From Campylobacterales bacterium (GTDB lineage Bacteria > Campylobacterota > Campylobacteria > Campylobacterales > Sulfurimonadaceae): 55,576 nt of DNA. The stretch is taken from assembly GCA_026390165.1 (NCBI GenBank), contig JAPLGM010000007.1, positions 1 through 55,576 of the forward strand, written 5' to 3'. The notes beneath the pieces were generated by a model that did not search any database, was not told where the DNA came from, and worked only from the letters and a program-made list of their open reading frames with translations. Numbering within the stretch: position 1 is the stretch's first letter; every line of letters begins with the position of its first letter. Below are positions 1 to 55,576 of the stretch, one piece after another. Both the position numbers and the translations under genes were made by a program.

Positions 1-141
1 TACAATATCCAGCGATGCGATCACTTTATCGTCTTTGAAATCCAAAATGGCATTTAGAAAAGAGATCAAAATCTCTTTGTGCTGTTCATCACCGAATATC
101 TTCTTAAAAGCAACATCATTTTTGGGGTCAGCGAATTGCAT
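1..141 (-). CDS. Rpn-family recombination-promoting nuclease / putative transposase, N-terminal fragment
   Basis: The first 47 codons of a minus-strand gene that runs off the left edge. The N-terminus (MQFADPKNDVAFKKIFG, then a conserved ILISFLNAIL stretch) is the signature start of the Rpn/PDDEXK_2 family. Members of this family are PD-(D/E)XK nucleases once annotated as transposases; some promote RecA-independent recombination, and they often occur in multicopy. A good ribosome binding site (AAAGGAGAC) lies 4 bases before the ATG. The catalytic residues are outside the window, so intactness cannot be judged. It follows the glycan operon on the same strand, with 56 bases between it and pglD. 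Confidence 0.75.
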   Translation of the reverse strand, partial: MQFADPKNDVAFKKIFGDEQHKEILISFLNAILDFKDDKVIASLDIV

Positions 142-197
142 GGTTGTCTCCTTTAATTAGGGTAGTTTATCGAAAAAATGGTAATCTTAAATGAAAT

Positions 198-809
198 TTA
201 CGAGCCAAAGATTTTTTTAATAAGGGCGGGCACTCCTGCTACGAGCACATTATCGGAGACATCCTTTGTCACAACGCTTCCTGCAGCAATGACGGAGTTT
301 GCACCTATCGTTATGTTTTGAAGGATTAGTGCTCCCATTCCGACGTGAGTGTTATTCTTGATTTCTACTCCACCTGCCAATGTTGCATTAGGGGAGATGT
401 GGACGTAATTTCCGAGAACACAATCATGCTCCACAATTGCACCACTGTTTATAATACACCCCTTACCAATGAGAGCATCGGCATTGACAACAGCGAGGGG
501 CATAATGACGCTTCCCTCTTTGATAATCGCTGAATCTGAAATGATGGCACTTGGATGGATGAGCGTAGCTAGCGAATAGCCAGATTCGCACACTTTTTTC
601 AAGATAGATTCTCGCACGGTATTCTCTCCGATTCCAAGAGCAATTGTTGCGTTGGGATGAAGTGAACAAAACTGATCCCATAGCATAGTGCCCACTCCTG
701 GTTTATCATCAATCCACCCAGCTAATGTGTGACCAGAACAACGGATAATATCGGCTATTACTTTGCCATGTCCGCTTGCCCCGTAAATGAAAATATCAGT
801 TGCTTCCAC
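198..809 (-). CDS. pglD: PglD-like UDP-amino-sugar acetyltransferase
   Basis: 203 residues, close to the 195 of Campylobacter PglD. The N-terminal nucleotide-sugar binding part begins with YGASGHGKV (residues 9-17). From about residue 85 there are left-handed beta-helix hexapeptide repeats, with His128 in VEHD as the probable catalytic base of the NeuD/PglD family. The family N-acetylates the 4-amino group of UDP-4-amino sugars with acetyl-CoA, making UDP-bacillosamine-type donors. The start is GTG and overlaps the end of pglC by 14 bases, so the two are translationally coupled. It could instead be a NeuD-type sialic acid O-acetyltransferase; pglC next door favours PglD. Confidence 0.82.
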
Positions 810-1401
810 AAAACTTCTCCATCGTCACTTCCCCCTCTTGCGCTATTCCCTCTTTTTTGAATACTTTCAAAATGGTCAAAAAAAGAATTTTCAAATCCAA
901 TAAAAATGAGGTGTTATCGACATATTCGACATCATACCGAAATTTTTCCCCCCAACGTATCGCATTACGCCCATTCACCTGCGCCCACCCTGTGATACCG
1001 GGTTTTACATCGTGTCGGCGGGCTTGTTGTGGGGTATAGAGGGGGAGGTATTCAGGCAAAAGGGGGCGAGGACCGATAAAACTCATCTCCCCTTTAAGAA
1101 TATTCCACAGTTGCGGAAGCTCATCGAGACTGAGATTACGGAGTTGTTTTCCCATTGGGTGTAAACGCTGCGCATCGGGGAGGAGGTTTCCTTCACTGTC
1201 TTTTTCATGGGTCATCGTCCGAAATTTATAGATAGTGAAGATTTTACCGTGCAACCCAGGGCGTTTTTGGGTGAAGAAAATAGGGCGACCGATTTTTGTA
1301 GCGACAATAAGTGCCGTTAAAAGAATAATAGGGGAGAAAAAGATGAGAAGTGCTATGACTCCGATACGATCGAATAACGGCTTGAAAAATTTAATGTACA
1401 T
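796..1401 (-). CDS. pglC: PglC-like phosphoglycosyl transferase
   Basis: 201 residues, the size of the small monotopic phosphoglycosyl transferases. A hydrophobic re-entrant segment (about residues 13-35) is followed by KRPG, YKFRTM and the [10 protein letters not shown] block. Asp93-Glu94 is the catalytic dyad and falls at the same residue numbers as in Campylobacter jejuni Pgl[14 protein letters not shown] and [12 protein letters not shown] complete the family pattern, and the C-terminus ([11 protein letters not shown]) resembles Campylobacter PglC. It moves phospho-sugar from a UDP-sugar to undecaprenyl phosphate at the inner membrane, starting the lipid-linked glycan. It overlaps pglA by 11 bases. 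Confidence 0.9.
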
Positions 1402-2500
1402 TGTTCAACCCATACACTTCGAGATGTTTGTCTACAATAGTACCAATATCGAACTCTCGTACTGCTTTTTCTCTCCCTGCTTTTCCCATTTTTTGACGTA
1501 ATGGTGCATCAATAATCAATTTTTCAATAGCATCGGCGAGTGCGTGAACATTTTGCGGTGGAATGAGAAAGCCATTCACCCCATCGTCAACCGTTTCCCG
1601 ACATCCGACTACATCGGTTGTCACGATGGGTAATCCCATACTGGCCGCTTCCATGGAAGTGCGTGGCAACCCTTCTTTATAACTTGGGAGGACAAAAATA
1701 TCACTTTGGGAGAGGATATGGCGAATATTTTCTTGCTGACCAAGATAGTGAATAGACGATTGATCTTTCATAAACTCTTCGGAGACGCTAAAACGGTTTC
1801 CCTCATCGGGTGAACCGACGTATTGGAAAGAAACATCGGGATACTTTTGCCCCAATATTTTTGCCGCCTTGATAAACTCATGCACCCCTTTATGTTTGAG
1901 GGCACGCGCGATCATCGTAACGCGAATCCATTCATCTTTTTTTGGTATTGGCTTCCATATCGTTGTATTGATGCCAACCCCTTTGAGGATAAAAACTTTT
2001 CGAGGGTCAATGATTTTTTGAGAGATGAGATACTCAGGATCATCACGGTTGACAAACATCACGGTGTCAGAGAGTTTAAATGTCTGCCGATAGAGCATTT
2101 CAATCAGCGTGCGGACAATACGGCTTTTAATATCATTTTCGAGATAAAAACTCCCTAATCCCTCAACGAGGTTGATAATACGAGGCACTTTCGCTAGTCG
2201 TCCCGTAATCGTTCCGTAAATATTAGGTTTGGCGGTAAAGGTGTGGAGAATATCAAGATGAAGTGGTTTGAGTGCAGTGTAAATATTACGAATTGCTTGG
2301 AGCTCTTTGATGGGATTGAGGCTGGAGCGGCTGATAGTGTAGGGGATGTGAATGATACCATGTTGGGCAAAGGAGTCACTGATCTCTCCGTTGGGGCAGA
2401 TGGCATAGACGGTATGCCCCTGACGCACTAATTCTTGCATCACAGGGAGGCGAAAGAGCCAGAGGTTGTAATCGAGGTGGGAGAGGAAGGCTAGGGTCAT
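1391..2500 (-). CDS. pglA: PglA-like GT4 glycosyltransferase
   Basis: 369 residues from the ATG at 2500, a GT-B fold enzyme of family GT4. The start [19 protein letters not shown] matches the FLSH...FRxP opening of Campylobacter Pgl[10 protein letters not shown] and [16 protein letters not shown] (the EX7E donor-site motif) are also present. It should add the second sugar to the undecaprenyl-linked glycan on the cytoplasmic face. The frame is open 12 codons further upstream (to 2536), but that extension lies inside the preceding gene. The ATG at 2500 makes a 4-base ATGA overlap with it, as elsewhere in this operon. The exact sugar cannot be read from sequence. Confidence 0.82.
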
Positions 2501-3441
2501 GGGTGCTCTTTTTTTGAACAGATAATAAACATACAAATTTTACCTATATCTTTAAAATTATCTAGTGTTAAAAATTGAGATTGTAACAACTTGTAGAGCC
2601 GTTTAAATTTATTGATATAAAATAGAGTCGTAAAAGTTTGCAAAGTATTGATCTGTTGTTGATCCAATTGGGTTCGGAAATTTTCTAAAAAACTGTTAGA
2701 TTGTTGTATATTCTTTTCTAAAGTATGACAATATTGAGGAAGCTTACGGAGCATCGGCAGAATATTTTTTCCTTTGCTACCCGAAACATTACGGTTGTGT
2801 TGGCGGTACATTATAGTCTGATCGGATAAGTAGTCAATTTTTCCTAGATACAAAGCCGTAAGGGATACCCACCAATCATGCATCACTGCATCTGAAGAGA
2901 AAGGTAAGGCGTTATTGACAAGAGCGCGATTAAAAATCATGGTATTGCCTGTCGCATTGTTTTGCACCAATGCTTTTGCAAGATCAAGAGGAATCGTAAA
3001 ATCTCCTCCCTGATACGTCCAAAACGAATTGGATAGGATTTCCCCCTCTTCATTGCACACGGCTAAATCGGTATAGACGAGCAAAGGGGTATGTGTACCG
3101 TGTACCTTTTCCATCTCTTGGAGTTTGGTTAAACTTTTTTCAATTTTTTCGTTTAACCAAATATCATCCTGATCGCAGAACATTAGATAGGGTGAAGTTG
3201 CATGTTCCATTAATCGCTCAAAATTACGGGTAACGCCGAGATTGTTGTCTGTATCGAGAATGGGAATTATTTTATCAGGATAGCGTCGAGCAAAATCGGT
3301 GATAATATGAAGGGTGCCATCGGTTGAACCATCATCTCGGATTAGAAGTTTCCAATCTGTATAGGTTTGTGATAGTATGGAGTCAATTTGTACGGCTAAA
3401 AATCGTTTACCATTGTAAGTGGCGAGGAGGATGTCAACCAT
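2497..3441 (-). CDS. GT2 family glycosyltransferase (rhamnosyltransferase-like)
   Basis: 314 residues with an N-terminal GT-A domain. It begins MVDILLATYNGKRFLAVQID and has RDDGSTDGT and the metal-binding FCDQDDIW motif. The central part (YRQHNRNVSG) resembles rhamnosyl- and other deoxysugar transferases of O-antigen clusters. It overlaps its upstream neighbour by 8 bases and the downstream pglA by 4. It probably extends or decorates the lipid-linked glycan; donor and linkage are unknown. Confidence 0.82.
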   Translation of the reverse strand: MVDILLATYNGKRFLAVQIDSILSQTYTDWKLLIRDDGSTDGTLHIITDFARRYPDKIIPILDTDNNLGVTRNFERLMEHATSPYLMFCDQDDIWLNEKIEKSLTKLQEMEKVHGTHTPLLVYTDLAVCNEEGEILSNSFWTYQGGDFTIPLDLAKALVQNNATGNTMIFNRALVNNALPFSSDAVMHDWWVSLTALYLGKIDYLSDQTIMYRQHNRNVSGSKGKNILPMLRKLPQYCHTLEKNIQQSNSFLENFRTQLDQQQINTLQTFTTLFYINKFKRLYKLLQSQFLTLDNFKDIGKICMFIICSKKEHP

Positions 3442-4495
3442 GAAATTTCTTTAGAGCATTTTGGAGTGCTTCGAGATAAAGATATCCATGTTTTTTATCG
3501 GGTTCAAGATATGTCCCCTCAGCCCATTCGTTCCACGCATTGATAAATAAAAAGTCGGTATGATAAATATTTTTAGCTCGTTGGAGTTGTATTTTAAGAT
3601 AGTGAGAAAATTTATCGGGAGAGGCACCTTGTAAAATGAGGGCGTGCTTATGTTTGCGTGCGCTGTTGTCCCAATCAACAAATGCCCCCGGAATAATCGG
3701 TTTTTTGATTGATTTTGGATCTCTATTCAGTACTCTTTGCCATACAATGTCATACGATCGTGTATCAAAAAAGAGCTTTTGTTTCAGTTTCTGCCATATT
3801 TTGAGGTATTTTGGATAGTGATGTGTTAGGGTATACATCGGCTCGAATTCCACTAAAGCTTTAGAGGTATCGATGCAGGAATGCTTTTGGTAGCTGTTTA
3901 ACGTTTCGATGATGTGTATACCTAAAAACCCAAGCTCTATTGCAAGAGCATCCCAGTATGCAACCATCTCATTTACATGCGGAATAGCCGAAGCGTTATA
4001 AATAAGGAAAACAGGTTTTTGGTCGATTTTTATGTATCGAGAATCCAAAAAGTAGGGGGATAGGTACTCAAAATGGTTTCGCCATTCGTTCTCTCCCCCG
4101 TATATTTGGGGCATGATGATCTCTTTTAGATTGCCATTCCATGCACGTGTCCATGGCTCGTTTGCCCACGAAAGACAAAATGGAATATCTATTTTTTTAT
4201 TTAATAACATTTGTTCTAACGGTTTTTCGAGAAGCTTCTTCCCATTAAACCAATAGTGATAATAACAAAAGCCATAAAGGCCGTGCTCTTTTGCCATATC
4301 GGCTTGCCACTGCATTGTTTTCGGATCTAATAAATTATAGTAATAATCAGATAGAGGTTCTCGCGGTTGGTAGTGTGAATGAAATAGAGGTTTGGACTTT
4401 TTTGTGTTAGTCCACTCGGTAAAATCTTTCCCCCACCATGCGTCATTTTCGGGAATAGTGTGAAATTGTGGTAGGTAAAAAGCGATGATTTTCAT
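3434..4495 (-). CDS. WbsX-like (glycoside hydrolase 99-like) polysaccharide biosynthesis protein
   Basis: 353 residues. It begins MKIIAFYLPQFHTIPEND and continues with WGKGFTEW-like (here WGKDFTEW), YYHYWFNGKKLLEKP, SWANEPWTRAW and NAWNEWAEGTYLEPD. These are the hallmarks of the WbsX family (Glyco_tran_WbsX, related to GH99). Such proteins occur in O-antigen and capsule clusters with glycosyltransferases; their reaction is not settled and may be glycan processing rather than transfer. There is a 4-base overlap with the acyltransferase upstream. Confidence 0.85.
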   Translation of the reverse strand: MKIIAFYLPQFHTIPENDAWWGKDFTEWTNTKKSKPLFHSHYQPREPLSDYYYNLLDPKTMQWQADMAKEHGLYGFCYYHYWFNGKKLLEKPLEQMLLNKKIDIPFCLSWANEPWTRAWNGNLKEIIMPQIYGGENEWRNHFEYLSPYFLDSRYIKIDQKPVFLIYNASAIPHVNEMVAYWDALAIELGFLGIHIIETLNSYQKHSCIDTSKALVEFEPMYTLTHHYPKYLKIWQKLKQKLFFDTRSYDIVWQRVLNRDPKSIKKPIIPGAFVDWDNSARKHKHALILQGASPDKFSHYLKIQLQRAKNIYHTDFLFINAWNEWAEGTYLEPDKKHGYLYLEALQNALKKFHG

Positions 4496-5127
4496 CGTAT
4501 TTCACGGATGATTTTAGCTGGATTTCCGGCGACGATACAGTTTGCAGGGATATTTTTGGTAACCACCGAGTTGGCACCGATAATACTATTGTCTCCTATG
4601 CAGACATTCGACAGGATAGAAACTTTTTCACCTATCCATACGTTGTTCCCGATAACAATTGCCCCTTTGGAGACAAGAGGTTGTGTTCGTCGTATGCTAT
4701 CAAAGGTGCGATTGCTTATTTCTCCATGGGTATGATCGCTAATGAGTACATCGCTTGAGACAAGGGTGTCATTCCCAATCGTTATAGAGTTGATACAGGC
4801 TATATGGCAATTAAAATTAATAATGACATTGTCTCCTATGGTAAGCGAGGGGGAGTAGCGATAACCGAAATACTCATCGTATGCACCTATCCAGCATCGA
4901 CCACGGATGGAGACATTATTCCCAAGAATGATATGTTTGGCGCCGTCCAAAACGAGAGAGGGTTCGATAGAGAGATTTGCCCCGACTTGTTTGCATTGTT
5001 GCTTAATGGCAAATGAATATATTTTATAGAGAAAAAGAATTTTTGTATATTTTAAAATGCGATAGGGATAAAACCATGAAAGAAAAAAGGATGTTACGGT
5101 AAGAATATTTCGTATGGCTCGTTTCAT
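4492..5127 (-). CDS. hexapeptide-repeat acyltransferase
   Basis: 211 residues. The N-terminal 60 residues are basic and hydrophobic. They are followed by left-handed beta-helix repeats (IGNDTLVSSDVLISDHTHG, IGNNVWIGEKVSILSNVCIG) and a C-terminal VAGNPAKIIREI, typical of maltose O-acetyltransferase/WbbJ-like enzymes. His in DHTHG is the likely catalytic base. It probably O-acetylates a glycan residue. It overlaps both neighbours by ATGA and is in the middle of the glycan operon. Acceptor unknown. Confidence 0.82.
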   Translation of the reverse strand: MKRAIRNILTVTSFFLSWFYPYRILKYTKILFLYKIYSFAIKQQCKQVGANLSIEPSLVLDGAKHIILGNNVSIRGRCWIGAYDEYFGYRYSPSLTIGDNVIINFNCHIACINSITIGNDTLVSSDVLISDHTHGEISNRTFDSIRRTQPLVSKGAIVIGNNVWIGEKVSILSNVCIGDNSIIGANSVVTKNIPANCIVAGNPAKIIREIR

Positions 5128-6131
5128 TTAATTTCTTTTTTAGAAGGGAGTGAATTAAATGCTTTTAGTTTATTTTTTCCAAAGAGGGGTATGGTCATGA
5201 TTCCAATAATTTGAAATAAAATTTTAGGGGTTATGGAGAGTAGAAATATAAAGAGTAACGGTTTGTCTATGGTGAGTTTAAAAAGATGATGATATTTTTT
5301 GTATATCGAAAAGTTTAAAATCTTCAAAAATCTAAGCAAGAGCAAATTTTTAAGGGTAAATAAACGGGAGACTTGTCCAAAATCCAGTATACATTTCATT
5401 TTTGCCTCAATGGAGTATATTGGAGGTAAAGAAAATATAAAGTTTGCCCATTTTTCACAACCAATTTCAAATACTTTTGGAGTTAAACTCCAGTTTGATT
5501 TTTGTAATAAAGGGTGGGCGAGATTTTTAACAGAGAGTGACTGCGCCCAGTGAATAGTGAAAGTGCGATCTGAAATGTATTCTAAGATAACTCCAGTTTG
5601 TATGAAAAAAGTATTGTAGTAGCGTTGAAAATTACCCTCTTTTATGAGTGGTTTATGGTAAATGAGGCAACTTAAACACGTCATAAGTGCCCCAATATCA
5701 TAAAGCAGCGCATTTTGGTTCTGATAATCGCGCTGTGCTATATTGGTCACTTGATTTGCCAAATTAACCACAATCGCATCGTAATTTATTTTATTGTTTG
5801 AAATTGTTTCTAAAACATAGTTAATACCGTTCGGTGGAATGTGATAGGTGTCCCCTAATAGCCAAACATATTCTGTATCCGGAAGTTTTAGTGCAATCTC
5901 AAAATTTATTTCACCCACATTATGCGCATTGCAAAAATAATGAATTAACGGATATTCCTTTTTCCACTTTTGAACTATATCTTTAGTGGTGTCGGTGGAA
6001 GCGTTATCGGAAATATAAATTTGGACGAGGTATTCTCTCGCTAAAGGGACATGAATTTCAAGAGAGTAATTCAAAAAGTCAGCCCGATTATAGGTAGGAA
6101 TTGTGATGGATAAGTATCGATTTGGAATCAT
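5124..6131 (-). CDS. GT2 family glycosyltransferase with C-terminal hydrophobic segment
   Basis: 335 residues from the ATG at 6131. It begins MIPNRYLSITIPTYNRADFL, with YISDNASTDTT and a WLLGDTY segment at the usual DXD site: a GT-A fold. The last 100 residues are basic and hydrophobic (about 285-315, LLFIFLLSITPKILFQIIG), suggesting membrane association. The frame is open 13 codons further, but those codons lie inside pglK; the chosen ATG gives the same 4-base overlap seen at neighbouring junctions. It is AT-rich compared with the core genes of the window, as is common for exchanged glycan genes. Confidence 0.8.
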   Translation of the reverse strand: MIPNRYLSITIPTYNRADFLNYSLEIHVPLAREYLVQIYISDNASTDTTKDIVQKWKKEYPLIHYFCNAHNVGEINFEIALKLPDTEYVWLLGDTYHIPPNGINYVLETISNNKINYDAIVVNLANQVTNIAQRDYQNQNALLYDIGALMTCLSCLIYHKPLIKEGNFQRYYNTFFIQTGVILEYISDRTFTIHWAQSLSVKNLAHPLLQKSNWSLTPKVFEIGCEKWANFIFSLPPIYSIEAKMKCILDFGQVSRLFTLKNLLLLRFLKILNFSIYKKYHHLFKLTIDKPLLFIFLLSITPKILFQIIGIMTIPLFGKNKLKAFNSLPSKKEIK

Positions 6132-7825
6132 AATGTGCCATCTTTTCTCAGCGTGTACACTTTTCCACACCCCTCTATCGTACTCAACCGATGGGCAATA
6201 ATTATCAATGTTTTATCGTCGCATATTTTATAGATCTCTTCCATGATTTTGGCTTCAGTATCAGTATCTAGGGCACTGGTTGCTTCGTCAAGGACGAGAA
6301 TCTCAGGGTCATTGTAGAGGGCACGGGCGATGGCTAGGCGTTGGCGTTGACCTCCGCTTAGTTTGATACCACCATCTCCTATTAGGGTATTGATCCCCTC
6401 GTGGTGGGTCTCTAAATACTCTAAGATATTGGCTTGGTGTAATACTTGCCGAATTTTTTCTTCGTTGATAGATGTTCCAAAAGCAACATTTTGAGCGACA
6501 GTTCCGTCAAAGAGGGTGATGGCTTGGGGAATGTAGCCGACTTTGCTACGCCACGCTTTGATAGTGCTCTCATCAAGTGCTACTCCATCCACGATGATTA
6601 ATCCGCTTTTGGGACGATAAAGTCCGATGATGAGATCGACGAGGGTCGATTTGCCACTCCCGCTTTCTCCGATAAAGGCAATTTTATCCCCTTTGTGTAT
6701 CGTGAGGGTAATGTCGTGCAAAATAGGTTTGGATTCATCGTATTCAAAATGGATGTGATTGAGGTGCAGTGACTGTTCAAAAGCAATAGGGGTGTCTCCA
6801 AAATTTTCAGGATCGTACATCAGATCATTGTGGATAATATCGAGAGAACTTTTGTTAAAAAGGATTTGATTGTAGCCCGAAAGGATACGGTTTGCAGAAG
6901 GCATCAGACGATATAATCCCAGCACGAACATAGAGATAAGTGCCATAGCCCCCGAGATGTCATTTTTGTACTTATAGACAAGGTAAATCACCATAAAAAT
7001 GACGATTCCAAATCCGAGTGCTTCCAAAAAAAGTCTGGGAAAATGGGAAAGGGTCTCATTTCGGATATTGGCATTCGCATAACTGGAGCTGGCATCGGCA
7101 AATTTCTTCAAAATAGGTTCCGTGTTGGAAGAGAGTTTCATCATCTTGAAATTAGCAAGGCTGCTTTGGAGTATCTCGTAAAACTTTTTTTGGTGTTCTT
7201 CTCTCGCAATTCCCGATTTTTTGATGGCACGGGAGACCGTTAGGATGAGTAAAGCAGCATTGGCAACGAGGAGGATACTGATGAGGAGGGTTATTTTCCA
7301 GTTGATATAGAGCATGATGGTATAAATAAAAATAACAATAAAAATCTCACTAAGCATCAGTAGTAGCCCTGAGAGGAGATTGGTCATATTCTGCGCTTCA
7401 TTGATAATGGCTTTACTCAAATCAGAACTGTTTTTATGGGTAAAAGAGCGGTAATCCATCCCGAGATAATTTTCAAAAAGGCGGTAAGCGAGGAGATGGT
7501 AACGTCCTTTTGAAAACTTGGCAAGGAGATAAAAATAGCCAAGGTTGAGAAGACTTCGTAAAAAATAAAAGAGTAATAATACGGAGCCTACGGCAATGAC
7601 AAAGTGTATATCGTTGTGAAAATGAAAAAATTGATAAACGGTTTTAATAGTGGGATTGGTATGGATAGCGGTAAAATTACTGGCAATTGTGATAAACGGG
7701 AGTATCGCCGTCACCCCCACCATTTCTATCAATGAGATAACAATGGAGACCAAGACTAAAAAGAGGAGAAACTTTTTGTCGTGCCGCGTGAGGATAGAGA
7801 AAAGCTTGGTAAAAAAAAGGGACAT
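6128..7825 (-). CDS. pglK: PglK-like ABC flippase for lipid-linked oligosaccharide
   Basis: 565 residues, against 564 for Campylobacter PglK. The N-terminal half is a six-helix ABC permease (about residues 20-330). The C-terminal half is the ATPase, with Walker A GESGSGKST (386-394), signature LSGGQ (about 489), Walker B ILVLDEATSALD (about 509) and the switch His in IIAHRLST. PglK flips the undecaprenyl-linked oligosaccharide to the periplasm at the cost of ATP. Its place among pglA, pglC and pglD supports that role; it could equally serve an O-antigen made in this cluster. Its start abuts the stop of the upstream coiled-coil gene. Confidence 0.82.
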   Translation of the reverse strand: MSLFFTKLFSILTRHDKKFLLFLVLVSIVISLIEMVGVTAILPFITIASNFTAIHTNPTIKTVYQFFHFHNDIHFVIAVGSVLLLFYFLRSLLNLGYFYLLAKFSKGRYHLLAYRLFENYLGMDYRSFTHKNSSDLSKAIINEAQNMTNLLSGLLLMLSEIFIVIFIYTIMLYINWKITLLISILLVANAALLILTVSRAIKKSGIAREEHQKKFYEILQSSLANFKMMKLSSNTEPILKKFADASSSYANANIRNETLSHFPRLFLEALGFGIVIFMVIYLVYKYKNDISGAMALISMFVLGLYRLMPSANRILSGYNQILFNKSSLDIIHNDLMYDPENFGDTPIAFEQSLHLNHIHFEYDESKPILHDITLTIHKGDKIAFIGESGSGKSTLVDLIIGLYRPKSGLIIVDGVALDESTIKAWRSKVGYIPQAITLFDGTVAQNVAFGTSINEEKIRQVLHQANILEYLETHHEGINTLIGDGGIKLSGGQRQRLAIARALYNDPEILVLDEATSALDTDTEAKIMEEIYKICDDKTLIIIAHRLSTIEGCGKVYTLRKDGTL

Positions 7826-8704
7826 TTAGAAAGAAAATCCTGATTTTTTGGTTTGCTTCTCACAATACTTCTTTGCAATCAATAGCCTCTCTTTGTGTTT
7901 ACCATCGGCAAGGGCTTCGGAGATAACGCTTCGCAGATAATATTCGACGTACTTGCAGAGATTAAGATCCCCTTGTATCCCTGCCTCTTTTTTAAACCGT
8001 TGGATGGGACCGGAGCGTTCCGAGTCATGGAAGAGGGTTTCATTAAAGTCGTATCCAAAATAGTTGAGTGCTTCGGTGAATTGAAATGTAATTTTCTCTT
8101 TAATTTCATTGAAATGTTTTAAAAATTCTTCTCGATGTAACTCTTCAAAGGCTCTGAGACTCTTTTGCATCTCTTCAAGTTCTTGACGATGCGTTCCAAT
8201 GGTATGGATGGTGTCTACTTGTTCTCGACGCACTTTTTTAAGATCAATTTCAAAATCGGATAGTTTCTCTTTGGGAATTGTCCCCAATTGAGCTTCCATA
8301 AATTTACGTTTGGCCGTGAGCCCTTGTTCTGCGGCGATAAGCATTTGGACTTCTGCTTTGAGCATCTCGAACCTTTTTTTTTCAGTAACGTATGCCTCTT
8401 GAGATCCTAAAAAATCTTTCATATAAATACGTAATGCGTAGGCACTTCGCTGCTCAAAGTAGGTGTATTGATCACTCAAAAAGCGGATTGTTTTAAATTT
8501 ATTGATCAAGTTTTGGTTGTAAATAGTAGGGTCAAGGTCTTTAAACATCCCTGCGGCAGAATAGATGAACTCTTTAAAAACATCAAACCGGAACTCTTCA
8601 TCAAAATCAAATCCGATAGAGTTGAAATATTTTTTGACAATTTTAATGTCGTTTTCGAAAAAATTCATAACGACTTGTTTTTGAGATGTTGAAATAGGTA
8701 TCAT
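7826..8704 (-). CDS. conserved-looking coiled-coil protein of unknown function
   Basis: 292 residues, no family recognised and no signal peptide or membrane segment. The middle (about 100-200) is rich in Glu, Lys, Gln and Leu and predicted coiled coil (KRFEMLKAEVQML, RQELEEMQKSLRAFEELH). The flanks are aromatic-rich globular parts (DFDEEFRFDVFKEFIY and ALNYFGYDFNETLFHD). It is the promoter-proximal gene of the glycan operon and abuts pglK, so a scaffold or regulatory role is possible, but this is only context. The ATG at 8704 follows a -10 box at 8732-8727; a TTG just before it (8707) is also possible. No clear ribosome binding site. Confidence 0.7.
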   Translation of the reverse strand: MIPISTSQKQVVMNFFENDIKIVKKYFNSIGFDFDEEFRFDVFKEFIYSAAGMFKDLDPTIYNQNLINKFKTIRFLSDQYTYFEQRSAYALRIYMKDFLGSQEAYVTEKKRFEMLKAEVQMLIAAEQGLTAKRKFMEAQLGTIPKEKLSDFEIDLKKVRREQVDTIHTIGTHRQELEEMQKSLRAFEELHREEFLKHFNEIKEKITFQFTEALNYFGYDFNETLFHDSERSGPIQRFKKEAGIQGDLNLCKYVEYYLRSVISEALADGKHKERLLIAKKYCEKQTKKSGFSF

Positions 8705-8726
8705 CAATATATATGCTTTGTGTCAA

Positions 8727-8732
8727 ATTATA
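8727..8732 (-). promoter_or_regulatory. -10 box for the glycan operon
   Basis: TATAAT on the minus strand, about 22 bases upstream of the ATG at 8704, predicting a short leader of about 16 bases. No -35 is evident. It forms a divergent pair with the asnB promoter about 20 bases away. Confidence 0.5.
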
Positions 8733-8749
8733 GTTAGGTAATGATAGCG

Positions 8750-8755
8750 TATAAT
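8750..8755 (+). promoter_or_regulatory. -10 box for asnB
   Basis: TATAAT, with a predicted transcript start near 8762. This lies downstream of the ATG at 8741 that opens the longest frame, so that ATG would not be in the mRNA. It supports the GTG start at 8786. Confidence 0.5.
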
Positions 8756-8785
8756 TGTCGTAAAAATACCATAAAAGGGGGATGC

Positions 8786-10570
8786 GTGTGCGGAGTATTT
8801 GGAATAATCGGTGAGTATACGGCAGCCAAAGCGCGTGCGGCACTTGCTACACTTCGTCATCGTGGACGTGATCATTGCGGGATTATTGAAGAGGAAGGGC
8901 TTTTCATCGCGCATCAGCGTCTTTCGATTACCGATACGCATGAGCGTTCTCACCAACCGTTTCGACATCAAAAGTTACTGCTTAGTTTTAACGGAGAAAT
9001 TTACAACCACAAACTATTGCGTCGTGAACTGGAGGGGTTTGGATGGAAAACCCACAGTGATGCAGAAGTGTTATTAGCTGCGTATCAAAAGTGGGGGATT
9101 GGGTGTTTGAGTCGCTTGGAGGGGATGTTTGCATTTGCCCTTATGGATGGAGAAAAGCTTTATCTCGTCCGTGATCGTGCAGGAAAAAAACCGATGTTTT
9201 ATCATCACAATTCGGAAACTTTTGTCTTTGCATCGGAGATTAAAGCAATTAAACCCTTCTTGCCGTCGATAAAAATGAATAATGAGGCGATGCACTCCTA
9301 CCTCTCCTTTTTGGCCCCGACACCGCCCCATACTTTTTATGAGGGGATTGAGAAATTACAAAGTGGTGAGTGGCTCTGTTTTGAGAGAGGAAAAATCACG
9401 AAACAGAGCTATTATGATATTTTGAATACACCACGCACCGATGATAATCGTATCGAAACACTCCTGTCCCAAAGCATCGAAAAACGACTCGATACTGATG
9501 TTCCCATAGCAGCACTTCTCTCCGGGGGGATTGACAGCGCGATGATTTGTGCCATTGCGTCATCCCAAGGGAAAAAGCTCCCCACCTTTACCCTCGGCTA
9601 TGATGAATATACGGGGTATGATGAACGGGAGAATGCACGTGCGACGGCGGAATATTTGGGGCTAGATAATACTGAGGTGGTCATCTCACGTACTGATTTT
9701 GATGAAAATCTGGATACGGTTTTGGAGCAGATGGATGAGCCTCTGAACGATCCTGCTGCGTTGCCGCTGTATCTTTTGATGAAGCGTATTGCGAGGGAGG
9801 GGTACAAAGTTGTCCTTAGTGGAGAGGGTTCCGATGAGCTTTTCTTGGGGTATCGGCAGTATTTTGAGTATCTTGACATTGAAAAAGCTTCTACCCTTGC
9901 CCATAAAAACTGGCTCAAAAAATATTTTCACAGCAATTTCTCGATGAACCGTGAGTGGGAGTGGTACAAGCGTATTTTTGATGAGACGCTGCTCTTTCGG
10001 ACATCGGGAGAGAAATTTACCGATTTACAGCAAAATCTCCTTTTGCGTGCCAATGTACGGGATAACGAGTCTCTCCGATTTTTAGCATCCTATAGAGAAA
10101 AATTTGAGAATAGTAATTACTCCCATCCTTCTCATTGGTACAGTGCGATTGATTTAAAACTTTTTGTAGGAGAACATTTTCTGACCAAACTGGATCGCGT
10201 CTCAATGGCACACACCCTTGAAACCCGCGCCCCCTTTTTGGATCATACCTTGGGGGAGGCAATTTTTGGATTACCTCATGAAATGAGATTGGGCGAAGGG
10301 GGGACGAAATTTTTGCTCAAACAAATCGGGGAGAAGTATCTAAGTGGCGAGATTCTAAACCGAAAGAAGAAAGGGTTCGCAAACCCCTATATGGAGTGGC
10401 TTATCGCATCCGATAGACTAAAATTGATTAAAGAGGTGAACACACAGACGGGATTATTCCATCCCATTGAGCTTGATAAGTACATTGAAATGGCGAAACG
10501 TGGGAAGTTCAAACAACATACGTGGGGATTGTATGGTTTGAGCCATTGGATGAAGAGGGAATTATTATGA
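8786..10570 (+). CDS. asnB: asparagine synthase (glutamine-hydrolysing)
   Basis: 594 residues from GTG at 8786. This start puts Cys at position 2 (V/M-C-G-V-F-G-I), which becomes the N-terminal glutaminase nucleophile after Met removal. GGGGGA is spaced properly before it. The class II glutamine amidotransferase domain spans about residues 1-200 (RLSITDT, FNGEIYNH). The synthetase domain follows with the ATP-binding LSGGIDSAMI and later LSGEGSDELFLGY. It makes asparagine from aspartate, glutamine and ATP. AsnB homologues next to glycan clusters sometimes amidate sugar carboxylates instead, so the divergent glycan operon leaves that possibility open. It ends one base before the convergent GAF gene. 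Confidence 0.93.
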   Translation: MCGVFGIIGEYTAAKARAALATLRHRGRDHCGIIEEEGLFIAHQRLSITDTHERSHQPFRHQKLLLSFNGEIYNHKLLRRELEGFGWKTHSDAEVLLAAYQKWGIGCLSRLEGMFAFALMDGEKLYLVRDRAGKKPMFYHHNSETFVFASEIKAIKPFLPSIKMNNEAMHSYLSFLAPTPPHTFYEGIEKLQSGEWLCFERGKITKQSYYDILNTPRTDDNRIETLLSQSIEKRLDTDVPIAALLSGGIDSAMICAIASSQGKKLPTFTLGYDEYTGYDERENARATAEYLGLDNTEVVISRTDFDENLDTVLEQMDEPLNDPAALPLYLLMKRIAREGYKVVLSGEGSDELFLGYRQYFEYLDIEKASTLAHKNWLKKYFHSNFSMNREWEWYKRIFDETLLFRTSGEKFTDLQQNLLLRANVRDNESLRFLASYREKFENSNYSHPSHWYSAIDLKLFVGEHFLTKLDRVSMAHTLETRAPFLDHTLGEAIFGLPHEMRLGEGGTKFLLKQIGEKYLSGEILNRKKKGFANPYMEWLIASDRLKLIKEVNTQTGLFHPIELDKYIEMAKRGKFKQHTWGLYGLSHWMKRELL

Positions 10571-10571
10571 T

Positions 10572-11072
10572 TTACTTCTTATTCTCTTCCATCAATAATG
10601 CCAATTCCAAGGCACCACTAACATAATTGGCAAAAAATTCCATAATTCCTTGATCGCTTTCCATGAAATCCCCATTGTATTTATTGAGGAGCTGAATTAC
10701 TCCAATGACGGCTTGTTTGGAGTTGAAAATAGGAACTGCCAAAATATTGCGGGTAACAAAACCGCTTTTTTCATCAATTTTTGCCATAAACCGACTGTCT
10801 TCGTAAGGATTATTGGAAATCTGCGCTTTTTCGCTCGTTGCACACACCCCTACAATTCCAGAATCCAATCCTATGGCAATGCGTCCTATCCCGTCACTTA
10901 ATTTGGTCCATAGCATATTAATATCACGATCGATCATAAAAATAGAGCACCGCTCAGCGGTAATAATCGCTTTTGCCTCTTCTGCAATAGCGGGCAGGGT
11001 AGACTCGATAGTATCGTAGAGGGCTAATTTTTTTCCAAATTCGGCAATCCGTTGGTAGACTTCAATGCTCAT
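10572..11072 (-). CDS. single-domain GAF protein (downstream copy)
   Basis: 166 residues from the ATG at 11072, which has GGAGGAG 3 bases upstream; the longer frame to 11108 lies within the preceding gene. It is nearly all one GAF domain: RCSIFMIDRDINMLWTKL, GIVGVCATSEKAQI, NNPYEDSRFM, GFVTRNILAVPIF and GVIQLLNKYNGDF. GAF domains bind small ligands, haem or chromophores, but nothing here shows which. There is no output domain, so it may act in trans. It is a clear paralogue of the gene just upstream, with an 11-base overlap, and looks like a tandem duplication. Confidence 0.85.
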   Translation of the reverse strand: MSIEVYQRIAEFGKKLALYDTIESTLPAIAEEAKAIITAERCSIFMIDRDINMLWTKLSDGIGRIAIGLDSGIVGVCATSEKAQISNNPYEDSRFMAKIDEKSGFVTRNILAVPIFNSKQAVIGVIQLLNKYNGDFMESDQGIMEFFANYVSGALELALLMEENKK

Positions 11073-11589
11073 GCTCCTCCTTTTTGAGTAGTGATCCTTG
11101 TGTATCATATGAAAGTGCTAATTCGAGATAGGTACTGATATAGTGGGCGAAAAAGATCATCGATTTTGAGTCGGCAGCACTAAACCCCTCGGGTTTGTTC
11201 AGCAGTTGAAAAACTCCGATAATACGACGAGCAGAATCAAATATAGGGACAGAGGCAATGTTTTCGGTGACAAACCCTGTTTTAGCATCGATAGAGGATA
11301 AAAAACGTTCATCATGATACGGATCGTTGATGAGTAGCGGTTTTCCCTCTTTGATTGTATGCCCGGCAATGCCATCATTTTCATGAATGATAATAGGGTC
11401 TGTTTCATCAGCAAGGGTTGTCCAGAGGGTTTTGTTATCAGAATTTCGAATAAAAATAGAGCATCGCTGTGCACCGCTAACCCCTTTAGCGTATTCAGAA
11501 ATGATGGGGAGTCCCTCACTCAATGTAGGTTTGCCTAAAAGAGCGCGTCCAAAATCGGCTAATTTTTTAAAACTTGACTGGGAATCCAT
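11062..11589 (-). CDS. single-domain GAF protein (upstream copy)
   Basis: 175 residues, with ribosome binding site AGGAG 7 bases before the ATG. It has the same GAF pattern as the downstream copy: RCSIFIRNSDNKTLWTTL, GIAGHTIKEGKPLLINDPYHDERF, GFVTENIASVPIFD and GVFQLLNKPEGF. No other domain, signal or membrane segment. The two proteins probably work together, perhaps as a heterodimer; ligand and partner are unknown. Confidence 0.85.
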   Translation of the reverse strand: MDSQSSFKKLADFGRALLGKPTLSEGLPIISEYAKGVSGAQRCSIFIRNSDNKTLWTTLADETDPIIIHENDGIAGHTIKEGKPLLINDPYHDERFLSSIDAKTGFVTENIASVPIFDSARRIIGVFQLLNKPEGFSAADSKSMIFFAHYISTYLELALSYDTQGSLLKKEEHEH

Positions 11590-11696
11590 GAATTTCTCCT
11601 AGAGTGCAATGATAGTGTAGAATCGGAGTAATGCTAACATTGAAAAGCTAAAAGTTGACTCAAAATATAAAAACTAAAGAGAAAGAGGAGTGGAAT

Positions 11697-11729
11697 GGAT
11701 TCCCGACGAGATCGGGAAGAACGGGGAAA
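11697..11729. repeat. intergenic palindromic repeat, TGGATTCCCG...CGGGAA type
   Basis: A 7-base stem (TTCCCGA, 11700-11706, with TCGGGAA, 11712-11718) and a 5-base loop, followed by GAACGGGGAAAATTTA. It sits just after the stop of the YdcH-like gene, so it could end or stabilise that transcript. The same framework recurs near 25286-25354. This kind of dispersed TGGATTCCCG...GGGAATGACG repeat is widespread in bacteria. Confidence 0.6.
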
Positions 11730-11731
11730 AT

Positions 11732-11968
11732 TTAAAGGTTGTGCTCTTTTTTGTAGTCAATAATCATTGCATACGCTTCATCTTTAAGAAGGAGTTTCTC
11801 TTTTTTAAGAACCTCTAGCTCCATATCGCTCATTGGAACTTCGCCGTTTTCAGCTTTGGTGATTTGATTGTCAAGATCATTGTGGCGATCAAAAATTTTT
11901 AAGAAATGGGCATTTGCCGCATTATTCTCTTTCATATGGGTAATAACGTCACGGTATTCATGTAACAT
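11732..11968 (-). CDS. YdcH family (DUF465) small protein
   Basis: 78 residues, all helical and charged: MLHEYRDVITHMKENNAANA, then HNDLDNQITKAENG and LEVLKKEKLLLKDEAYAMI. This is the DUF465/YdcH pattern of a short helical hairpin with a conserved basic KKEKLLLKDE segment near the end. Function in the family is not known. The ribosome binding site AAGGAG is well placed. It lies between dcd and the GAF pair on the same strand. Confidence 0.85.
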   Translation of the reverse strand: MLHEYRDVITHMKENNAANAHFLKIFDRHNDLDNQITKAENGEVPMSDMELEVLKKEKLLLKDEAYAMIIDYKKEHNL

Positions 11969-12017
11969 GGGTGCTCCTTAAAGGCTTGAAATAAATTTAG
12001 AGGGATTTTACCACTTT

Positions 12018-12590
12018 TTATTTTAAAATACGTGGAAGGGTGATCCCCTCTTGCCCTTGGTATTTGCCGCTTTTGTCTTTATAACTGGTCTCGCACATTT
12101 CATCCCCTTGTAAAAAGAGGACTTGAGCAATCCCCTCGTTGGCGTAAATTTTGGCAGGCAATGGAGTTGTATTGGAAATTTCAATGGTGATATGCCCCTC
12201 AAACTCGGGTTCAAAAGGGGTGACATTAACGATAATGCCGCAACGTGCGTAGGTGGATTTTCCCAAACAAATCGCCAAAACATCACGAGGAATTTTAAAA
12301 TATTCAACCGTTCGTGCCAGAGCAAAGGAGTTCGGGGGGACAATACAAACATCCCCTTTAAAATCAACCACATTCATCTCATCAAAATGTTTTGGATCAA
12401 CGACCGTCGAATTGAGATTCGTAAAAATTTTAAATTCATCGGTTACCCGTATGTCATATCCGTACGAGCTAAGACCGTAACTGACGACACCAACCCCTAC
12501 TTGATCTTCACAAAACGGAGAAATCATCCCCTCTTCAAGTGCCTTTTTTCGAATCCATCCATCACTTTTAAGCCCCATTGTCGTATCCAT
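12018..12590 (-). CDS. dcd: dCTP deaminase
   Basis: 190 residues, very like Helicobacter Dcd throughout. It has [23 protein letters not shown], the nucleotide-binding [10 protein letters not shown], the catalytic-region [19 protein letters not shown], and the C-terminal [15 protein letters not shown] that closes over the active site. It deaminates dCTP to dUTP, the precursor for dTMP. An internal ATG at 12578 ([11 protein letters not shown]) matches the start of relatives better, but neither start has a clear ribosome binding site. Confidence 0.95.
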
Positions 12591-12611
12591 TATTAATTTT
12601 ATTTGTGGTAG

Positions 12612-12617
12612 TATAAC
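12612..12617 (+). promoter_or_regulatory. -10 box for accBC
   Basis: TATAAC, with a predicted start near 12625 and a leader of about 28 bases containing AGGAGC before the accB ATG. There is no clear -35. It lies between the divergent dcd and accB genes. Confidence 0.4.
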
Positions 12618-12652
12618 ACATCTATTACCCTACTTTTAGGAGCAATTAACTC

Positions 12653-13102
12653 ATGGACCTCATGGATATTAACAATATTAAAGCACTTGTGCAAGAATTT
12701 GATGCAAGTACGCTATCAAAATTAAAAATTACGTCAGATGTTTTTTCGATTGAATTGGAAAAAAATGTCGGTACCGTTGCTGCCCCTGTTATGATGTCGG
12801 CACCTGTTGCAAGTGCCCCTGTTGCACTTGAGGCCCCGGTTTCCAGTACCCCTATTATTGTAGGTGATTCTATTTTATCACCAATGGTAGGGACATTTTA
12901 TTCGGCCCCTTCACCTGATTCAGCCCCTTTTGTGAAAGTGGGTGATCGTGTCAAAAAAGGTCAAGTCGTTGCAATCCTTGAAGCGATGAAAATTATGAAT
13001 GAGCTTGAAGCAGAGTTTGATTGTGAAATTCTTGAAATTTTGAAATCCGATGGTCAAGCGGTTGAATACGATATGCCACTTTATACCGTGAAGAAGCTCT
13101 AA
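12653..13102 (+). CDS. accB: biotin carboxyl carrier protein of acetyl-CoA carboxylase
   Basis: 149 residues. The N-terminal helical part (MDLMDINNIKALVQEF) is followed by an Ala/Pro/Val-rich linker (about 45-75) and the C-terminal biotinyl domain. That domain carries EAMKIMNE, whose Lys is the biotinylation site, near residue 109. It carries carboxybiotin between AccC and the carboxyltransferase for malonyl-CoA synthesis. It is two bases upstream of accC, an accBC operon. Confidence 0.95.
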   Translation: MDLMDINNIKALVQEFDASTLSKLKITSDVFSIELEKNVGTVAAPVMMSAPVASAPVALEAPVSSTPIIVGDSILSPMVGTFYSAPSPDSAPFVKVGDRVKKGQVVAILEAMKIMNELEAEFDCEILEILKSDGQAVEYDMPLYTVKKL

Positions 13103-13104
13103 TT

Positions 13105-14445
13105 ATGGCGGAAATTAAACGTATTCTTGTTGCCAATCGTGGTGAAATTGCTCTCCGTGCCATCCGTACTATTCAAGAGATGGGGAAAGAAGCGGTAGCT
13201 GTTTACTCGACGGCAGATAAAGACGCGTCGTATTTAGCTCTTGCTGATGCAGCGATTTGTATCGGAGCAGCTCCTAGCTCGAAAAGTTATTTGAATATTC
13301 CGGCAATCATTGCAGCCGCAGAGATTAGTAAATGTGATGCGATTTTTCCCGGATATGGATTTTTGAGTGAAAATCAACATTTTGTTGAGATCTGTACCCA
13401 TCACGGGCTTAAATTTATCGGTCCAACCCCTGAAGTAATGGTGATGATGTCGGATAAATCCAAAGCCAAGGATGTGATGATCGCAGCGGGTGTCCCTGTT
13501 GTCCCTGGGTCGGATGGAGCGATCAAAGATATCGCTGAAGCACGTCTTCGCGCTGCAGAAGTAGGGTTTCCCATTATCCTGAAAGCTGCAGCAGGTGGCG
13601 GCGGACGCGGAATGCGTGTGGTCGAAGAGGAGAGCGGTATTGAAAACGCCTTTTTAGCAGCAGAAGCGGAAGCGATTACGGCGTTTGGCGATGGAACCAT
13701 TTATATGGAAAAATTTATCAAAAATCCACGCCATATCGAAGTGCAGATTATTGCTGACAGTCATGGCAATGTCTTGCATATTGGTGAGCGTGACTGTTCG
13801 ATGCAGCGTCGTCACCAAAAACTGATCGAAGAGTCTCCCGCCGTGGCATTGACTCCTGAGATTCGCGCTGAACTTCACGCCTCTGCTGTACGAGCAACGA
13901 AGTTTATCAAGTACGAAGGGGCTGGGACGTTTGAGTATCTTCTCGATGCCGATAAAAATTTCTATTTTATGGAGATGAATACCCGTCTTCAAGTAGAACA
14001 CACCGTCTCTGAGATGGTAAGTGGGCTAGATTTGATCGAGATGATGATTCGTGTGGCTGAGGGGGAAGCATTACCAAGCCAAGATACAGTTATCCTAACA
14101 GGTCACTCTATTGAGTGCCGTATCACAGCGGAAGATCCGATTAAATTCTTGCCGTGTCCGGGGAAAATTACCCAGTGGATTGCACCGGGTGGACGAAATG
14201 TCCGTATCGATACTCATGTTCATGCAGGGTATATGGTTCCTCCGACGTACGATTCGATGATTGGAAAACTCATTGTGTACGGAAGAGATCGTAACGACGC
14301 TATTGCCCGAATGCACCGTGCCTTGAGTGAATTTACCGTTACAGGGATTAAAACAACGATCCCATTTCATCAAAAAATGATGAAAAATCCTGATTTTATC
14401 AATAATAACTTCGATACCAAATACCTCGAAAATTACAACGGCTAA
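13105..14445 (+). CDS. accC: biotin carboxylase subunit of acetyl-CoA carboxylase
   Basis: 446 residues, standard length. It has the N-terminal RILVANRGEIALRAIR, the ATP-grasp glycine loop AAAGGGGRGMRVV, HIGERDCSMQRRHQK, and the active-site FMEMNTRLQVEHTVSEM. It carboxylates biotin on AccB using ATP and bicarbonate. The stop codon falls in the loop of a strong hairpin that probably ends the transcript. Confidence 0.96.
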   Translation: MAEIKRILVANRGEIALRAIRTIQEMGKEAVAVYSTADKDASYLALADAAICIGAAPSSKSYLNIPAIIAAAEISKCDAIFPGYGFLSENQHFVEICTHHGLKFIGPTPEVMVMMSDKSKAKDVMIAAGVPVVPGSDGAIKDIAEARLRAAEVGFPIILKAAAGGGGRGMRVVEEESGIENAFLAAEAEAITAFGDGTIYMEKFIKNPRHIEVQIIADSHGNVLHIGERDCSMQRRHQKLIEESPAVALTPEIRAELHASAVRATKFIKYEGAGTFEYLLDADKNFYFMEMNTRLQVEHTVSEMVSGLDLIEMMIRVAEGEALPSQDTVILTGHSIECRITAEDPIKFLPCPGKITQWIAPGGRNVRIDTHVHAGYMVPPTYDSMIGKLIVYGRDRNDAIARMHRALSEFTVTGIKTTIPFHQKMMKNPDFINNNFDTKYLENYNG

Positions 14446-14467
14446 TTGTCGTTGTAATTCTTTCTTT
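14431..14467 (+). terminator. terminator after accBC
   Basis: A 10-base perfect stem, AATTACAACG (14431-14440) with CGTTGTAATT (14450-14459), a 9-base loop containing the accC stop codon, then a pyrimidine-rich tail (CTTTCTTTC). The 5' arm is part of the accC coding end. Confidence 0.7.
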
Positions 14468-14578
14468 CTCCACTATTTTTTTAAATTTTCTTTTAGTGAA
14501 AAGTCAATATACTCTTTACTAGTATAAGTTTTATTGAATGTTGCCTACAGTGCTAAAAAAGGGGAAGAAGTGAAAAAT

Positions 14579-16699
14579 ATGAGTATTGCGCAAAAGGTAC
14601 ATATCCCTTTGATTGCATCGATTATAGTAGGGTTTATTGTTGTTTTGATCAATTATTGGTTCTCTGTCGATCAGATACGAGAAGATACGTATAGCACTCA
14701 GGCTAAAGAGATGACGACGGTTTTTAATGAGACCCTCGAAGCAAAAAACAGTGTCGGTATTACCAATGCTATCGGTATTTCAAAAAACAGTGTTGTAGTG
14801 AACGGGCTTATAAGCGGAGATCGTGAGGGGACATTGAAAAGTCTGAAATCACTTTCGAAAGAGTATAAAGATTATACGAAATTCGGAAATATCAAAATTC
14901 ATGTTCATGATAAAGATGTCCACAGTTTTATCCGTGTATGGAGCCCTAATAAATTTGGGGATGACTTGAGCGGTTTTCGAAAAACGATTTTGGCAGTTAA
15001 AGAGACACGTAAACCCCTTGTCGCTATCGAAATCGGTGTTGCCGGATTGGAACTTCGAGGGATCGCCCCTATTATTTCGGGAGGGGAGTATGTCGGATCG
15101 GTTGAGTTTATGCAAGGGCTTAACTCGGTTGTAAAAGATGTTCGGAAGAATTTTGGTACCGAGTTGGTTATTGCGTTGGATAATCGCTTTTTAGATAATG
15201 CCAAAGAGCTTAAAAATGCCCCTAAAATCGGTAAAAATTTTACCCTTGCGGTGAAAGAGGATGTTGTCGATAAGGGTTATTTGAGCGAACTTGGCGCAAA
15301 CGAATTTGATCCTAAAGCGGGGTCGTTTACGACGGAAAACTATTTTATTCAGCCTATCCCCATCAAAGATTTTTCAGGGGAGGAAGTCGGTTACGCGTTA
15401 TCGGCTAAAAAACTGGAAACCGTTGAAAATCTGATTAATCAATCGGAAGATTCTCTGCTGCGTCAAGTCCTTATTATGACGTTGATGGATGTTCTTATCC
15501 TTGTATTATTGATCATTATCATCCGCCGTGCCGTCATCCGACCGATTGAAAATTTGGATCAAATCGCTCAGGATTTAGCCAGTGGCGATGCCGATTTGAG
15601 TAAGCGCCTTACAATCCAAAGCCAAGATGAAATAGGAAAAGCCGCTGCGAGTTTTAACATTTTCATCGAAAAAGCGCAGGGGATAGCAAACCAGTCACAA
15701 GATGAGGCGTGTAAAGCAATGAAAGCGCAGATCGCAAGTGAAGGGCAGATGCAAAAAAATGAGATGTCATTGACATTGGCACGTCAGATGATAAAAGGTT
15801 TCATCTCAAACTCGGGAAGTTTACGTGGATCGATGGATCAGAATATCAAAAATTTGCATGAAGTTAATGCCCTCAACCAGAATACGGGAAGTGTAGTGGA
15901 TGATGTGAGCTCTCAAACGGATAGTATTATGGCGAGTATGGTGAATATTACTGAAATGATTAATGATTCACGGACGAATTCCCAACAGCTGAATCACAAT
16001 GTTAGTGAAATTGCCAATGTTATTACGTTGATTAAAGACATCTCCGATCAAACCAATTTGTTAGCACTCAATGCTGCCATTGAAGCAGCACGGGCGGGTG
16101 AACACGGACGTGGGTTTGCTGTTGTTGCCGATGAGGTACGAAAACTTGCTGAGCGTACTCAAAAAGCGACGAGTGAAGTGGAAGCTAACATTAGTATATT
16201 GAAACAAAACTCGATAGGGATGGTAGAAAACAGCGAACGAGTAGAAGAGTATGCCAGCGATTCGGTTCAAAAACTTGACCAGTTTAAAAGAGTGATGGCG
16301 ATGCTCATTGATAATGTTGAGAAGATTAAAAAAGACAATCAAGCGATCAGTCATGAGATATTTGCCAATATGGCGAAAATTGACCATATGATTTTCAAAA
16401 GCAATGCGTATGCGGCAGGATTTGAGGGGAAAGTGTCTCAAGAGTTTAGCGATCACCACTCATGTGCGTTGGGGCATTGGTATGAAAATGGAGATGGTAG
16501 AGCTGTATTCTCATCGACAGCAGCGTATAGTAAACTATTGGAACCTCATAAGCGGGTGCATGCAGAAGTGAATAAGGCAATGACATTGCTCAAAGAGGAT
16601 CCACTCCGTAATGCAAAAGCGATTACAGATTGTTTCGAAGCGGCAGAAAAAGCAAGTGTCGAACTATTCGATATTTTAAACGATATGATGGAGTCGTAA
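14579..16699 (+). CDS. methyl-accepting chemotaxis protein with Cache sensor and CZB zinc domain
   Basis: 706 residues from ATG 14579 (GTG at 14570 is also possible; GGGGAAG lies upstream of both). Order: a membrane helix (about 10-30), a periplasmic sensor to about 295 that resembles a dCache_3-type domain, a second helix ([18 protein letters not shown]), a HAMP domain ([20 protein letters not shown]), the signalling hairpin with [19 protein letters not shown], and a C-terminal CZB domain. The CZB ligand pattern is complete: His in IDHMIFK, Cys in [11 protein letters not shown], and two His in EPHKRVH. CZB domains bind zinc and have been linked to responses to zinc or hypochlorous acid. It is the only gene in its transcription unit. 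Confidence 0.92.
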
Positions 16700-16714
16700 G
16701 ACTCTATCTTAGCT

Positions 16715-17551
16715 TTAATCCGGTAGCCGCAATATCTTAATATCCGCACTCAAACGTAATCGTGTAAAATAATCATTCAGGACTTGATTCCGTTTCTCTC
16801 CCATAATCATATTATCAACCTGTGGACGAACGGTATCAAGGTTTTCCGTGATAAGATTTGGTTTGTCTTTCATATAAAAACTCATAAAACTCTCTTTGCC
16901 ATTGGGAAGGATAGGACCAAATTTCCCGACTTCGATTTTATTAAGAATTTGAGCCAGTTGAGGATTGATAGAGGCACCGGGAATTTTTTCATCTTTGGCA
17001 TGGACGCTTTCAATATTGCGCATGGGGTCATCAATTTTTGCTTGCAATGCTTCGTGCGAAGTGGAGATATAGGTGGTGACATCATATCTCTCAGGGCGCG
17101 AGAATTCATCGAGATGAAGTTGATAATACTCAGCCTCTTCAGACGCTGTAGGTTGAGCCATCTTGGAAAAAGCGATGGCACTGTAAAGTTTTTGACCTCG
17201 AACGCTCTCTTCTACTTTAGTCGTTAAATCGCTTTGGCTAATCCCTCGTGAGCTTTGCATAGCATCCAAAAATTTTCCCAGGGTGAGATTATTTTGTTTT
17301 GCCATCCGCTCCATCTCCTCTTGAACTTCGGCAGAGCTTACGGTAATCTTTTTTTCCGTCGCTTCCAATTGTTCTAGTTTTTTGCGGATGAGGATATCGA
17401 CGCTTTGGTCAGCAGTAGTACCGCTTTGCTTCATCTCTTGTTGTACTTCATACAGCGTGATAGGGCTATCTTTTACCAATACGGCGACACCGCCAATAGG
17501 TGCACTCCAAAGAGAGGTGAGTAGTAGTGATGCCAGTAGCAGTGAACGCAT
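16715..17551 (-). CDS. SurA-like periplasmic chaperone / peptidyl-prolyl isomerase
   Basis: 278 residues with a signal peptide (MRSLLLASLLLTSLWSAPIG). A SurA-type N-terminal domain follows (VAVLVKDSPITLYEVQQEMK, DILIRKKLEQLEA), then a diverged parvulin-like stretch (about 140-245, SRPERYDVTTYIS ... VGKFGPILPNGKESF). It should escort outer membrane proteins through the periplasm, like the SurA-like proteins of Campylobacter (for example Cj1289). Isomerase activity is uncertain because the parvulin core is weak. The ribosome binding site AAGGAG is well placed. It converges with the chemoreceptor gene and diverges from gltX. Confidence 0.78.
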   Translation of the reverse strand: MRSLLLASLLLTSLWSAPIGGVAVLVKDSPITLYEVQQEMKQSGTTADQSVDILIRKKLEQLEATEKKITVSSAEVQEEMERMAKQNNLTLGKFLDAMQSSRGISQSDLTTKVEESVRGQKLYSAIAFSKMAQPTASEEAEYYQLHLDEFSRPERYDVTTYISTSHEALQAKIDDPMRNIESVHAKDEKIPGASINPQLAQILNKIEVGKFGPILPNGKESFMSFYMKDKPNLITENLDTVRPQVDNMIMGEKRNQVLNDYFTRLRLSADIKILRLPD

Positions 17552-17634
17552 GAAAGCTCCTTGTAATAATCGCCTATTTTACCCGCTTTTAACCTAGCCT
17601 CAACTAAAATTAGAGAATCAAAAAAGGATTATCT

Positions 17635-19017
17635 ATGATAGTAACACGTTTCGCTCCGAGTCCAACAGGATATTTGCACATTGGCGGTTTACGTACCGCA
17701 CTTCTTAGTTACCTTTGGGCACGTCGTAACGGCGGAAAATTCATTCTCCGTATTGAAGATACCGATTTTAGCCGTAACGATGAAGCCGCCGCATTGGCGA
17801 TTGTGGAAGCGTTTAAATGGGTCGGATTGGAGCATGACGGTGCGATTGAATACCAATCAAGCCGTTTGAGTATTTATCAAGAGTATGCCCAAAAACTCCT
17901 CGATGAGGGGAAAGCATATAAGTGTTATATGTCCAAAGAAGAGCTTGAAGCACTTCGGGAAGAACAAACGGCGCGTAAAGAACGGGCGAAATATGACAAC
18001 CGTTATCGCGATTTTACGGGGGAAGCACCTGAAGGTCGTGAAGCAGTAATCCGGATTAAAGCACCATTGGAGGGTTCTGTTACGGTACATGATGGGGTCA
18101 AAGGGGATGTTGTTTTCAATGTAGCTGACATCTTGGATGATTTCATCATTGCACGCGCGGATGGGACACCAACGTATAATTTCGTTGTTGCGGTTGATGA
18201 TGCCCTCATGGGGGTAACCGATGTTATTCGCGGCGATGATCACCTCAGTAACACCCCGAAGCAAATCGTCGTCTATGAAGCACTAGGATTCCCATTGCCG
18301 AAGTTTTTTCACGTTCCAATGATTCACAATAGCGAGGGGAAAAAGCTCTCCAAACGTGATGGGGCAACCGATGTCATGATGTACAAAACAATGGGGTATA
18401 CTCCCGAAGCGCTGCTCAATTTTCTCGTCCGTTTGGGTTGGAGTCACGGCGATCAAGAGATTTTTTCGATGGAAGAGATGCTGGAACTTTTCGATCCAAG
18501 CGACATCAACCGTTCGGCATCGGTCTACAACACGGACAAGCTTGATTGGCTTAACGCCCATACGATCAAAAATACCCCCAACGAGAAACTGTGCGAACTC
18601 CTTGAATTTCATGGGGTAATGCTGATGAGCCACGATAAGAAAGAGATTCTCCTCGATGCGATTAAAGAGAGAGCTAAAACTCTTTTAGAGATGGCTACCC
18701 TTATCACTGAAATTTTGGCGTGTCCTGCCGAGTATGATGAAGCGGCACTCAAAAAAGGGTACAAGGAGGAGAGTAAAGGAATTTTAGAAGCCTTTGCTAG
18801 TGCATTGAAAAATAGTTCAGAACTTCATTTGCCAAGTGACTATCACCATGTTATGGAAGCGGTTGTGGCAGAGCTTGAAATCGGATTTGGAAAAATCGGG
18901 CAACCCTTGCGTATTGCCCTAATGGGGAAACTTTCAGGTCCCGGATTGGACAGTGTTATGGCGATTATTGGGGTGGAGGAGACGTTGGCGCGGATTGAAG
19001 CGTTGCTTCAGCGGTAA
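17635..19017 (+). CDS. gltX: glutamyl-tRNA synthetase
   Basis: 460 residues, a class I synthetase. The HIGG signature is at residues 15-18 (FAPSPTGYLHIGGLRTAL) and KLSKRDGA starts at residue 237. It charges tRNA with glutamate. Campylobacterota often carry two GltX paralogues, one of which serves tRNA-Gln for later amidation; this copy alone cannot show which it is. Its last 10 bases overlap the convergent end of mqnA. Confidence 0.95.
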   Translation: MIVTRFAPSPTGYLHIGGLRTALLSYLWARRNGGKFILRIEDTDFSRNDEAAALAIVEAFKWVGLEHDGAIEYQSSRLSIYQEYAQKLLDEGKAYKCYMSKEELEALREEQTARKERAKYDNRYRDFTGEAPEGREAVIRIKAPLEGSVTVHDGVKGDVVFNVADILDDFIIARADGTPTYNFVVAVDDALMGVTDVIRGDDHLSNTPKQIVVYEALGFPLPKFFHVPMIHNSEGKKLSKRDGATDVMMYKTMGYTPEALLNFLVRLGWSHGDQEIFSMEEMLELFDPSDINRSASVYNTDKLDWLNAHTIKNTPNEKLCELLEFHGVMLMSHDKKEILLDAIKERAKTLLEMATLITEILACPAEYDEAALKKGYKEESKGILEAFASALKNSSELHLPSDYHHVMEAVVAELEIGFGKIGQPLRIALMGKLSGPGLDSVMAIIGVEETLARIEALLQR

Positions 19018-19694
19018 CGGATTTCCCTCATCGAGGGAACCAACCCCCGCTCTTTCACCTCTTTCACAAACCGGGTATACCCCCGCTTCTCTTTTTCTCC
19101 AATCGTATAACTGATAAATTGTAAATAATGGGTGATTTGAACCGGCGTTAAACCACTTCGGCGAGAATTCTCTATCAAAATATAGTAGGGAATTTTAATT
19201 TTCTTTTCGACAAATTTTTGGCTCAATCGTTGAAGTTTACACGTATGGTGATGGGTGCACAAGAGGGCAAATACAAAGGGCAATCTTGTCCGTTCATTCC
19301 ATACTTTTCCCAAATCGATATGCGCACCTCCCCCATAAAAATAGCGTAATGCTTTGTCTCCGATCAATACCTCTCCCTGAATATCTAAAACGGCTGCGAG
19401 GAGATTGGAGGTAGCAGAGTCGGTATCTTTTTTATCATGTAAAGAAGGGAGGGATAAAACGCTCAATACGTCACTCTGAGCGACGATCCCAACATTGAAA
19501 TGGTGACAATGGCGTGCCGTGATACTGGAGATAAAGGCTGCATCAATACGGCGCATCGCAAAATCACGGTTGAGTGCAGAGGGAACCCCCTTATGATAGT
19601 TGAGACTTTGGTGAACTCGAAGAGAACGGGCATACTTTTTCATAAAAACATGAAAAGGCAAAAGGTTTAAAAAATCAATTTTTCCGAATATCAA
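19008..19694 (-). CDS. mqnA: chorismate dehydratase MqnA (futalosine pathway)
   Basis: 228 residues from a TTG at 19694, which has AGGGGG 10 bases upstream and gives the family start M-IFGKIDFLNLLPFHVFMKK. The open frame extends much further (to 19952) but that part crosses the promoters and lies antisense to moaD. Motifs include RRIDAAFISSI, SATSNLLA and LIGDKALRYFY. MqnA dehydrates chorismate to 3-enolpyruvylbenzoate, the first step of futalosine-dependent menaquinone synthesis, the quinone route of Campylobacterota. Confidence 0.87.
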   Translation of the reverse strand: MIFGKIDFLNLLPFHVFMKKYARSLRVHQSLNYHKGVPSALNRDFAMRRIDAAFISSITARHCHHFNVGIVAQSDVLSVLSLPSLHDKKDTDSATSNLLAAVLDIQGEVLIGDKALRYFYGGGAHIDLGKVWNERTRLPFVFALLCTHHHTCKLQRLSQKFVEKKIKIPYYILIENSRRSGLTPVQITHYLQFISYTIGEKEKRGYTRFVKEVKERGLVPSMREIRYR

Positions 19695-19719
19695 AATAAT
19701 AGTTCCCCCTAAAATAATT

Positions 19720-19725
19720 ATTATA
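19720..19725 (-). promoter_or_regulatory. -10 box for mqnA
   Basis: TATAAT on the minus strand, about 26 bases before the TTG start, giving a predicted leader of about 18 bases. This supports the short MqnA start. It is divergent from the moaD promoter about 30 bases away. Confidence 0.5.
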
Positions 19726-19753
19726 CTAAAACCGTGCTTTATGGCTCTTTTGT

Positions 19754-19759
19754 TATAAT
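19754..19759 (+). promoter_or_regulatory. -10 box for moaD-moaE-moeA
   Basis: TATAAT, with a predicted start near 19766 and a leader of about 27 bases carrying AGAAGGA before the moaD GTG. Confidence 0.5.
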
Positions 19760-19792
19760 CTTTCCATATTAGTCTAATAGAAGGACATTTAC

Positions 19793-20014
19793 GTGATAAC
19801 CGTAGAATTTTTAGGGCCGATTCAAAAGCCCGTTTTGAGTATGGAAGCGTCAACTTTGCGAGAAGTAGCCGAGGTATTGAAACAAGATCCCAGTATGGCA
19901 GAGTGGATTGAGAACTGCGCAGTGGCAGTGAATGATACTCTCGTTGGGTCATTGGATACGCTTCTCAAAGAGGGAGATAAAGTATCACTTCTTCCTCCTG
20001 TGTGTGGTGGTTGA
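19793..20014 (+). CDS. moaD: molybdopterin synthase small subunit MoaD
   Basis: 73 residues, GTG start, with a ubiquitin-like fold pattern. It ends in PPVCGG; the terminal Gly-Gly is the site of thiocarboxylation, which provides sulfur for molybdopterin. It is one base from moaE on the same strand, the expected partner. Confidence 0.92.
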   Translation: MITVEFLGPIQKPVLSMEASTLREVAEVLKQDPSMAEWIENCAVAVNDTLVGSLDTLLKEGDKVSLLPPVCGG

Positions 20015-20015
20015 A

Positions 20016-20462
20016 ATGTTAGAATTGCATAATGGGGCGTTAAACGTCCCTGAAATTTTGGCACGCTGGTATGTTTCAGAGGCGGAGAGTAACTACGGTG
20101 CCTATATCCCGTTTGTGGGGACGGTACGTGCAGAAGATGGGATTGAGGGATTGAGTTTTGATCTGTATGAGCCGATTCTCACCTCATGGTTCGATGCGTG
20201 GGTAGCTAAAGTAGCCCCGTTGGGGGCTGTCCTTAAAATGGCACACTCTCGTGGTGATGTATACCTCCACGAAAGCTCCTATATTGCAGCGGTATTTTCT
20301 CCTAAACGGCGTGTCGCATTGGAGACGATCGATGCGTTTGTCGAAGATTTCAAAGCTTCTGCCCCTATTTGGAAATATGATCTTAAAAATGGAGAACGTC
20401 TGTATGCGCTCGATCGCTCTACGGCAATTGTGGGTGCAGGATTGTTGGGGGGAACCGTATGA
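20016..20462 (+). CDS. moaE: molybdopterin synthase catalytic subunit MoaE
   Basis: 148 residues from ATG 20016, just after the moaD stop. Family motifs: FVGTVRAEDG, HSRGDVYLHESSYIAAVFSPKRRVA and KASAPIWKYDL, where the Lys residues are those used by MoaE to bind and convert precursor Z. With MoaD it makes molybdopterin. The frame is open upstream through moaD but a start there is not needed. Confidence 0.93.
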   Translation: MLELHNGALNVPEILARWYVSEAESNYGAYIPFVGTVRAEDGIEGLSFDLYEPILTSWFDAWVAKVAPLGAVLKMAHSRGDVYLHESSYIAAVFSPKRRVALETIDAFVEDFKASAPIWKYDLKNGERLYALDRSTAIVGAGLLGGTV

Positions 20463-21658
20463 TTAGCTATGAAACTTCTCAAAATATGTTGACTCTTTTG
20501 GCCATGGGAACTCTTCGCAGTGAGCGTATTTTTATCAGTAATGCACTGGGACGCATTTTAAGTGAAGATATCGTCGCCGATGAAGACTATCCGACGCATC
20601 CAATGTCGGCAATGGATGGATATGCGGTACTTCATGCCGATTTTAGCGAACATAGTACATTGCGTATCTTGGGGGACAATCCTGCGGGTGCAGATGAGAT
20701 TGGTAAAGTTGTGAGTGGAATATGTATTAAAACTTTTACGGGCTCACTGATGCCTATGGGTGCTGATACGCTCATCCCTATTGAAAATGTTACTGTTCAA
20801 GAGGGACGAATACGTATTAATAAAACGGTTCCGTTAGGATTTGCCGTTCGTCCTATCGCTGAAAGTTACCGTAAAGGGGAAGTCCTTATTGGTTGGGGTA
20901 GTAAAATCGGCTTTGCTCAAATTGGTGTATTGGCAGGGATTAACCGTGTAATGGTCAGTGTCACACAACGTCCGCGTGTCAGTATTATCGCTACGGGGAG
21001 TGAGATTTTAGAAGTGGGCGAAGTTGCCCGTCATGCCGGACAAATTCGCAGCTCTAACAGCTACACCTTAGAAGCATTGGTGACTCAAAATGGGGGTGAA
21101 CCGATCCAAATGGGAATCGTCGGGGATGATAAAGATGCCATTATGGGACGCTTCGAAGAGGCATTAGCCTCCAGTGATATAGTCGTAAGTACGGGTGGGG
21201 TAAGTGTTGGGGATTATGATTTTGTCAAAGATATTGTCCCTGCTCTTGGTGCAGAGGTGATCTTTAAAGGGGTCAATATCAAACCGGGACAACACGTCAT
21301 GGTGGCACAGCAAGGAGAGAAGTTTATTGTTTCTCTTCCGGGGTTTGCTTACTCTTCTACCGTCACTTTTATCCTTTATGTCGCTCCGTTAATGGCACGG
21401 ATGATGGCGTGTTCAAACCCCTATGAACCTATCGAAGCGACCCTTAAAGTCCCTTTTGCCAAACGCTCCAATAAAAGTGAATTTACGGCATGTAACCTCT
21501 CTTTTGAAGACGGTCGTTATTGGGTCGATTTTGAGGGGAAGAAAACAGGAAGCTCCGCAATCTTAACCAATCTGTTGGGAGACGCAGCATTGATGATATG
21601 CGGTGAAGAGGATGGAGCTTTAGAATCTGGGACACTCGTTAGCGTTATAAAGCTTTAG
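20459..21658 (+). CDS. moeA: molybdopterin molybdenumtransferase MoeA
   Basis: 399 residues, full length. It has HPMSAMDGYAV near residue 48, the MoCF_biosynth domain with IIATGSEI and STGGVSVGDYDFVKD, then LPGFAYSSTVTF and a C-terminal beta-barrel. It inserts molybdate into adenylated molybdopterin. It starts in a 4-base overlap with moaE, so moaD-moaE-moeA form one cofactor operon. Confidence 0.95.
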   Translation: MISYETSQNMLTLLAMGTLRSERIFISNALGRILSEDIVADEDYPTHPMSAMDGYAVLHADFSEHSTLRILGDNPAGADEIGKVVSGICIKTFTGSLMPMGADTLIPIENVTVQEGRIRINKTVPLGFAVRPIAESYRKGEVLIGWGSKIGFAQIGVLAGINRVMVSVTQRPRVSIIATGSEILEVGEVARHAGQIRSSNSYTLEALVTQNGGEPIQMGIVGDDKDAIMGRFEEALASSDIVVSTGGVSVGDYDFVKDIVPALGAEVIFKGVNIKPGQHVMVAQQGEKFIVSLPGFAYSSTVTFILYVAPLMARMMACSNPYEPIEATLKVPFAKRSNKSEFTACNLSFEDGRYWVDFEGKKTGSSAILTNLLGDAALMICGEEDGALESGTLVSVIKL

Positions 21659-21662
21659 ATTA

Positions 21663-21719
21663 TCGTTCGCCCTGAGCCTGTCGAAGGGTTCATGGTTCGA
21701 CAGGCTCGTCCTCGAACGA
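21663..21719. repeat. long palindrome between convergent moeA and MFS gene
   Basis: A 12-base perfect stem GAGCCTGTCGAA (21674-21685) with TTCGACAGGCTC (21696-21707) and a 10-base loop, nested in an outer TCGTTCG/CGAACGA stem (21663-21669 and 21713-21719). It can fold on either strand, so it may end or protect both convergent transcripts. A relative lies at 25229-25267. Confidence 0.75.
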
Positions 21720-21722
21720 AGA

Positions 21723-23051
21723 CTATTTTACAATCTTCGCTTTAATAGCCTCTTCATCCATCATCTCTTTACGGTATTTGACGACAACGAGATTTTCAGT
21801 TTCGTTGATATACCACTCAGCAATATGTTCATGTTCAAGATCATTGAGTTTGACTTCATCAACATGATCCATCGGAAGATAAAGATGGGAAAAACGGATG
21901 GGGTTATTGAGTTTCATCGTCCATAAAAGCCACAACGTTGATACGATAATCAATGCTATTGCTAATGTTTCTTTGTTGGAATATTGCAAGGCAAGCCCTG
22001 CAACGAGACCCCCGACAAAGGTCATTAAATAGGCAAATCCGTTGGCAATCCCTAACGCCGCCCCTTTTTGGTGAACTTTTGCAAATTTGCTAATCATCGA
22101 TTGTACCAAAGGTTCCATCATATTAAAGGCAATAAAGAAGCTCACAACCCCCATAACAAACTGCCAGCTTTGCGTCGCAAATCCCATCAATGTAAAGGCT
22201 GTGATAAACAAAACGATAGAGATGAGAAATATTTGTTTTGGTTTGTTGTATTTTTCGCCAAATACGGCAGCAGGTCCCATAGCAACCAGTCCAGCGATCA
22301 GTGCGGGAACGTATACTTTCCACAAATCAGCGGCTACCCAGTCAAATCCTTCTATTTTGTCCGTACCGATTAACAATACAGGGATGAGCACGAATGCAAC
22401 TGTCATAAGTCCTTTTTGCATTCCGTTTATAATCACCATATTAAGAAGATTAGGGTCTTTTAGAATATCACGAGTGTTGGTAGAAGAGTGATAGATATGG
22501 CGGATACGGGGAGGGGTTGGGACGTTGGTAAAGAGGACAATCATCGAGAGAATTGACAAAACGGCTGTTATCCAAAAGAGGGATGAGAGTCCGTACTGTG
22601 CAGCAATTACAGGTCCAAGACCCATGGCAGCTGCAAAACTAATTGCAATAGTTCCTCCCATCAGAGCCATTGCATGCCCACGTTTTTCTTCACTTACAAG
22701 GTCGCTAATCATGGCAGGAATAACGGCACCAATGGCACCGGCACCTTGTAAAAATCGTCCAAACATGAGGGTATAAATATCAACACTGACGGCACAAATG
22801 ATAGATCCTACGAGAAAAATAACCAGTCCAATAAGAATTGTGGGTTTACGACCGATTTTATCACTCATTATCCCAAAGGGGAGTTGAAAAATCGCTTGAG
22901 TAAGAGCATATCCGCCGACAGTAATCCCTATAAGAAGAGGTGTTGCGCCAGCAAGGGTGAGTCCATACACCGAAAGAACCGGCAAAACCAAAAAAAGACC
23001 GAAAAAACGAAGCGACAAAATCGCTGAAAGAGGCATGACTGTTTTAAACAC
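21723..23051 (-). CDS. MFS efflux transporter, YajR-like
   Basis: 442 residues from a GTG with AAGG upstream. Twelve predicted membrane segments with MFS loop motifs (GIMSDKIGRKPTILIG between helices 2 and 3; GRFLQGAGAIGAVIPAMISD in helices 4-5). After the last helix there is a 55-residue soluble tail (HEHIAEWYINETENLVVVKY), which may be a small ferredoxin-like domain as in E. coli YajR. It probably exports small molecules or drugs by proton antiport. Substrate unknown. Confidence 0.85.
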   Translation of the reverse strand: MFKTVMPLSAILSLRFFGLFLVLPVLSVYGLTLAGATPLLIGITVGGYALTQAIFQLPFGIMSDKIGRKPTILIGLVIFLVGSIICAVSVDIYTLMFGRFLQGAGAIGAVIPAMISDLVSEEKRGHAMALMGGTIAISFAAAMGLGPVIAAQYGLSSLFWITAVLSILSMIVLFTNVPTPPRIRHIYHSSTNTRDILKDPNLLNMVIINGMQKGLMTVAFVLIPVLLIGTDKIEGFDWVAADLWKVYVPALIAGLVAMGPAAVFGEKYNKPKQIFLISIVLFITAFTLMGFATQSWQFVMGVVSFFIAFNMMEPLVQSMISKFAKVHQKGAALGIANGFAYLMTFVGGLVAGLALQYSNKETLAIALIIVSTLWLLWTMKLNNPIRFSHLYLPMDHVDEVKLNDLEHEHIAEWYINETENLVVVKYRKEMMDEEAIKAKIVK

Positions 23052-23154
23052 GCTGTGACCTTAGATGAGATAAAATATTTGTCATTATAGTATATTCATG
23101 TAACACGATTATTTGAAGAAAAAATTACTAAGTCTAATCTAAGGATATGAGTCA

Positions 23155-23757
23155 ATGAAAATCGTTTTAGCTACCTCGAATAAAGGTAAAGTTCGTGAGA
23201 TTAAAGAATTATTGCATGATCGAGAGGTGTTCCCCTATACGGATCTGATCGAAGGGTTTGAGATTATCGAAGACGGTGTAACATTCAAAGAGAATGCGCT
23301 GATAAAAGCACGCGCCGTTTATAAAGCTTTGGGTGATAAAGATGCCGTTGTGATTGCGGATGACAGCGGTATTAGTGTCGATGTATTAGACGGTGCTCCA
23401 GGGATTTACAGTGCCCGTTATGGCGGTGAAAATGCTACTGATAAAGATAATCTCCACAAACTCGTAAATGAGCTTAAAAATCATAAAGTGGAGTCATCAC
23501 CTGCCCATTATACGGCTGCTATTGCCATCGTCTCACGCGAGGGGGAGAGTTGTGTTCACGGGTGGATGCACGGAGAGGTAATCACAAAGTTACGAGGTGA
23601 CAATGGATTCGGATACGACCCGATATTCATTCCTGATGAATTTAAAAAAACTTTAGGAGAACTCAATAGCGAGGTGAAAAGAGGATTGTCTCACCGATCA
23701 AAAGGGCTTCATTTGGCGAAGATTTTGATCGATCAGATTAAAGCTCAAAGAAGTTAA
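23155..23757 (+). CDS. rdgB: non-canonical purine NTP pyrophosphatase (RdgB/HAM1)
   Basis: 200 residues. Motifs: ATSNKGKVREIKELL at the start, VVIADDSGISVDVLDGAPGIYSARYGG in the active site, GDNGFGYDPIFIP, and SHRSKGL near the C-terminus. It hydrolyses ITP, dITP and XTP to keep deaminated purines out of nucleic acids. The ribosome binding site is AAGGA, 9 bases before the ATG. Confidence 0.95.
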   Translation: MKIVLATSNKGKVREIKELLHDREVFPYTDLIEGFEIIEDGVTFKENALIKARAVYKALGDKDAVVIADDSGISVDVLDGAPGIYSARYGGENATDKDNLHKLVNELKNHKVESSPAHYTAAIAIVSREGESCVHGWMHGEVITKLRGDNGFGYDPIFIPDEFKKTLGELNSEVKRGLSHRSKGLHLAKILIDQIKAQRS

Positions 23758-23780
23758 TTATCAATAATATGTTTTTGGTG

Positions 23781-23786
23781 TACAAT
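23781..23786 (+). promoter_or_regulatory. -10 box for the MNT-HEPN operon
   Basis: TACAAT with a predicted start near 23793, followed by the strong ribosome binding site AAGGAGG at 23802-23808 before the MNT gene. Confidence 0.4.
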
Positions 23787-23816
23787 CACTTAAATCGTGA
23801 ATAAGGAGGTTCTTAA

Positions 23817-24152
23817 ATGGTAGATATTGAAATATTAAAATATGAAATTATTGAGAGACTTAAGTCTCTTGATCCGCAAAAAATTATCCTTTTTGGTTCT
23901 TATGCATACGGTACTCCCACCCAAGAGAGTGATATTGATTTGTTTTTAGTCAAAGAAGAGCTTGCTTTAAATGAACTGGATGCGTATGAATTGGAAGCGA
24001 GTCGTAAAATAACCGACTTGATCTATAAGTATAAAATAGGGTTTGATGTATTGTCTGCCCCTTCAAATTATATCAATCAACGAGAAGATTATTTTTACAA
24101 GGTCGATATTTTACAAAATGGAAGGGTTCTTTATGAACGAAACGTCAGCTAA
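23817..24152 (+). CDS. MNT-domain nucleotidyltransferase (MntA-like antitoxin)
   Basis: 111 residues, a minimal nucleotidyltransferase. The G-S motif is at 27-28 (LFGSYAYG), the metal acids are Asp39 and Asp41 (SDIDLFLV), and a third acid is probably Asp77 (GFDVLS). All catalytic positions look intact. In studied MNT-HEPN pairs the MNT protein attaches AMP to the HEPN RNase and neutralises it. The next gene is a HEPN protein overlapping by 20 bases, the usual layout. Confidence 0.88.
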   Translation: MVDIEILKYEIIERLKSLDPQKIILFGSYAYGTPTQESDIDLFLVKEELALNELDAYELEASRKITDLIYKYKIGFDVLSAPSNYINQREDYFYKVDILQNGRVLYERNVS

Positions 24153-24543
24153 GGAATGGTTGGTAAAAGCTTGGCATCATCTCAGTTCTGCAAAGCTACT
24201 GTTTGAAGTAAATCATTATACGGATGTCATTGCCGTTGATTTGCATTATGCTCTTGAAATTATCCTCAAGTCTTTTTTGGCGTATCAAAATAGGCAAATC
24301 CTCAAAACACATAATCTCTTAGAACTGCATAGTCATATCAGTAATCTTATTGATTTTAATGAAGATGAAAAAGATGTGTTGAGAATAGCAAGCGCATACC
24401 ATATCAAAGGTTCTTATCCAACACCACACAGAGCTCTTCCCTCGCGAGAAGAAATTAAAAAAGTTTTAGATTTTACGGATGGGTTATTAGAACAGGTTTG
24501 TGTTATTTTGAGAATTGAAGAGAATGAAATTAAAATGTTGTAA
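24133..24543 (+). CDS. HEPN-domain protein paired with MNT
   Basis: 136 residues from the ATG at 24133, inside the end of the MNT gene. It is an all-helical HEPN domain of the PF05168 kind: AKEWLVKAWHHLSSAKLL, VDLHYALEIILKSFLAY, LKTHNLLEL and SAYHIKGSYPTPHRALPS. The classical RNase motif RX4-6H is not clearly present; NRQILKTH has the right spacing but sits in the conserved KTH segment. It is the presumed toxin or partner of the pair. Confidence 0.85.
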   Translation: MNETSAKEWLVKAWHHLSSAKLLFEVNHYTDVIAVDLHYALEIILKSFLAYQNRQILKTHNLLELHSHISNLIDFNEDEKDVLRIASAYHIKGSYPTPHRALPSREEIKKVLDFTDGLLEQVCVILRIEENEIKML

Positions 24544-24587
24544 AAGCTGAGTGGAATCTATAAATAAATTTTCAGTGAGGGTTCTCT

Positions 24588-25175
24588 ATGTTACAACACC
24601 GTAAAATTAAAATTGATAAATCACGAACAGTTCATACTTACGCTGAACTATGGCATGCTTCCGAATGTGTGCTAAATACTGGTACTCAAAATCGGGAAGG
24701 TTCAAGTTGGCAATTTTTATCCAGTATATTGCTTACGGCTTTTACATTCGAAGCCTATCTCAATCATATTGGTTCTCATACTTTCATATGTTGGTCTGAG
24801 TATGAACGTTATGCACCCTTACAAAAATTAGACCTGTTATGTATTAAATTGGAAGTAAGCTACCTAAAAGGTGAGCGTCCTGTTCAAACAATTAAGAAAC
24901 TTTTTGATTTTAGAAACACCATAGCACATGGGCAGTCTGAAACAATGAAACCAAACCCCATTATGAAAACAACAGAAAACTATCAAGAGACATACTATGA
25001 AGAACTTATTACTGATTGGGAACGTTTAGTTAAAAATAAAGAGTTTGCTTGTCGTGTTAGAGATGATGTTAAAGCGGTACTTGAAAAGCTACATGAAGCA
25101 CGAAAAGATGACAAAGAAGCTCTTTTTTCATTTGGCATGAGACATGGTAGTGCGACACTCGTTGAAGATTCGTAA
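24588..25175 (+). CDS. HEPN-like protein with RNxxAH motif
   Basis: 195 residues, no named family recognised with certainty. It is mostly helical, with LLTAFTFEAYLNHIG and then KKLFDFRNTIAHGQS. Arg109-Asn110-x-x-Ala113-His114 is the RX4H signature of HEPN ribonucleases. The C-terminal third is charged. GAGGG lies 6 bases before the ATG. It starts 44 bases after the MNT-HEPN pair on the same strand, so it may belong to one functional cluster, or it may be an independent passenger. Confidence 0.68.
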   Translation: MLQHRKIKIDKSRTVHTYAELWHASECVLNTGTQNREGSSWQFLSSILLTAFTFEAYLNHIGSHTFICWSEYERYAPLQKLDLLCIKLEVSYLKGERPVQTIKKLFDFRNTIAHGQSETMKPNPIMKTTENYQETYYEELITDWERLVKNKEFACRVRDDVKAVLEKLHEARKDDKEALFSFGMRHGSATLVEDS

Positions 25176-25228
25176 CTCTGTAATTAAATGTATAAGGTAG
25201 TCAATCTTCACTTTTTCCCGTTCGTGGT

Positions 25229-25267
25229 GAGCTTGTCGAACCATGAACGTCACCCTTCGACAAGCTC
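25229..25267. repeat. palindrome related to the 21.7 kb repeat
   Basis: A 12-base perfect stem GAGCTTGTCGAA (25229-25240) with TTCGACAAGCTC (25256-25267) and a 15-base loop. It differs from the stem at 21674-21707 by one compensated pair, so the structure is conserved. It also lies between convergent genes. Confidence 0.75.
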
Positions 25268-25285
25268 AGGGTGAAGGGAGATAGC

Positions 25286-25354
25286 TGGATCCCCAATCAA
25301 GTCGGGAACCTCAAAAGAGGTTCTTGTGCCCTTTGGGTATGACGGGGAAATTTA
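25286..25354. repeat. second copy of the TGGAT...GACGGGGAAA repeat, with insertion
   Basis: It shares TGGAT-CCC...TCGGGAA and GACGGGGAAA-TTTA with the repeat at 11697-11729, but about 30 extra bases lie inside it. These form their own hairpin, AACCTC (25307-25312) with GAGGTT (25317-25322). It abuts the uppP stop codon. Confidence 0.55.
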
Positions 25355-26131
25355 TGCCGGAAGCGTCGCCACAAAATAAAAGAAAATGAGACCCACGATA
25401 ATTCGGTAAATAGCAAACGGAACAAACGTGTGACGGCTCACAAATCCTACAAAGAGTTTGACGGTAAAGAATGCAAAAACAAATGCGGTGACAAACGCAA
25501 CCGCGAGCATTGAGTAATCATCGACAATCATCTCATGACGATGTTTGATCAAATCGTAAGCGGTGGCAATCATCATGGTAGGGATTGCCAAAAGAAACGA
25601 AAATTCTGCCGCACTTTTACGTTTTAAACCGAGGAATAATCCGCCGATGATCGTTGCTCCTGAGCGGCTTGTCCCCGGAATCATCGAGAGGCTTTGAAAA
25701 ACACCGATGAAGAAAGCTTCTTTGTAGGTGAGCTCGCTGAGATCTTTTCCTGAGTCGATGGCTTTATCACGACGAAAATATTCAACGATTAAGAAAATAA
25801 TTCCCCCTGCGATAAGCATAATACTGACGGTTTCAACACCAAAAAGGGCTTTAATATGTTTGTAAAAGAGAAATCCGAGTACTCCTGTCGGGACAAAAGC
25901 AACGGCCAATTTAATCCAAAGGGTTTTATCTTTGATAAGATCTTTAGCGTATAAAAATAAGACAGCAAGGATACTCCCCAACTGAATTGCCACTTCAAAT
26001 GCTTTATGGGCATTGGTCTGCTCTAATCCTAATAATTGGGAAGCCAAGATGAGGTGACCGGTGGAGGAGACAGGGAGAAATTCCGTTACCCCTTCAAGAG
26101 CCCCTAGTATTAATGCGTCAAATAGTGTCAT
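25352..26131 (-). CDS. uppP: undecaprenyl-diphosphate phosphatase
   Basis: 259 residues, multi-spanning. It contains both family motifs, EGVTEFLPVSSTGHL (about 14-28, with catalytic Glu and Ser) and PGTSRSGATI (about 150-160). It dephosphorylates undecaprenyl diphosphate in the inner membrane, recycling the lipid carrier used for peptidoglycan and for the glycan made by the pgl operon. It can give bacitracin resistance when abundant. Ribosome binding site GAGG. Confidence 0.95.
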   Translation of the reverse strand: MTLFDALILGALEGVTEFLPVSSTGHLILASQLLGLEQTNAHKAFEVAIQLGSILAVLFLYAKDLIKDKTLWIKLAVAFVPTGVLGFLFYKHIKALFGVETVSIMLIAGGIIFLIVEYFRRDKAIDSGKDLSELTYKEAFFIGVFQSLSMIPGTSRSGATIIGGLFLGLKRKSAAEFSFLLAIPTMMIATAYDLIKHRHEMIVDDYSMLAVAFVTAFVFAFFTVKLFVGFVSRHTFVPFAIYRIIVGLIFFYFVATLPA

Positions 26132-26300
26132 TATGACCTCGTTTTTAGGCGCAATTGTATCATAACAATTGGATGATAGTACGAGATGAAAGAGATAATT
26201 AAGTGATGTGACGTATTAATTATTATTTAATATATTAGCAGGTAATATTACTAATATTGTTGTTATAAGTTATTTTAAGATAATGAAAAGGATGGTCAGC

Positions 26301-26867
26301 ATGGCAACCGCACCACTACCAACAGGTCGAGCAATAAAAATGAGTGATTTACTGATGATCGTGAGTCGTACGGATACAAGGGGGGTTATTGAGTACGTGA
26401 ATCATGATTTTTGTAATGTATCGGGATATTCGTTGAGTGAATTGATGAATAAACCACACAACATTATTCGTCATCCTGATATGCCTGCTGCTATTTTTAA
26501 ATTAATGTGGAATCGGCTTCAAGCTGGAGAGGATATTTATGCTGTCGTTAAAAATCTGGCTAAGAATGGGGATCATTATTGGGTGACTACCAAATTCGAT
26601 ATTCGTAAACATCCCGTTTCGAGGGGGATAATAGGGTATGTAGCGTATCGAAGAGCAGCCCCGGCCCATGTGATAGATGTAATGTCGAAAATCTATTCTG
26701 ATATGCTTGAAGTGGAAAAAGCAAATGGGTTGGAAGCATCAGAAAACTTTTTGAATGGGTTTCTTGATTCTAAACATGTAACCTATGACGAATTTGTACA
26801 TACTTTGGCGGTCAAAGATTCAGGGTTGAAATCATTTTTTAAAAAAATGACGAGTTTATTCCGTTAA
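26301..26867 (+). CDS. PAS-domain redox/energy sensor (Aer/CetB-like)
   Basis: 188 residues from the ATG at 26301 (AAGGA 9 bases upstream); an in-frame ATG at 26283 lacks a good site. The PAS domain (about 20-115) is of Aer type: TDTRGVIEYVNHDFCNVSGYS, PHNIIRHPDMPAAIFKLMW, then NGDHYWVTTKFDIRK. There are no membrane helices and no output domain, so it probably signals through a partner as CetB does with CetA in Campylobacter. FAD binding is likely for this subfamily but not provable here. The 170 bases before it are AT-rich, with short palindromes around 26240-26262. Confidence 0.8.
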   Translation: MATAPLPTGRAIKMSDLLMIVSRTDTRGVIEYVNHDFCNVSGYSLSELMNKPHNIIRHPDMPAAIFKLMWNRLQAGEDIYAVVKNLAKNGDHYWVTTKFDIRKHPVSRGIIGYVAYRRAAPAHVIDVMSKIYSDMLEVEKANGLEASENFLNGFLDSKHVTYDEFVHTLAVKDSGLKSFFKKMTSLFR

Positions 26868-26904
26868 GGTTTCCCCCTTAAACCTCTCCTAACTTCCTCT
26901 TCGC

Positions 26905-26910
26905 TATAAT
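26905..26910 (+). promoter_or_regulatory. -10 box for the aminotransferase-hisZ-purA operon
   Basis: TATAAT, with a predicted start near 26917. The leader of about 40 bases to the ATG at 26957 makes the upstream in-frame GTG at 26924 an unlikely start. Confidence 0.5.
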
Positions 26911-26956
26911 TTGCGCAATTATAGTGAATTCTGATACGCCTAAATCAAGGAAAAAT

Positions 26957-28063
26957 ATGCTACTTTTTACCCCAGGACCTACTCCCGTACCTGAATCTGT
27001 TCGTGTTGCTATGGCGGGTGAAACCCTTCACCACCGTACCCCTGAGTTTGAGGCGATTTTTGAACGTACTCGCACATTGTTATTCGAGCTTTTAGGGATG
27101 GATGAGGTGCTTATGCTTGCCTCGTCAGGGACAGGGGCAATGGAGGCTGCTGTGACTAATCTCACCGCTGCTAAGCTCCTCTCGATTAATTCGGGAAAAT
27201 TCGGTGAGCGTTTTGGCAAAATTGCGCAGGCTCATGGTGTTGCAAATGTTGAAATTAAACACGAATGGGATACTCCTGCAACTGTTGAAGAGGTGCAGGC
27301 TGTTTTGAGTGCCAATGCAGATATTGATGCTATTGCGATTCAAATCTGTGAAAGTGCTGGCGGTTTGCGTCACAGCGTTGAAGCCATTGCGAGCGCAGTA
27401 AAAGCCCATAACCCTTCTATCATGGTTATTGCTGATGGTATCACAGCTGTAGGGGTGGAAAAAATAGACATTACCAATATAGACTGTCTTATCTCGGGAA
27501 GCCAAAAAGCATTGATGCTTCCTCCTGGATTAGCAATCATGGGACTTAGCAACGCAGCGATAGAAAAAATAGGCAAAGGGAAGGGATACTATTTCAACCT
27601 TGCCACTGAGATCAAAAATCAGCGTAAAAATACGACTGCATGGACTGCAGCTACGACGATTACGATTGGTTTAGAGTCTGTTTTAAACCGCATCAAAGCT
27701 GAGGGAGGATTAGAAAAACTGTATGCCCAAACCGCTCTTCGTGCACGCGCAACCCGTGAAGCGATGGAGGCAATCGGTTTGAGTATTTATCCGAAAAATC
27801 CAGCGGATTCGATGACAACAATTGGTGATCCAGAAGCCAAAAAAATCCGTTCATTGCTCCAAAAAGAGTTTGAAGTCAATGTAGCAGGCGGTCAAGATCA
27901 TATTAAAGACAGTATTTTTCGTATCAATCACATGGGGCTTATAAGTGTCTATGAAGCTGCTTGGGTTGTTAACAGTGTAGAACTTGCGTTGGCTTCTATA
28001 GGACGAAGAGTATTTGATGGGACGGCAAATCGCATATTTAACACCGTTTATTTCGGGCTTTAA
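26957..28063 (+). CDS. class V aminotransferase (alanine-glyoxylate / serine-pyruvate type)
   Basis: 368 residues from ATG 26957 (AAGGA at good spacing). It begins MLLFTPGPTPVPESVR, with HHRTPEFEAIF, SSGTGAMEAAV and the PLP lysine in SGSQKALMLPPG, then NINHMG-like (RINHMGLISVYEA) near the end. It is a PLP enzyme moving amino groups among alanine, serine, glyoxylate and related acids. The exact substrate is not readable. The next gene, hisZ, begins two bases later. Confidence 0.88.
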   Translation: MLLFTPGPTPVPESVRVAMAGETLHHRTPEFEAIFERTRTLLFELLGMDEVLMLASSGTGAMEAAVTNLTAAKLLSINSGKFGERFGKIAQAHGVANVEIKHEWDTPATVEEVQAVLSANADIDAIAIQICESAGGLRHSVEAIASAVKAHNPSIMVIADGITAVGVEKIDITNIDCLISGSQKALMLPPGLAIMGLSNAAIEKIGKGKGYYFNLATEIKNQRKNTTAWTAATTITIGLESVLNRIKAEGGLEKLYAQTALRARATREAMEAIGLSIYPKNPADSMTTIGDPEAKKIRSLLQKEFEVNVAGGQDHIKDSIFRINHMGLISVYEAAWVVNSVELALASIGRRVFDGTANRIFNTVYFGL

Positions 28064-28064
28064 T

Positions 28065-28913
28065 ATGATTTTTGAACACGAAATTCCTGAAGGCTCTAAA
28101 CTTTATTTTGCCACATCAGCTGCAACGAAACGTTTTATCGAAAATCGTGCCAGCGAGTTATTGAGCGAAGCAGGGTTTGAAGAGATCATTACCCCTCTTT
28201 TCTCGTACCATCAGCACCAAAGTATTTGCGATGAACGTGAACTTATCCGTTTGGGTGACAGTGACAACCATTCGATGAGTTTGCGTGCCGATTCCACCAT
28301 TGATGTTGTCCGAATTCTGGGTAAACGTTTGGGGGGAAATACAGAGCATAAGAAATGGTTCTATATCCAACCTGTCTATCGTTACCCTTCTCTTGAGCAG
28401 TATCAAATAGGGGTTGAAATTTTAGGGGAATCTAATCTTGCCGTTGCATTGAAACAAGCAACCACGATTTTTAAAACCTTAGCCCTTCAGCCTCTTTTAC
28501 AAATATCTAATATTAATATTCCAAGACTTCTTTCTGAGCTATTGGATCTTGAACTGGATGATTTTAGACACGTTAACATTGAAAAATTCTTATCTTTAAA
28601 TATCGAATGGCTAACACAGTTGGTCTATTTGGAAAAATTCGAGGATATTGAGCCTCTTTTAGAGATTGCTCCTGAAGCTATTTGTATTGAGTTACTTAAA
28701 ATAAAAGCGTTGTGTGCAGGGCTAGAGTATCCGAATGTGGTTATTGCACCATTATATTACGCTAAAATGCTTTATTATGATGAGCTTTTTTTCCGTGTCA
28801 TTGAAGCCAATGAAGTGTATGCAATGGGTGGACGTTATCGTGACGAAGAGACCGTATCGGTCGGCTTTGCGATTTATACGGATACATTAATAGATAAAAT
28901 AAAATTACGTTAG
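28065..28913 (+). CDS. hisZ: ATP phosphoribosyltransferase regulatory subunit HisZ
   Basis: 282 residues from ATG 28065. It is a histidyl-tRNA synthetase catalytic-core homologue: MIFEHEIPEGSKLYF, EEIITPLFSYHQ, the motif-2 region SLRADSTIDVVR, QIGVEILGESN, and AMGGRYRDE in place of motif 3. It lacks the anticodon-binding domain, as HisZ proteins do. HisZ joins the short form of HisG to start histidine synthesis; hisG is not in this window. It is followed closely by purA. Confidence 0.85.
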   Translation: MIFEHEIPEGSKLYFATSAATKRFIENRASELLSEAGFEEIITPLFSYHQHQSICDERELIRLGDSDNHSMSLRADSTIDVVRILGKRLGGNTEHKKWFYIQPVYRYPSLEQYQIGVEILGESNLAVALKQATTIFKTLALQPLLQISNINIPRLLSELLDLELDDFRHVNIEKFLSLNIEWLTQLVYLEKFEDIEPLLEIAPEAICIELLKIKALCAGLEYPNVVIAPLYYAKMLYYDELFFRVIEANEVYAMGGRYRDEETVSVGFAIYTDTLIDKIKLR

Positions 28914-28922
28914 GGATTGTAA

Positions 28923-30170
<1,248 letters not shown>

Positions 30171-30262
30171 TTAGAACGCCAATCGGAATAAAGTTTTGAT
30201 TGACTACGCTTGCAGTACATAGCACTGAAGCTTGCCTCTTTGAGGCCGAGGGGCTTAGACAA

Positions 30263-30682
30263 ATGAAATCCAAATACGCCCCCCTCGTTAAGCTCAAAAA
30301 AAAAGGGCTTGACCAAGCGGAACGCAATCTTATCGGGGCAAACAATGCCCTTTCTGCTGCGACTGTTGCCCTTAGTGATGCCTATGCCCTTCTCTCTACG
30401 TTTGATTTACCAACCAGTGGCTCTGTTGGTGAGCTGATTCAATCACAGTCAATCATACAAGCACAGCACTATGAGATTCAACGGTGCACTGCTCTCCTTG
30501 TAAATGCGCAGCAATATCAGCTTCAAATGCAGCAACACTTTAGAGCTGCACGAGTTGAGTATGAAAAATTTAATTACCTTGAAGTACAAGAAGCACACGC
30601 TCATACAGCAAAGATGAAAAAAGAAGAGGCTAAAATGTTGGATGAAATTGGTGTAATGACCTATAAAAGAGAGATTCTATGA
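30263..30682 (+). CDS. FliJ-like flagellar export chaperone
   Basis: 139 residues from ATG 30263 (GAGGGG upstream; the frame is open to 30200). The whole protein is helical coiled coil: KYAPLVKLKKKGLDQAERNL, then KFNYLEVQEAHAHTAKMKKEE. Length and pattern match FliJ-type proteins that link the flagellar export ATPase to the gate. Sequence identity within this family is low, so the call relies also on the MotE-like gene that overlaps its stop. Confidence 0.65.
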   Translation: MKSKYAPLVKLKKKGLDQAERNLIGANNALSAATVALSDAYALLSTFDLPTSGSVGELIQSQSIIQAQHYEIQRCTALLVNAQQYQLQMQQHFRAARVEYEKFNYLEVQEAHAHTAKMKKEEAKMLDEIGVMTYKREIL

Positions 30683-31212
30683 GAAAAATTCTACTGTTAT
30701 CCTTTATGAGTATAGCAACTCTCCATGGTGCGCCAACCAAATCGTATGAGTGTACTCAAATCTTCGAATCACGCAAAAATGAACTATTGATAGAGTTGGG
30801 AAAAATCGATGAACAGCGTCAATCACTCGATGCTCTCAAACGCGCTACCGAGGATTTACTCAAGAAAAAAGAGGCAATGGTACAGGGCAGAGGTACCGCG
30901 GTGGATCAAAAGCTTCAAGAGATCAAAACACGTGAAGCCTCCATCCAAAAAATACTTGCGGATAACAAAAAGATTTTAGAAGAGATGAAACAACTTAAAA
31001 GTAACAAAGTTTCGCAAGCCTATACGAAAATGAAACCGGCATCCTCTGCCAATATTTTAGCTCAAATGGGGGTAAAAGAGGCATCCGATATTCTAAGTAC
31101 GTTAAATCCTAAAATAGTGAGTCAGATATTAGGAAAAATGGACCCGAAAAAAGGGGCTGAAATAACAGCTGCACTGCAAAAAATTCCCTCCGAATTATCA
31201 AATAAGAAATAA
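30679..31212 (+). CDS. MotE-like periplasmic flagellar protein (MgtE-N-like domain)
   Basis: 177 residues. A signal peptide (MRKILLLSFMSIATLHGA) is followed by a long coiled coil (about 30-110, EARKNELLIELGK-type heptads). The C-terminal domain, with YTKMKPASSANILAQM and ILSTLNPKIVSQILGKMDPKKGAEI, is related to the MgtE N-domain and FliG-like repeats. Such proteins are called MotE, and in Helicobacter and other bacteria they take part in stator and motor function. It makes an ATGA overlap with the FliJ-like gene. Confidence 0.75.
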   Translation: MRKILLLSFMSIATLHGAPTKSYECTQIFESRKNELLIELGKIDEQRQSLDALKRATEDLLKKKEAMVQGRGTAVDQKLQEIKTREASIQKILADNKKILEEMKQLKSNKVSQAYTKMKPASSANILAQMGVKEASDILSTLNPKIVSQILGKMDPKKGAEITAALQKIPSELSNKK

Positions 31213-31251
31213 ATAGAGGTATTTCTAAGCGATTTTAGAGTTCATCTTCTG

Positions 31252-31257
31252 TATAAT
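31252..31257 (+). promoter_or_regulatory. -10 box for DUF507-carA
   Basis: TATAAT with a predicted start near 31264, about 20 bases before the DUF507 ATG at 31284. Confidence 0.45.
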
Positions 31258-31283
31258 AACAAAAAAGTATCATAGGGCAGTTC

Positions 31284-31835
31284 ATGAAAGTTTCACTCTC
31301 CCATATCCCCCATATTTCGAGTCGTATCGCCGTTGATCTTAACCGTAGTGGATTAGTGACCATGACGCATGGACTGGAAGCTACTGCGCGCGAGGCTGAA
31401 AAAATACTCGTCGAGAGTGTAAAGCAAGAGATGGCACTCGAAGAAAAAGTTAAAGCGATTGTTAGCGCCAACGAAGAGCAGATTGACTATTATCTAGCGG
31501 ATGAGCGACAACTATTTTTTATGATTAAAAAGAAATTAGCTCCTGAGTTTGGCGTAATTTTATCGTATGAAGATCGTTACTCCGATATTGCCCACAAAAT
31601 TTTGGATGCGCTCTATGAAGAGGATCTAATCCACTACGATGTGAGCGAAAATCGTATTAAAAATATCATTTATGATGCGATAACAACATTTATCGCGGAT
31701 ACGAGTGAGCTTGAAAATGCGGTGTATGAAAAAATAAAAAGTTACAAACGACGTGTGATTCCGGGGACGGATGAATATGAGATTTTGTACGAAAAACTCT
31801 ACAAAGATGAAGTAGCACGAAGAGGGATGGCATAA
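31284..31835 (+). CDS. DUF507 family protein
   Basis: 183 residues. It begins MKVSLSHIPHISSRIAVDL and has two similar halves, each with a run like EEKVKAIVSANEEQIDYY or SERNIKNIIYDAI, typical of DUF507. It is probably cytosolic and helical. Function unknown; in Campylobacterota such genes commonly sit next to carA, and here the carA ATG overlaps its stop (TAATG). Confidence 0.85.
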   Translation: MKVSLSHIPHISSRIAVDLNRSGLVTMTHGLEATAREAEKILVESVKQEMALEEKVKAIVSANEEQIDYYLADERQLFFMIKKKLAPEFGVILSYEDRYSDIAHKILDALYEEDLIHYDVSENRIKNIIYDAITTFIADTSELENAVYEKIKSYKRRVIPGTDEYEILYEKLYKDEVARRGMA

Positions 31836-32962
31836 TGCGAGACGTATGGATTTATCTTGAAAATGGGACCTATTTATCGGCAAAAAGTTTTGGTGCAGAG
31901 GGTACCAATGTGGGTGAAATCGTTTTTAACACCTCTTTGACAGGGTATCAAGAGATCATCTCTGACCCTTCGTATGCGGGGCAGTTTATTACTTTTACTA
32001 TGCCTGAAATCGGAAATGTTGGGGTAAATGATGAGGATATGGAGAGTAAAATTGCCCATTGTAAAGGGGTGATTGTTCGTCAATATCAAAGTCAATACTC
32101 CTCATTCAGAGCCCAAGAAGCGTTGCATACGTTTTTGGAAAAACATGGTGTCCTTGGTATTTGTGATATTGATACCCGCTATTTGACCAAAATGTTGCGT
32201 AGTGAGGGTGCTATGATGATGATTGCCTCAACAATTGTCAGCGATAAAGAAGAGCTCAAAAAACTTCTTGAAGCCGCTCCACGTATTGAAGAGATCAATT
32301 ATATTCAAGAAGTGAGTACAAAAGTAGCCTATACCCATACGAATGGGGTGTATGACCCGTTTAACTTTTGTTACAATGAAGCACCCGCTCCTAAAGCCCG
32401 TATTGCAGCGATAGATTTTGGGGTGAAGCGCAATATTCTCAATGAGCTTACCCAAGCAGGTTTAGAGGTTGAAGTATTACCAAATAGTTTTAACGGAGAT
32501 GATCTGATTGCCCGTTATGATGCCAAAGAGATTGATGGTGTATTTCTTTCCAATGGTCCGGGGGATCCCTTGGTTCTCAAGCAAGAACAAGAAGAGATCA
32601 AAAAACTGATTGCGCGCAAGATTCCACTATTTGGAATTTGTTTGGGACATCAGCTTTTGAGTATTGCACACGGTCACGATACTCATAAACTCAAGTTTGG
32701 ACATCACGGTGGGAATCATCCTGTGAAAAACGTTCAGACAGGAATGGTAGAGATCACGGCACAAAATCATAATTATAATGTCCCTGAATCGGTGCGGGAA
32801 ATTGCGGATGTGACCCATATTAATCTGTTTGACAATACGATTGAAGGACTTCGTTATAAAGATGCACCAGTATTTTCGGTACAGCATCATCCAGAAGCAA
32901 GTCCAGGACCCAAAGAGAGTCGATACATATTTGCAGAGTTCTTAAGTTTAATTCAACGTTAA
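31835..32962 (+). CDS. carA: carbamoyl-phosphate synthase small subunit
   Basis: 375 residues, standard length. The N-terminal half has GEIVFNTSLTGYQEIISDPSYAGQ. The class I glutamine amidotransferase domain has Cys269 in FGICLGHQLLSIA, and the His/Glu of the triad in QHHPEASPGP. It releases ammonia from glutamine for CarB to make carbamoyl phosphate for arginine and pyrimidines. carB is not in the window. Confidence 0.96.
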   Translation: MRDVWIYLENGTYLSAKSFGAEGTNVGEIVFNTSLTGYQEIISDPSYAGQFITFTMPEIGNVGVNDEDMESKIAHCKGVIVRQYQSQYSSFRAQEALHTFLEKHGVLGICDIDTRYLTKMLRSEGAMMMIASTIVSDKEELKKLLEAAPRIEEINYIQEVSTKVAYTHTNGVYDPFNFCYNEAPAPKARIAAIDFGVKRNILNELTQAGLEVEVLPNSFNGDDLIARYDAKEIDGVFLSNGPGDPLVLKQEQEEIKKLIARKIPLFGICLGHQLLSIAHGHDTHKLKFGHHGGNHPVKNVQTGMVEITAQNHNYNVPESVREIADVTHINLFDNTIEGLRYKDAPVFSVQHHPEASPGPKESRYIFAEFLSLIQR

Positions 32963-32975
32963 CTTCTCTTTTTAC

Positions 32976-33012
32976 TAACACCTTCTTTTCCTAGGTGTTA
33001 CTTTTCTTCTCC
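32976..33012 (+). terminator. terminator after carA
   Basis: An 8-base stem TAACACCT (32976-32983) with AGGTGTTA (32993-33000), a 9-base loop, then a pyrimidine-rich tail (CTTTTCTTCTCC). It starts 13 bases after the carA stop. Confidence 0.6.
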
Positions 33013-33167
33013 TAATTCTTTCATTAATCTTAAAAATATCACCAAGTATGACTATCAGGCAAAATATTTAATTTTTTAAGACTTATTAAAAGAACACGTC
33101 GCTATCATTAGAGCGTCTAATAGCCTATGAATGTTACATTTGTGTTAAGAAAAGCTGCTGTCTCTAA

Positions 33168-33173
33168 TATAAT
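33168..33173 (+). promoter_or_regulatory. -10 box for the cco operon
   Basis: TATAAT followed by another TATAA, with a predicted start near 33180 and a leader of about 58 bases ending in AAGGAGGT before ccoN. I see no FNR-type palindrome upstream. The 160 bases between the carA terminator and this box hold nothing else I recognise. Confidence 0.45.
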
Positions 33174-33237
33174 ATAAGGGTTTTTGCAGATGTTCGAAAT
33201 AGGCTTTTATGCTTTGAATCTTTTAAGGAGGTCGTAA

Positions 33238-34719
33238 ATGGAGAATCGTCCATTGGAGTATGATTACACGGTTGCGAAGATGTTTATGCTTACAACTGTT
33301 GTACTCGGTATTGTCGGGATGCTTGTCGGCGTTATTTTGGCGTGGGAAATGGCATTTCCAGCTGTTAATACAATAGCAGGTCAAGGATTGGCGGAATATA
33401 CCAATTTTAGCCGTCTTCGTCCCTTGCATACTGATGCAGTAATTTTTGGTTTTACCGTAAGTGGTATATTTGCTACATGGTATTATGTAGGTCAACGTGT
33501 ACTAAAAGTGTCAATGGCGGAGTCAAAGTTTTTGATGTTCCTCGGCAAATTGCATTTTTGGCTCTACTTAATGCTCGTTGTAGCGGTTGTAGGGTCTCTT
33601 TTGTTAGGAATTACTACGTCAAAAGAGTATGCTGAATTTGAATGGCCTATTGATATCGCTGTTGTTGTGGTATGGGTTATTTGGGGTCTGCAAATTTTTG
33701 GTTTGATCGGTATTCGTCGTGAAAAATCATTGTATATCTCTATTTGGTATTACATCGCTACCTTCCTTGGTATTGCTATGTTGTATCTTTTCAACAATAT
33801 GGAAATCCCTACGTATTTCGCATCAGGTGGAATCGGTTCATGGTATCACTCGGTATCAATGTACTCAGGAACCAATGATGCGTTAGTGCAATGGTGGTAT
33901 GGACACAATGCGGTTGCGTTTGGGTTCACTGTACCTATCGTTGCAATGATTTACTACTTCCTTCCAAAAGAGTCAGGTCAAGCGGTTTATTCGTATAAAT
34001 TGTCTCTCCTTGCGTTCTGGGGATTGATGTTTGTATACCTTTGGGCGGGCGGACACCACTTGTTGTTCTCTACGGTTCCTGACTGGATGCAAACAATGGG
34101 GTCAGTATTCTCGGTTGTATTGATTCTTCCATCATGGGGTTCAGCGATCAATATGCTGTTGACTATGAAGGGTGAATGGCAACAAGTTGCAAGTAGTCCG
34201 TTGATCAAATTTATGGTTCTTGCGTCTACTTTCTACATGTTCTCAACACTTGAAGGTCCGATCCAAGCGATCAAATCCGTTAATGCGTTGGCACACTTTA
34301 CCGATTGGATCGTTGGTCACGTACATGATGGTACTCTTGGTTGGGTTGCATTTATGATTATGGCATCATTGTTCCATATGGCTCCACGTGTATTTAAACG
34401 TGAGATTTACTCTAAATCGTTGATGAATACTCAGTTTTGGATTCAAACATTAGGTGTTGTTCTTTATTTCACCTCTATGTGGATTGCTGGTATTACTCAG
34501 GGTATGATGTGGCGTGCACATGATGAATTTGGTAACTTAGCGTACTCATTCATCGATACAGTTTCAGTATTGCACCCATACTTCACAATCCGTGCGGTTG
34601 GTGGTACATTGTATCTGGTGGGTATGTTCTTGTTTGCGTACAATATGTACAAAACAATGACAAGTGGTCGCCGTGTTGAAGAGTCTGAACTTCAAAACGC
34701 ATCGCCTATGGGCGCATAA
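33238..34719 (+). CDS. ccoN: cbb3-type cytochrome c oxidase subunit I
   Basis: 493 residues with 12 or so membrane helices. It carries the haem and copper histidines expected of CcoN (for example RPLHTDAVIFGF, WWYGHNAVAFGF, AGGHHLLFST, HFTDWIVGHVHDGTLGW). It is the proton-pumping catalytic subunit of the high-affinity oxidase used at low oxygen. First gene of ccoNOQP, with a very strong ribosome binding site. Confidence 0.97.
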   Translation: MENRPLEYDYTVAKMFMLTTVVLGIVGMLVGVILAWEMAFPAVNTIAGQGLAEYTNFSRLRPLHTDAVIFGFTVSGIFATWYYVGQRVLKVSMAESKFLMFLGKLHFWLYLMLVVAVVGSLLLGITTSKEYAEFEWPIDIAVVVVWVIWGLQIFGLIGIRREKSLYISIWYYIATFLGIAMLYLFNNMEIPTYFASGGIGSWYHSVSMYSGTNDALVQWWYGHNAVAFGFTVPIVAMIYYFLPKESGQAVYSYKLSLLAFWGLMFVYLWAGGHHLLFSTVPDWMQTMGSVFSVVLILPSWGSAINMLLTMKGEWQQVASSPLIKFMVLASTFYMFSTLEGPIQAIKSVNALAHFTDWIVGHVHDGTLGWVAFMIMASLFHMAPRVFKREIYSKSLMNTQFWIQTLGVVLYFTSMWIAGITQGMMWRAHDEFGNLAYSFIDTVSVLHPYFTIRAVGGTLYLVGMFLFAYNMYKTMTSGRRVEESELQNASPMGA

Positions 34720-34733
34720 TTAAGGAGGGGAAA

Positions 34734-35426
34734 ATGTTTCACTGGTTAGAAAAACGCCCGTTCTTTTTTGCGGTTGCTGTCTTTGTTGTTATCTCGTTTG
34801 CGGGTCTCATTGAGATTCTGCCAAACTTTGCGCAGGCATCACAGCCTGTCGTAGGGACTAAACCTTATTCGACGCTTGAGCTTGCGGGTCGTCATGTTTA
34901 CATCAAAAACAGTTGTAACGCATGTCACTCACAGTTGATTCGTCCATTTAAATCGGAAACTGATCGTTATGGTCACTACTCTTTGAGTGGAGAATATGCA
35001 TACGATCGTCCATTCCTTTGGGGTTCAAAACGTACGGGCCCTGATCTTCACCGTGTAGGTAACTACCGTACAACAGACTGGCATGAAAATCACATGAAAG
35101 ATCCTACTGCGGTTGTTCCAGGTTCTATTATGCCAGCATACGGTTGGATGTTTAAAAATACAGCGGATATTGACACAGCGTATGCTGAGCAGTTAACGAT
35201 ACAAAAAGTATTCGCGGTTCCTTATAATAAAGAGGTTCCACTCGCTGATGGTTCAAAAGCGACGGTTGCTTTAGCTGACTCGGTTGAGGGTGCTCGTGCA
35301 TCAGCTCTTGAAGAAGCAAAAGTGATTGCTGCTGATATGAAAGATCAAGATGTTAAAGATGCGGTTGCGGCGGGAGAAATCCCTGAAATCGTAGCAATTA
35401 TTGCTTATCTTAATAGCTTGAAATAA
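34734..35426 (+). CDS. ccoO: cbb3-type cytochrome c oxidase mono-haem subunit II
   Basis: 230 residues. One N-terminal membrane anchor (FFFAVAVFVVISFAGLIEIL), then a periplasmic cytochrome c domain with CNACH in YIKNSCNACHSQLIRPF and the axial Met in PGSIMPAYGWM. It hands electrons from CcoP to CcoN. Ribosome binding site AAGGAGGGG. Confidence 0.96.
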   Translation: MFHWLEKRPFFFAVAVFVVISFAGLIEILPNFAQASQPVVGTKPYSTLELAGRHVYIKNSCNACHSQLIRPFKSETDRYGHYSLSGEYAYDRPFLWGSKRTGPDLHRVGNYRTTDWHENHMKDPTAVVPGSIMPAYGWMFKNTADIDTAYAEQLTIQKVFAVPYNKEVPLADGSKATVALADSVEGARASALEEAKVIAADMKDQDVKDAVAAGEIPEIVAIIAYLNSLK

Positions 35427-35641
35427 TGAATAGCGCAGACATTGCAACGTTTCAAGCGTATGGCTATTTTTTCTTTACCGCCTTTTTGGTGGTGGTGCTG
35501 TACGGGTATGTTTATCACTTGTACAGCTCACAGAAAAAAGGGACACGCGATTATGAGAAATATGGCAATATCGCGTTACATGATGAGATCACCGACCCAC
35601 CGGTCGAGGAGATCTCAAAAAACGATGAGATAAAAAAGTAG
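35426..35641 (+). CDS. ccoQ: cbb3 oxidase small subunit CcoQ
   Basis: 71 residues with one membrane helix (YGYFFFTAFLVVVLYGYVY) and a short charged cytoplasmic tail (SQKKGTRDYEKYGN). It matches CcoQ in size, topology and position, and is thought to stabilise the complex. Its ATG overlaps the ccoO stop (TAATG). Confidence 0.88.
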   Translation: MNSADIATFQAYGYFFFTAFLVVVLYGYVYHLYSSQKKGTRDYEKYGNIALHDEITDPPVEEISKNDEIKK

Positions 35642-35650
35642 GGGGCATAG

Positions 35651-36571
35651 ATGAATAAGACAGTACTAGCTGCTATCATAGTTGTAATTGCGATGCTTGG
35701 TTTCACCTACGCTGCAGTCGAAATGACTGGCGGAGTAGATAAGCTTATGAAGGGCGGTGACTGGGTTAATATGCTTGCCATATTGGGTGCAGTTATTCTC
35801 GTTATAGTAACCTCTTTTGTTGTTACTAAATACGTTCGACAGATGCAAAATGACACAGCAACAGGTAAGCTTGCGGATGAAAATTGGGATGGAATTGGAG
35901 AATATAAAAACGAACTTCCTTTTGGATGGGCAGTTATTTTCTTGGGTTCAATCGTTTGGGCGATGTGGTATTTCCTTGCAGGATACCCTGTCAATGCATA
36001 TTCACAAATTGGTGAGTATAATGCAGATGTAGCAGTACATGATGCAAAATTTGAAGCTGAACATAAAAATATGGATGCTGAAACCCTTAAAGAGATGGGT
36101 GGATCGGTGTTTATCGTTCAATGTGCCCCTTGTCATGGTTTGACAGCAGACGGTATTGATGGTAAAGCGGCTAATTTGACACATCGTTTGGAAGAGAAAT
36201 CAGTCAAACACGTGATCAACAATGGTGCAAATAATTTCAAAACGGATTACCCAGGTGGTATGCCACCTATGTTGTTGCAAGATCCTGCTCAAATCGATGC
36301 TGTGGCAAAATATGTTGCATCAGGTTTCAAAGCGGATGATACAGCAGGAAAAGCGGCATTCTTAGCAGGCACATGTAATACGTGTCATGGTGAAAATGGT
36401 GAAGGAATGCCATCGGTAGCTCCAAAAATCAATGGATGGGAAGCTGCTATGGTAGCGACTGTATTGAAAGATGGTAAAAAAGGTGCAATCGGTGCAATGC
36501 CTGCATTTAACAACTTGACAGAAGTACAAGTTAAAGCCCTTGGTGCGTATGTCACCGATCTTAGCAAATAA
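35651..36571 (+). CDS. ccoP: cbb3-type cytochrome c oxidase di-haem subunit III
   Basis: 306 residues. Two N-terminal membrane helices (FixP_N-type, LAAIIVVIAMLGFTYA and MLAILGAVILVIVTSFVV), then two cytochrome c domains with CAPCH and CNTCH. Axial Met candidates are in GGMPPM and AMPAFNNL. It takes electrons from soluble or membrane cytochromes and passes them to CcoO. Confidence 0.96.
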   Translation: MNKTVLAAIIVVIAMLGFTYAAVEMTGGVDKLMKGGDWVNMLAILGAVILVIVTSFVVTKYVRQMQNDTATGKLADENWDGIGEYKNELPFGWAVIFLGSIVWAMWYFLAGYPVNAYSQIGEYNADVAVHDAKFEAEHKNMDAETLKEMGGSVFIVQCAPCHGLTADGIDGKAANLTHRLEEKSVKHVINNGANNFKTDYPGGMPPMLLQDPAQIDAVAKYVASGFKADDTAGKAAFLAGTCNTCHGENGEGMPSVAPKINGWEAAMVATVLKDGKKGAIGAMPAFNNLTEVQVKALGAYVTDLSK

Positions 36572-36581
36572 GGAGCTGATA

Positions 36582-36794
36582 ATGGAAAATCGTAGTATAT
36601 TTGCATTACACGGTATCACGGGTATGTTGATCGCGACTGTATTGCTCCTTTCTATCCTCGCTGGATTAACAACGTGGGGTATTAAAGTGCAACAAGGTAG
36701 CGCGTCAAATTTTTACCAAATTGAAAACGAAAAAGACATTAAGATGTTCAGCACGGATAATGCTGCTCATCGTGTCAACGTAAGTAAGGAGTAG
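36582..36794 (+). CDS. DUF4006 family small membrane protein
   Basis: 70 residues: MENRSIFALHGITGMLIATV begins a single membrane helix (about 11-32), followed by a soluble tail. This is the DUF4006 pattern, found after ccoP in Campylobacterota. The ribosome binding site AAGGAG is well placed. An assembly or accessory role in the cbb3 oxidase is inferred from position only. Confidence 0.85.
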   Translation: MENRSIFALHGITGMLIATVLLLSILAGLTTWGIKVQQGSASNFYQIENEKDIKMFSTDNAAHRVNVSKE

Positions 36795-36798
36795 TATT

Positions 36799-36888
36799 AT
36801 GGATAAACTTATTTCATTGGGACTTGTTATTGCTGCTTCGTTTACATTTTACGCTGTTATGACAGCTAACCATCTCTACGTCGGTTGA
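36799..36888 (+). CDS. 29-residue membrane microprotein in the cco operon
   Basis: A short gene just 4 bases after DUF4006, with AAGGAG 7 bases before the ATG. The product is essentially one membrane helix (LISLGLVIAASFTFYAVMTA) ending NHLYVG. Its stop overlaps the TTG start of the next gene, so it fits tightly in the operon. It could be an extra small oxidase subunit or an assembly factor. No family recognised. Confidence 0.65.
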   Translation: MDKLISLGLVIAASFTFYAVMTANHLYVG

Positions 36889-37592
36889 GGTCGACATTGA
36901 GATTTTCACGAGGGCTTGCGGCCCTCACACTCACCCTCTCATTTTTCACTTCGTTGCACGCAGAATTTTTGTACAAAGATGATGTTGTTAAAAACCCAAA
37001 CTTTGCACAGCAAATTGAATCAATAGGTAAAGAATTAAAAGCCAAAACAGGTATTTCACTCTATCTCGTTATGGTTCGAGATTTGGAAAATAATGAATCG
37101 GTTAGCGATTTTGAAAAGCGTATTAGTGCAGAAACCAATACCTCTTCTGTTGTTATGACATTCGTCGAGTTACAACATGAGGTGGATATTCTTGCGCGTC
37201 CAGCGTCTTTGTACAAAGATTTTAATAAAGGACAAATATTAAGTCCTAATGCAACCTTTATCGGGGCAGTTGTGAGTTCCGTTATGTTCGCTCGTAGCTA
37301 TGATGAAGTCAAAGAGCTTCTTTCCAATAGTGGTGGAACTGTCTTACCTATATTGGCAGAGCGTGCGAAAGGGGATGATATTGTTAAAAAATACTCAGTG
37401 GCTATGTACAACGGTTACTCCGATGTGGCTGAGCAAATAGCAGCTTCAAGAGGGCAAACATTGAGTTCATCAGCGGGAAGCGGCAGTCAAATTTTTATTG
37501 ATGTTATCCGTTTCATTTTTTACGGTACTATTCTTTATGCACTTAGCATATATGTGTGGAGACGTTTTTTTAAAAGAAGAGAGAATACGTGA
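36885..37592 (+). CDS. TPM-like membrane protein in the cco operon
   Basis: 235 residues from TTG at 36885 (overlapping the microprotein stop). A signal peptide (LAALTLTLSFFTSLHAEF) is followed by a TPM-like domain (about 30-150, VVKNPNFAQQIESIGKELKAKTGISLYLVMVRDL). A C-terminal membrane helix (FIDVIRFIFYGTILYALSIYVW) ends in basic RRFFKRR. Some TPM-domain proteins have been tied to photosystem or respiratory repair and phosphatase activity; here the role is unknown but probably linked to the oxidase. A second TTG at 36897 is possible. Confidence 0.75.
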   Translation: MRSTLRFSRGLAALTLTLSFFTSLHAEFLYKDDVVKNPNFAQQIESIGKELKAKTGISLYLVMVRDLENNESVSDFEKRISAETNTSSVVMTFVELQHEVDILARPASLYKDFNKGQILSPNATFIGAVVSSVMFARSYDEVKELLSNSGGTVLPILAERAKGDDIVKKYSVAMYNGYSDVAEQIAASRGQTLSSSAGSGSQIFIDVIRFIFYGTILYALSIYVWRRFFKRRENT

Positions 37593-38104
37593 ATACAGCA
37601 GATAAAAATGCAGGTAAAAAATGGCCATGGATTATCGGCTTATCAATTGTTGCTGTTATTGGCTTCAGTGTGGCAACGGTGAAAGTCGCCATCAATAATC
37701 CTGTTGAAATGTCTGAGTATGGTATGCAAAGTTACCATACCTATGATGACAATGCCAATGATATTATCAATGCCAAAGTTGCGTTTGATAAAAATTATAC
37801 GATTTCTTTTTTGACCCCTCAAATTGTTAAAAAAGGGGCGGTTATTGTCTATAAAATAACTGACAAGTCAAATAAAGTAGTGAATGATGCAAAAGTAGAC
37901 GTCGTCCTCACTCGCCCCGATACAACAAAGTTAGATCTTAATTTAACTTCGCCTACGATCAATAATGGGATTTACACCTTTAGCCCCGTCGATCTACCTA
38001 ACGTGGGTCGTTGGGATATTTTGGCAAAGGTCTCCATTGGAGATAATCAGCGTTATTATAACCTCAAAGCCGATACCCGCAATCCTAATACTTTCGAGTT
38101 TTAA
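37589..38104 (+). CDS. FixH family protein
   Basis: 171 residues from GTG overlapping the previous stop (GTGA). One N-terminal membrane helix (WPWIIGLSIVAVIGFSVATV), then a periplasmic beta-sandwich with NNPVEMSEYGMQSYHTYDDN and LDLNLTSPTINNGIYTF, the FixH pattern. FixH helps deliver copper or assemble cbb3 oxidase, which matches its place at the end of the cco operon. Confidence 0.87.
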   Translation: MNTADKNAGKKWPWIIGLSIVAVIGFSVATVKVAINNPVEMSEYGMQSYHTYDDNANDIINAKVAFDKNYTISFLTPQIVKKGAVIVYKITDKSNKVVNDAKVDVVLTRPDTTKLDLNLTSPTINNGIYTFSPVDLPNVGRWDILAKVSIGDNQRYYNLKADTRNPNTFEF

Positions 38105-38171
38105 TTTTTCGTCTCTCTCTAATATTCCCATCTTTGTGGGGATTTATCTTCTTGAATAGTGTTATTTCTTG

Positions 38172-38177
38172 TATAAT
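38172..38177 (+). promoter_or_regulatory. -10 box before the methyltransferase remnant and DUF2513
   Basis: TATAAT with a predicted start near 38184. It could drive the DUF2513 gene through the remnant. Confidence 0.35.
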
Positions 38178-38206
38178 TGAGGAGAACTAATAATAAAAGA
38201 AGCTAA

Positions 38207-38450
38207 ATGATAATCCTTAGTGAAATTCTCGATGCCCGCACCCAATTCCAAGATAGCTCCCTAGCCGACCTCTATAATCCACTCACAATGCTTCCAAAAC
38301 TGCTAAAAGTCGACAAAGCGGATTGATAAGCTGTACTGTAAAGAGGGGTTTAACAGTGACATGGAGCGGGTGGCGTGTTTGTTTGCATTGAATCGTGGGT
38401 TGACGAGTTTGGTGGATGAGCCGAAAAAATCTAAGAGGAGCAAGACATGA
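38207..38450 (+). pseudogene. C-terminal remnant of an MmeI-type DNA methyltransferase/restriction enzyme
   Basis: Frame 1 from 38207 reads ILDARTQFQDSSLADLYNPL followed by TMLPKLLKVDKAD and a stop. The next frame picks up at about 38321 with IDKLYCKEGFNSDMERVACL and FALNRGLTSL, ending at TGA 38450. Together these match the extreme C-terminus of MmeI-family type II/IIG methylases (ILDARxxxPDxSLADLYDPxTMPxxLxKAHxxLDKAVDxLY...). Compared with that pattern, a segment is missing at the junction and the frame shifts. The catalytic domains are absent, so this is a decayed fragment. It ends in an ATGA overlap with the DUF2513 gene. Confidence 0.72.
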
Positions 38451-38824
38451 AACGTGATTTGGATTTGATTCGGGATATTATGCTGACATTAGAAGAAAAA
38501 ATGGATTATGGTCAAAATATATCCAGTGAGCAATTATTTGAGATAATGAAGAATGATATGTTATCGATAAAAAAACTAACTTATCACATCGGATTGTTAG
38601 TCGAAGCAAATTATATAAAAGCAAAAGAATTAAAAACATATAGTGATGGAAGTATTTTTACAATTAATACGATTACATTTGATGGACAAGATTTTATTGA
38701 TGCTTTACGTGATAGTAAAATTTGGAATGAAGTCAAAGGCAAATTTTCTGAAATTGGTAGTTCTGCATTGTCCGTAATGATTGATTTAGGAAAAGATTAT
38801 TTAAAAAAGCAAATAGGGCTTTAA
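38447..38824 (+). CDS. DUF2513 family protein
   Basis: 125 residues. It begins MKRDLDLIRDIMLTLEE, has YHIGLLVEANYIKA in the middle, and TFDGQDFIDALRDSKIWNEV: the DUF2513 pattern, a winged-helix-like fold common in phages and mobile regions. The ATG lies within the end of the methyltransferase remnant, with AGAGGAG upstream. Function unknown. Confidence 0.8.
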   Translation: MKRDLDLIRDIMLTLEEKMDYGQNISSEQLFEIMKNDMLSIKKLTYHIGLLVEANYIKAKELKTYSDGSIFTINTITFDGQDFIDALRDSKIWNEVKGKFSEIGSSALSVMIDLGKDYLKKQIGL

Positions 38825-38870
38825 AATTTTTTCATCCTGCCATATTTTCCCTCATTTTTGAGCGACTGGG

Positions 38871-38876
38871 TACAAT
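38871..38876 (+). promoter_or_regulatory. -10 box before the ORF6N gene
   Basis: TACAAT, with a predicted start near 38883 and a leader of about 54 bases containing GAGGA before ATG 38937. Confidence 0.35.
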
Positions 38877-38936
38877 GAAGCAAAACATCAAAGACCATTT
38901 TCATGACGTCACAAAAATGGTATAAGAGGAACTCCA

Positions 38937-39836
38937 ATGAACGAAGTCAGCACCTCCATCGACGATAGCATCAAAACCAAAATCTACACCATTCGCGGAA
39001 TGCAGGTGATGTTGGATAGAGATTTAGCGGAGTTATATGGTGTAGAAACTCGCGTGCTCAATCAAGCCGTTAAAAGAAACATGGAGCGGTTTCCTGAAGA
39101 ATTTATGTTTCAAACTACTGAAGAAGAGTATCAAAACTTGAGATCACAATTTGTGACCTCAAGTTGGATATCACAAAATGTGACATCCAAACAATATGGA
39201 GGTAGAAGGTATTTGCCTTTTGTTTTCACTGAGCAAGGCGTATCTATGCTATCTGCTGTGCTCAAAAGTGAAGTCGCAGTATTAATCAGCATAAAAATTA
39301 TCAAGGGTTTTGTAGAGATGCGAAGATTTATCTCAAATAATGCTTTAATTTTTCAGCGACTTGACTCGTTGGAGCAAAAACAATTCAAAACGGATGATAA
39401 AATAGAAACGATACTAAATGCCATAGAAGATAAATCTATCAAATCAAAGCAAGGAATTTTTTACGATGGACAGGTTTATGATGCGTATATTTTTGTATCG
39501 GATTTGATAAAAAGTGCCGATGAAAGTATTGTGTTGATTGATAACTATGTCGATGATACAGTTTTGACGTTGCTTTCTAAACGAGAGGCAAACGTTCAAG
39601 CCACTATTTACACTAAAAATATTACTAAACAGTTAGAACTGGATTTACAAAAATGCAATGCACAATATCCAAATATAGAGCTAAAAAAGTTTGATTCTTC
39701 ACATGATAGGTTTTTGATAATTGATGGTAAAGAAGTTTATCATATCGGTGCAAGTCTCAAAGATTTAGGAAAAAAATGGTTTGCATTTTCGAAGTTTGAT
39801 CTGGGTGCATTAGATATTTTAGGGAGATTGAAATGA
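38937..39836 (+). CDS. ORF6N-domain protein with C-terminal PLD-like domain
   Basis: 299 residues. The ORF6N DNA-binding domain (about 14-100) has IRGMQVMLDRDLAELYGVET, LNQAVKRNMERFPEEFMF and FTEQGVSMLSAVLKS. After a short coiled linker, the C-terminal half has YIFVSDLIKSADESIVLIDN and a phospholipase D-like core, His256-x-Arg258-x4-Asp263 (HDRFLIID), followed by HIGASLKDLG. The usual HKD lysine is Arg here. ORF6N proteins are typical of phages and mobile DNA. It overlaps addB by 4 bases, so it could be cotranscribed with it. Confidence 0.83.
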   Translation: MNEVSTSIDDSIKTKIYTIRGMQVMLDRDLAELYGVETRVLNQAVKRNMERFPEEFMFQTTEEEYQNLRSQFVTSSWISQNVTSKQYGGRRYLPFVFTEQGVSMLSAVLKSEVAVLISIKIIKGFVEMRRFISNNALIFQRLDSLEQKQFKTDDKIETILNAIEDKSIKSKQGIFYDGQVYDAYIFVSDLIKSADESIVLIDNYVDDTVLTLLSKREANVQATIYTKNITKQLELDLQKCNAQYPNIELKKFDSSHDRFLIIDGKEVYHIGASLKDLGKKWFAFSKFDLGALDILGRLK

Positions 39837-42169
39837 AAAAAGAATTGATTATTTTCCCCACTTCTCGTGCTATTCGTGAAACATTGCAGGGGTGCAATGA
39901 GGGATTTTTGCCGACATATATGGGGATGGGAGATTTTTTGGATCGGGTGATCAAAAGTGAAAAGCTCACTGCCCCCGATGATGATTTACGGCTATTAGCC
40001 CTTCATGAAGCATCGAATTTTTCGGCGTTTGACAAGCTTCATATTGAACGAAATTTTTTTACGTTTATTCAGAATTCTACTTATTTGTTTCGTTTTTTTG
40101 AAGAGCTGAGTGGTGAGATGGTGGTGTTGCAGGCGTTGGAAAATGCGGATGTGTATGGGGAGTATGAAGAACATATTACGATACTGGGGCATTTGTGGAA
40201 GAACTATAAAGAGATCGTGGCATTGCGTGGATGGAGTGACCCTATTTTTTCTAAATCGTCGGTGGAAATCAATGAACAGTATGTGAGAGGATTTGAATCG
40301 ATTACCCTCTATATCGAAGGGTATTTGAGCCGTTATGAGCTTGAAGTGTTAAAGGTCTGTGCTGCCCTTGTACCGTTGGAGTGTATCTATCATGCGACGG
40401 TGTATAACGAAAAAATGACGGAGCGTTTACGGGAGTGTTCGTTGGAAATAGAGGTGGGGTATCGGTATCGTTTTTCGTTGAGTGAGCGAGCTATTTTGGA
40501 GAGGTCTAAGATTGAACCTTTGAAAAATGTGACGTGTGAGGTGTTTCATAACCGATTGACACAAGTGGGATTTGTGAAAGCACAGGTGCAGATGATGATT
40601 GATAGCGGAATCGCACCTGAGCGACTTGTCGTCGTGGTTCCTGATGAGGAGTATGTTGCATATTTGGCTCTTTTTGATGAAGAGGGTAATTTTAACTTCG
40701 CGATGGGGCACTCGATTGGTGAGGAGTGTTTTATTCGTGATATAGATGCGATTGAGCTCTACTTAAGTGAGCAGAACGCGGAGAATAAAGCGCGTTTGAC
40801 GCGGGTAAATGAGCAGCTGTATACGTGGGTTAAAGAACATTATTATGAGCCGTTTTCATTTCATGATTTGGAGAGTTTGGCTGCGATGGTGAGCGGTGAT
40901 ATTCATCGTCTTGAAGTGAAGAAGATTTTGGACGAGGAGCTGGAAAAATTTAAACCCATTGCAAAAGCATTAGAAGAGTATGAGTTCAAATCGGCGTTGA
41001 AAATTTTTATGAACCGTCTCAAAAGCCGTTCCCTTGATGATGTCGGTGGCGGGAAGATTACGGTGATGGGGTTGTTGGAAACGCGCGGGGTAGCGTATGA
41101 TGGGGTGATTGTTGTCGATTTCAATGAAGGGTTCGTCCCTCATCGCAGTCAAAAGGATCTTTTTCTCAATACAAAAACCCGTCAGTTCGCCGATTTGCCG
41201 ACGAGTATGGATCGGGAGTTTCTCCAAAAGCACTATTACTGGATGTTGTTTGAGCGTGCCCAAAAAGTAGCGATTTCGTGTGTACAAAACAGTGAAACGA
41301 TACCGTCACGCTTCTTGTTGCAATTGGGAATACCCTCTCGTGATGCGATGTTTGATTATGGACGCATTCTTTTTCCCCATGTGGTATTTGGCGATCGCGT
41401 TACCCCTGAAGTAGCAAGCGAGTACGATTTTACGGCACACACCCTATCAGCAAGCGGATTGAAAAGTTTTCTCACCTGCAAGCGACAGTTTTATTATAAA
41501 TACGTGGCACGAATCAAAGAGCATGAGTTGCAAGAGGATCTAAGCCGTGAGCGGGACATCGGCAATCGTCTCCATAATGCGATGGAAAAGATCTATATGG
41601 GGCGCGATCATTATGGTTCGGCGGAAGCTATTAAAGAGGCATTGGTCAAAGTATTGAGTCAAGAAGAGGAGGGGGATGTCATGCAACGGTACGTTCAGCA
41701 TCTGTGGATTGAGAAACTAACCCCTTTTTATGAGAATGAGATACAGCGGTTCGAAGAGGGAATCCGCGTTGCCTACCATGAAAAAACAGGGGCGAGCGTC
41801 GTTGAGGGGATACCGCTTGGGGGGCGGATTGATCGAATTGATTTTACCCACGAGGGGTTAGAGGTACTGGATTATAAAACGGGTAACTTTGCCGACACCG
41901 ATCATCCGCCCAAAGAGGGGGATGTTGATTATCAGTTGGCGATTTATGCACTGCTAGCGGAAGAGTTCGGGCGTGTCAGTCGTTGCGGCTATTATGATCT
42001 CAAAAGCGGTCGGGTGGTGTATGAGCAGTTTTTGGAAGCGAAAATTGAGACGCTTCGAGGAATTTTACACGATTTGGCATCCAATAAAGAGTGGGTGTGG
42101 GAGCAGTGCGAAGAGCTCAAAGCGTGTCGTTATTGCCCCTACGCTGTACTATGCGATAGGGAGCTGTAA
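39833..42169 (+). CDS. addB: AddB-like helicase-nuclease subunit
   Basis: 778 residues. The start (IIFPTSRAIRETLQ) is helicase-like but lacks a Walker A GKT, as in epsilonproteobacterial AddB. The RecB-family nuclease is at the C-terminus: GGRIDRIDFTHEGLEVLDYKTGNF supplies the Asp and Lys of the active site. Four Cys, in FLTCKRQFYYKY and ACRYCPYAVLC, form the iron-sulfur cluster motif. With AddA it processes double-strand breaks for RecA loading. It ends in TAATG overlap with addA. Confidence 0.88.
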   Translation: MKKELIIFPTSRAIRETLQGCNEGFLPTYMGMGDFLDRVIKSEKLTAPDDDLRLLALHEASNFSAFDKLHIERNFFTFIQNSTYLFRFFEELSGEMVVLQALENADVYGEYEEHITILGHLWKNYKEIVALRGWSDPIFSKSSVEINEQYVRGFESITLYIEGYLSRYELEVLKVCAALVPLECIYHATVYNEKMTERLRECSLEIEVGYRYRFSLSERAILERSKIEPLKNVTCEVFHNRLTQVGFVKAQVQMMIDSGIAPERLVVVVPDEEYVAYLALFDEEGNFNFAMGHSIGEECFIRDIDAIELYLSEQNAENKARLTRVNEQLYTWVKEHYYEPFSFHDLESLAAMVSGDIHRLEVKKILDEELEKFKPIAKALEEYEFKSALKIFMNRLKSRSLDDVGGGKITVMGLLETRGVAYDGVIVVDFNEGFVPHRSQKDLFLNTKTRQFADLPTSMDREFLQKHYYWMLFERAQKVAISCVQNSETIPSRFLLQLGIPSRDAMFDYGRILFPHVVFGDRVTPEVASEYDFTAHTLSASGLKSFLTCKRQFYYKYVARIKEHELQEDLSRERDIGNRLHNAMEKIYMGRDHYGSAEAIKEALVKVLSQEEEGDVMQRYVQHLWIEKLTPFYENEIQRFEEGIRVAYHEKTGASVVEGIPLGGRIDRIDFTHEGLEVLDYKTGNFADTDHPPKEGDVDYQLAIYALLAEEFGRVSRCGYYDLKSGRVVYEQFLEAKIETLRGILHDLASNKEWVWEQCEELKACRYCPYAVLCDREL

Positions 42170-44877
42170 TGTCTACTTTTGAACCTTTTTTAGCCTTTGA
42201 AGCCAGTGCGGGGAGCGGTAAAACTTTTAATCTCGTCGTACGGTATCTGGGACTGTTGTTTATGGGGGAAGAGCCTTCCCAAATCACCGCGCTTACTTTT
42301 ACGAATAAAGCGGCGAATGAGATGAAAGAGCGGGTGATCGAAACCTTGCGTTGCTTGGAAACACGGGGGGAACTCTCGGAGATTGCGATGATAACGGGAT
42401 TGCCATCCGAAGCGATTGTGGCGATGCGGGATCGTATTTTGTGGAAACTGCTGCGCTCGGATGTGAAGATTTCGACGATTGACACCTTTTTTGGGACGAT
42501 TTTACGCAAATTTGCCCTCAATGCAGGGATACAGCCGACGTTTCAATCCTCAACCTCCCATCATGAACAAAAATTTCTCAAACGATTTTTACACGAGATT
42601 GAGGTTTCGGGGGAGATGGAAACCCTCACGCAACTCTCACATCTTAGCTCCAAACGCCTTGATGATGTTTTTGACCTTTTGTCCTCATTGTATGCCAAGC
42701 ATAAAGAGTTCGAGGGCTTAGAAATTCCTCAAAACAGCCTCACGTTTAACCCCACTACCCACGCGATGGAGCTTGCAAACGAACTGGCTGCTTTGATGCT
42801 TGCCAAACCTCTCAGTGAGCGTTCCCGTAAAACGATGACTATAGCAGACTATGAGGATCTATTGAGTAAATCGTGGATTTTTAAACCCTCTTTGGAATAT
42901 TGGGATTTTAAAAAAGTGTATGAGCCTCGGATGGATGGGTTGTTGCATGAGATTCAAGCGGTGATAAAAGAGCAGATGATGACTCGTGAAGCAGATTTTT
43001 TAGGAGCATTGCACCGTATTTTGAAAATTTACATCAAGAGTCGGAAGGCATTGATTGCCCAAAACAATGAGTTGACGTTCGATGATATAACCCTCATGGT
43101 GCACGAGCTGTTACGGAGCAATTTGGAGAGTGAATTTCTCTATTTTCGTCTTGATTCGACGATGAAACACCTTCTTCTCGATGAATTTCAAGATACGAGT
43201 ACGATACAGTTTGATATTTTGCGTCCGTTGATCGAGGAGATACGCTCTGGTAAAGGGGTCAATGATGGGGGGAGCTTTTTCTTCGTTGGGGATGTGAAGC
43301 AATCGATTTACCGTTTCCGTGGGGGTGTGAGTGCCCTCTTTTATGACGTAGCGAAGCATTTTGATGTCAAAGTGAAGCCGTTGGAGGTCAATTATAGGTC
43401 TCGCGCTGAAGTGGTTGAATTTGTCAACCGTGTCTTCGGGGCAAAAATGAACCGCTATATCCCTCAACGCTCCCCTGATTCTAAACGCGGAGGATGTGTT
43501 GAAATCCATCAAAGTGATGAGCCCCTTCAAACCCTCTTTGAACAGATTGAGGTATTGAGACGTGAGGGGGTTGCACAGGATGATATGGCGATTTTGTGTG
43601 TGACGAACGCCGATGCGACCAAAGCGCAAGAGTATTTGGAAGAGCGTCATATTAGTGTGGTCAGTGAAGCAACCTCCAAGCTGATCCATCAACGCAGTGT
43701 CCGTGCCGTGATTGAGTATTTGCGTTATTGTTATTTTGGTGCAGAGATTTATGCCCATAACTGTGCGGCGTTATTAGGGTGCGCGCGTGAAGCGATAGAG
43801 CGCACCAACATTTTTGATCTTCAAAAGCAAGCAACGGCATTTATCGTCCAACACGCCATCGGGGATAAAAGTGCGATGATGTTTGTCGAAAAACTCAAGG
43901 CTTTTCGTGATATTGAAGAGGTGGTGTATGAGATCGAGCGGCTTGATGCCTCCTCACCGCAGAGTGATTTGCACGGGATTCGGATTATGACTGTCCATAA
44001 ATCCAAAGGGCTGGAGTTTGAGCACGTTCTTATATTGGATCGTTTGGGGCAAGCACGCTCACGCAGCGAAAGTATCGTCTATGAATACAATGGGGTGAGT
44101 TTAGAGCGGATGTTTTATCGAATCAAAGGGCGTGAAGAGCTTGATGAGGTGTATCAAAGGGCGTTACTCAAAGAGAAAGTATTAGAAAAAGAGGATCAGC
44201 TCAATGCACTGTATGTGGCATTGACCCGTGCCGTCCAATCGCTTACCCTCATCATCAAATCCAAAAGTTCGTGGTTTGAGCCGTTAGATTTGGAAGTGGG
44301 GCGATGGGGAGAGAGAGAATTTGAGATAACCCCCCGTTTGCTCCTTGAACCTTTGCAACCGTTTGACTACAAACATATCGCGTATGGTTCCCAAGGGGAT
44401 GTTCTTGTTTTGAATGAAGAGGTGACGCACGATTATGATGCGGTACAGTTTGGATTGGCGACCCATTATGCCCTTGAAATGATGGGAGATTTGAGAGAAG
44501 AGGCGATGTATGATGCCCTTGAATCCACGCGCAAGCGATACGGGATGAGCCTCTCTCAAGAGAAGATGGAACTCTTGCGTTCATTGTTGGAGAAACTGAT
44601 GGGGGATGAGACCTTCAAGCATCTGACACAAGGGACGCAGTATAAAGAGCAGCGTTTCTTTTATCACAATGGTATGCGCATCATTGATTTGCTAGTGGAG
44701 CACGATGAGGGGTATTGGGTGGTGATCGATTATAAAACAGGGGAAGCAATGTCCCAAGAACACCATACTCAAGTGCGCAACTATATGGAGGCAACCCGTA
44801 CTTTTACGGGGGGTGAGGTTCGGGGGTATTTGTGTTATCTTAATGAGGGTGAGATTGTATGGGAGCGGGTGGGGTGA
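42169..44877 (+). CDS. addA: AddA-like UvrD/Rep-type helicase-nuclease
   Basis: 902 residues, a superfamily 1 helicase. Walker A ASAGSGKTFNLV (about 11-22), ALTFTNKAANEMKER (motif Ia), LLLDEFQDTS (motif II), GDVKQSIYRFRGG (motif III) and VHKSKGLEFEHVLI (motif V). The C-terminal nuclease has WVVIDYKTGEAMSQEH. It unwinds and degrades broken ends with AddB, replacing RecBCD in this lineage. Confidence 0.93.
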   Translation: MSTFEPFLAFEASAGSGKTFNLVVRYLGLLFMGEEPSQITALTFTNKAANEMKERVIETLRCLETRGELSEIAMITGLPSEAIVAMRDRILWKLLRSDVKISTIDTFFGTILRKFALNAGIQPTFQSSTSHHEQKFLKRFLHEIEVSGEMETLTQLSHLSSKRLDDVFDLLSSLYAKHKEFEGLEIPQNSLTFNPTTHAMELANELAALMLAKPLSERSRKTMTIADYEDLLSKSWIFKPSLEYWDFKKVYEPRMDGLLHEIQAVIKEQMMTREADFLGALHRILKIYIKSRKALIAQNNELTFDDITLMVHELLRSNLESEFLYFRLDSTMKHLLLDEFQDTSTIQFDILRPLIEEIRSGKGVNDGGSFFFVGDVKQSIYRFRGGVSALFYDVAKHFDVKVKPLEVNYRSRAEVVEFVNRVFGAKMNRYIPQRSPDSKRGGCVEIHQSDEPLQTLFEQIEVLRREGVAQDDMAILCVTNADATKAQEYLEERHISVVSEATSKLIHQRSVRAVIEYLRYCYFGAEIYAHNCAALLGCAREAIERTNIFDLQKQATAFIVQHAIGDKSAMMFVEKLKAFRDIEEVVYEIERLDASSPQSDLHGIRIMTVHKSKGLEFEHVLILDRLGQARSRSESIVYEYNGVSLERMFYRIKGREELDEVYQRALLKEKVLEKEDQLNALYVALTRAVQSLTLIIKSKSSWFEPLDLEVGRWGEREFEITPRLLLEPLQPFDYKHIAYGSQGDVLVLNEEVTHDYDAVQFGLATHYALEMMGDLREEAMYDALESTRKRYGMSLSQEKMELLRSLLEKLMGDETFKHLTQGTQYKEQRFFYHNGMRIIDLLVEHDEGYWVVIDYKTGEAMSQEHHTQVRNYMEATRTFTGGEVRGYLCYLNEGEIVWERVG

Positions 44878-44907
44878 AAGAGAAATACACAATAGCTGTT
44901 TATGGTA

Positions 44908-44913
44908 TATAAT
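44908..44913 (+). promoter_or_regulatory. -10 box for the RHH/RelE operon
   Basis: TATAAT, with a predicted start near 44920. That is downstream of the in-frame ATG at 44902, so the antitoxin should start at 44938. Confidence 0.5.
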
Positions 44914-44937
44914 ATTGTCAAACAAAAGGAGATAGCG

Positions 44938-45219
44938 ATGTATTCTTTGAGTCAAATTGAAAAACAGCAAGTTGGATTACGATTGCCGAAATATTTAGTT
45001 GAGGAGATGGATGAATTTACCCATCAATTCTCTATCAATCGAACGGATATTATCCTCGAAGCGGTTAAATCGTATATTGCTGAACAAAAGGCAAGACTAT
45101 TTTATGATGAATTTGATACTTCATGCAAAGAGCTCAAAAGTATTCTTGGGCAAAAAGCCTCCAATAAACTTCAAACCCTAGATGAGCTAATAGATGAACT
45201 TGACCCTATTAACGCTTGA
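44938..45219 (+). CDS. ribbon-helix-helix antitoxin
   Basis: 93 residues from ATG 44938, with AAAGGAGA upstream. The N-terminus (VGLRLPKYLVEEMDEFTHQF, then SINRTDIILEAVKSYIAEQK) is a ribbon-helix-helix DNA-binding domain. The acidic C-terminus (LDELIDELDPIN) is of the kind that wraps a RelE/ParE toxin. It overlaps the toxin gene by 26 bases and probably represses its own promoter. Confidence 0.88.
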   Translation: MYSLSQIEKQQVGLRLPKYLVEEMDEFTHQFSINRTDIILEAVKSYIAEQKARLFYDEFDTSCKELKSILGQKASNKLQTLDELIDELDPINA

Positions 45220-45526
45220 ATCATTCGTTAAGGATGTCAAAAAGCTTCACAAAAAATACAAAAATATTTCGAGTGATTTGCAACAGCTTAAGCAAACATT
45301 ACTCAATGAACCAAAAGCAGGAGTAGAGTTAAGCCGACATTGCTATAAAATACGATTGGCAAATTCTTCCATACCTACAGGCAAGAGCGGGGGATTCCGT
45401 GTAGTCTACTATTATCTTGATGCAGACAATAATATCTATTTGATGAGTATCTATTCCAAGACGGATATGGAAAATATTAGTGAAGAAAAATTATTGGCAA
45501 TTTTAAAAGAGAATGGTTTAGTGTAG
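45194..45526 (+). CDS. RelE/ParE-type toxin
   Basis: 110 residues. The fold pattern is of the RelE/ParE superfamily: SFVKDVKKLHKKYKNI, then CYKIRLANSSIPTGKSGGFRVVYYYLDADNNIYLMSIYSKTDME. The basic KIRLAN...GKSGGFRVVYY region is where RelE-like RNases place active residues. It may cut mRNA on the ribosome or poison gyrase; sequence alone does not decide. Translationally coupled to the antitoxin. Confidence 0.88.
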   Translation: MNLTLLTLESFVKDVKKLHKKYKNISSDLQQLKQTLLNEPKAGVELSRHCYKIRLANSSIPTGKSGGFRVVYYYLDADNNIYLMSIYSKTDMENISEEKLLAILKENGLV

Positions 45527-45544
45527 GTGGAAAAGAGGATATAA

Positions 45545-46213
45545 ATGAAATTTCAGAGTCTAATTTTGATGTTATTGTTGAGCACGACGCTTTTAGCGCA
45601 AATCGTTCCCTCAGGGTTTGTGAATCTTAAAGAAACTCTTCCAAGTGTTGCTGTAGAGCTTCGTTATTATGGTGAAAATAATTTTATGGGTCAACGCATC
45701 GATGGCTATGAAGCTTCCATTTGTTATGTGAGTATTTCAGCAGCACAAGCACTCAAAGTTGTTCAAGAGGAGCTGTCATCGTTTGGATTAGGGTTGAAAC
45801 TCTTCGACGGTTATCGTCCCCAGCGTGCCGTTAACCATTTTGTCCGTTGGGCGAAAGATCTGAATGATACGACAATGAAGCAATCGTATTATCCCAACGT
45901 CCAAAAATCCGAACTCTTTGAAAAAGGGTATATCGCTGCACGTTCGGGTCATTCTCGTGGCAGTACGGTCGATCTGACTCTCATTGACCTTGCAACAGGC
46001 AAGGAACTCGATATGGGGACAGGTTTTGACTTTTTTAGTCCTCTATCCTCTCCCACAAGTAGGGAGGTAACCCCACAGCAACGCGCCAATCGTTTACTGC
46101 TGCGTTCTCTTATGCTTCGTCACAGATTTCGACCATTGGAAGAGGAATGGTGGCATTTTACCCTTGAAAATGAACCCTATCCTACGACGTATTTTGATTT
46201 TTCGGTACGCTAA
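45545..46213 (+). CDS. D-alanyl-D-alanine dipeptidase (VanX/DdpX-like)
   Basis: 222 residues. Signal peptide MKFQSLILMLLLSTTLLAQ. Zinc ligands and catalytic residues of M15D are present: SGHSRGSTVDLTLID (SxHxxGxxxD) and the EEWWHF motif with Glu base and His ligand. The early DGYRPQRAV is also typical. It cleaves D-Ala-D-Ala in the periplasm, probably for cell-wall peptide recycling rather than glycopeptide resistance, since no vanH or vanA homologue is nearby. Confidence 0.9.
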   Translation: MKFQSLILMLLLSTTLLAQIVPSGFVNLKETLPSVAVELRYYGENNFMGQRIDGYEASICYVSISAAQALKVVQEELSSFGLGLKLFDGYRPQRAVNHFVRWAKDLNDTTMKQSYYPNVQKSELFEKGYIAARSGHSRGSTVDLTLIDLATGKELDMGTGFDFFSPLSSPTSREVTPQQRANRLLLRSLMLRHRFRPLEEEWWHFTLENEPYPTTYFDFSVR

Positions 46214-46276
46214 TTCTAGAAAGAATACACACCCTTACAATAAACTTAATTTAAGCATATATAAAGTTTAAATGGA

Positions 46277-46282
46277 TACAAT
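46277..46282 (+). promoter_or_regulatory. -10 box for rplM-rpsI
   Basis: TACAAT in GGATACAATTT, with a predicted start near 46289 and a leader of about 33 bases ending in AAAAGGAGG. Confidence 0.4.
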
Positions 46283-46321
46283 TTCACCACTATTTATTAA
46301 AGACTTGAAAAGGAGGCTCAC

Positions 46322-46744
46322 ATGAAATTTACTAAAATTGCAACACCTGAGCAAATCGACCGTAAATGGGTTTTGATCGACGCTGAGGGGAAAACATTTG
46401 GTCGTTTAATGACGGATGTTGCTGCTCGTCTTCGCGGAAAAGATAAACCTTATTTTACTCCAAATATTGACTGTGGTGACTTTGTTGTTATCATCAATGC
46501 GTCTAAAATCGTTATTAACGGTACTGGCAAATTGGCAACAAAAGAGTATCACACTCATAGTGGTTACTTCGGTAGTGTTAAAAGTGTTAAAATGACAGAG
46601 CTTTTGGCAACTAATCCAGAAAAACTCTTCAAACTCGCAGCTCGCGGTATGCTTCCTAAAACAAAATTAGGTCGTGCGATGTTGAAAAAACTAAAAATCT
46701 ATGCTGATGCGGAACACCCACACTCAGCACAGATCGCTAAGTAA
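46322..46744 (+). CDS. rplM: 50S ribosomal protein L13
   Basis: 140 residues. Typical sequence: RKWVLIDAEGKTFGRLMTDVA, LRGKDKPYFTPNIDCGDFVVI, YHTHSGYFGSVKSV and RGMLPKTKLGRAMLKKLKIY. It binds 23S rRNA early in large-subunit assembly. In operon with rpsI 9 bases downstream, the usual pairing. Confidence 0.98.
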   Translation: MKFTKIATPEQIDRKWVLIDAEGKTFGRLMTDVAARLRGKDKPYFTPNIDCGDFVVIINASKIVINGTGKLATKEYHTHSGYFGSVKSVKMTELLATNPEKLFKLAARGMLPKTKLGRAMLKKLKIYADAEHPHSAQIAK

Positions 46745-46753
46745 GGATAAATA

Positions 46754-47143
46754 ATGGCAAAAACTTATGCAACTGGCAGAAGAAAAACATCTATCGCTAA
46801 AGTATGGTTGACTCCAGGAACTGGTAAAATCACCGTTAATGGTCTTTCACTTGACGCATGGCTTGGTGGTCTTGAAGCGAAAAAATTGCGTGTAACGCAA
46901 CCTCTTTCACTTACAAAACAAGACACATCCGTTGATATCAACGCAACGACAACAGGCGGCGGGTTCTCAGGTCAATCCGATGCACTTCGTCACGGTATTT
47001 CTCGTGCACTTTGTACGTTTAATCCTGAATTCCGTCCGGTTCTTAAACCATACGGTATGTTGACTCGTGATTCACGTATCGTTGAACGTAAAAAACCAGG
47101 TCTTCGTAAAGCACGTCGTTCACCTCAATTCTCAAAACGTTAA
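46754..47143 (+). CDS. rpsI: 30S ribosomal protein S9
   Basis: 129 residues. Typical sequence: [39 protein letters not shown] and the basic C-terminal tail ending RRSPQFSKR, which reaches the P-site tRNA. Ends 21 bases before a terminator. Confidence 0.98.
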
Positions 47144-47164
47144 TCGTTTTATTTTCTTCTTTCT

Positions 47165-47187
47165 CTCGGATTCTCCGAGGGGTTTTT
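47165..47187 (+). terminator. terminator after rpsI
   Basis: Stem CTCGGA (47165-47170) with TCCGAG (47174-47179), a 3-base loop, then GGG and five T. Confidence 0.75.
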
Positions 47188-47221
47188 CTTATTTGCATCT
47201 TCTCATTAGCTTAAAATAATA

Positions 47222-47227
47222 TATGAT
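47222..47227 (+). promoter_or_regulatory. -10 box for eptA-lpxE
   Basis: TATGAT, with a predicted start near 47234. GGAG precedes the ATG at 47254. Confidence 0.35.
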
Positions 47228-47253
47228 ACCACACCTTTTTTACTGGAGTAATT

Positions 47254-48858
47254 ATGGTCTCTTTTTTTAAATCATTTAAAGTCCGATCGTGGACACTTAT
47301 CGTTTCGGTAGCTCTCTTTTTGACCCTTGTTGCGAATATTGCTTTCTTCAAACATGTCATAGAAGTTTATCCCCTCTCATGGAGCAGTGCCCCTTTTATT
47401 GTATCGTTGGCATTGGTGTTGATGAGTGTTACGATCATTCTTTTATCCCTCTTTAGTTTCCGTCGTACCCTCAAGCCTATTATCATTTTAATTTTAATTT
47501 TATCGTCATTTGTTGCCTATTTTATGGATACCTACAATACGGTGATTGATACCCATATGATTCAAAACACGTTAGAAACCAATCTGAGTGAATCTTCTGA
47601 TTTATTTAGTTTTACCCTTGTATTGTATGTTCTTTTGATCGGAGTAATCCCTTCATTTATCGTTTATAAAGCTAATATAGCTCCGATGAAGCTTAAATCG
47701 ACACTTCTCGAGAAAGGAAAAATCATTGGGATTGCCCTCGCTTTTGTCGCGATACTGCTATTTGCCTTTAGCAAAAATTATACATCCTTTTTTCGAGAAC
47801 ATAAGCCGTTACGTTATTATGCCAATCCAGCCTTTTATCTCTATTCAAGTGGTTCGTATATACAAAAATCATTGTCCCATCCGTATACGGGATTAGCCCT
47901 TTATGCTCAAGATGCAGTGGCATCTCCCTCGGATAAAAACCGAAAATTGATTGTTGTCGTCGTTGGAGAAGCAGCGCGATGGGATCATTTCTCTCTCAAT
48001 GGCTATTCACGTGAAACGAATCCATTGCTCAAAAATGAAGATATTGTTAACTTTACCCAGTTCACCTCCTGCGGTACGGAGACGGCGATCTCCGTACCGT
48101 GTATGTTCTCCTCGTTTGGAAGAGAGAACTATGAGGGGGAGAAAGCCAAACATACTGAAAATATTTTGGATGTTCTCAAACGCTCGGGAGCGAATATTTT
48201 GTGGCGGGATAACAACTCCGATTCCAAAGGGGTAGCGGAACGTGTGACCTACGAGGATTACAAAATACCGGCTAACAATACGATTTGCGAAGATGGTGAG
48301 TGCCGTGATGAGGGGATGTTAGTTGGGCTTGATACGTACATTAAGGCTCATCCCAAAGGGGATATTGTTATCGTTCTTCACCAGATGGGGAACCACGGTC
48401 CAGCGTATTACAAACGGTATCCGAAAGAATTCGAGAAATTTACCCCTGTGTGCAAAAGCAATCAGTTGGAACAATGCACCCAAGCGGAAATTGCCAATGG
48501 GTACGATAATGTCCTTCTTTATACCGATTATTTTTTGAAGAAAACGATTGATTTTCTGAAAAAGAATGATTCATCCTTTGCAACGGCAATGTTTTATGTA
48601 AGCGATCATGGGGAGTCATTGGGGGAAAATGGTCTCTATCTCCACGGGTTTCCGTACGCCATTGCCCCTGAAGCGCAAAAACATGTCCCTGCCGTAATGT
48701 GGTTTGGTGAAAAATTCAAGGTGAATAAAGTGGCGTTGAAGCAGCGGGCGTCTCAACCCTACAGCCAAGATTTTATTTTTGATACGTTGTTGGGGATGAG
48801 TGAAGTGAAAACCTCTGTCTACCGAAGCGAGCTGGATATTTTGCATGGCATCCACTAA
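47254..48858 (+). CDS. eptA: lipid A phosphoethanolamine transferase (EptA-like)
   Basis: 534 residues. Five N-terminal membrane helices (to about 180), then a periplasmic alkaline-phosphatase-like domain. VVVGEAARWDHFSLNGYSRETNPLL holds a metal Glu. SCGTETAISVPCMFS holds the probable nucleophile Thr277, flanked by the Cys273-Cys283 pair seen in EptA/MCR proteins. SDHGESLGENGLYLHGFPYAIAP holds metal ligands. It moves phosphoethanolamine from phosphatidylethanolamine to lipid A, lowering surface charge and polymyxin binding. It overlaps lpxE by 14 bases. Confidence 0.92.
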   Translation: MVSFFKSFKVRSWTLIVSVALFLTLVANIAFFKHVIEVYPLSWSSAPFIVSLALVLMSVTIILLSLFSFRRTLKPIIILILILSSFVAYFMDTYNTVIDTHMIQNTLETNLSESSDLFSFTLVLYVLLIGVIPSFIVYKANIAPMKLKSTLLEKGKIIGIALAFVAILLFAFSKNYTSFFREHKPLRYYANPAFYLYSSGSYIQKSLSHPYTGLALYAQDAVASPSDKNRKLIVVVVGEAARWDHFSLNGYSRETNPLLKNEDIVNFTQFTSCGTETAISVPCMFSSFGRENYEGEKAKHTENILDVLKRSGANILWRDNNSDSKGVAERVTYEDYKIPANNTICEDGECRDEGMLVGLDTYIKAHPKGDIVIVLHQMGNHGPAYYKRYPKEFEKFTPVCKSNQLEQCTQAEIANGYDNVLLYTDYFLKKTIDFLKKNDSSFATAMFYVSDHGESLGENGLYLHGFPYAIAPEAQKHVPAVMWFGEKFKVNKVALKQRASQPYSQDFIFDTLLGMSEVKTSVYRSELDILHGIH

Positions 48859-49546
48859 AAATATTCTCCTTACCGCTCTTTTGCTCTTAGGGGCAATCTT
48901 GTTTTTTGGATTGAGCGGTGCGGATATTGCGATACAAAGCCTTTTTTATAACCCTCAAACCCATCAATGGCTTGTCGATTCGAACAATGAAGTTTTGAAA
49001 TTTGTTTTTTACGATGGAATCAAACGGCTATTGATCATTATCGGCGTTGTTGTTTTAGTTGGATTGATGCTTGGATGGAAACGCCCTTCATTACAACCGT
49101 ATCGACGGGGGTTAATTATTCTCCTTGCCTCCTCGATAGTTGTCCCCCTTATTGTGGGTTCTCTAAAAGCGGTGACGAATATGCCATGTCCCAAAAATGT
49201 TGAAATATTTGGGGGAACCTATCCTCATACGTGTGTGTGGGAGAGCTATGGAAAGAGAGAATGCCCCAAAGAGAAGCAAAAATGTTGGCCAGCAGGACAT
49301 GCGAGTGGGGGATTTGCATTGATGGCATTGGTGTTTCTCTTCCAGACACGACGGGCGAAAGTACTAGCTATGAGCAGTGCCGTGATGATCGGATGGAGTA
49401 TGGGAACCTATAAAATGTTGATAGGGGATCATTTTTTTAGCCACTCAGTGATTACGATGGTTTTGGCATGGCTGCTGATATTATTGATTGTTCGAGGTGT
49501 GGATAGAATTTTTCAACAAACGCTTAAGCTAGGTGACGTACAATAA
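48845..49546 (+). CDS. lpxE: PAP2-family lipid A phosphatase (LpxE-like)
   Basis: 233 residues, about six membrane helices. PAP2 motifs: LKAVTNMPCPKNVEIFGG (motif 1 with Cys-Pro where most PAP2 enzymes have Arg-Pro, as in lipid A phosphatases of this type), PAGHASGGFA (motif 2) and YKMLIGDHFFSHSVI (motif 3 with His). It should remove a lipid A phosphate in the periplasm. In Helicobacter pylori LpxE (HP0021) and EptA (HP0022) are neighbours and act in sequence on the 1-position; the same pair here suggests the same modification. Confidence 0.85.
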   Translation: MASTKNILLTALLLLGAILFFGLSGADIAIQSLFYNPQTHQWLVDSNNEVLKFVFYDGIKRLLIIIGVVVLVGLMLGWKRPSLQPYRRGLIILLASSIVVPLIVGSLKAVTNMPCPKNVEIFGGTYPHTCVWESYGKRECPKEKQKCWPAGHASGGFALMALVFLFQTRRAKVLAMSSAVMIGWSMGTYKMLIGDHFFSHSVITMVLAWLLILLIVRGVDRIFQQTLKLGDVQ

Positions 49547-49564
49547 CCAAAAGAAAGGGTGGTT

Positions 49565-50305
49565 ATGAAACAAATACTCTTAGTGTTAAGTACTGCGATA
49601 GTATTAGTGAGTGGTGCGTATGGCAATGAAGTACAGCACGAGTCAACCCATGAAGTTCACTGGAATTATGATGAGAATGGACCTGCCAATTGGGGGAAAT
49701 TTAGTGAAACATGTCAAATCGGGGAAGCCCAATCTCCGATTAATATTATTGTCAATGAGACAAAAGGGATTGATAAATCCGATATTTTAAAACTGAATGA
49801 AAGTATAGAAACCAAAGCGTCGATTGCGGATAACGGACATGCGATCCAAGTCAATATTGAGAATGGCGGAATTATCCGTGTTGATGGGGTTAATTATAAA
49901 TTGGTTCAGTTTCACTTTCATGGGTTAAGCGAAGAGGAGATCGACGGAGCGCATACCGATTTAGTCGCTCACATGGTGCATAAAAGTCCATTCGGAAGCC
50001 TTTTGGTTGTGGCAGTATTGTTTAATGAGGGAAAAACAGCGCAACCAATGATTCAAACAGTGATCGAGAATGTTGGTAAATCAGTAGAAATTGATCCTTC
50101 AACCCTTCTCCCCTTCGATACCGAGCATTATTACCATTTTATGGGGTCATTGACTACCCCTCCGTGCACTGAAAATGTTAAATGGTACGTTATGAAAGAG
50201 GTAGAAAGTGCAAGCAAAGAACAAATCGCTGCGTTGCGTACGTTTTACGATCACAACTATCGCCCTGTTCAGCCTCTTAATGGTCGTGTAGTTGAGTCAA
50301 AATAG
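49565..50305 (+). CDS. alpha-class carbonic anhydrase, periplasmic
   Basis: 246 residues from ATG 49565 (a GTG two codons earlier is possible). Signal peptide MKQILLVLSTAIVLVSGAYG. Alpha-CA landmarks: HWNYDENGPANWGKF, CQIGEAQSPINI, zinc ligands His117 and His119 in QFHFHGLSEEE and His136 in AHMVHKS, then MGSLTTPPCTENVKWYVM. It interconverts CO2 and bicarbonate in the periplasm. Oddity: Val134 stands two residues before His136, where alpha-CAs usually have the Glu that orients the third zinc His. Confidence 0.92.
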   Translation: MKQILLVLSTAIVLVSGAYGNEVQHESTHEVHWNYDENGPANWGKFSETCQIGEAQSPINIIVNETKGIDKSDILKLNESIETKASIADNGHAIQVNIENGGIIRVDGVNYKLVQFHFHGLSEEEIDGAHTDLVAHMVHKSPFGSLLVVAVLFNEGKTAQPMIQTVIENVGKSVEIDPSTLLPFDTEHYYHFMGSLTTPPCTENVKWYVMKEVESASKEQIAALRTFYDHNYRPVQPLNGRVVESK

Positions 50306-50320
50306 AAGAGAGGGGGATAT

Positions 50321-51334
50321 TTAAACCACCCAAGCCCCATCTCTATAAACAACATCATCTCCAAGGGTAAAAGTATGGGTGTCTACAAAAATATCGACAT
50401 GGTATTTACCATCTCGGCGTTTAAACCCCGGTTTGCCATAGATACCATGTTTCGCCCCCAACGACAAATGAACACCGCACATCCGCTCGTAGGTACCCGT
50501 ATCCGCAACGGTGCGTGTTTTGTCAAAAGCTCTGTTAAGTCCTAATCCTAGCTCTCGTACCCAAACTGTCCCCTCATCTCTACGGATATTAAAAAGTATC
50601 TCATCAAACGCAGGGGTTGAATTTTCACACGCTACGACTTGCCCCTCCTCTACAATAATGGTGATGGGCGTTGCGGGTGTATTGAGTTTGTAGGTTACAT
50701 CACCAAAGCAAAAAATCTTCGCCCGTCCATGCAGCGCTCGTAAATCTTGTGCTTCGGTAAATACCTCCCCCAGTGGAAATTGACCGCCAGTATTTGGCAT
50801 ATCGGAGTAATCCCCAATATTGAGCTTGGCCGACTCAAAGGGAGAACCATAAACCAAAAATTCCCCGCCACTGTCGATGATACCCGATGGGGCACTGTCT
50901 ATTTTGGCTTTAAGACCACGACCGACGTGGCGATAATACTCAGCATCATACGCCAATGAATCAATATAGTACGACGCTTCATCATCGGACATACGGCTAA
51001 GATGAGGATGTTCGATCACTTTGATCTGTTTTTTAAATAGCTCGACTCGTAGACGAAATTCATTGAGACGAAAACTTTTGGATTGGATCAATACGACCAA
51101 ATCGAAGGGGTTTAGAGAATCAAAAATGTCGAGTATCTCTTCAGGTGCGCTAGCATTAAAATCAATGAATAGAGCATTGGGCAAACAACGTTTATACCCT
51201 TGCATCAAAAGGGTAGATAACAAATAATCGGTGTCATAGACCACGACGGCACGCTCTTTGTCGGTGTAGTTAAATGCGGTACTTACGAGACTATGCAAGT
51301 TGTTCTGGGCTTTTAGAATTAACGCTTCAGACAT
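50321..51334 (-). CDS. M29-like aminopeptidase-related protein
   Basis: 337 residues, cytosolic. The C-terminal part has VWVRELGLGLNRAFD, RMCGVHLSLGAKHGIYG and GKYHVDIFVDTHTFTLGDDVVYRDG, which resemble the metal-binding Glu, His and Asp region of M29 (thermophilic) aminopeptidases. The N-terminal 160 residues are less familiar. It probably cleaves peptides with a di-metal site, but assignment is at family level only. The minus-strand structured leader at 51416-51600 lies just upstream. Confidence 0.68.
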   Translation of the reverse strand: MSEALILKAQNNLHSLVSTAFNYTDKERAVVVYDTDYLLSTLLMQGYKRCLPNALFIDFNASAPEEILDIFDSLNPFDLVVLIQSKSFRLNEFRLRVELFKKQIKVIEHPHLSRMSDDEASYYIDSLAYDAEYYRHVGRGLKAKIDSAPSGIIDSGGEFLVYGSPFESAKLNIGDYSDMPNTGGQFPLGEVFTEAQDLRALHGRAKIFCFGDVTYKLNTPATPITIIVEEGQVVACENSTPAFDEILFNIRRDEGTVWVRELGLGLNRAFDKTRTVADTGTYERMCGVHLSLGAKHGIYGKPGFKRRDGKYHVDIFVDTHTFTLGDDVVYRDGAWVV

Positions 51335-51393
51335 TATTTTTCCTCATTTGGTAAGGTTGTGATGAACTTTAAAAGAGGCGGAAATTGGGGGAT

Positions 51394-51412
51394 CAAGGGG
51401 ATAGACCCCTTG
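51394..51412 (-). other. hairpin downstream of the 19-residue ORF
   Basis: A 7-base stem CAAGGGG/CCCCTTG with a 5-base loop, 3 bases after the small ORF stop. It is followed on the minus-strand RNA by GAUCCCCC, which can pair with GGGGAUC at the ribosome binding site of that ORF (51479-51485). No T-run follows, so it is not a classical terminator. Confidence 0.55.
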
Positions 51413-51415
51413 GCA

Positions 51416-51475
51416 CTAATGAATTAGTGGTGCAAAAACGCACATAAGAAATAGTGTGAGTATGATCTTATCCAT
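51416..51475 (-). CDS. 19-residue hydrophobic peptide, type I toxin-like candidate
   Basis: The ORF reads MDKIILTLFLMCVFAPLIH and stop: a short charged start and one hydrophobic helix, like Ibs-, Tis- or Hok-style toxic peptides. GAAGGGG lies 6 bases before the ATG. It is preceded by a perfect TATAAT promoter on the same strand and a strongly structured leader, and followed by a hairpin able to hide its ribosome binding site. It could also be the leader peptide of the M29-like gene. No homologue is recognised, so coding status is an inference. Confidence 0.45.
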   Translation of the reverse strand: MDKIILTLFLMCVFAPLIH

Positions 51476-51485
51476 AACGATCCCC

Positions 51486-51574
51486 TTCTGTTGAATCTTT
51501 GGAGGACAAAAAAAAAGGTCAAGGGGTAATTAATCCCTCAACCTTCATATTGTCGCTCCATTGATTCAACAGAA
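51486..51574 (-). repeat. 12-base perfect inverted repeat enclosing a terminator hairpin
   Basis: TTCTGTTGAATC at 51486-51497 pairs with GATTCAACAGAA at 51563-51574. The 65 bases between them hold the hairpin at 51515-51545. In minus-strand RNA the second arm ends right against the GGGG of the small ORF ribosome binding site. Alternative reading: a tiny MITE-like element with terminal inverted repeats. Confidence 0.7.
51506..51545 (-). terminator. intrinsic terminator inside the leader
   Basis: On the minus-strand RNA AAGGUUGAGGG pairs with CCCUUGACCUU (11 pairs, two of them G-U) and is followed by nine or more U. The two wobble pairs become mismatches on the plus-strand RNA, so the structure was kept for minus-strand transcription. 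It would release an RNA of about 80 bases from the promoter at 51600. Confidence 0.7.
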
Positions 51575-51594
51575 AAGTCACACTCACAAAAGGG

Positions 51595-51600
51595 ATTATA
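51595..51600 (-). promoter_or_regulatory. -10 box for the structured leader
   Basis: Perfect TATAAT on the minus strand, with a predicted start near 51588. About 43 bases from the plus-strand box that serves the peptide-binding protein, making a divergent pair. Confidence 0.5.
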
Positions 51601-51642
51601 GCACAAGTAATAAAATATAAAAATAGGGTTAGGGGTTTACGC

Positions 51643-51648
51643 TATAAT
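51643..51648 (+). promoter_or_regulatory. -10 box for the peptide-binding protein gene
   Basis: TATAAT, with a predicted start near 51655, about 17 bases before the TTG start. Confidence 0.45.
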
Positions 51649-51671
51649 TCACACCAAAAACAGGCTGATGA

Positions 51672-53180
51672 TTGAAACCTTTATTTTTTCTCTTACTTTT
51701 TAGCCTCTCACTCATTGCTTCAACCCTTCATCTAAGTGCCTCTTCCAATCCTGCCCGTCTTAATCCTCTAATCGCAACGGACTCTGCCAGCAGTGAAATT
51801 TCCAATTTTATTTTTAATGCCCTTGTCAAATACGATTCTACGGGGCAAAAGGTGATTGGCGATTTGGCGCAGTCGTACAAAAGAGTCTCCCCCACCGTTA
51901 TCGAGTTTAAACTTCGCCGTGGGGTGATGTGGAGTGATGGGAAGCCTTTTAGTGCTGCGGATGTTGTCTTCACCTACGATCTTATCATCTCTCCCAAAGT
52001 AACAAGTCCTTATGCGACCGATTTTCGGGTGGTCAAAGAGGTGCGGGCGATTGATCCCTATACGGTACGTGTCACCTATACGAAGCCCTATTTTAAAGCG
52101 TTAGAAATTTGGATGATGGGGATTGTCCCCCGTCATATTCTTCAAAATGAGAAAGATATTATGGGAAGTTCCTTTAACACCCATCCCATTGGAACAGGGC
52201 CGTATATCTTGAAAAAGCTGGAGTTTTCCAAACAAATAGAGCTGGGTGCCAATCCCCATTATTTCGAACACCGTCCTAAAATTGAGTCGATTATTTTTCA
52301 CGTCATCAGCGACTCTATGACCCGATTTTTGATGCTGAAAAATGGTGAAATTGATATTGACGGATTGGAACCGATGCAAGCACAGCGTCAGCTGGACAAA
52401 ACATTTCATCAACGGTTTAAACAACTGGAATTGCCTTCCCACAGCTACACTTATTTGGGCTTTAATTTACGATTGAAAAAGTTTCAAGATCCCAGAGTTC
52501 GTGAGGCACTCTCTCTCGCCATTGATCGCCAAGAGCTGGTCGATATTTTGTTTCTCAATCACGGGTCGGTCTCTACAGGACCTTTTTTGCCAGGGAGTAA
52601 AGGATTTAATACAGCGATAAAAGCCCCCAAACGGGATCTCATCAGAGCCAAAGCCCTTCTAAAATCGGCGGGGTATGATTCAAAAAAGCCCTTGTGTTTT
52701 GAGATTGCCACTTCCAACTCCAACCCTATTCGCCCCTACGCAGCGGAGATATTACAACGGCAGCTTTTAGGGGTTGGGGTCAAAGTGAGCCTTAAAGTGA
52801 TGGAGTGGCAAGCTTTTTTAAATACTGTCGTCATGCCCAAAAAGTTTGAAACAGTACTGCTGGGATGGGGACTCTCCCTTACCCCTGACCCCTATATGAT
52901 TTGGCACAGTGATTCGGATGTTGTGGGAGGATTTAATATGATCGGGTATCACTCTAAAAAAACGGATAGATTAATCGAAGAAATGGAGAATTCGACAGAA
53001 CCTGGGAAAATAGCGGCTTTACAGCGGGATATTTTTGCCTCTATTGTACAGGATAATCCTTACCTATTTTTGGTGGTGCCCAATGATATTCATGTCTATA
53101 ATCGCCAGATTAAAGGGATAAAACCGACGATAAATGGGATTTGGGAAGATTATATTGATTGGGAAAAGGGAGCTAAATAA
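51672..53180 (+). CDS. peptide ABC transporter substrate-binding protein (SBP_bac_5)
   Basis: 502 residues from TTG at 51672. Signal peptide MKPLFFLLLFSLSLIAS. The family-5 binding-protein pattern runs throughout: LAQSYKRVSPTVIEFKLRRGV, WSDGKPFSAADVVFTYD, HPIGTGPYILKK, DPRVREALSLAIDRQELV and GFNMIGYHSKKTDRLIEE. It binds oligopeptides or similar solutes in the periplasm for an ABC importer. No permease or ATPase genes follow, so partners are elsewhere. Confidence 0.92.
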   Translation: MKPLFFLLLFSLSLIASTLHLSASSNPARLNPLIATDSASSEISNFIFNALVKYDSTGQKVIGDLAQSYKRVSPTVIEFKLRRGVMWSDGKPFSAADVVFTYDLIISPKVTSPYATDFRVVKEVRAIDPYTVRVTYTKPYFKALEIWMMGIVPRHILQNEKDIMGSSFNTHPIGTGPYILKKLEFSKQIELGANPHYFEHRPKIESIIFHVISDSMTRFLMLKNGEIDIDGLEPMQAQRQLDKTFHQRFKQLELPSHSYTYLGFNLRLKKFQDPRVREALSLAIDRQELVDILFLNHGSVSTGPFLPGSKGFNTAIKAPKRDLIRAKALLKSAGYDSKKPLCFEIATSNSNPIRPYAAEILQRQLLGVGVKVSLKVMEWQAFLNTVVMPKKFETVLLGWGLSLTPDPYMIWHSDSDVVGGFNMIGYHSKKTDRLIEEMENSTEPGKIAALQRDIFASIVQDNPYLFLVVPNDIHVYNRQIKGIKPTINGIWEDYIDWEKGAK

Positions 53181-53242
53181 GCAATGGATAATTTAAATGA
53201 TATTTTCTCATTCCACTATATAGTAAAAAAGGCAATATGCTA

Positions 53243-53248
53243 TATAAT
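53243..53248 (+). promoter_or_regulatory. -10 box for the PAS sensor gene
   Basis: TATAAT in an AT-rich spacer, with a predicted start near 53256 and a leader of about 45 bases. Confidence 0.4.
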
Positions 53249-53300
53249 AAAAAATAAATAAAAAAAACAGATAATAATAAATAGGTAGAGAAAATACACG

Positions 53301-54854
53301 ATGAATAAATATTCAGATAGTGATGCCATTTCAAAAATATCAAAAACAAATTTACGCAAAGAAGGTGAAAAAATTTCCAGTGAGAGCGAAGCCGAGAATA
53401 TCGAATCTCTACAAGTGGTATTGGATGAGGAAAAAAAACGCTATTTTGAGCTCTATGACTTAGCCCCAGTCGGTTATTGCACCCTCAATGAAAAGGATAT
53501 TATCCTCCAATCCAATCTCACTGCCGCTACCTTATTGGAAACAACGAAAGATGAGTTGGTCAAACGTAGTTTCAGCGCATTCATCTTCAGTGAGGATCTG
53601 GATATCTACTCTCTGTTTCGAAAAAAGATGCGAAAGAGAGGTAAAGAGAGGGGTTGCGTGCTTCGGATGGTAAAAAAAGATGGGAGACCGTTTTGGGGAC
53701 ATGTGGCGGCTACGGCAGTAGTAGAAGATGACCGCACCGAACTGCGTATTGTTTTCTACGATATGACGAAGCGTAAAGAGGCAGAGATTGCACTACACGA
53801 ATCAGAAATAAAGTACCAGTTATTGGCAGATTACGCCAAAGAGTGTATCTTTTTGATGGATGCTAATGGGAACTATCTCTATATCTCTCCAGCGTGTGAA
53901 GATATCTCTGGCTATAAACCCGAAGAGTTCCTTGCCGACGCATCTTTGATGACACAAATCATCCATCCGGATGATCGAGATGCGTATCAACACCATCTTG
54001 ACCATTTGCCCGAAAACGACATCAGCGAAATGGAATTTCGTATCGTGTGTCGTGACGGTTCCCAACGCTGGTTTAGCCATTACTCTAATGCTATTTATGA
54101 TAAGGATGGTCTCTATCTCGGACGCCGTGGAAGCAACCGCGATATTACTGAAAAGAAGAAGATGGAGTTAACTCTTGTTGATAGTGAAGCAAAACTGCTC
54201 AATGTTACTTCATCGGTGCAAGACGCCATAATAATGATAGACAATGATGGAAAGATAATTTGTTGGAATGAAGCAGCCCATCGAATAACAGGGTATCTGA
54301 AGGAGGAGGTGATGGGACGGGAACTTCATCGATTTCTCGCACCTGAACAATTTTATGCCGACTATGAAAAAGGATTTGCTAATTTCCGCACTACTGGTGA
54401 ATGGGCTGCTATTGGCAAGCCCCTTGAGCTCACAGCTCTCCATAAAGAAGGGTATGAAATTCCTATCGAGTTGTCGTTATCAGCACTAAAATTGAATGGA
54501 CTTTGGTGCGCGGTTGCTATTTTGCGTGACATTAGCGAACGTAAAAATAGTGAACTAAAACTCAGAGCGAGTGAGTTCGCGGAGAGTATTATCAACACCG
54601 TTCGTGAACCTTTGATTGCCTTGGATCAAGACCTTAGGGTGGTTACCGTCAGCCGTTCTTTCTATGAATTTTTCAAGGTCAAGCCCGAAGAGACCGTTGG
54701 AGAGCTGATCTATGATTTGGGAAACAAGCAGTGGAATATCCCAAAACTGCGTGAACTTCTCGAAACTATCCTTCCCCAGCAAACTACCTTTGATGACTAT
54801 GAAAGCGGATTATCCTGTTGGCGATCGAGGACATTACAGAGCGTAGAACGATAG
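53301..54854 (+). CDS. multi-PAS sensor protein, reading frame broken in the first PAS repeat
   Basis: 517 residues as it reads. A charged coiled N-terminus (about 1-45) is followed by PAS domains at about 46-160 (LAPVGYCTLNEKD), 165-285 (LMDANGNYLYISPACEDISGY) and 290-415 (IMIDNDGKIICWNEAAHRITGY, ending with a PAC motif). A fourth PAS begins near residue 423 (AESIINTVREPLIALDQDLR). In that fourth unit 79 bases are missing relative to the next copy, shifting the frame to a stop at 54854. No membrane helices. It is probably the front of a large sensor kinase whose catalytic part lies beyond the right edge. Confidence 0.82.
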   Translation: MNKYSDSDAISKISKTNLRKEGEKISSESEAENIESLQVVLDEEKKRYFELYDLAPVGYCTLNEKDIILQSNLTAATLLETTKDELVKRSFSAFIFSEDLDIYSLFRKKMRKRGKERGCVLRMVKKDGRPFWGHVAATAVVEDDRTELRIVFYDMTKRKEAEIALHESEIKYQLLADYAKECIFLMDANGNYLYISPACEDISGYKPEEFLADASLMTQIIHPDDRDAYQHHLDHLPENDISEMEFRIVCRDGSQRWFSHYSNAIYDKDGLYLGRRGSNRDITEKKKMELTLVDSEAKLLNVTSSVQDAIIMIDNDGKIICWNEAAHRITGYLKEEVMGRELHRFLAPEQFYADYEKGFANFRTTGEWAAIGKPLELTALHKEGYEIPIELSLSALKLNGLWCAVAILRDISERKNSELKLRASEFAESIINTVREPLIALDQDLRVVTVSRSFYEFFKVKPEETVGELIYDLGNKQWNIPKLRELLETILPQQTTFDDYESGLSCWRSRTLQSVER

Positions 54855-54913
54855 AAGATGGAGTGGAAAAAACAAGAAAAGAGTTGGAAGTTATTAAAAA
54901 GTTTGCTGATGCA
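54567..54913 (+). repeat. PAS tandem repeat, copy 1 (with 79-base deletion)
   Basis: 347 bases, aligning with the 426-base unit of copy 2 apart from a net 79-base deletion right after GATGACTATGAA (ends 54803). Outside the deletion the copies differ at only a small number of positions. Confidence 0.85.
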
Positions 54914-55339
54914 GCGAGTGAGTTCGCAGAGAGTATTATCAACACAGTGCGTGAACCTTTGATTGCCTTGAATCAAGACCTTAGGGTGGTTACCGTCAGC
55001 CGTTCTTTCTATGAATTTTTCAAGGTCAAGCCCGAAGAGACCGTTGGAGAGCTAATCTATGATTTGGGAAACAAGCAGTGGAATATCCCAAAACTGTGTG
55101 AACTCCTCGAAACCATCCTTCCCCAGAAAACTACCTTTGATGACTATGAAGTTGAACATGACTTTGCCACTATCGGCAGACGGATTATGCTTTTGAATGC
55201 AAGGCAGATTGAACAAGCTCGCGGAAAAGAACGGATCATCCTGTTGGCGATCGAGGACATCACGAAGCGTAGAGAAGTTGAAGATGGATTGGAAAAAACA
55301 AGAAAAGAGTTGGAAGTTATTAAAAAATTTGCTGATGAA
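54914..55339 (+). repeat. PAS tandem repeat, copy 2 (full unit)
   Basis: 426 bases, exactly 142 codons. It encodes a PAS core (SFYEFFKVKPEETVGELIYD), the segment from VEHDFATIGRRIMLLNARQI to the PAC-like ILLAIEDITKRREVEDG, and a coiled linker. One substitution versus copy 1 turns Asp into Asn (ALDQ to ALNQ), another Arg into Cys (KLRE to KLCE). Confidence 0.85.
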
Positions 55340-55576
55340 GCGAGTGAGTTCGCTGAGAGTATTATCAACACAGTGCGTGAACCTTTAATTTCCTTGGATC
55401 AAGACCTTAGGGTGGTTACCGTCAGCCGTTCTTTTTATGAATTTTTCAAGGTCAAGCCCGAAGAGACCGTTGGAGAGCTGATCTATGATTTGGGAAACAA
55501 GCAGTGGAATATCCCAAAACTGCGTGAACTTCTCGAAACTATCCTTCCCCAGCAAACTACCTTTGATGACTATGAA
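55340..55576 (+). repeat. PAS tandem repeat, copy 3 (cut by the window end)
   Basis: 237 bases of the unit. The last 141 bases (55436-55576) are identical to 54663-54803 of copy 1, and the window ends exactly where copies 1 and 2 diverge. Confidence 0.85.

Follow-up and report, generated by a model that had tools for sequence, protein, structure and literature searches.

Here we describe an element on the minus strand of a 55,576-nucleotide stretch of DNA (the window, that is, the whole stretch analysed), which almost certainly belongs to a real, conserved family of RNA-plus-peptide genes. Its product is probably toxin-like. More specifically, the element may be a chromosomal multicopy type I toxin-like module encoded on one strand, in which a terminated leader re-locks its own mRNA as the antitoxin; we regard this reading as nearly an even call, tilted slightly to the unfavourable side. 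The window copy consists of the following parts, all on the minus strand.

51387 to 51603, minus strand: whole element, from the extended -10 box to the C-rich tail (R1 covariance match 51388-51600, 213 bits, E 3.9e-55, the window copy itself being in the training set of the model)
51595 to 51603, minus strand: TGC-TATAAT extended -10 box, read from the sequence (TATAAT at 51600-51595)
51508 to 51588, minus strand: 5' half, the predicted terminated leader small RNA of about 81 nt, with a putative start
51578 to 51588, minus strand: 5' strand of helix 1, whose partner is codons 4-8 (covariation)
51455 to 51465, minus strand: 3' strand of helix 1, within the ORF (fold and covariation)
51563 to 51577, minus strand: 5' strand of helix 2/3, which masks the ribosome site (fold and covariation)
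51483 to 51497, minus strand: 3' strand of helix 2/3, including AAGGG (fold and covariation)
51574-51563 and 51497-51486, minus strand: perfect 12-base inverted repeat TTCTGTTGAATC / GATTCAACAGAA (sequence)
51514 to 51546, minus strand: terminator-like hairpin GAAGGTTGAGGG-ATTAATTAC-CCCTTGACCTTT (12 pairs in the 5'-half fold; helix 4 of the covariation analysis)
51526 to 51534, minus strand: apical loop AUUAAUUAC with palindromic hexamers (sequence)
51508 to 51516, minus strand: U9 tract, exactly U9 in 90 of 96 copies
51479 to 51486, minus strand: ribosome site AGGGGAUC, containing AAGGGG, complementary to the tail and covarying with it
51416 to 51475, minus strand: ORF of 19 codons, MDKIILTLFLMCVFAPLIH (19 codons in 92 of 96 copies)
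51430 to 51443, minus strand: hairpin inside the ORF, GUGCgUUUUUGCAC (helix 6)
51414 to 51429, minus strand: stop-codon hairpin CACUAAU/AUUAGUG (helix 7)
51395 to 51411, minus strand: hairpin AAGGGG/CCCCUU (helix 8)
51387 to 51394, minus strand: anti-ribosome-site tail GAUCCCCC, pairing with the ribosome site in 3'-half folds of 85 of 94 copies

Most of these parts had already been picked out in a sequence-only reading of the window. The minus-strand TATAAT, the perfect 12-base repeat and the AAGGGG site followed by the 19-residue ORF are all present, GGGGATC (51485-51479) and GATCCCC (51394-51388) are exact complements, and CCCCTTGA is found twice. The inner hairpin and its U9 (51516-51508) are there as well, although the fold gives 12 pairs, not the 11 that had been counted. 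That reading missed the helix between the 5' end and codons 4-8, the multicopy nature of the element and the palindromic loop of the terminator-like hairpin. A leader mini-ORF at 51548-51519 was considered and rejected, being recognised by eye only in the same-site copies of three genomes (G000, G032 and G148) and absent from the other aligned copies.

A nucleotide search revealed more copies, both within the source genome and in numerous genomes of its genus, and the covariance model assigned three full copies and one solitary 5' half to the source genome. The model, built from 29 copies that all come from the bacterial family of the source organism, matched 54 of 200 genomes of that family (7 of its 18 genera) and 21 of 398 genomes of the order. 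A draw across the phylum, not broken down by order, gave 17 matched genomes of 397; all 17 belong to the same order, and one of them, in family f14, is weak (E 7e-4). Within the order, 6 of 104 genomes of family f9 and 7 of 18 of family f4 were matched; it should be pointed out that all these draws (family, order, phylum, f9 and f4) overlap. The copies of f4, f9 and f19 lie outside the model. Most of those inspected nevertheless carry the -10 box, the long hairpin, a U7-U9 run, a ribosome site, an ORF close to 19 codons long (such as MWRLLLIILLLCLLTKKLY and MGNLIVIIVLLMLIITKLY) and the complementary tail; several are truncated or lack a clear ORF. When named genomes were scanned with a degenerate pattern, five records were returned, namely three Sulfurimonas, one Sulfuricurvum and one Helicobacteraceae MAG. 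Many genomes do without the element: among 41 of the genus, matches were obtained in 20 with the 5'-half model and in 19 with the 3'-half model. Rfam gave no match at gathering score in the window, and the eight sub-threshold matches in 51330-51660 were all far below their gathering scores. Viral contigs scanned with one pattern gave no match.

From 110 candidate loci, ten were left out of the analysis (full copies L010, L018, L022, L039, L045, L052 and L113; partial copies L049, L053 and L088). There were 134 matches, of which 102 were kept, the other 32 being 31 opposite-strand matches and one solitary 5' half in L021. The 102 copies were reduced to 96 with an ORF by rule: L084, L146, L147 and L148 had no such ORF (the start being odd or lost in some), and L128_1501 and L142_1503 were removed by hand for an off-frame call and a frame change. 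Numbers given over 94 refer to the subset of the 96 whose tail is at least 20 nt long, and numbers over 92 to the subset with exactly 19 codons; the copies are related and not independent. Tandem copies were seen at L078 (285-505 and 597-812) and at L128 (1501-1782 and 1845-2057), so the element can duplicate locally. At L146, L147, L142 and L049 the ORF start is lost, the frame is changed or the ORF is deleted, and the 5' half remains.

The 209-nt minus-strand RNA starting at 51588 folds at -88.4 kcal/mol, compared with -47.1 ± 4.6 kcal/mol for 200 dinucleotide shuffles (z = -9.1). The predicted fold is a single long hairpin. The 5' end (51588-51578) lies on codons 4-8 (51465-51455) and is followed by a segment base-paired to the ribosome site and the 12-base repeat; at the tip is the terminator-like hairpin, together with its U9. 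When 26 copies were aligned by sequence only, 58 pairs were formed in 96.2% of cells. The compensatory changes that had been proposed as a check were found: 193 double-changed cells were counted, compared with 57.3 ± 7.1 for shuffled partners and 16-30 when the pairing was slid by 1-3 columns, with the qualification that this alignment also served to predict the structure, and that this somewhat favours the true over the slid pairing. In helix 1, seven of nine pairs changed on both sides and 97.9% of cells were paired; in helix 4, the terminator-like hairpin, both sides changed in five of ten pairs. Best folds of the 96 copies contain 463 G-U pairs on the sense strand and 106 on the antisense strand, and the minus-strand RNA is thus indicated as the selected molecule.

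The other proposed check concerned the peptide, and it too favours a genuine feature. Among the 96 ORFs, the 92 with 19 codons share an invariant L10 (92/92), together with C12 (90/92), K3, A15 and P16 (83/92 each). The core is hydrophobic, and length and composition suggest a single helix. Second-position entropy is only 0-0.39 in codons 4-6, 8 and 9 and 0.64 in codon 7, compared with about 1.0-1.9 for first and third positions across codons 4-9. Judging from this codon pattern, the hydrophobic residues of codons 4-9 are kept as their bases change in step with the 5' end, and the peptide is under selection.

These results bear directly on the idea that the element is non-coding, a palindromic repeat or MITE-like mobile DNA in which an ORF occurs by chance. 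The copies are indeed dispersed, numerous and strongly palindromic, and stand in tandem at the two loci L078 and L128. However, the G-U pairs favour one strand, the codon positions behave as in a coding region, the ORF and ribosome site are kept, the same site is occupied in related species according to shared flanks, and phage and plasmid collections searched with the window copy gave no match. By the coding pattern of the aligned copies, this reading is already largely refuted, and we consider it highly improbable.

The ribosome site is engaged by two different partners. On the one hand, the 5' half masks it through the covarying helices 1-3. On the other hand, the site and the tail change together, GGGAG occurring with CTCCC in 24 of 24 copies and GGGGG with CCCCC in 47 of 51. 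RNAalifold chose this second pairing unprompted for the 3' half alone, and so did single-sequence folds of the 3' half, with the ribosome site on the tail in 85 of 94 copies. In full-length best folds (n = 94), the site lay on the tail in 43 copies, on the 5' half in 34, on nearby sequence in 3, and was unpaired in 14. The duplex energy of the tail with its own ribosome site was -13.2 kcal/mol, compared with -10.5 kcal/mol for other sites; the preference is only moderate because many ribosome sites are identical, and a median of 26% of the other copies' sites bind the tail equally well. The two locks are mutually exclusive, so the RNA is probably bistable. In the modelled primary transcript the ribosome site is occluded, and the sequence pairing points to a long-distance lock by a far-downstream anti-ribosome-site sequence. 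Such folding and processing order, with two mutually exclusive, covariation-backed locks on one ribosome site, is directly testable.

Complementarity of the 5' half is specific to each copy. When the 5' end was paired with codons 3-12, the pairing with its own copy ranked in the strongest 5% across all partners for 90 of 96 copies. Of 136 comparisons within genomes, 133 showed better pairing of the 5' half to the mRNA of its own copy than to a paralogue's. All of this complementarity is fully explained by folding in cis.

The sequence-only reading had left open either a type I toxin-like family or an attenuator, and only the first of these was supported, as a design. The type I-like design is borne out by the conserved peptide, the ribosome site masked with covariation, the 5'-3' pairing and a U-run consistent with a small RNA. 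As a transcription attenuator the element would control the downstream M29-like gene, which in the window does start about 50 nt after the tail on the same strand. Synteny speaks against this arrangement. Among the 41 genus genomes, the M29-like side was matched in 28 and the upstream transporter side in 39, yet the element adjoins the M29-like side only in its own genome and in G148, as well as in G032 at a distance of about 1.2 kb, leaving 25 of 28 genomes with the M29-like side and no adjacent element. Among 86 scorable copies (10 of 96 could not be scored), the downstream ORF lies on the opposite strand in 54 and on the same strand in 32, so that no conserved co-directional target gene was found and this candidate was rejected. 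Moreover, an ORF under protein-level constraint lies between the terminator and the gene. From synteny, attenuation of the M29-like gene is already largely refuted, and we find it hardly credible.

The U tract of the leader is exactly U9 in 90 of 96 copies, and in the consensus fold five of the nine U are unpaired; its strict length is thus better explained by termination than by folding. Other terminator-like sites in a 456 kb control that includes the window have runs of 5-7 T. A simple consensus scan at the window locus called neither a -35/-10 promoter nor a terminator, the latter because the 9-nt loop is longer than the 8 nt that the rule admits. The leader probably ends early at U9; as a separate RNA it is predicted from the hairpin with U9.

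The loop of this hairpin contains a palindromic hexamer in 82 of 96 copies, and several kinds are used (TAATTA/ATTAAT, TCATGA, TTCGAA and TGATCA). Among distinct loops of at least 6 nt, 12 of 14 are palindromic, compared with a shuffled mean of 1.6. Non-palindromic loops also occur, for example in four of six f4 copies and in all three copies of G070. The idea that loop palindromes are a general habit of local terminators was rejected. The 456 kb control yielded 50 hairpins, 19 of them with loops of at least 6 nt; the only palindromic loop was that of the element itself, with 0 of 18 among the others, under a loose rule (T5 or more) by which many of these hairpins are probably not terminators. 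In an earlier control of 24 hairpins outside the element list, 8 of 12 with loops of at least 6 nt were palindromic, and all eight proved to be element copies or solitary halves (L025, L039, L045, L049, L052, L067, L159 and L160). A role of the palindrome in copy specificity was rejected as well: copies within a genome share the same palindrome in 37 of 68 pairs, which is more, not less, than the shuffled mean of 26.5. A kissing-loop dimer through the terminator loop is offered as a suggestion, and the loop could have other functions. As a separate observation, most copies have a self-complementary terminator loop (e.g. 51526-51534 in the window), but the loops switch among a few palindromes.

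On the sense strand, the -10 box is TATAAT in 66 of 92 copies, with a mean of 5.66 matches of 6, and TTGAC occupies the -35 place in only 24 of 92. The opposite strand of the 92 copies shows no conserved -10 box, the best position having a mean of 3.83 of 6 compared with 5.66 for the sense strand. Furthermore, an antisense TATAAT-like site in the ORF and tail is rarer than in shuffles (0.38 versus 0.54 of copies). There may still be a weak, non-consensus antisense promoter.

These promoter data matter for comparison with known type I systems. Helicobacter pylori is placed in the same order as the source organism. Its aapA/IsoA system is the nearest known one, and is described in PMC6733600 and PMC8322730 as multicopy and chromosomal, with a tiny hydrophobic peptide and module-specific RNA pairing. 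There, the aapA ribosome site is masked both by an anti-ribosome-site sequence far downstream and by early, co-transcriptional hairpins (PMC6733600, PMC8322730). IsoA is transcribed antisense from a promoter of its own. Both systems share tiny peptides encoded in multiple copies, an anti-ribosome-site sequence far downstream and co-transcriptional masking, and the element may work like aapA/IsoA. In contrast to IsoA, the complementary RNA of the element is the leader of the same transcript, with a terminator-like hairpin and U9. The AapA peptide has about 30 residues versus 19 here, the two being set apart by length alone. An AapA/IsoA-type module with a classical opposite-strand antisense antitoxin would fit the multiple copies, the 3' anti-ribosome-site tail with 5'-3' locking as in PMC6733600, and the shared order; it agrees poorly with the 19-residue peptide, the absence of a conserved opposite-strand -10 box and the scarcity of antisense TATAAT-like sites. 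We consider such a module improbable, and because a conserved opposite-strand -10 box was not found, the element is not filed as an aapA/IsoA member. PMC6733600 also states that loci in related species conserve the aapA fold, and loci of the element may thus have been mentioned before.

Other known systems resemble the element in part. The hok/Sok system has an inert full-length mRNA with alternative folds, and Sok is an antisense RNA. The element is alike in its inert full-length mRNA and alternative folds, and activation by trimming is proposed for it by analogy; it differs in that hok/Sok has an antisense Sok and no leader terminator. Ibs/Sib of E. coli encodes a hydrophobic peptide of similar size, but Sib is antisense to the ORF and there is no leader pairing. 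In some attenuator leaders, the terminated RNA acts in trans; the element is alike in having a terminated leader that could be a regulatory RNA, and differs in that the best target of this leader is its own downstream ORF. PMC6733600 mentions hok/Sok, and in passages of PMC11264685 no closer system was found. A partial literature search found no description of the element family or of a type I antitoxin that is the terminated leader of its own toxin mRNA.

Copies lacking one half give a further view of the leader. In the 41 genus genomes, the 5'-half model gave 48 matches and the 3'-half model 36, with 33 of each together (in one of these 33 pairs, G026:C66, the ORF region is deleted). Hence, 15 of the 48 5' halves stand without a 3' half, and the three solitary 3'-half matches score 29-56 bits compared with 88-124 bits for intact copies. 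Of the 15 lone 5' halves, ten were inspected: eight have TATAAT and nine a run of at least U7. At four sites, judged by shared flanks, one species has the full element and another the 5' half alone. Both flanks are shared for L004/L045 with L150 and for L048/L002; for L050/L011 with L018, the upstream flank and a shifted downstream piece are shared, and for L025/L052 the upstream flank only. This pattern of loss, read from genome comparison, is the one expected if the 3' half were harmful without the 5' half, and is not proof of it. Retention of solitary 5' halves as orphan antitoxins was not supported as an explanation: special pairing with co-resident full copies was seen in only one of ten pairs tested (L054-L047), a test that left out L024 and L048 versus the full copies of their genomes, and the solitary halves are thus not obviously kept for that purpose.

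The same observations weigh on an explanation that does without any trans-acting RNA. The element could encode a purely cis-controlled small membrane peptide, not necessarily toxic, with leader and tail tuning translation and the terminator tuning transcription. Every pairing found can form within one molecule, and nine of ten pairs gave no special match between solitary 5' halves and co-resident copies. It is less readily reconciled with the strict U9, the palindromic loop and the promoter and terminator kept in solitary 5' halves, which together suggest that the leader RNA matters on its own, or with the redundancy of the two locks and the disappearance of the ORF half, as expected of a harmful product. 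We hold this purely cis-acting explanation to be a real possibility, though a doubtful one.

Under the preferred toxin-like reading, the leader itself could act in trans as an antitoxin, which we regard as plausible but short of even chances. One promoter would start an RNA with an intrinsic terminator in its first half. The majority of transcripts would stop at U9 and yield a leader RNA of ~80 nt, and a minority would read through into a ~200-nt mRNA for the 19-residue, one-helix membrane peptide. In that mRNA, the 5' half would act as the first lock, hiding the ribosome site once the latter is made and also covering codons 4-8; the C-rich 3' tail would provide the second lock after transcription is complete. 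Because the ribosome site is hidden twice in the full mRNA, translation would need the loss of both locks, for example if a nuclease processed the 5' half and the tail were trimmed. Identical in sequence to the lost 5' half and best matched to its own mRNA, the leader RNA could re-lock the mRNA in trans and thus serve as the antitoxin. Through their terminator loops, leader RNAs might form kissing contacts with one another or with the leader segment of the mRNA, so that recognition would include a dimer step. The complete scheme, in which one promoter gives an abundant leader antitoxin and a rare read-through toxin mRNA locked by the same leader, with a self-complementary loop adding the dimer step, is put forward tentatively.

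The present analysis adds an RNA-plus-microprotein family that is absent from the Rfam copy searched and spans several families of one bacterial order, and that came to light through covariation, not through resemblance to known toxins. Should the leader prove to be the antitoxin, one strand and one promoter would suffice to encode a toxin-antitoxin pair, with its ratio set by the terminator, and the search for such systems would be widened beyond antisense partners. The single-strand, single-promoter layout would then be the notable point among type I systems, if confirmed.

Two further observations were made elsewhere in the window. At 47254-50305 on the plus strand lies a row of ORFs that by eye resemble a phosphoethanolamine transferase, a PAP2-like protein and an alpha-carbonic anhydrase. 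At 53301-55576, also on the plus strand, a sensor-like protein (PAS-type by eye) contains near-identical tandem repeats (FAESIINTVREPLIA...TFDDYE); one ORF of this gene ends at 54854 within a repeat and another frame continues from 54818, which suggests a frame break within the repeats.
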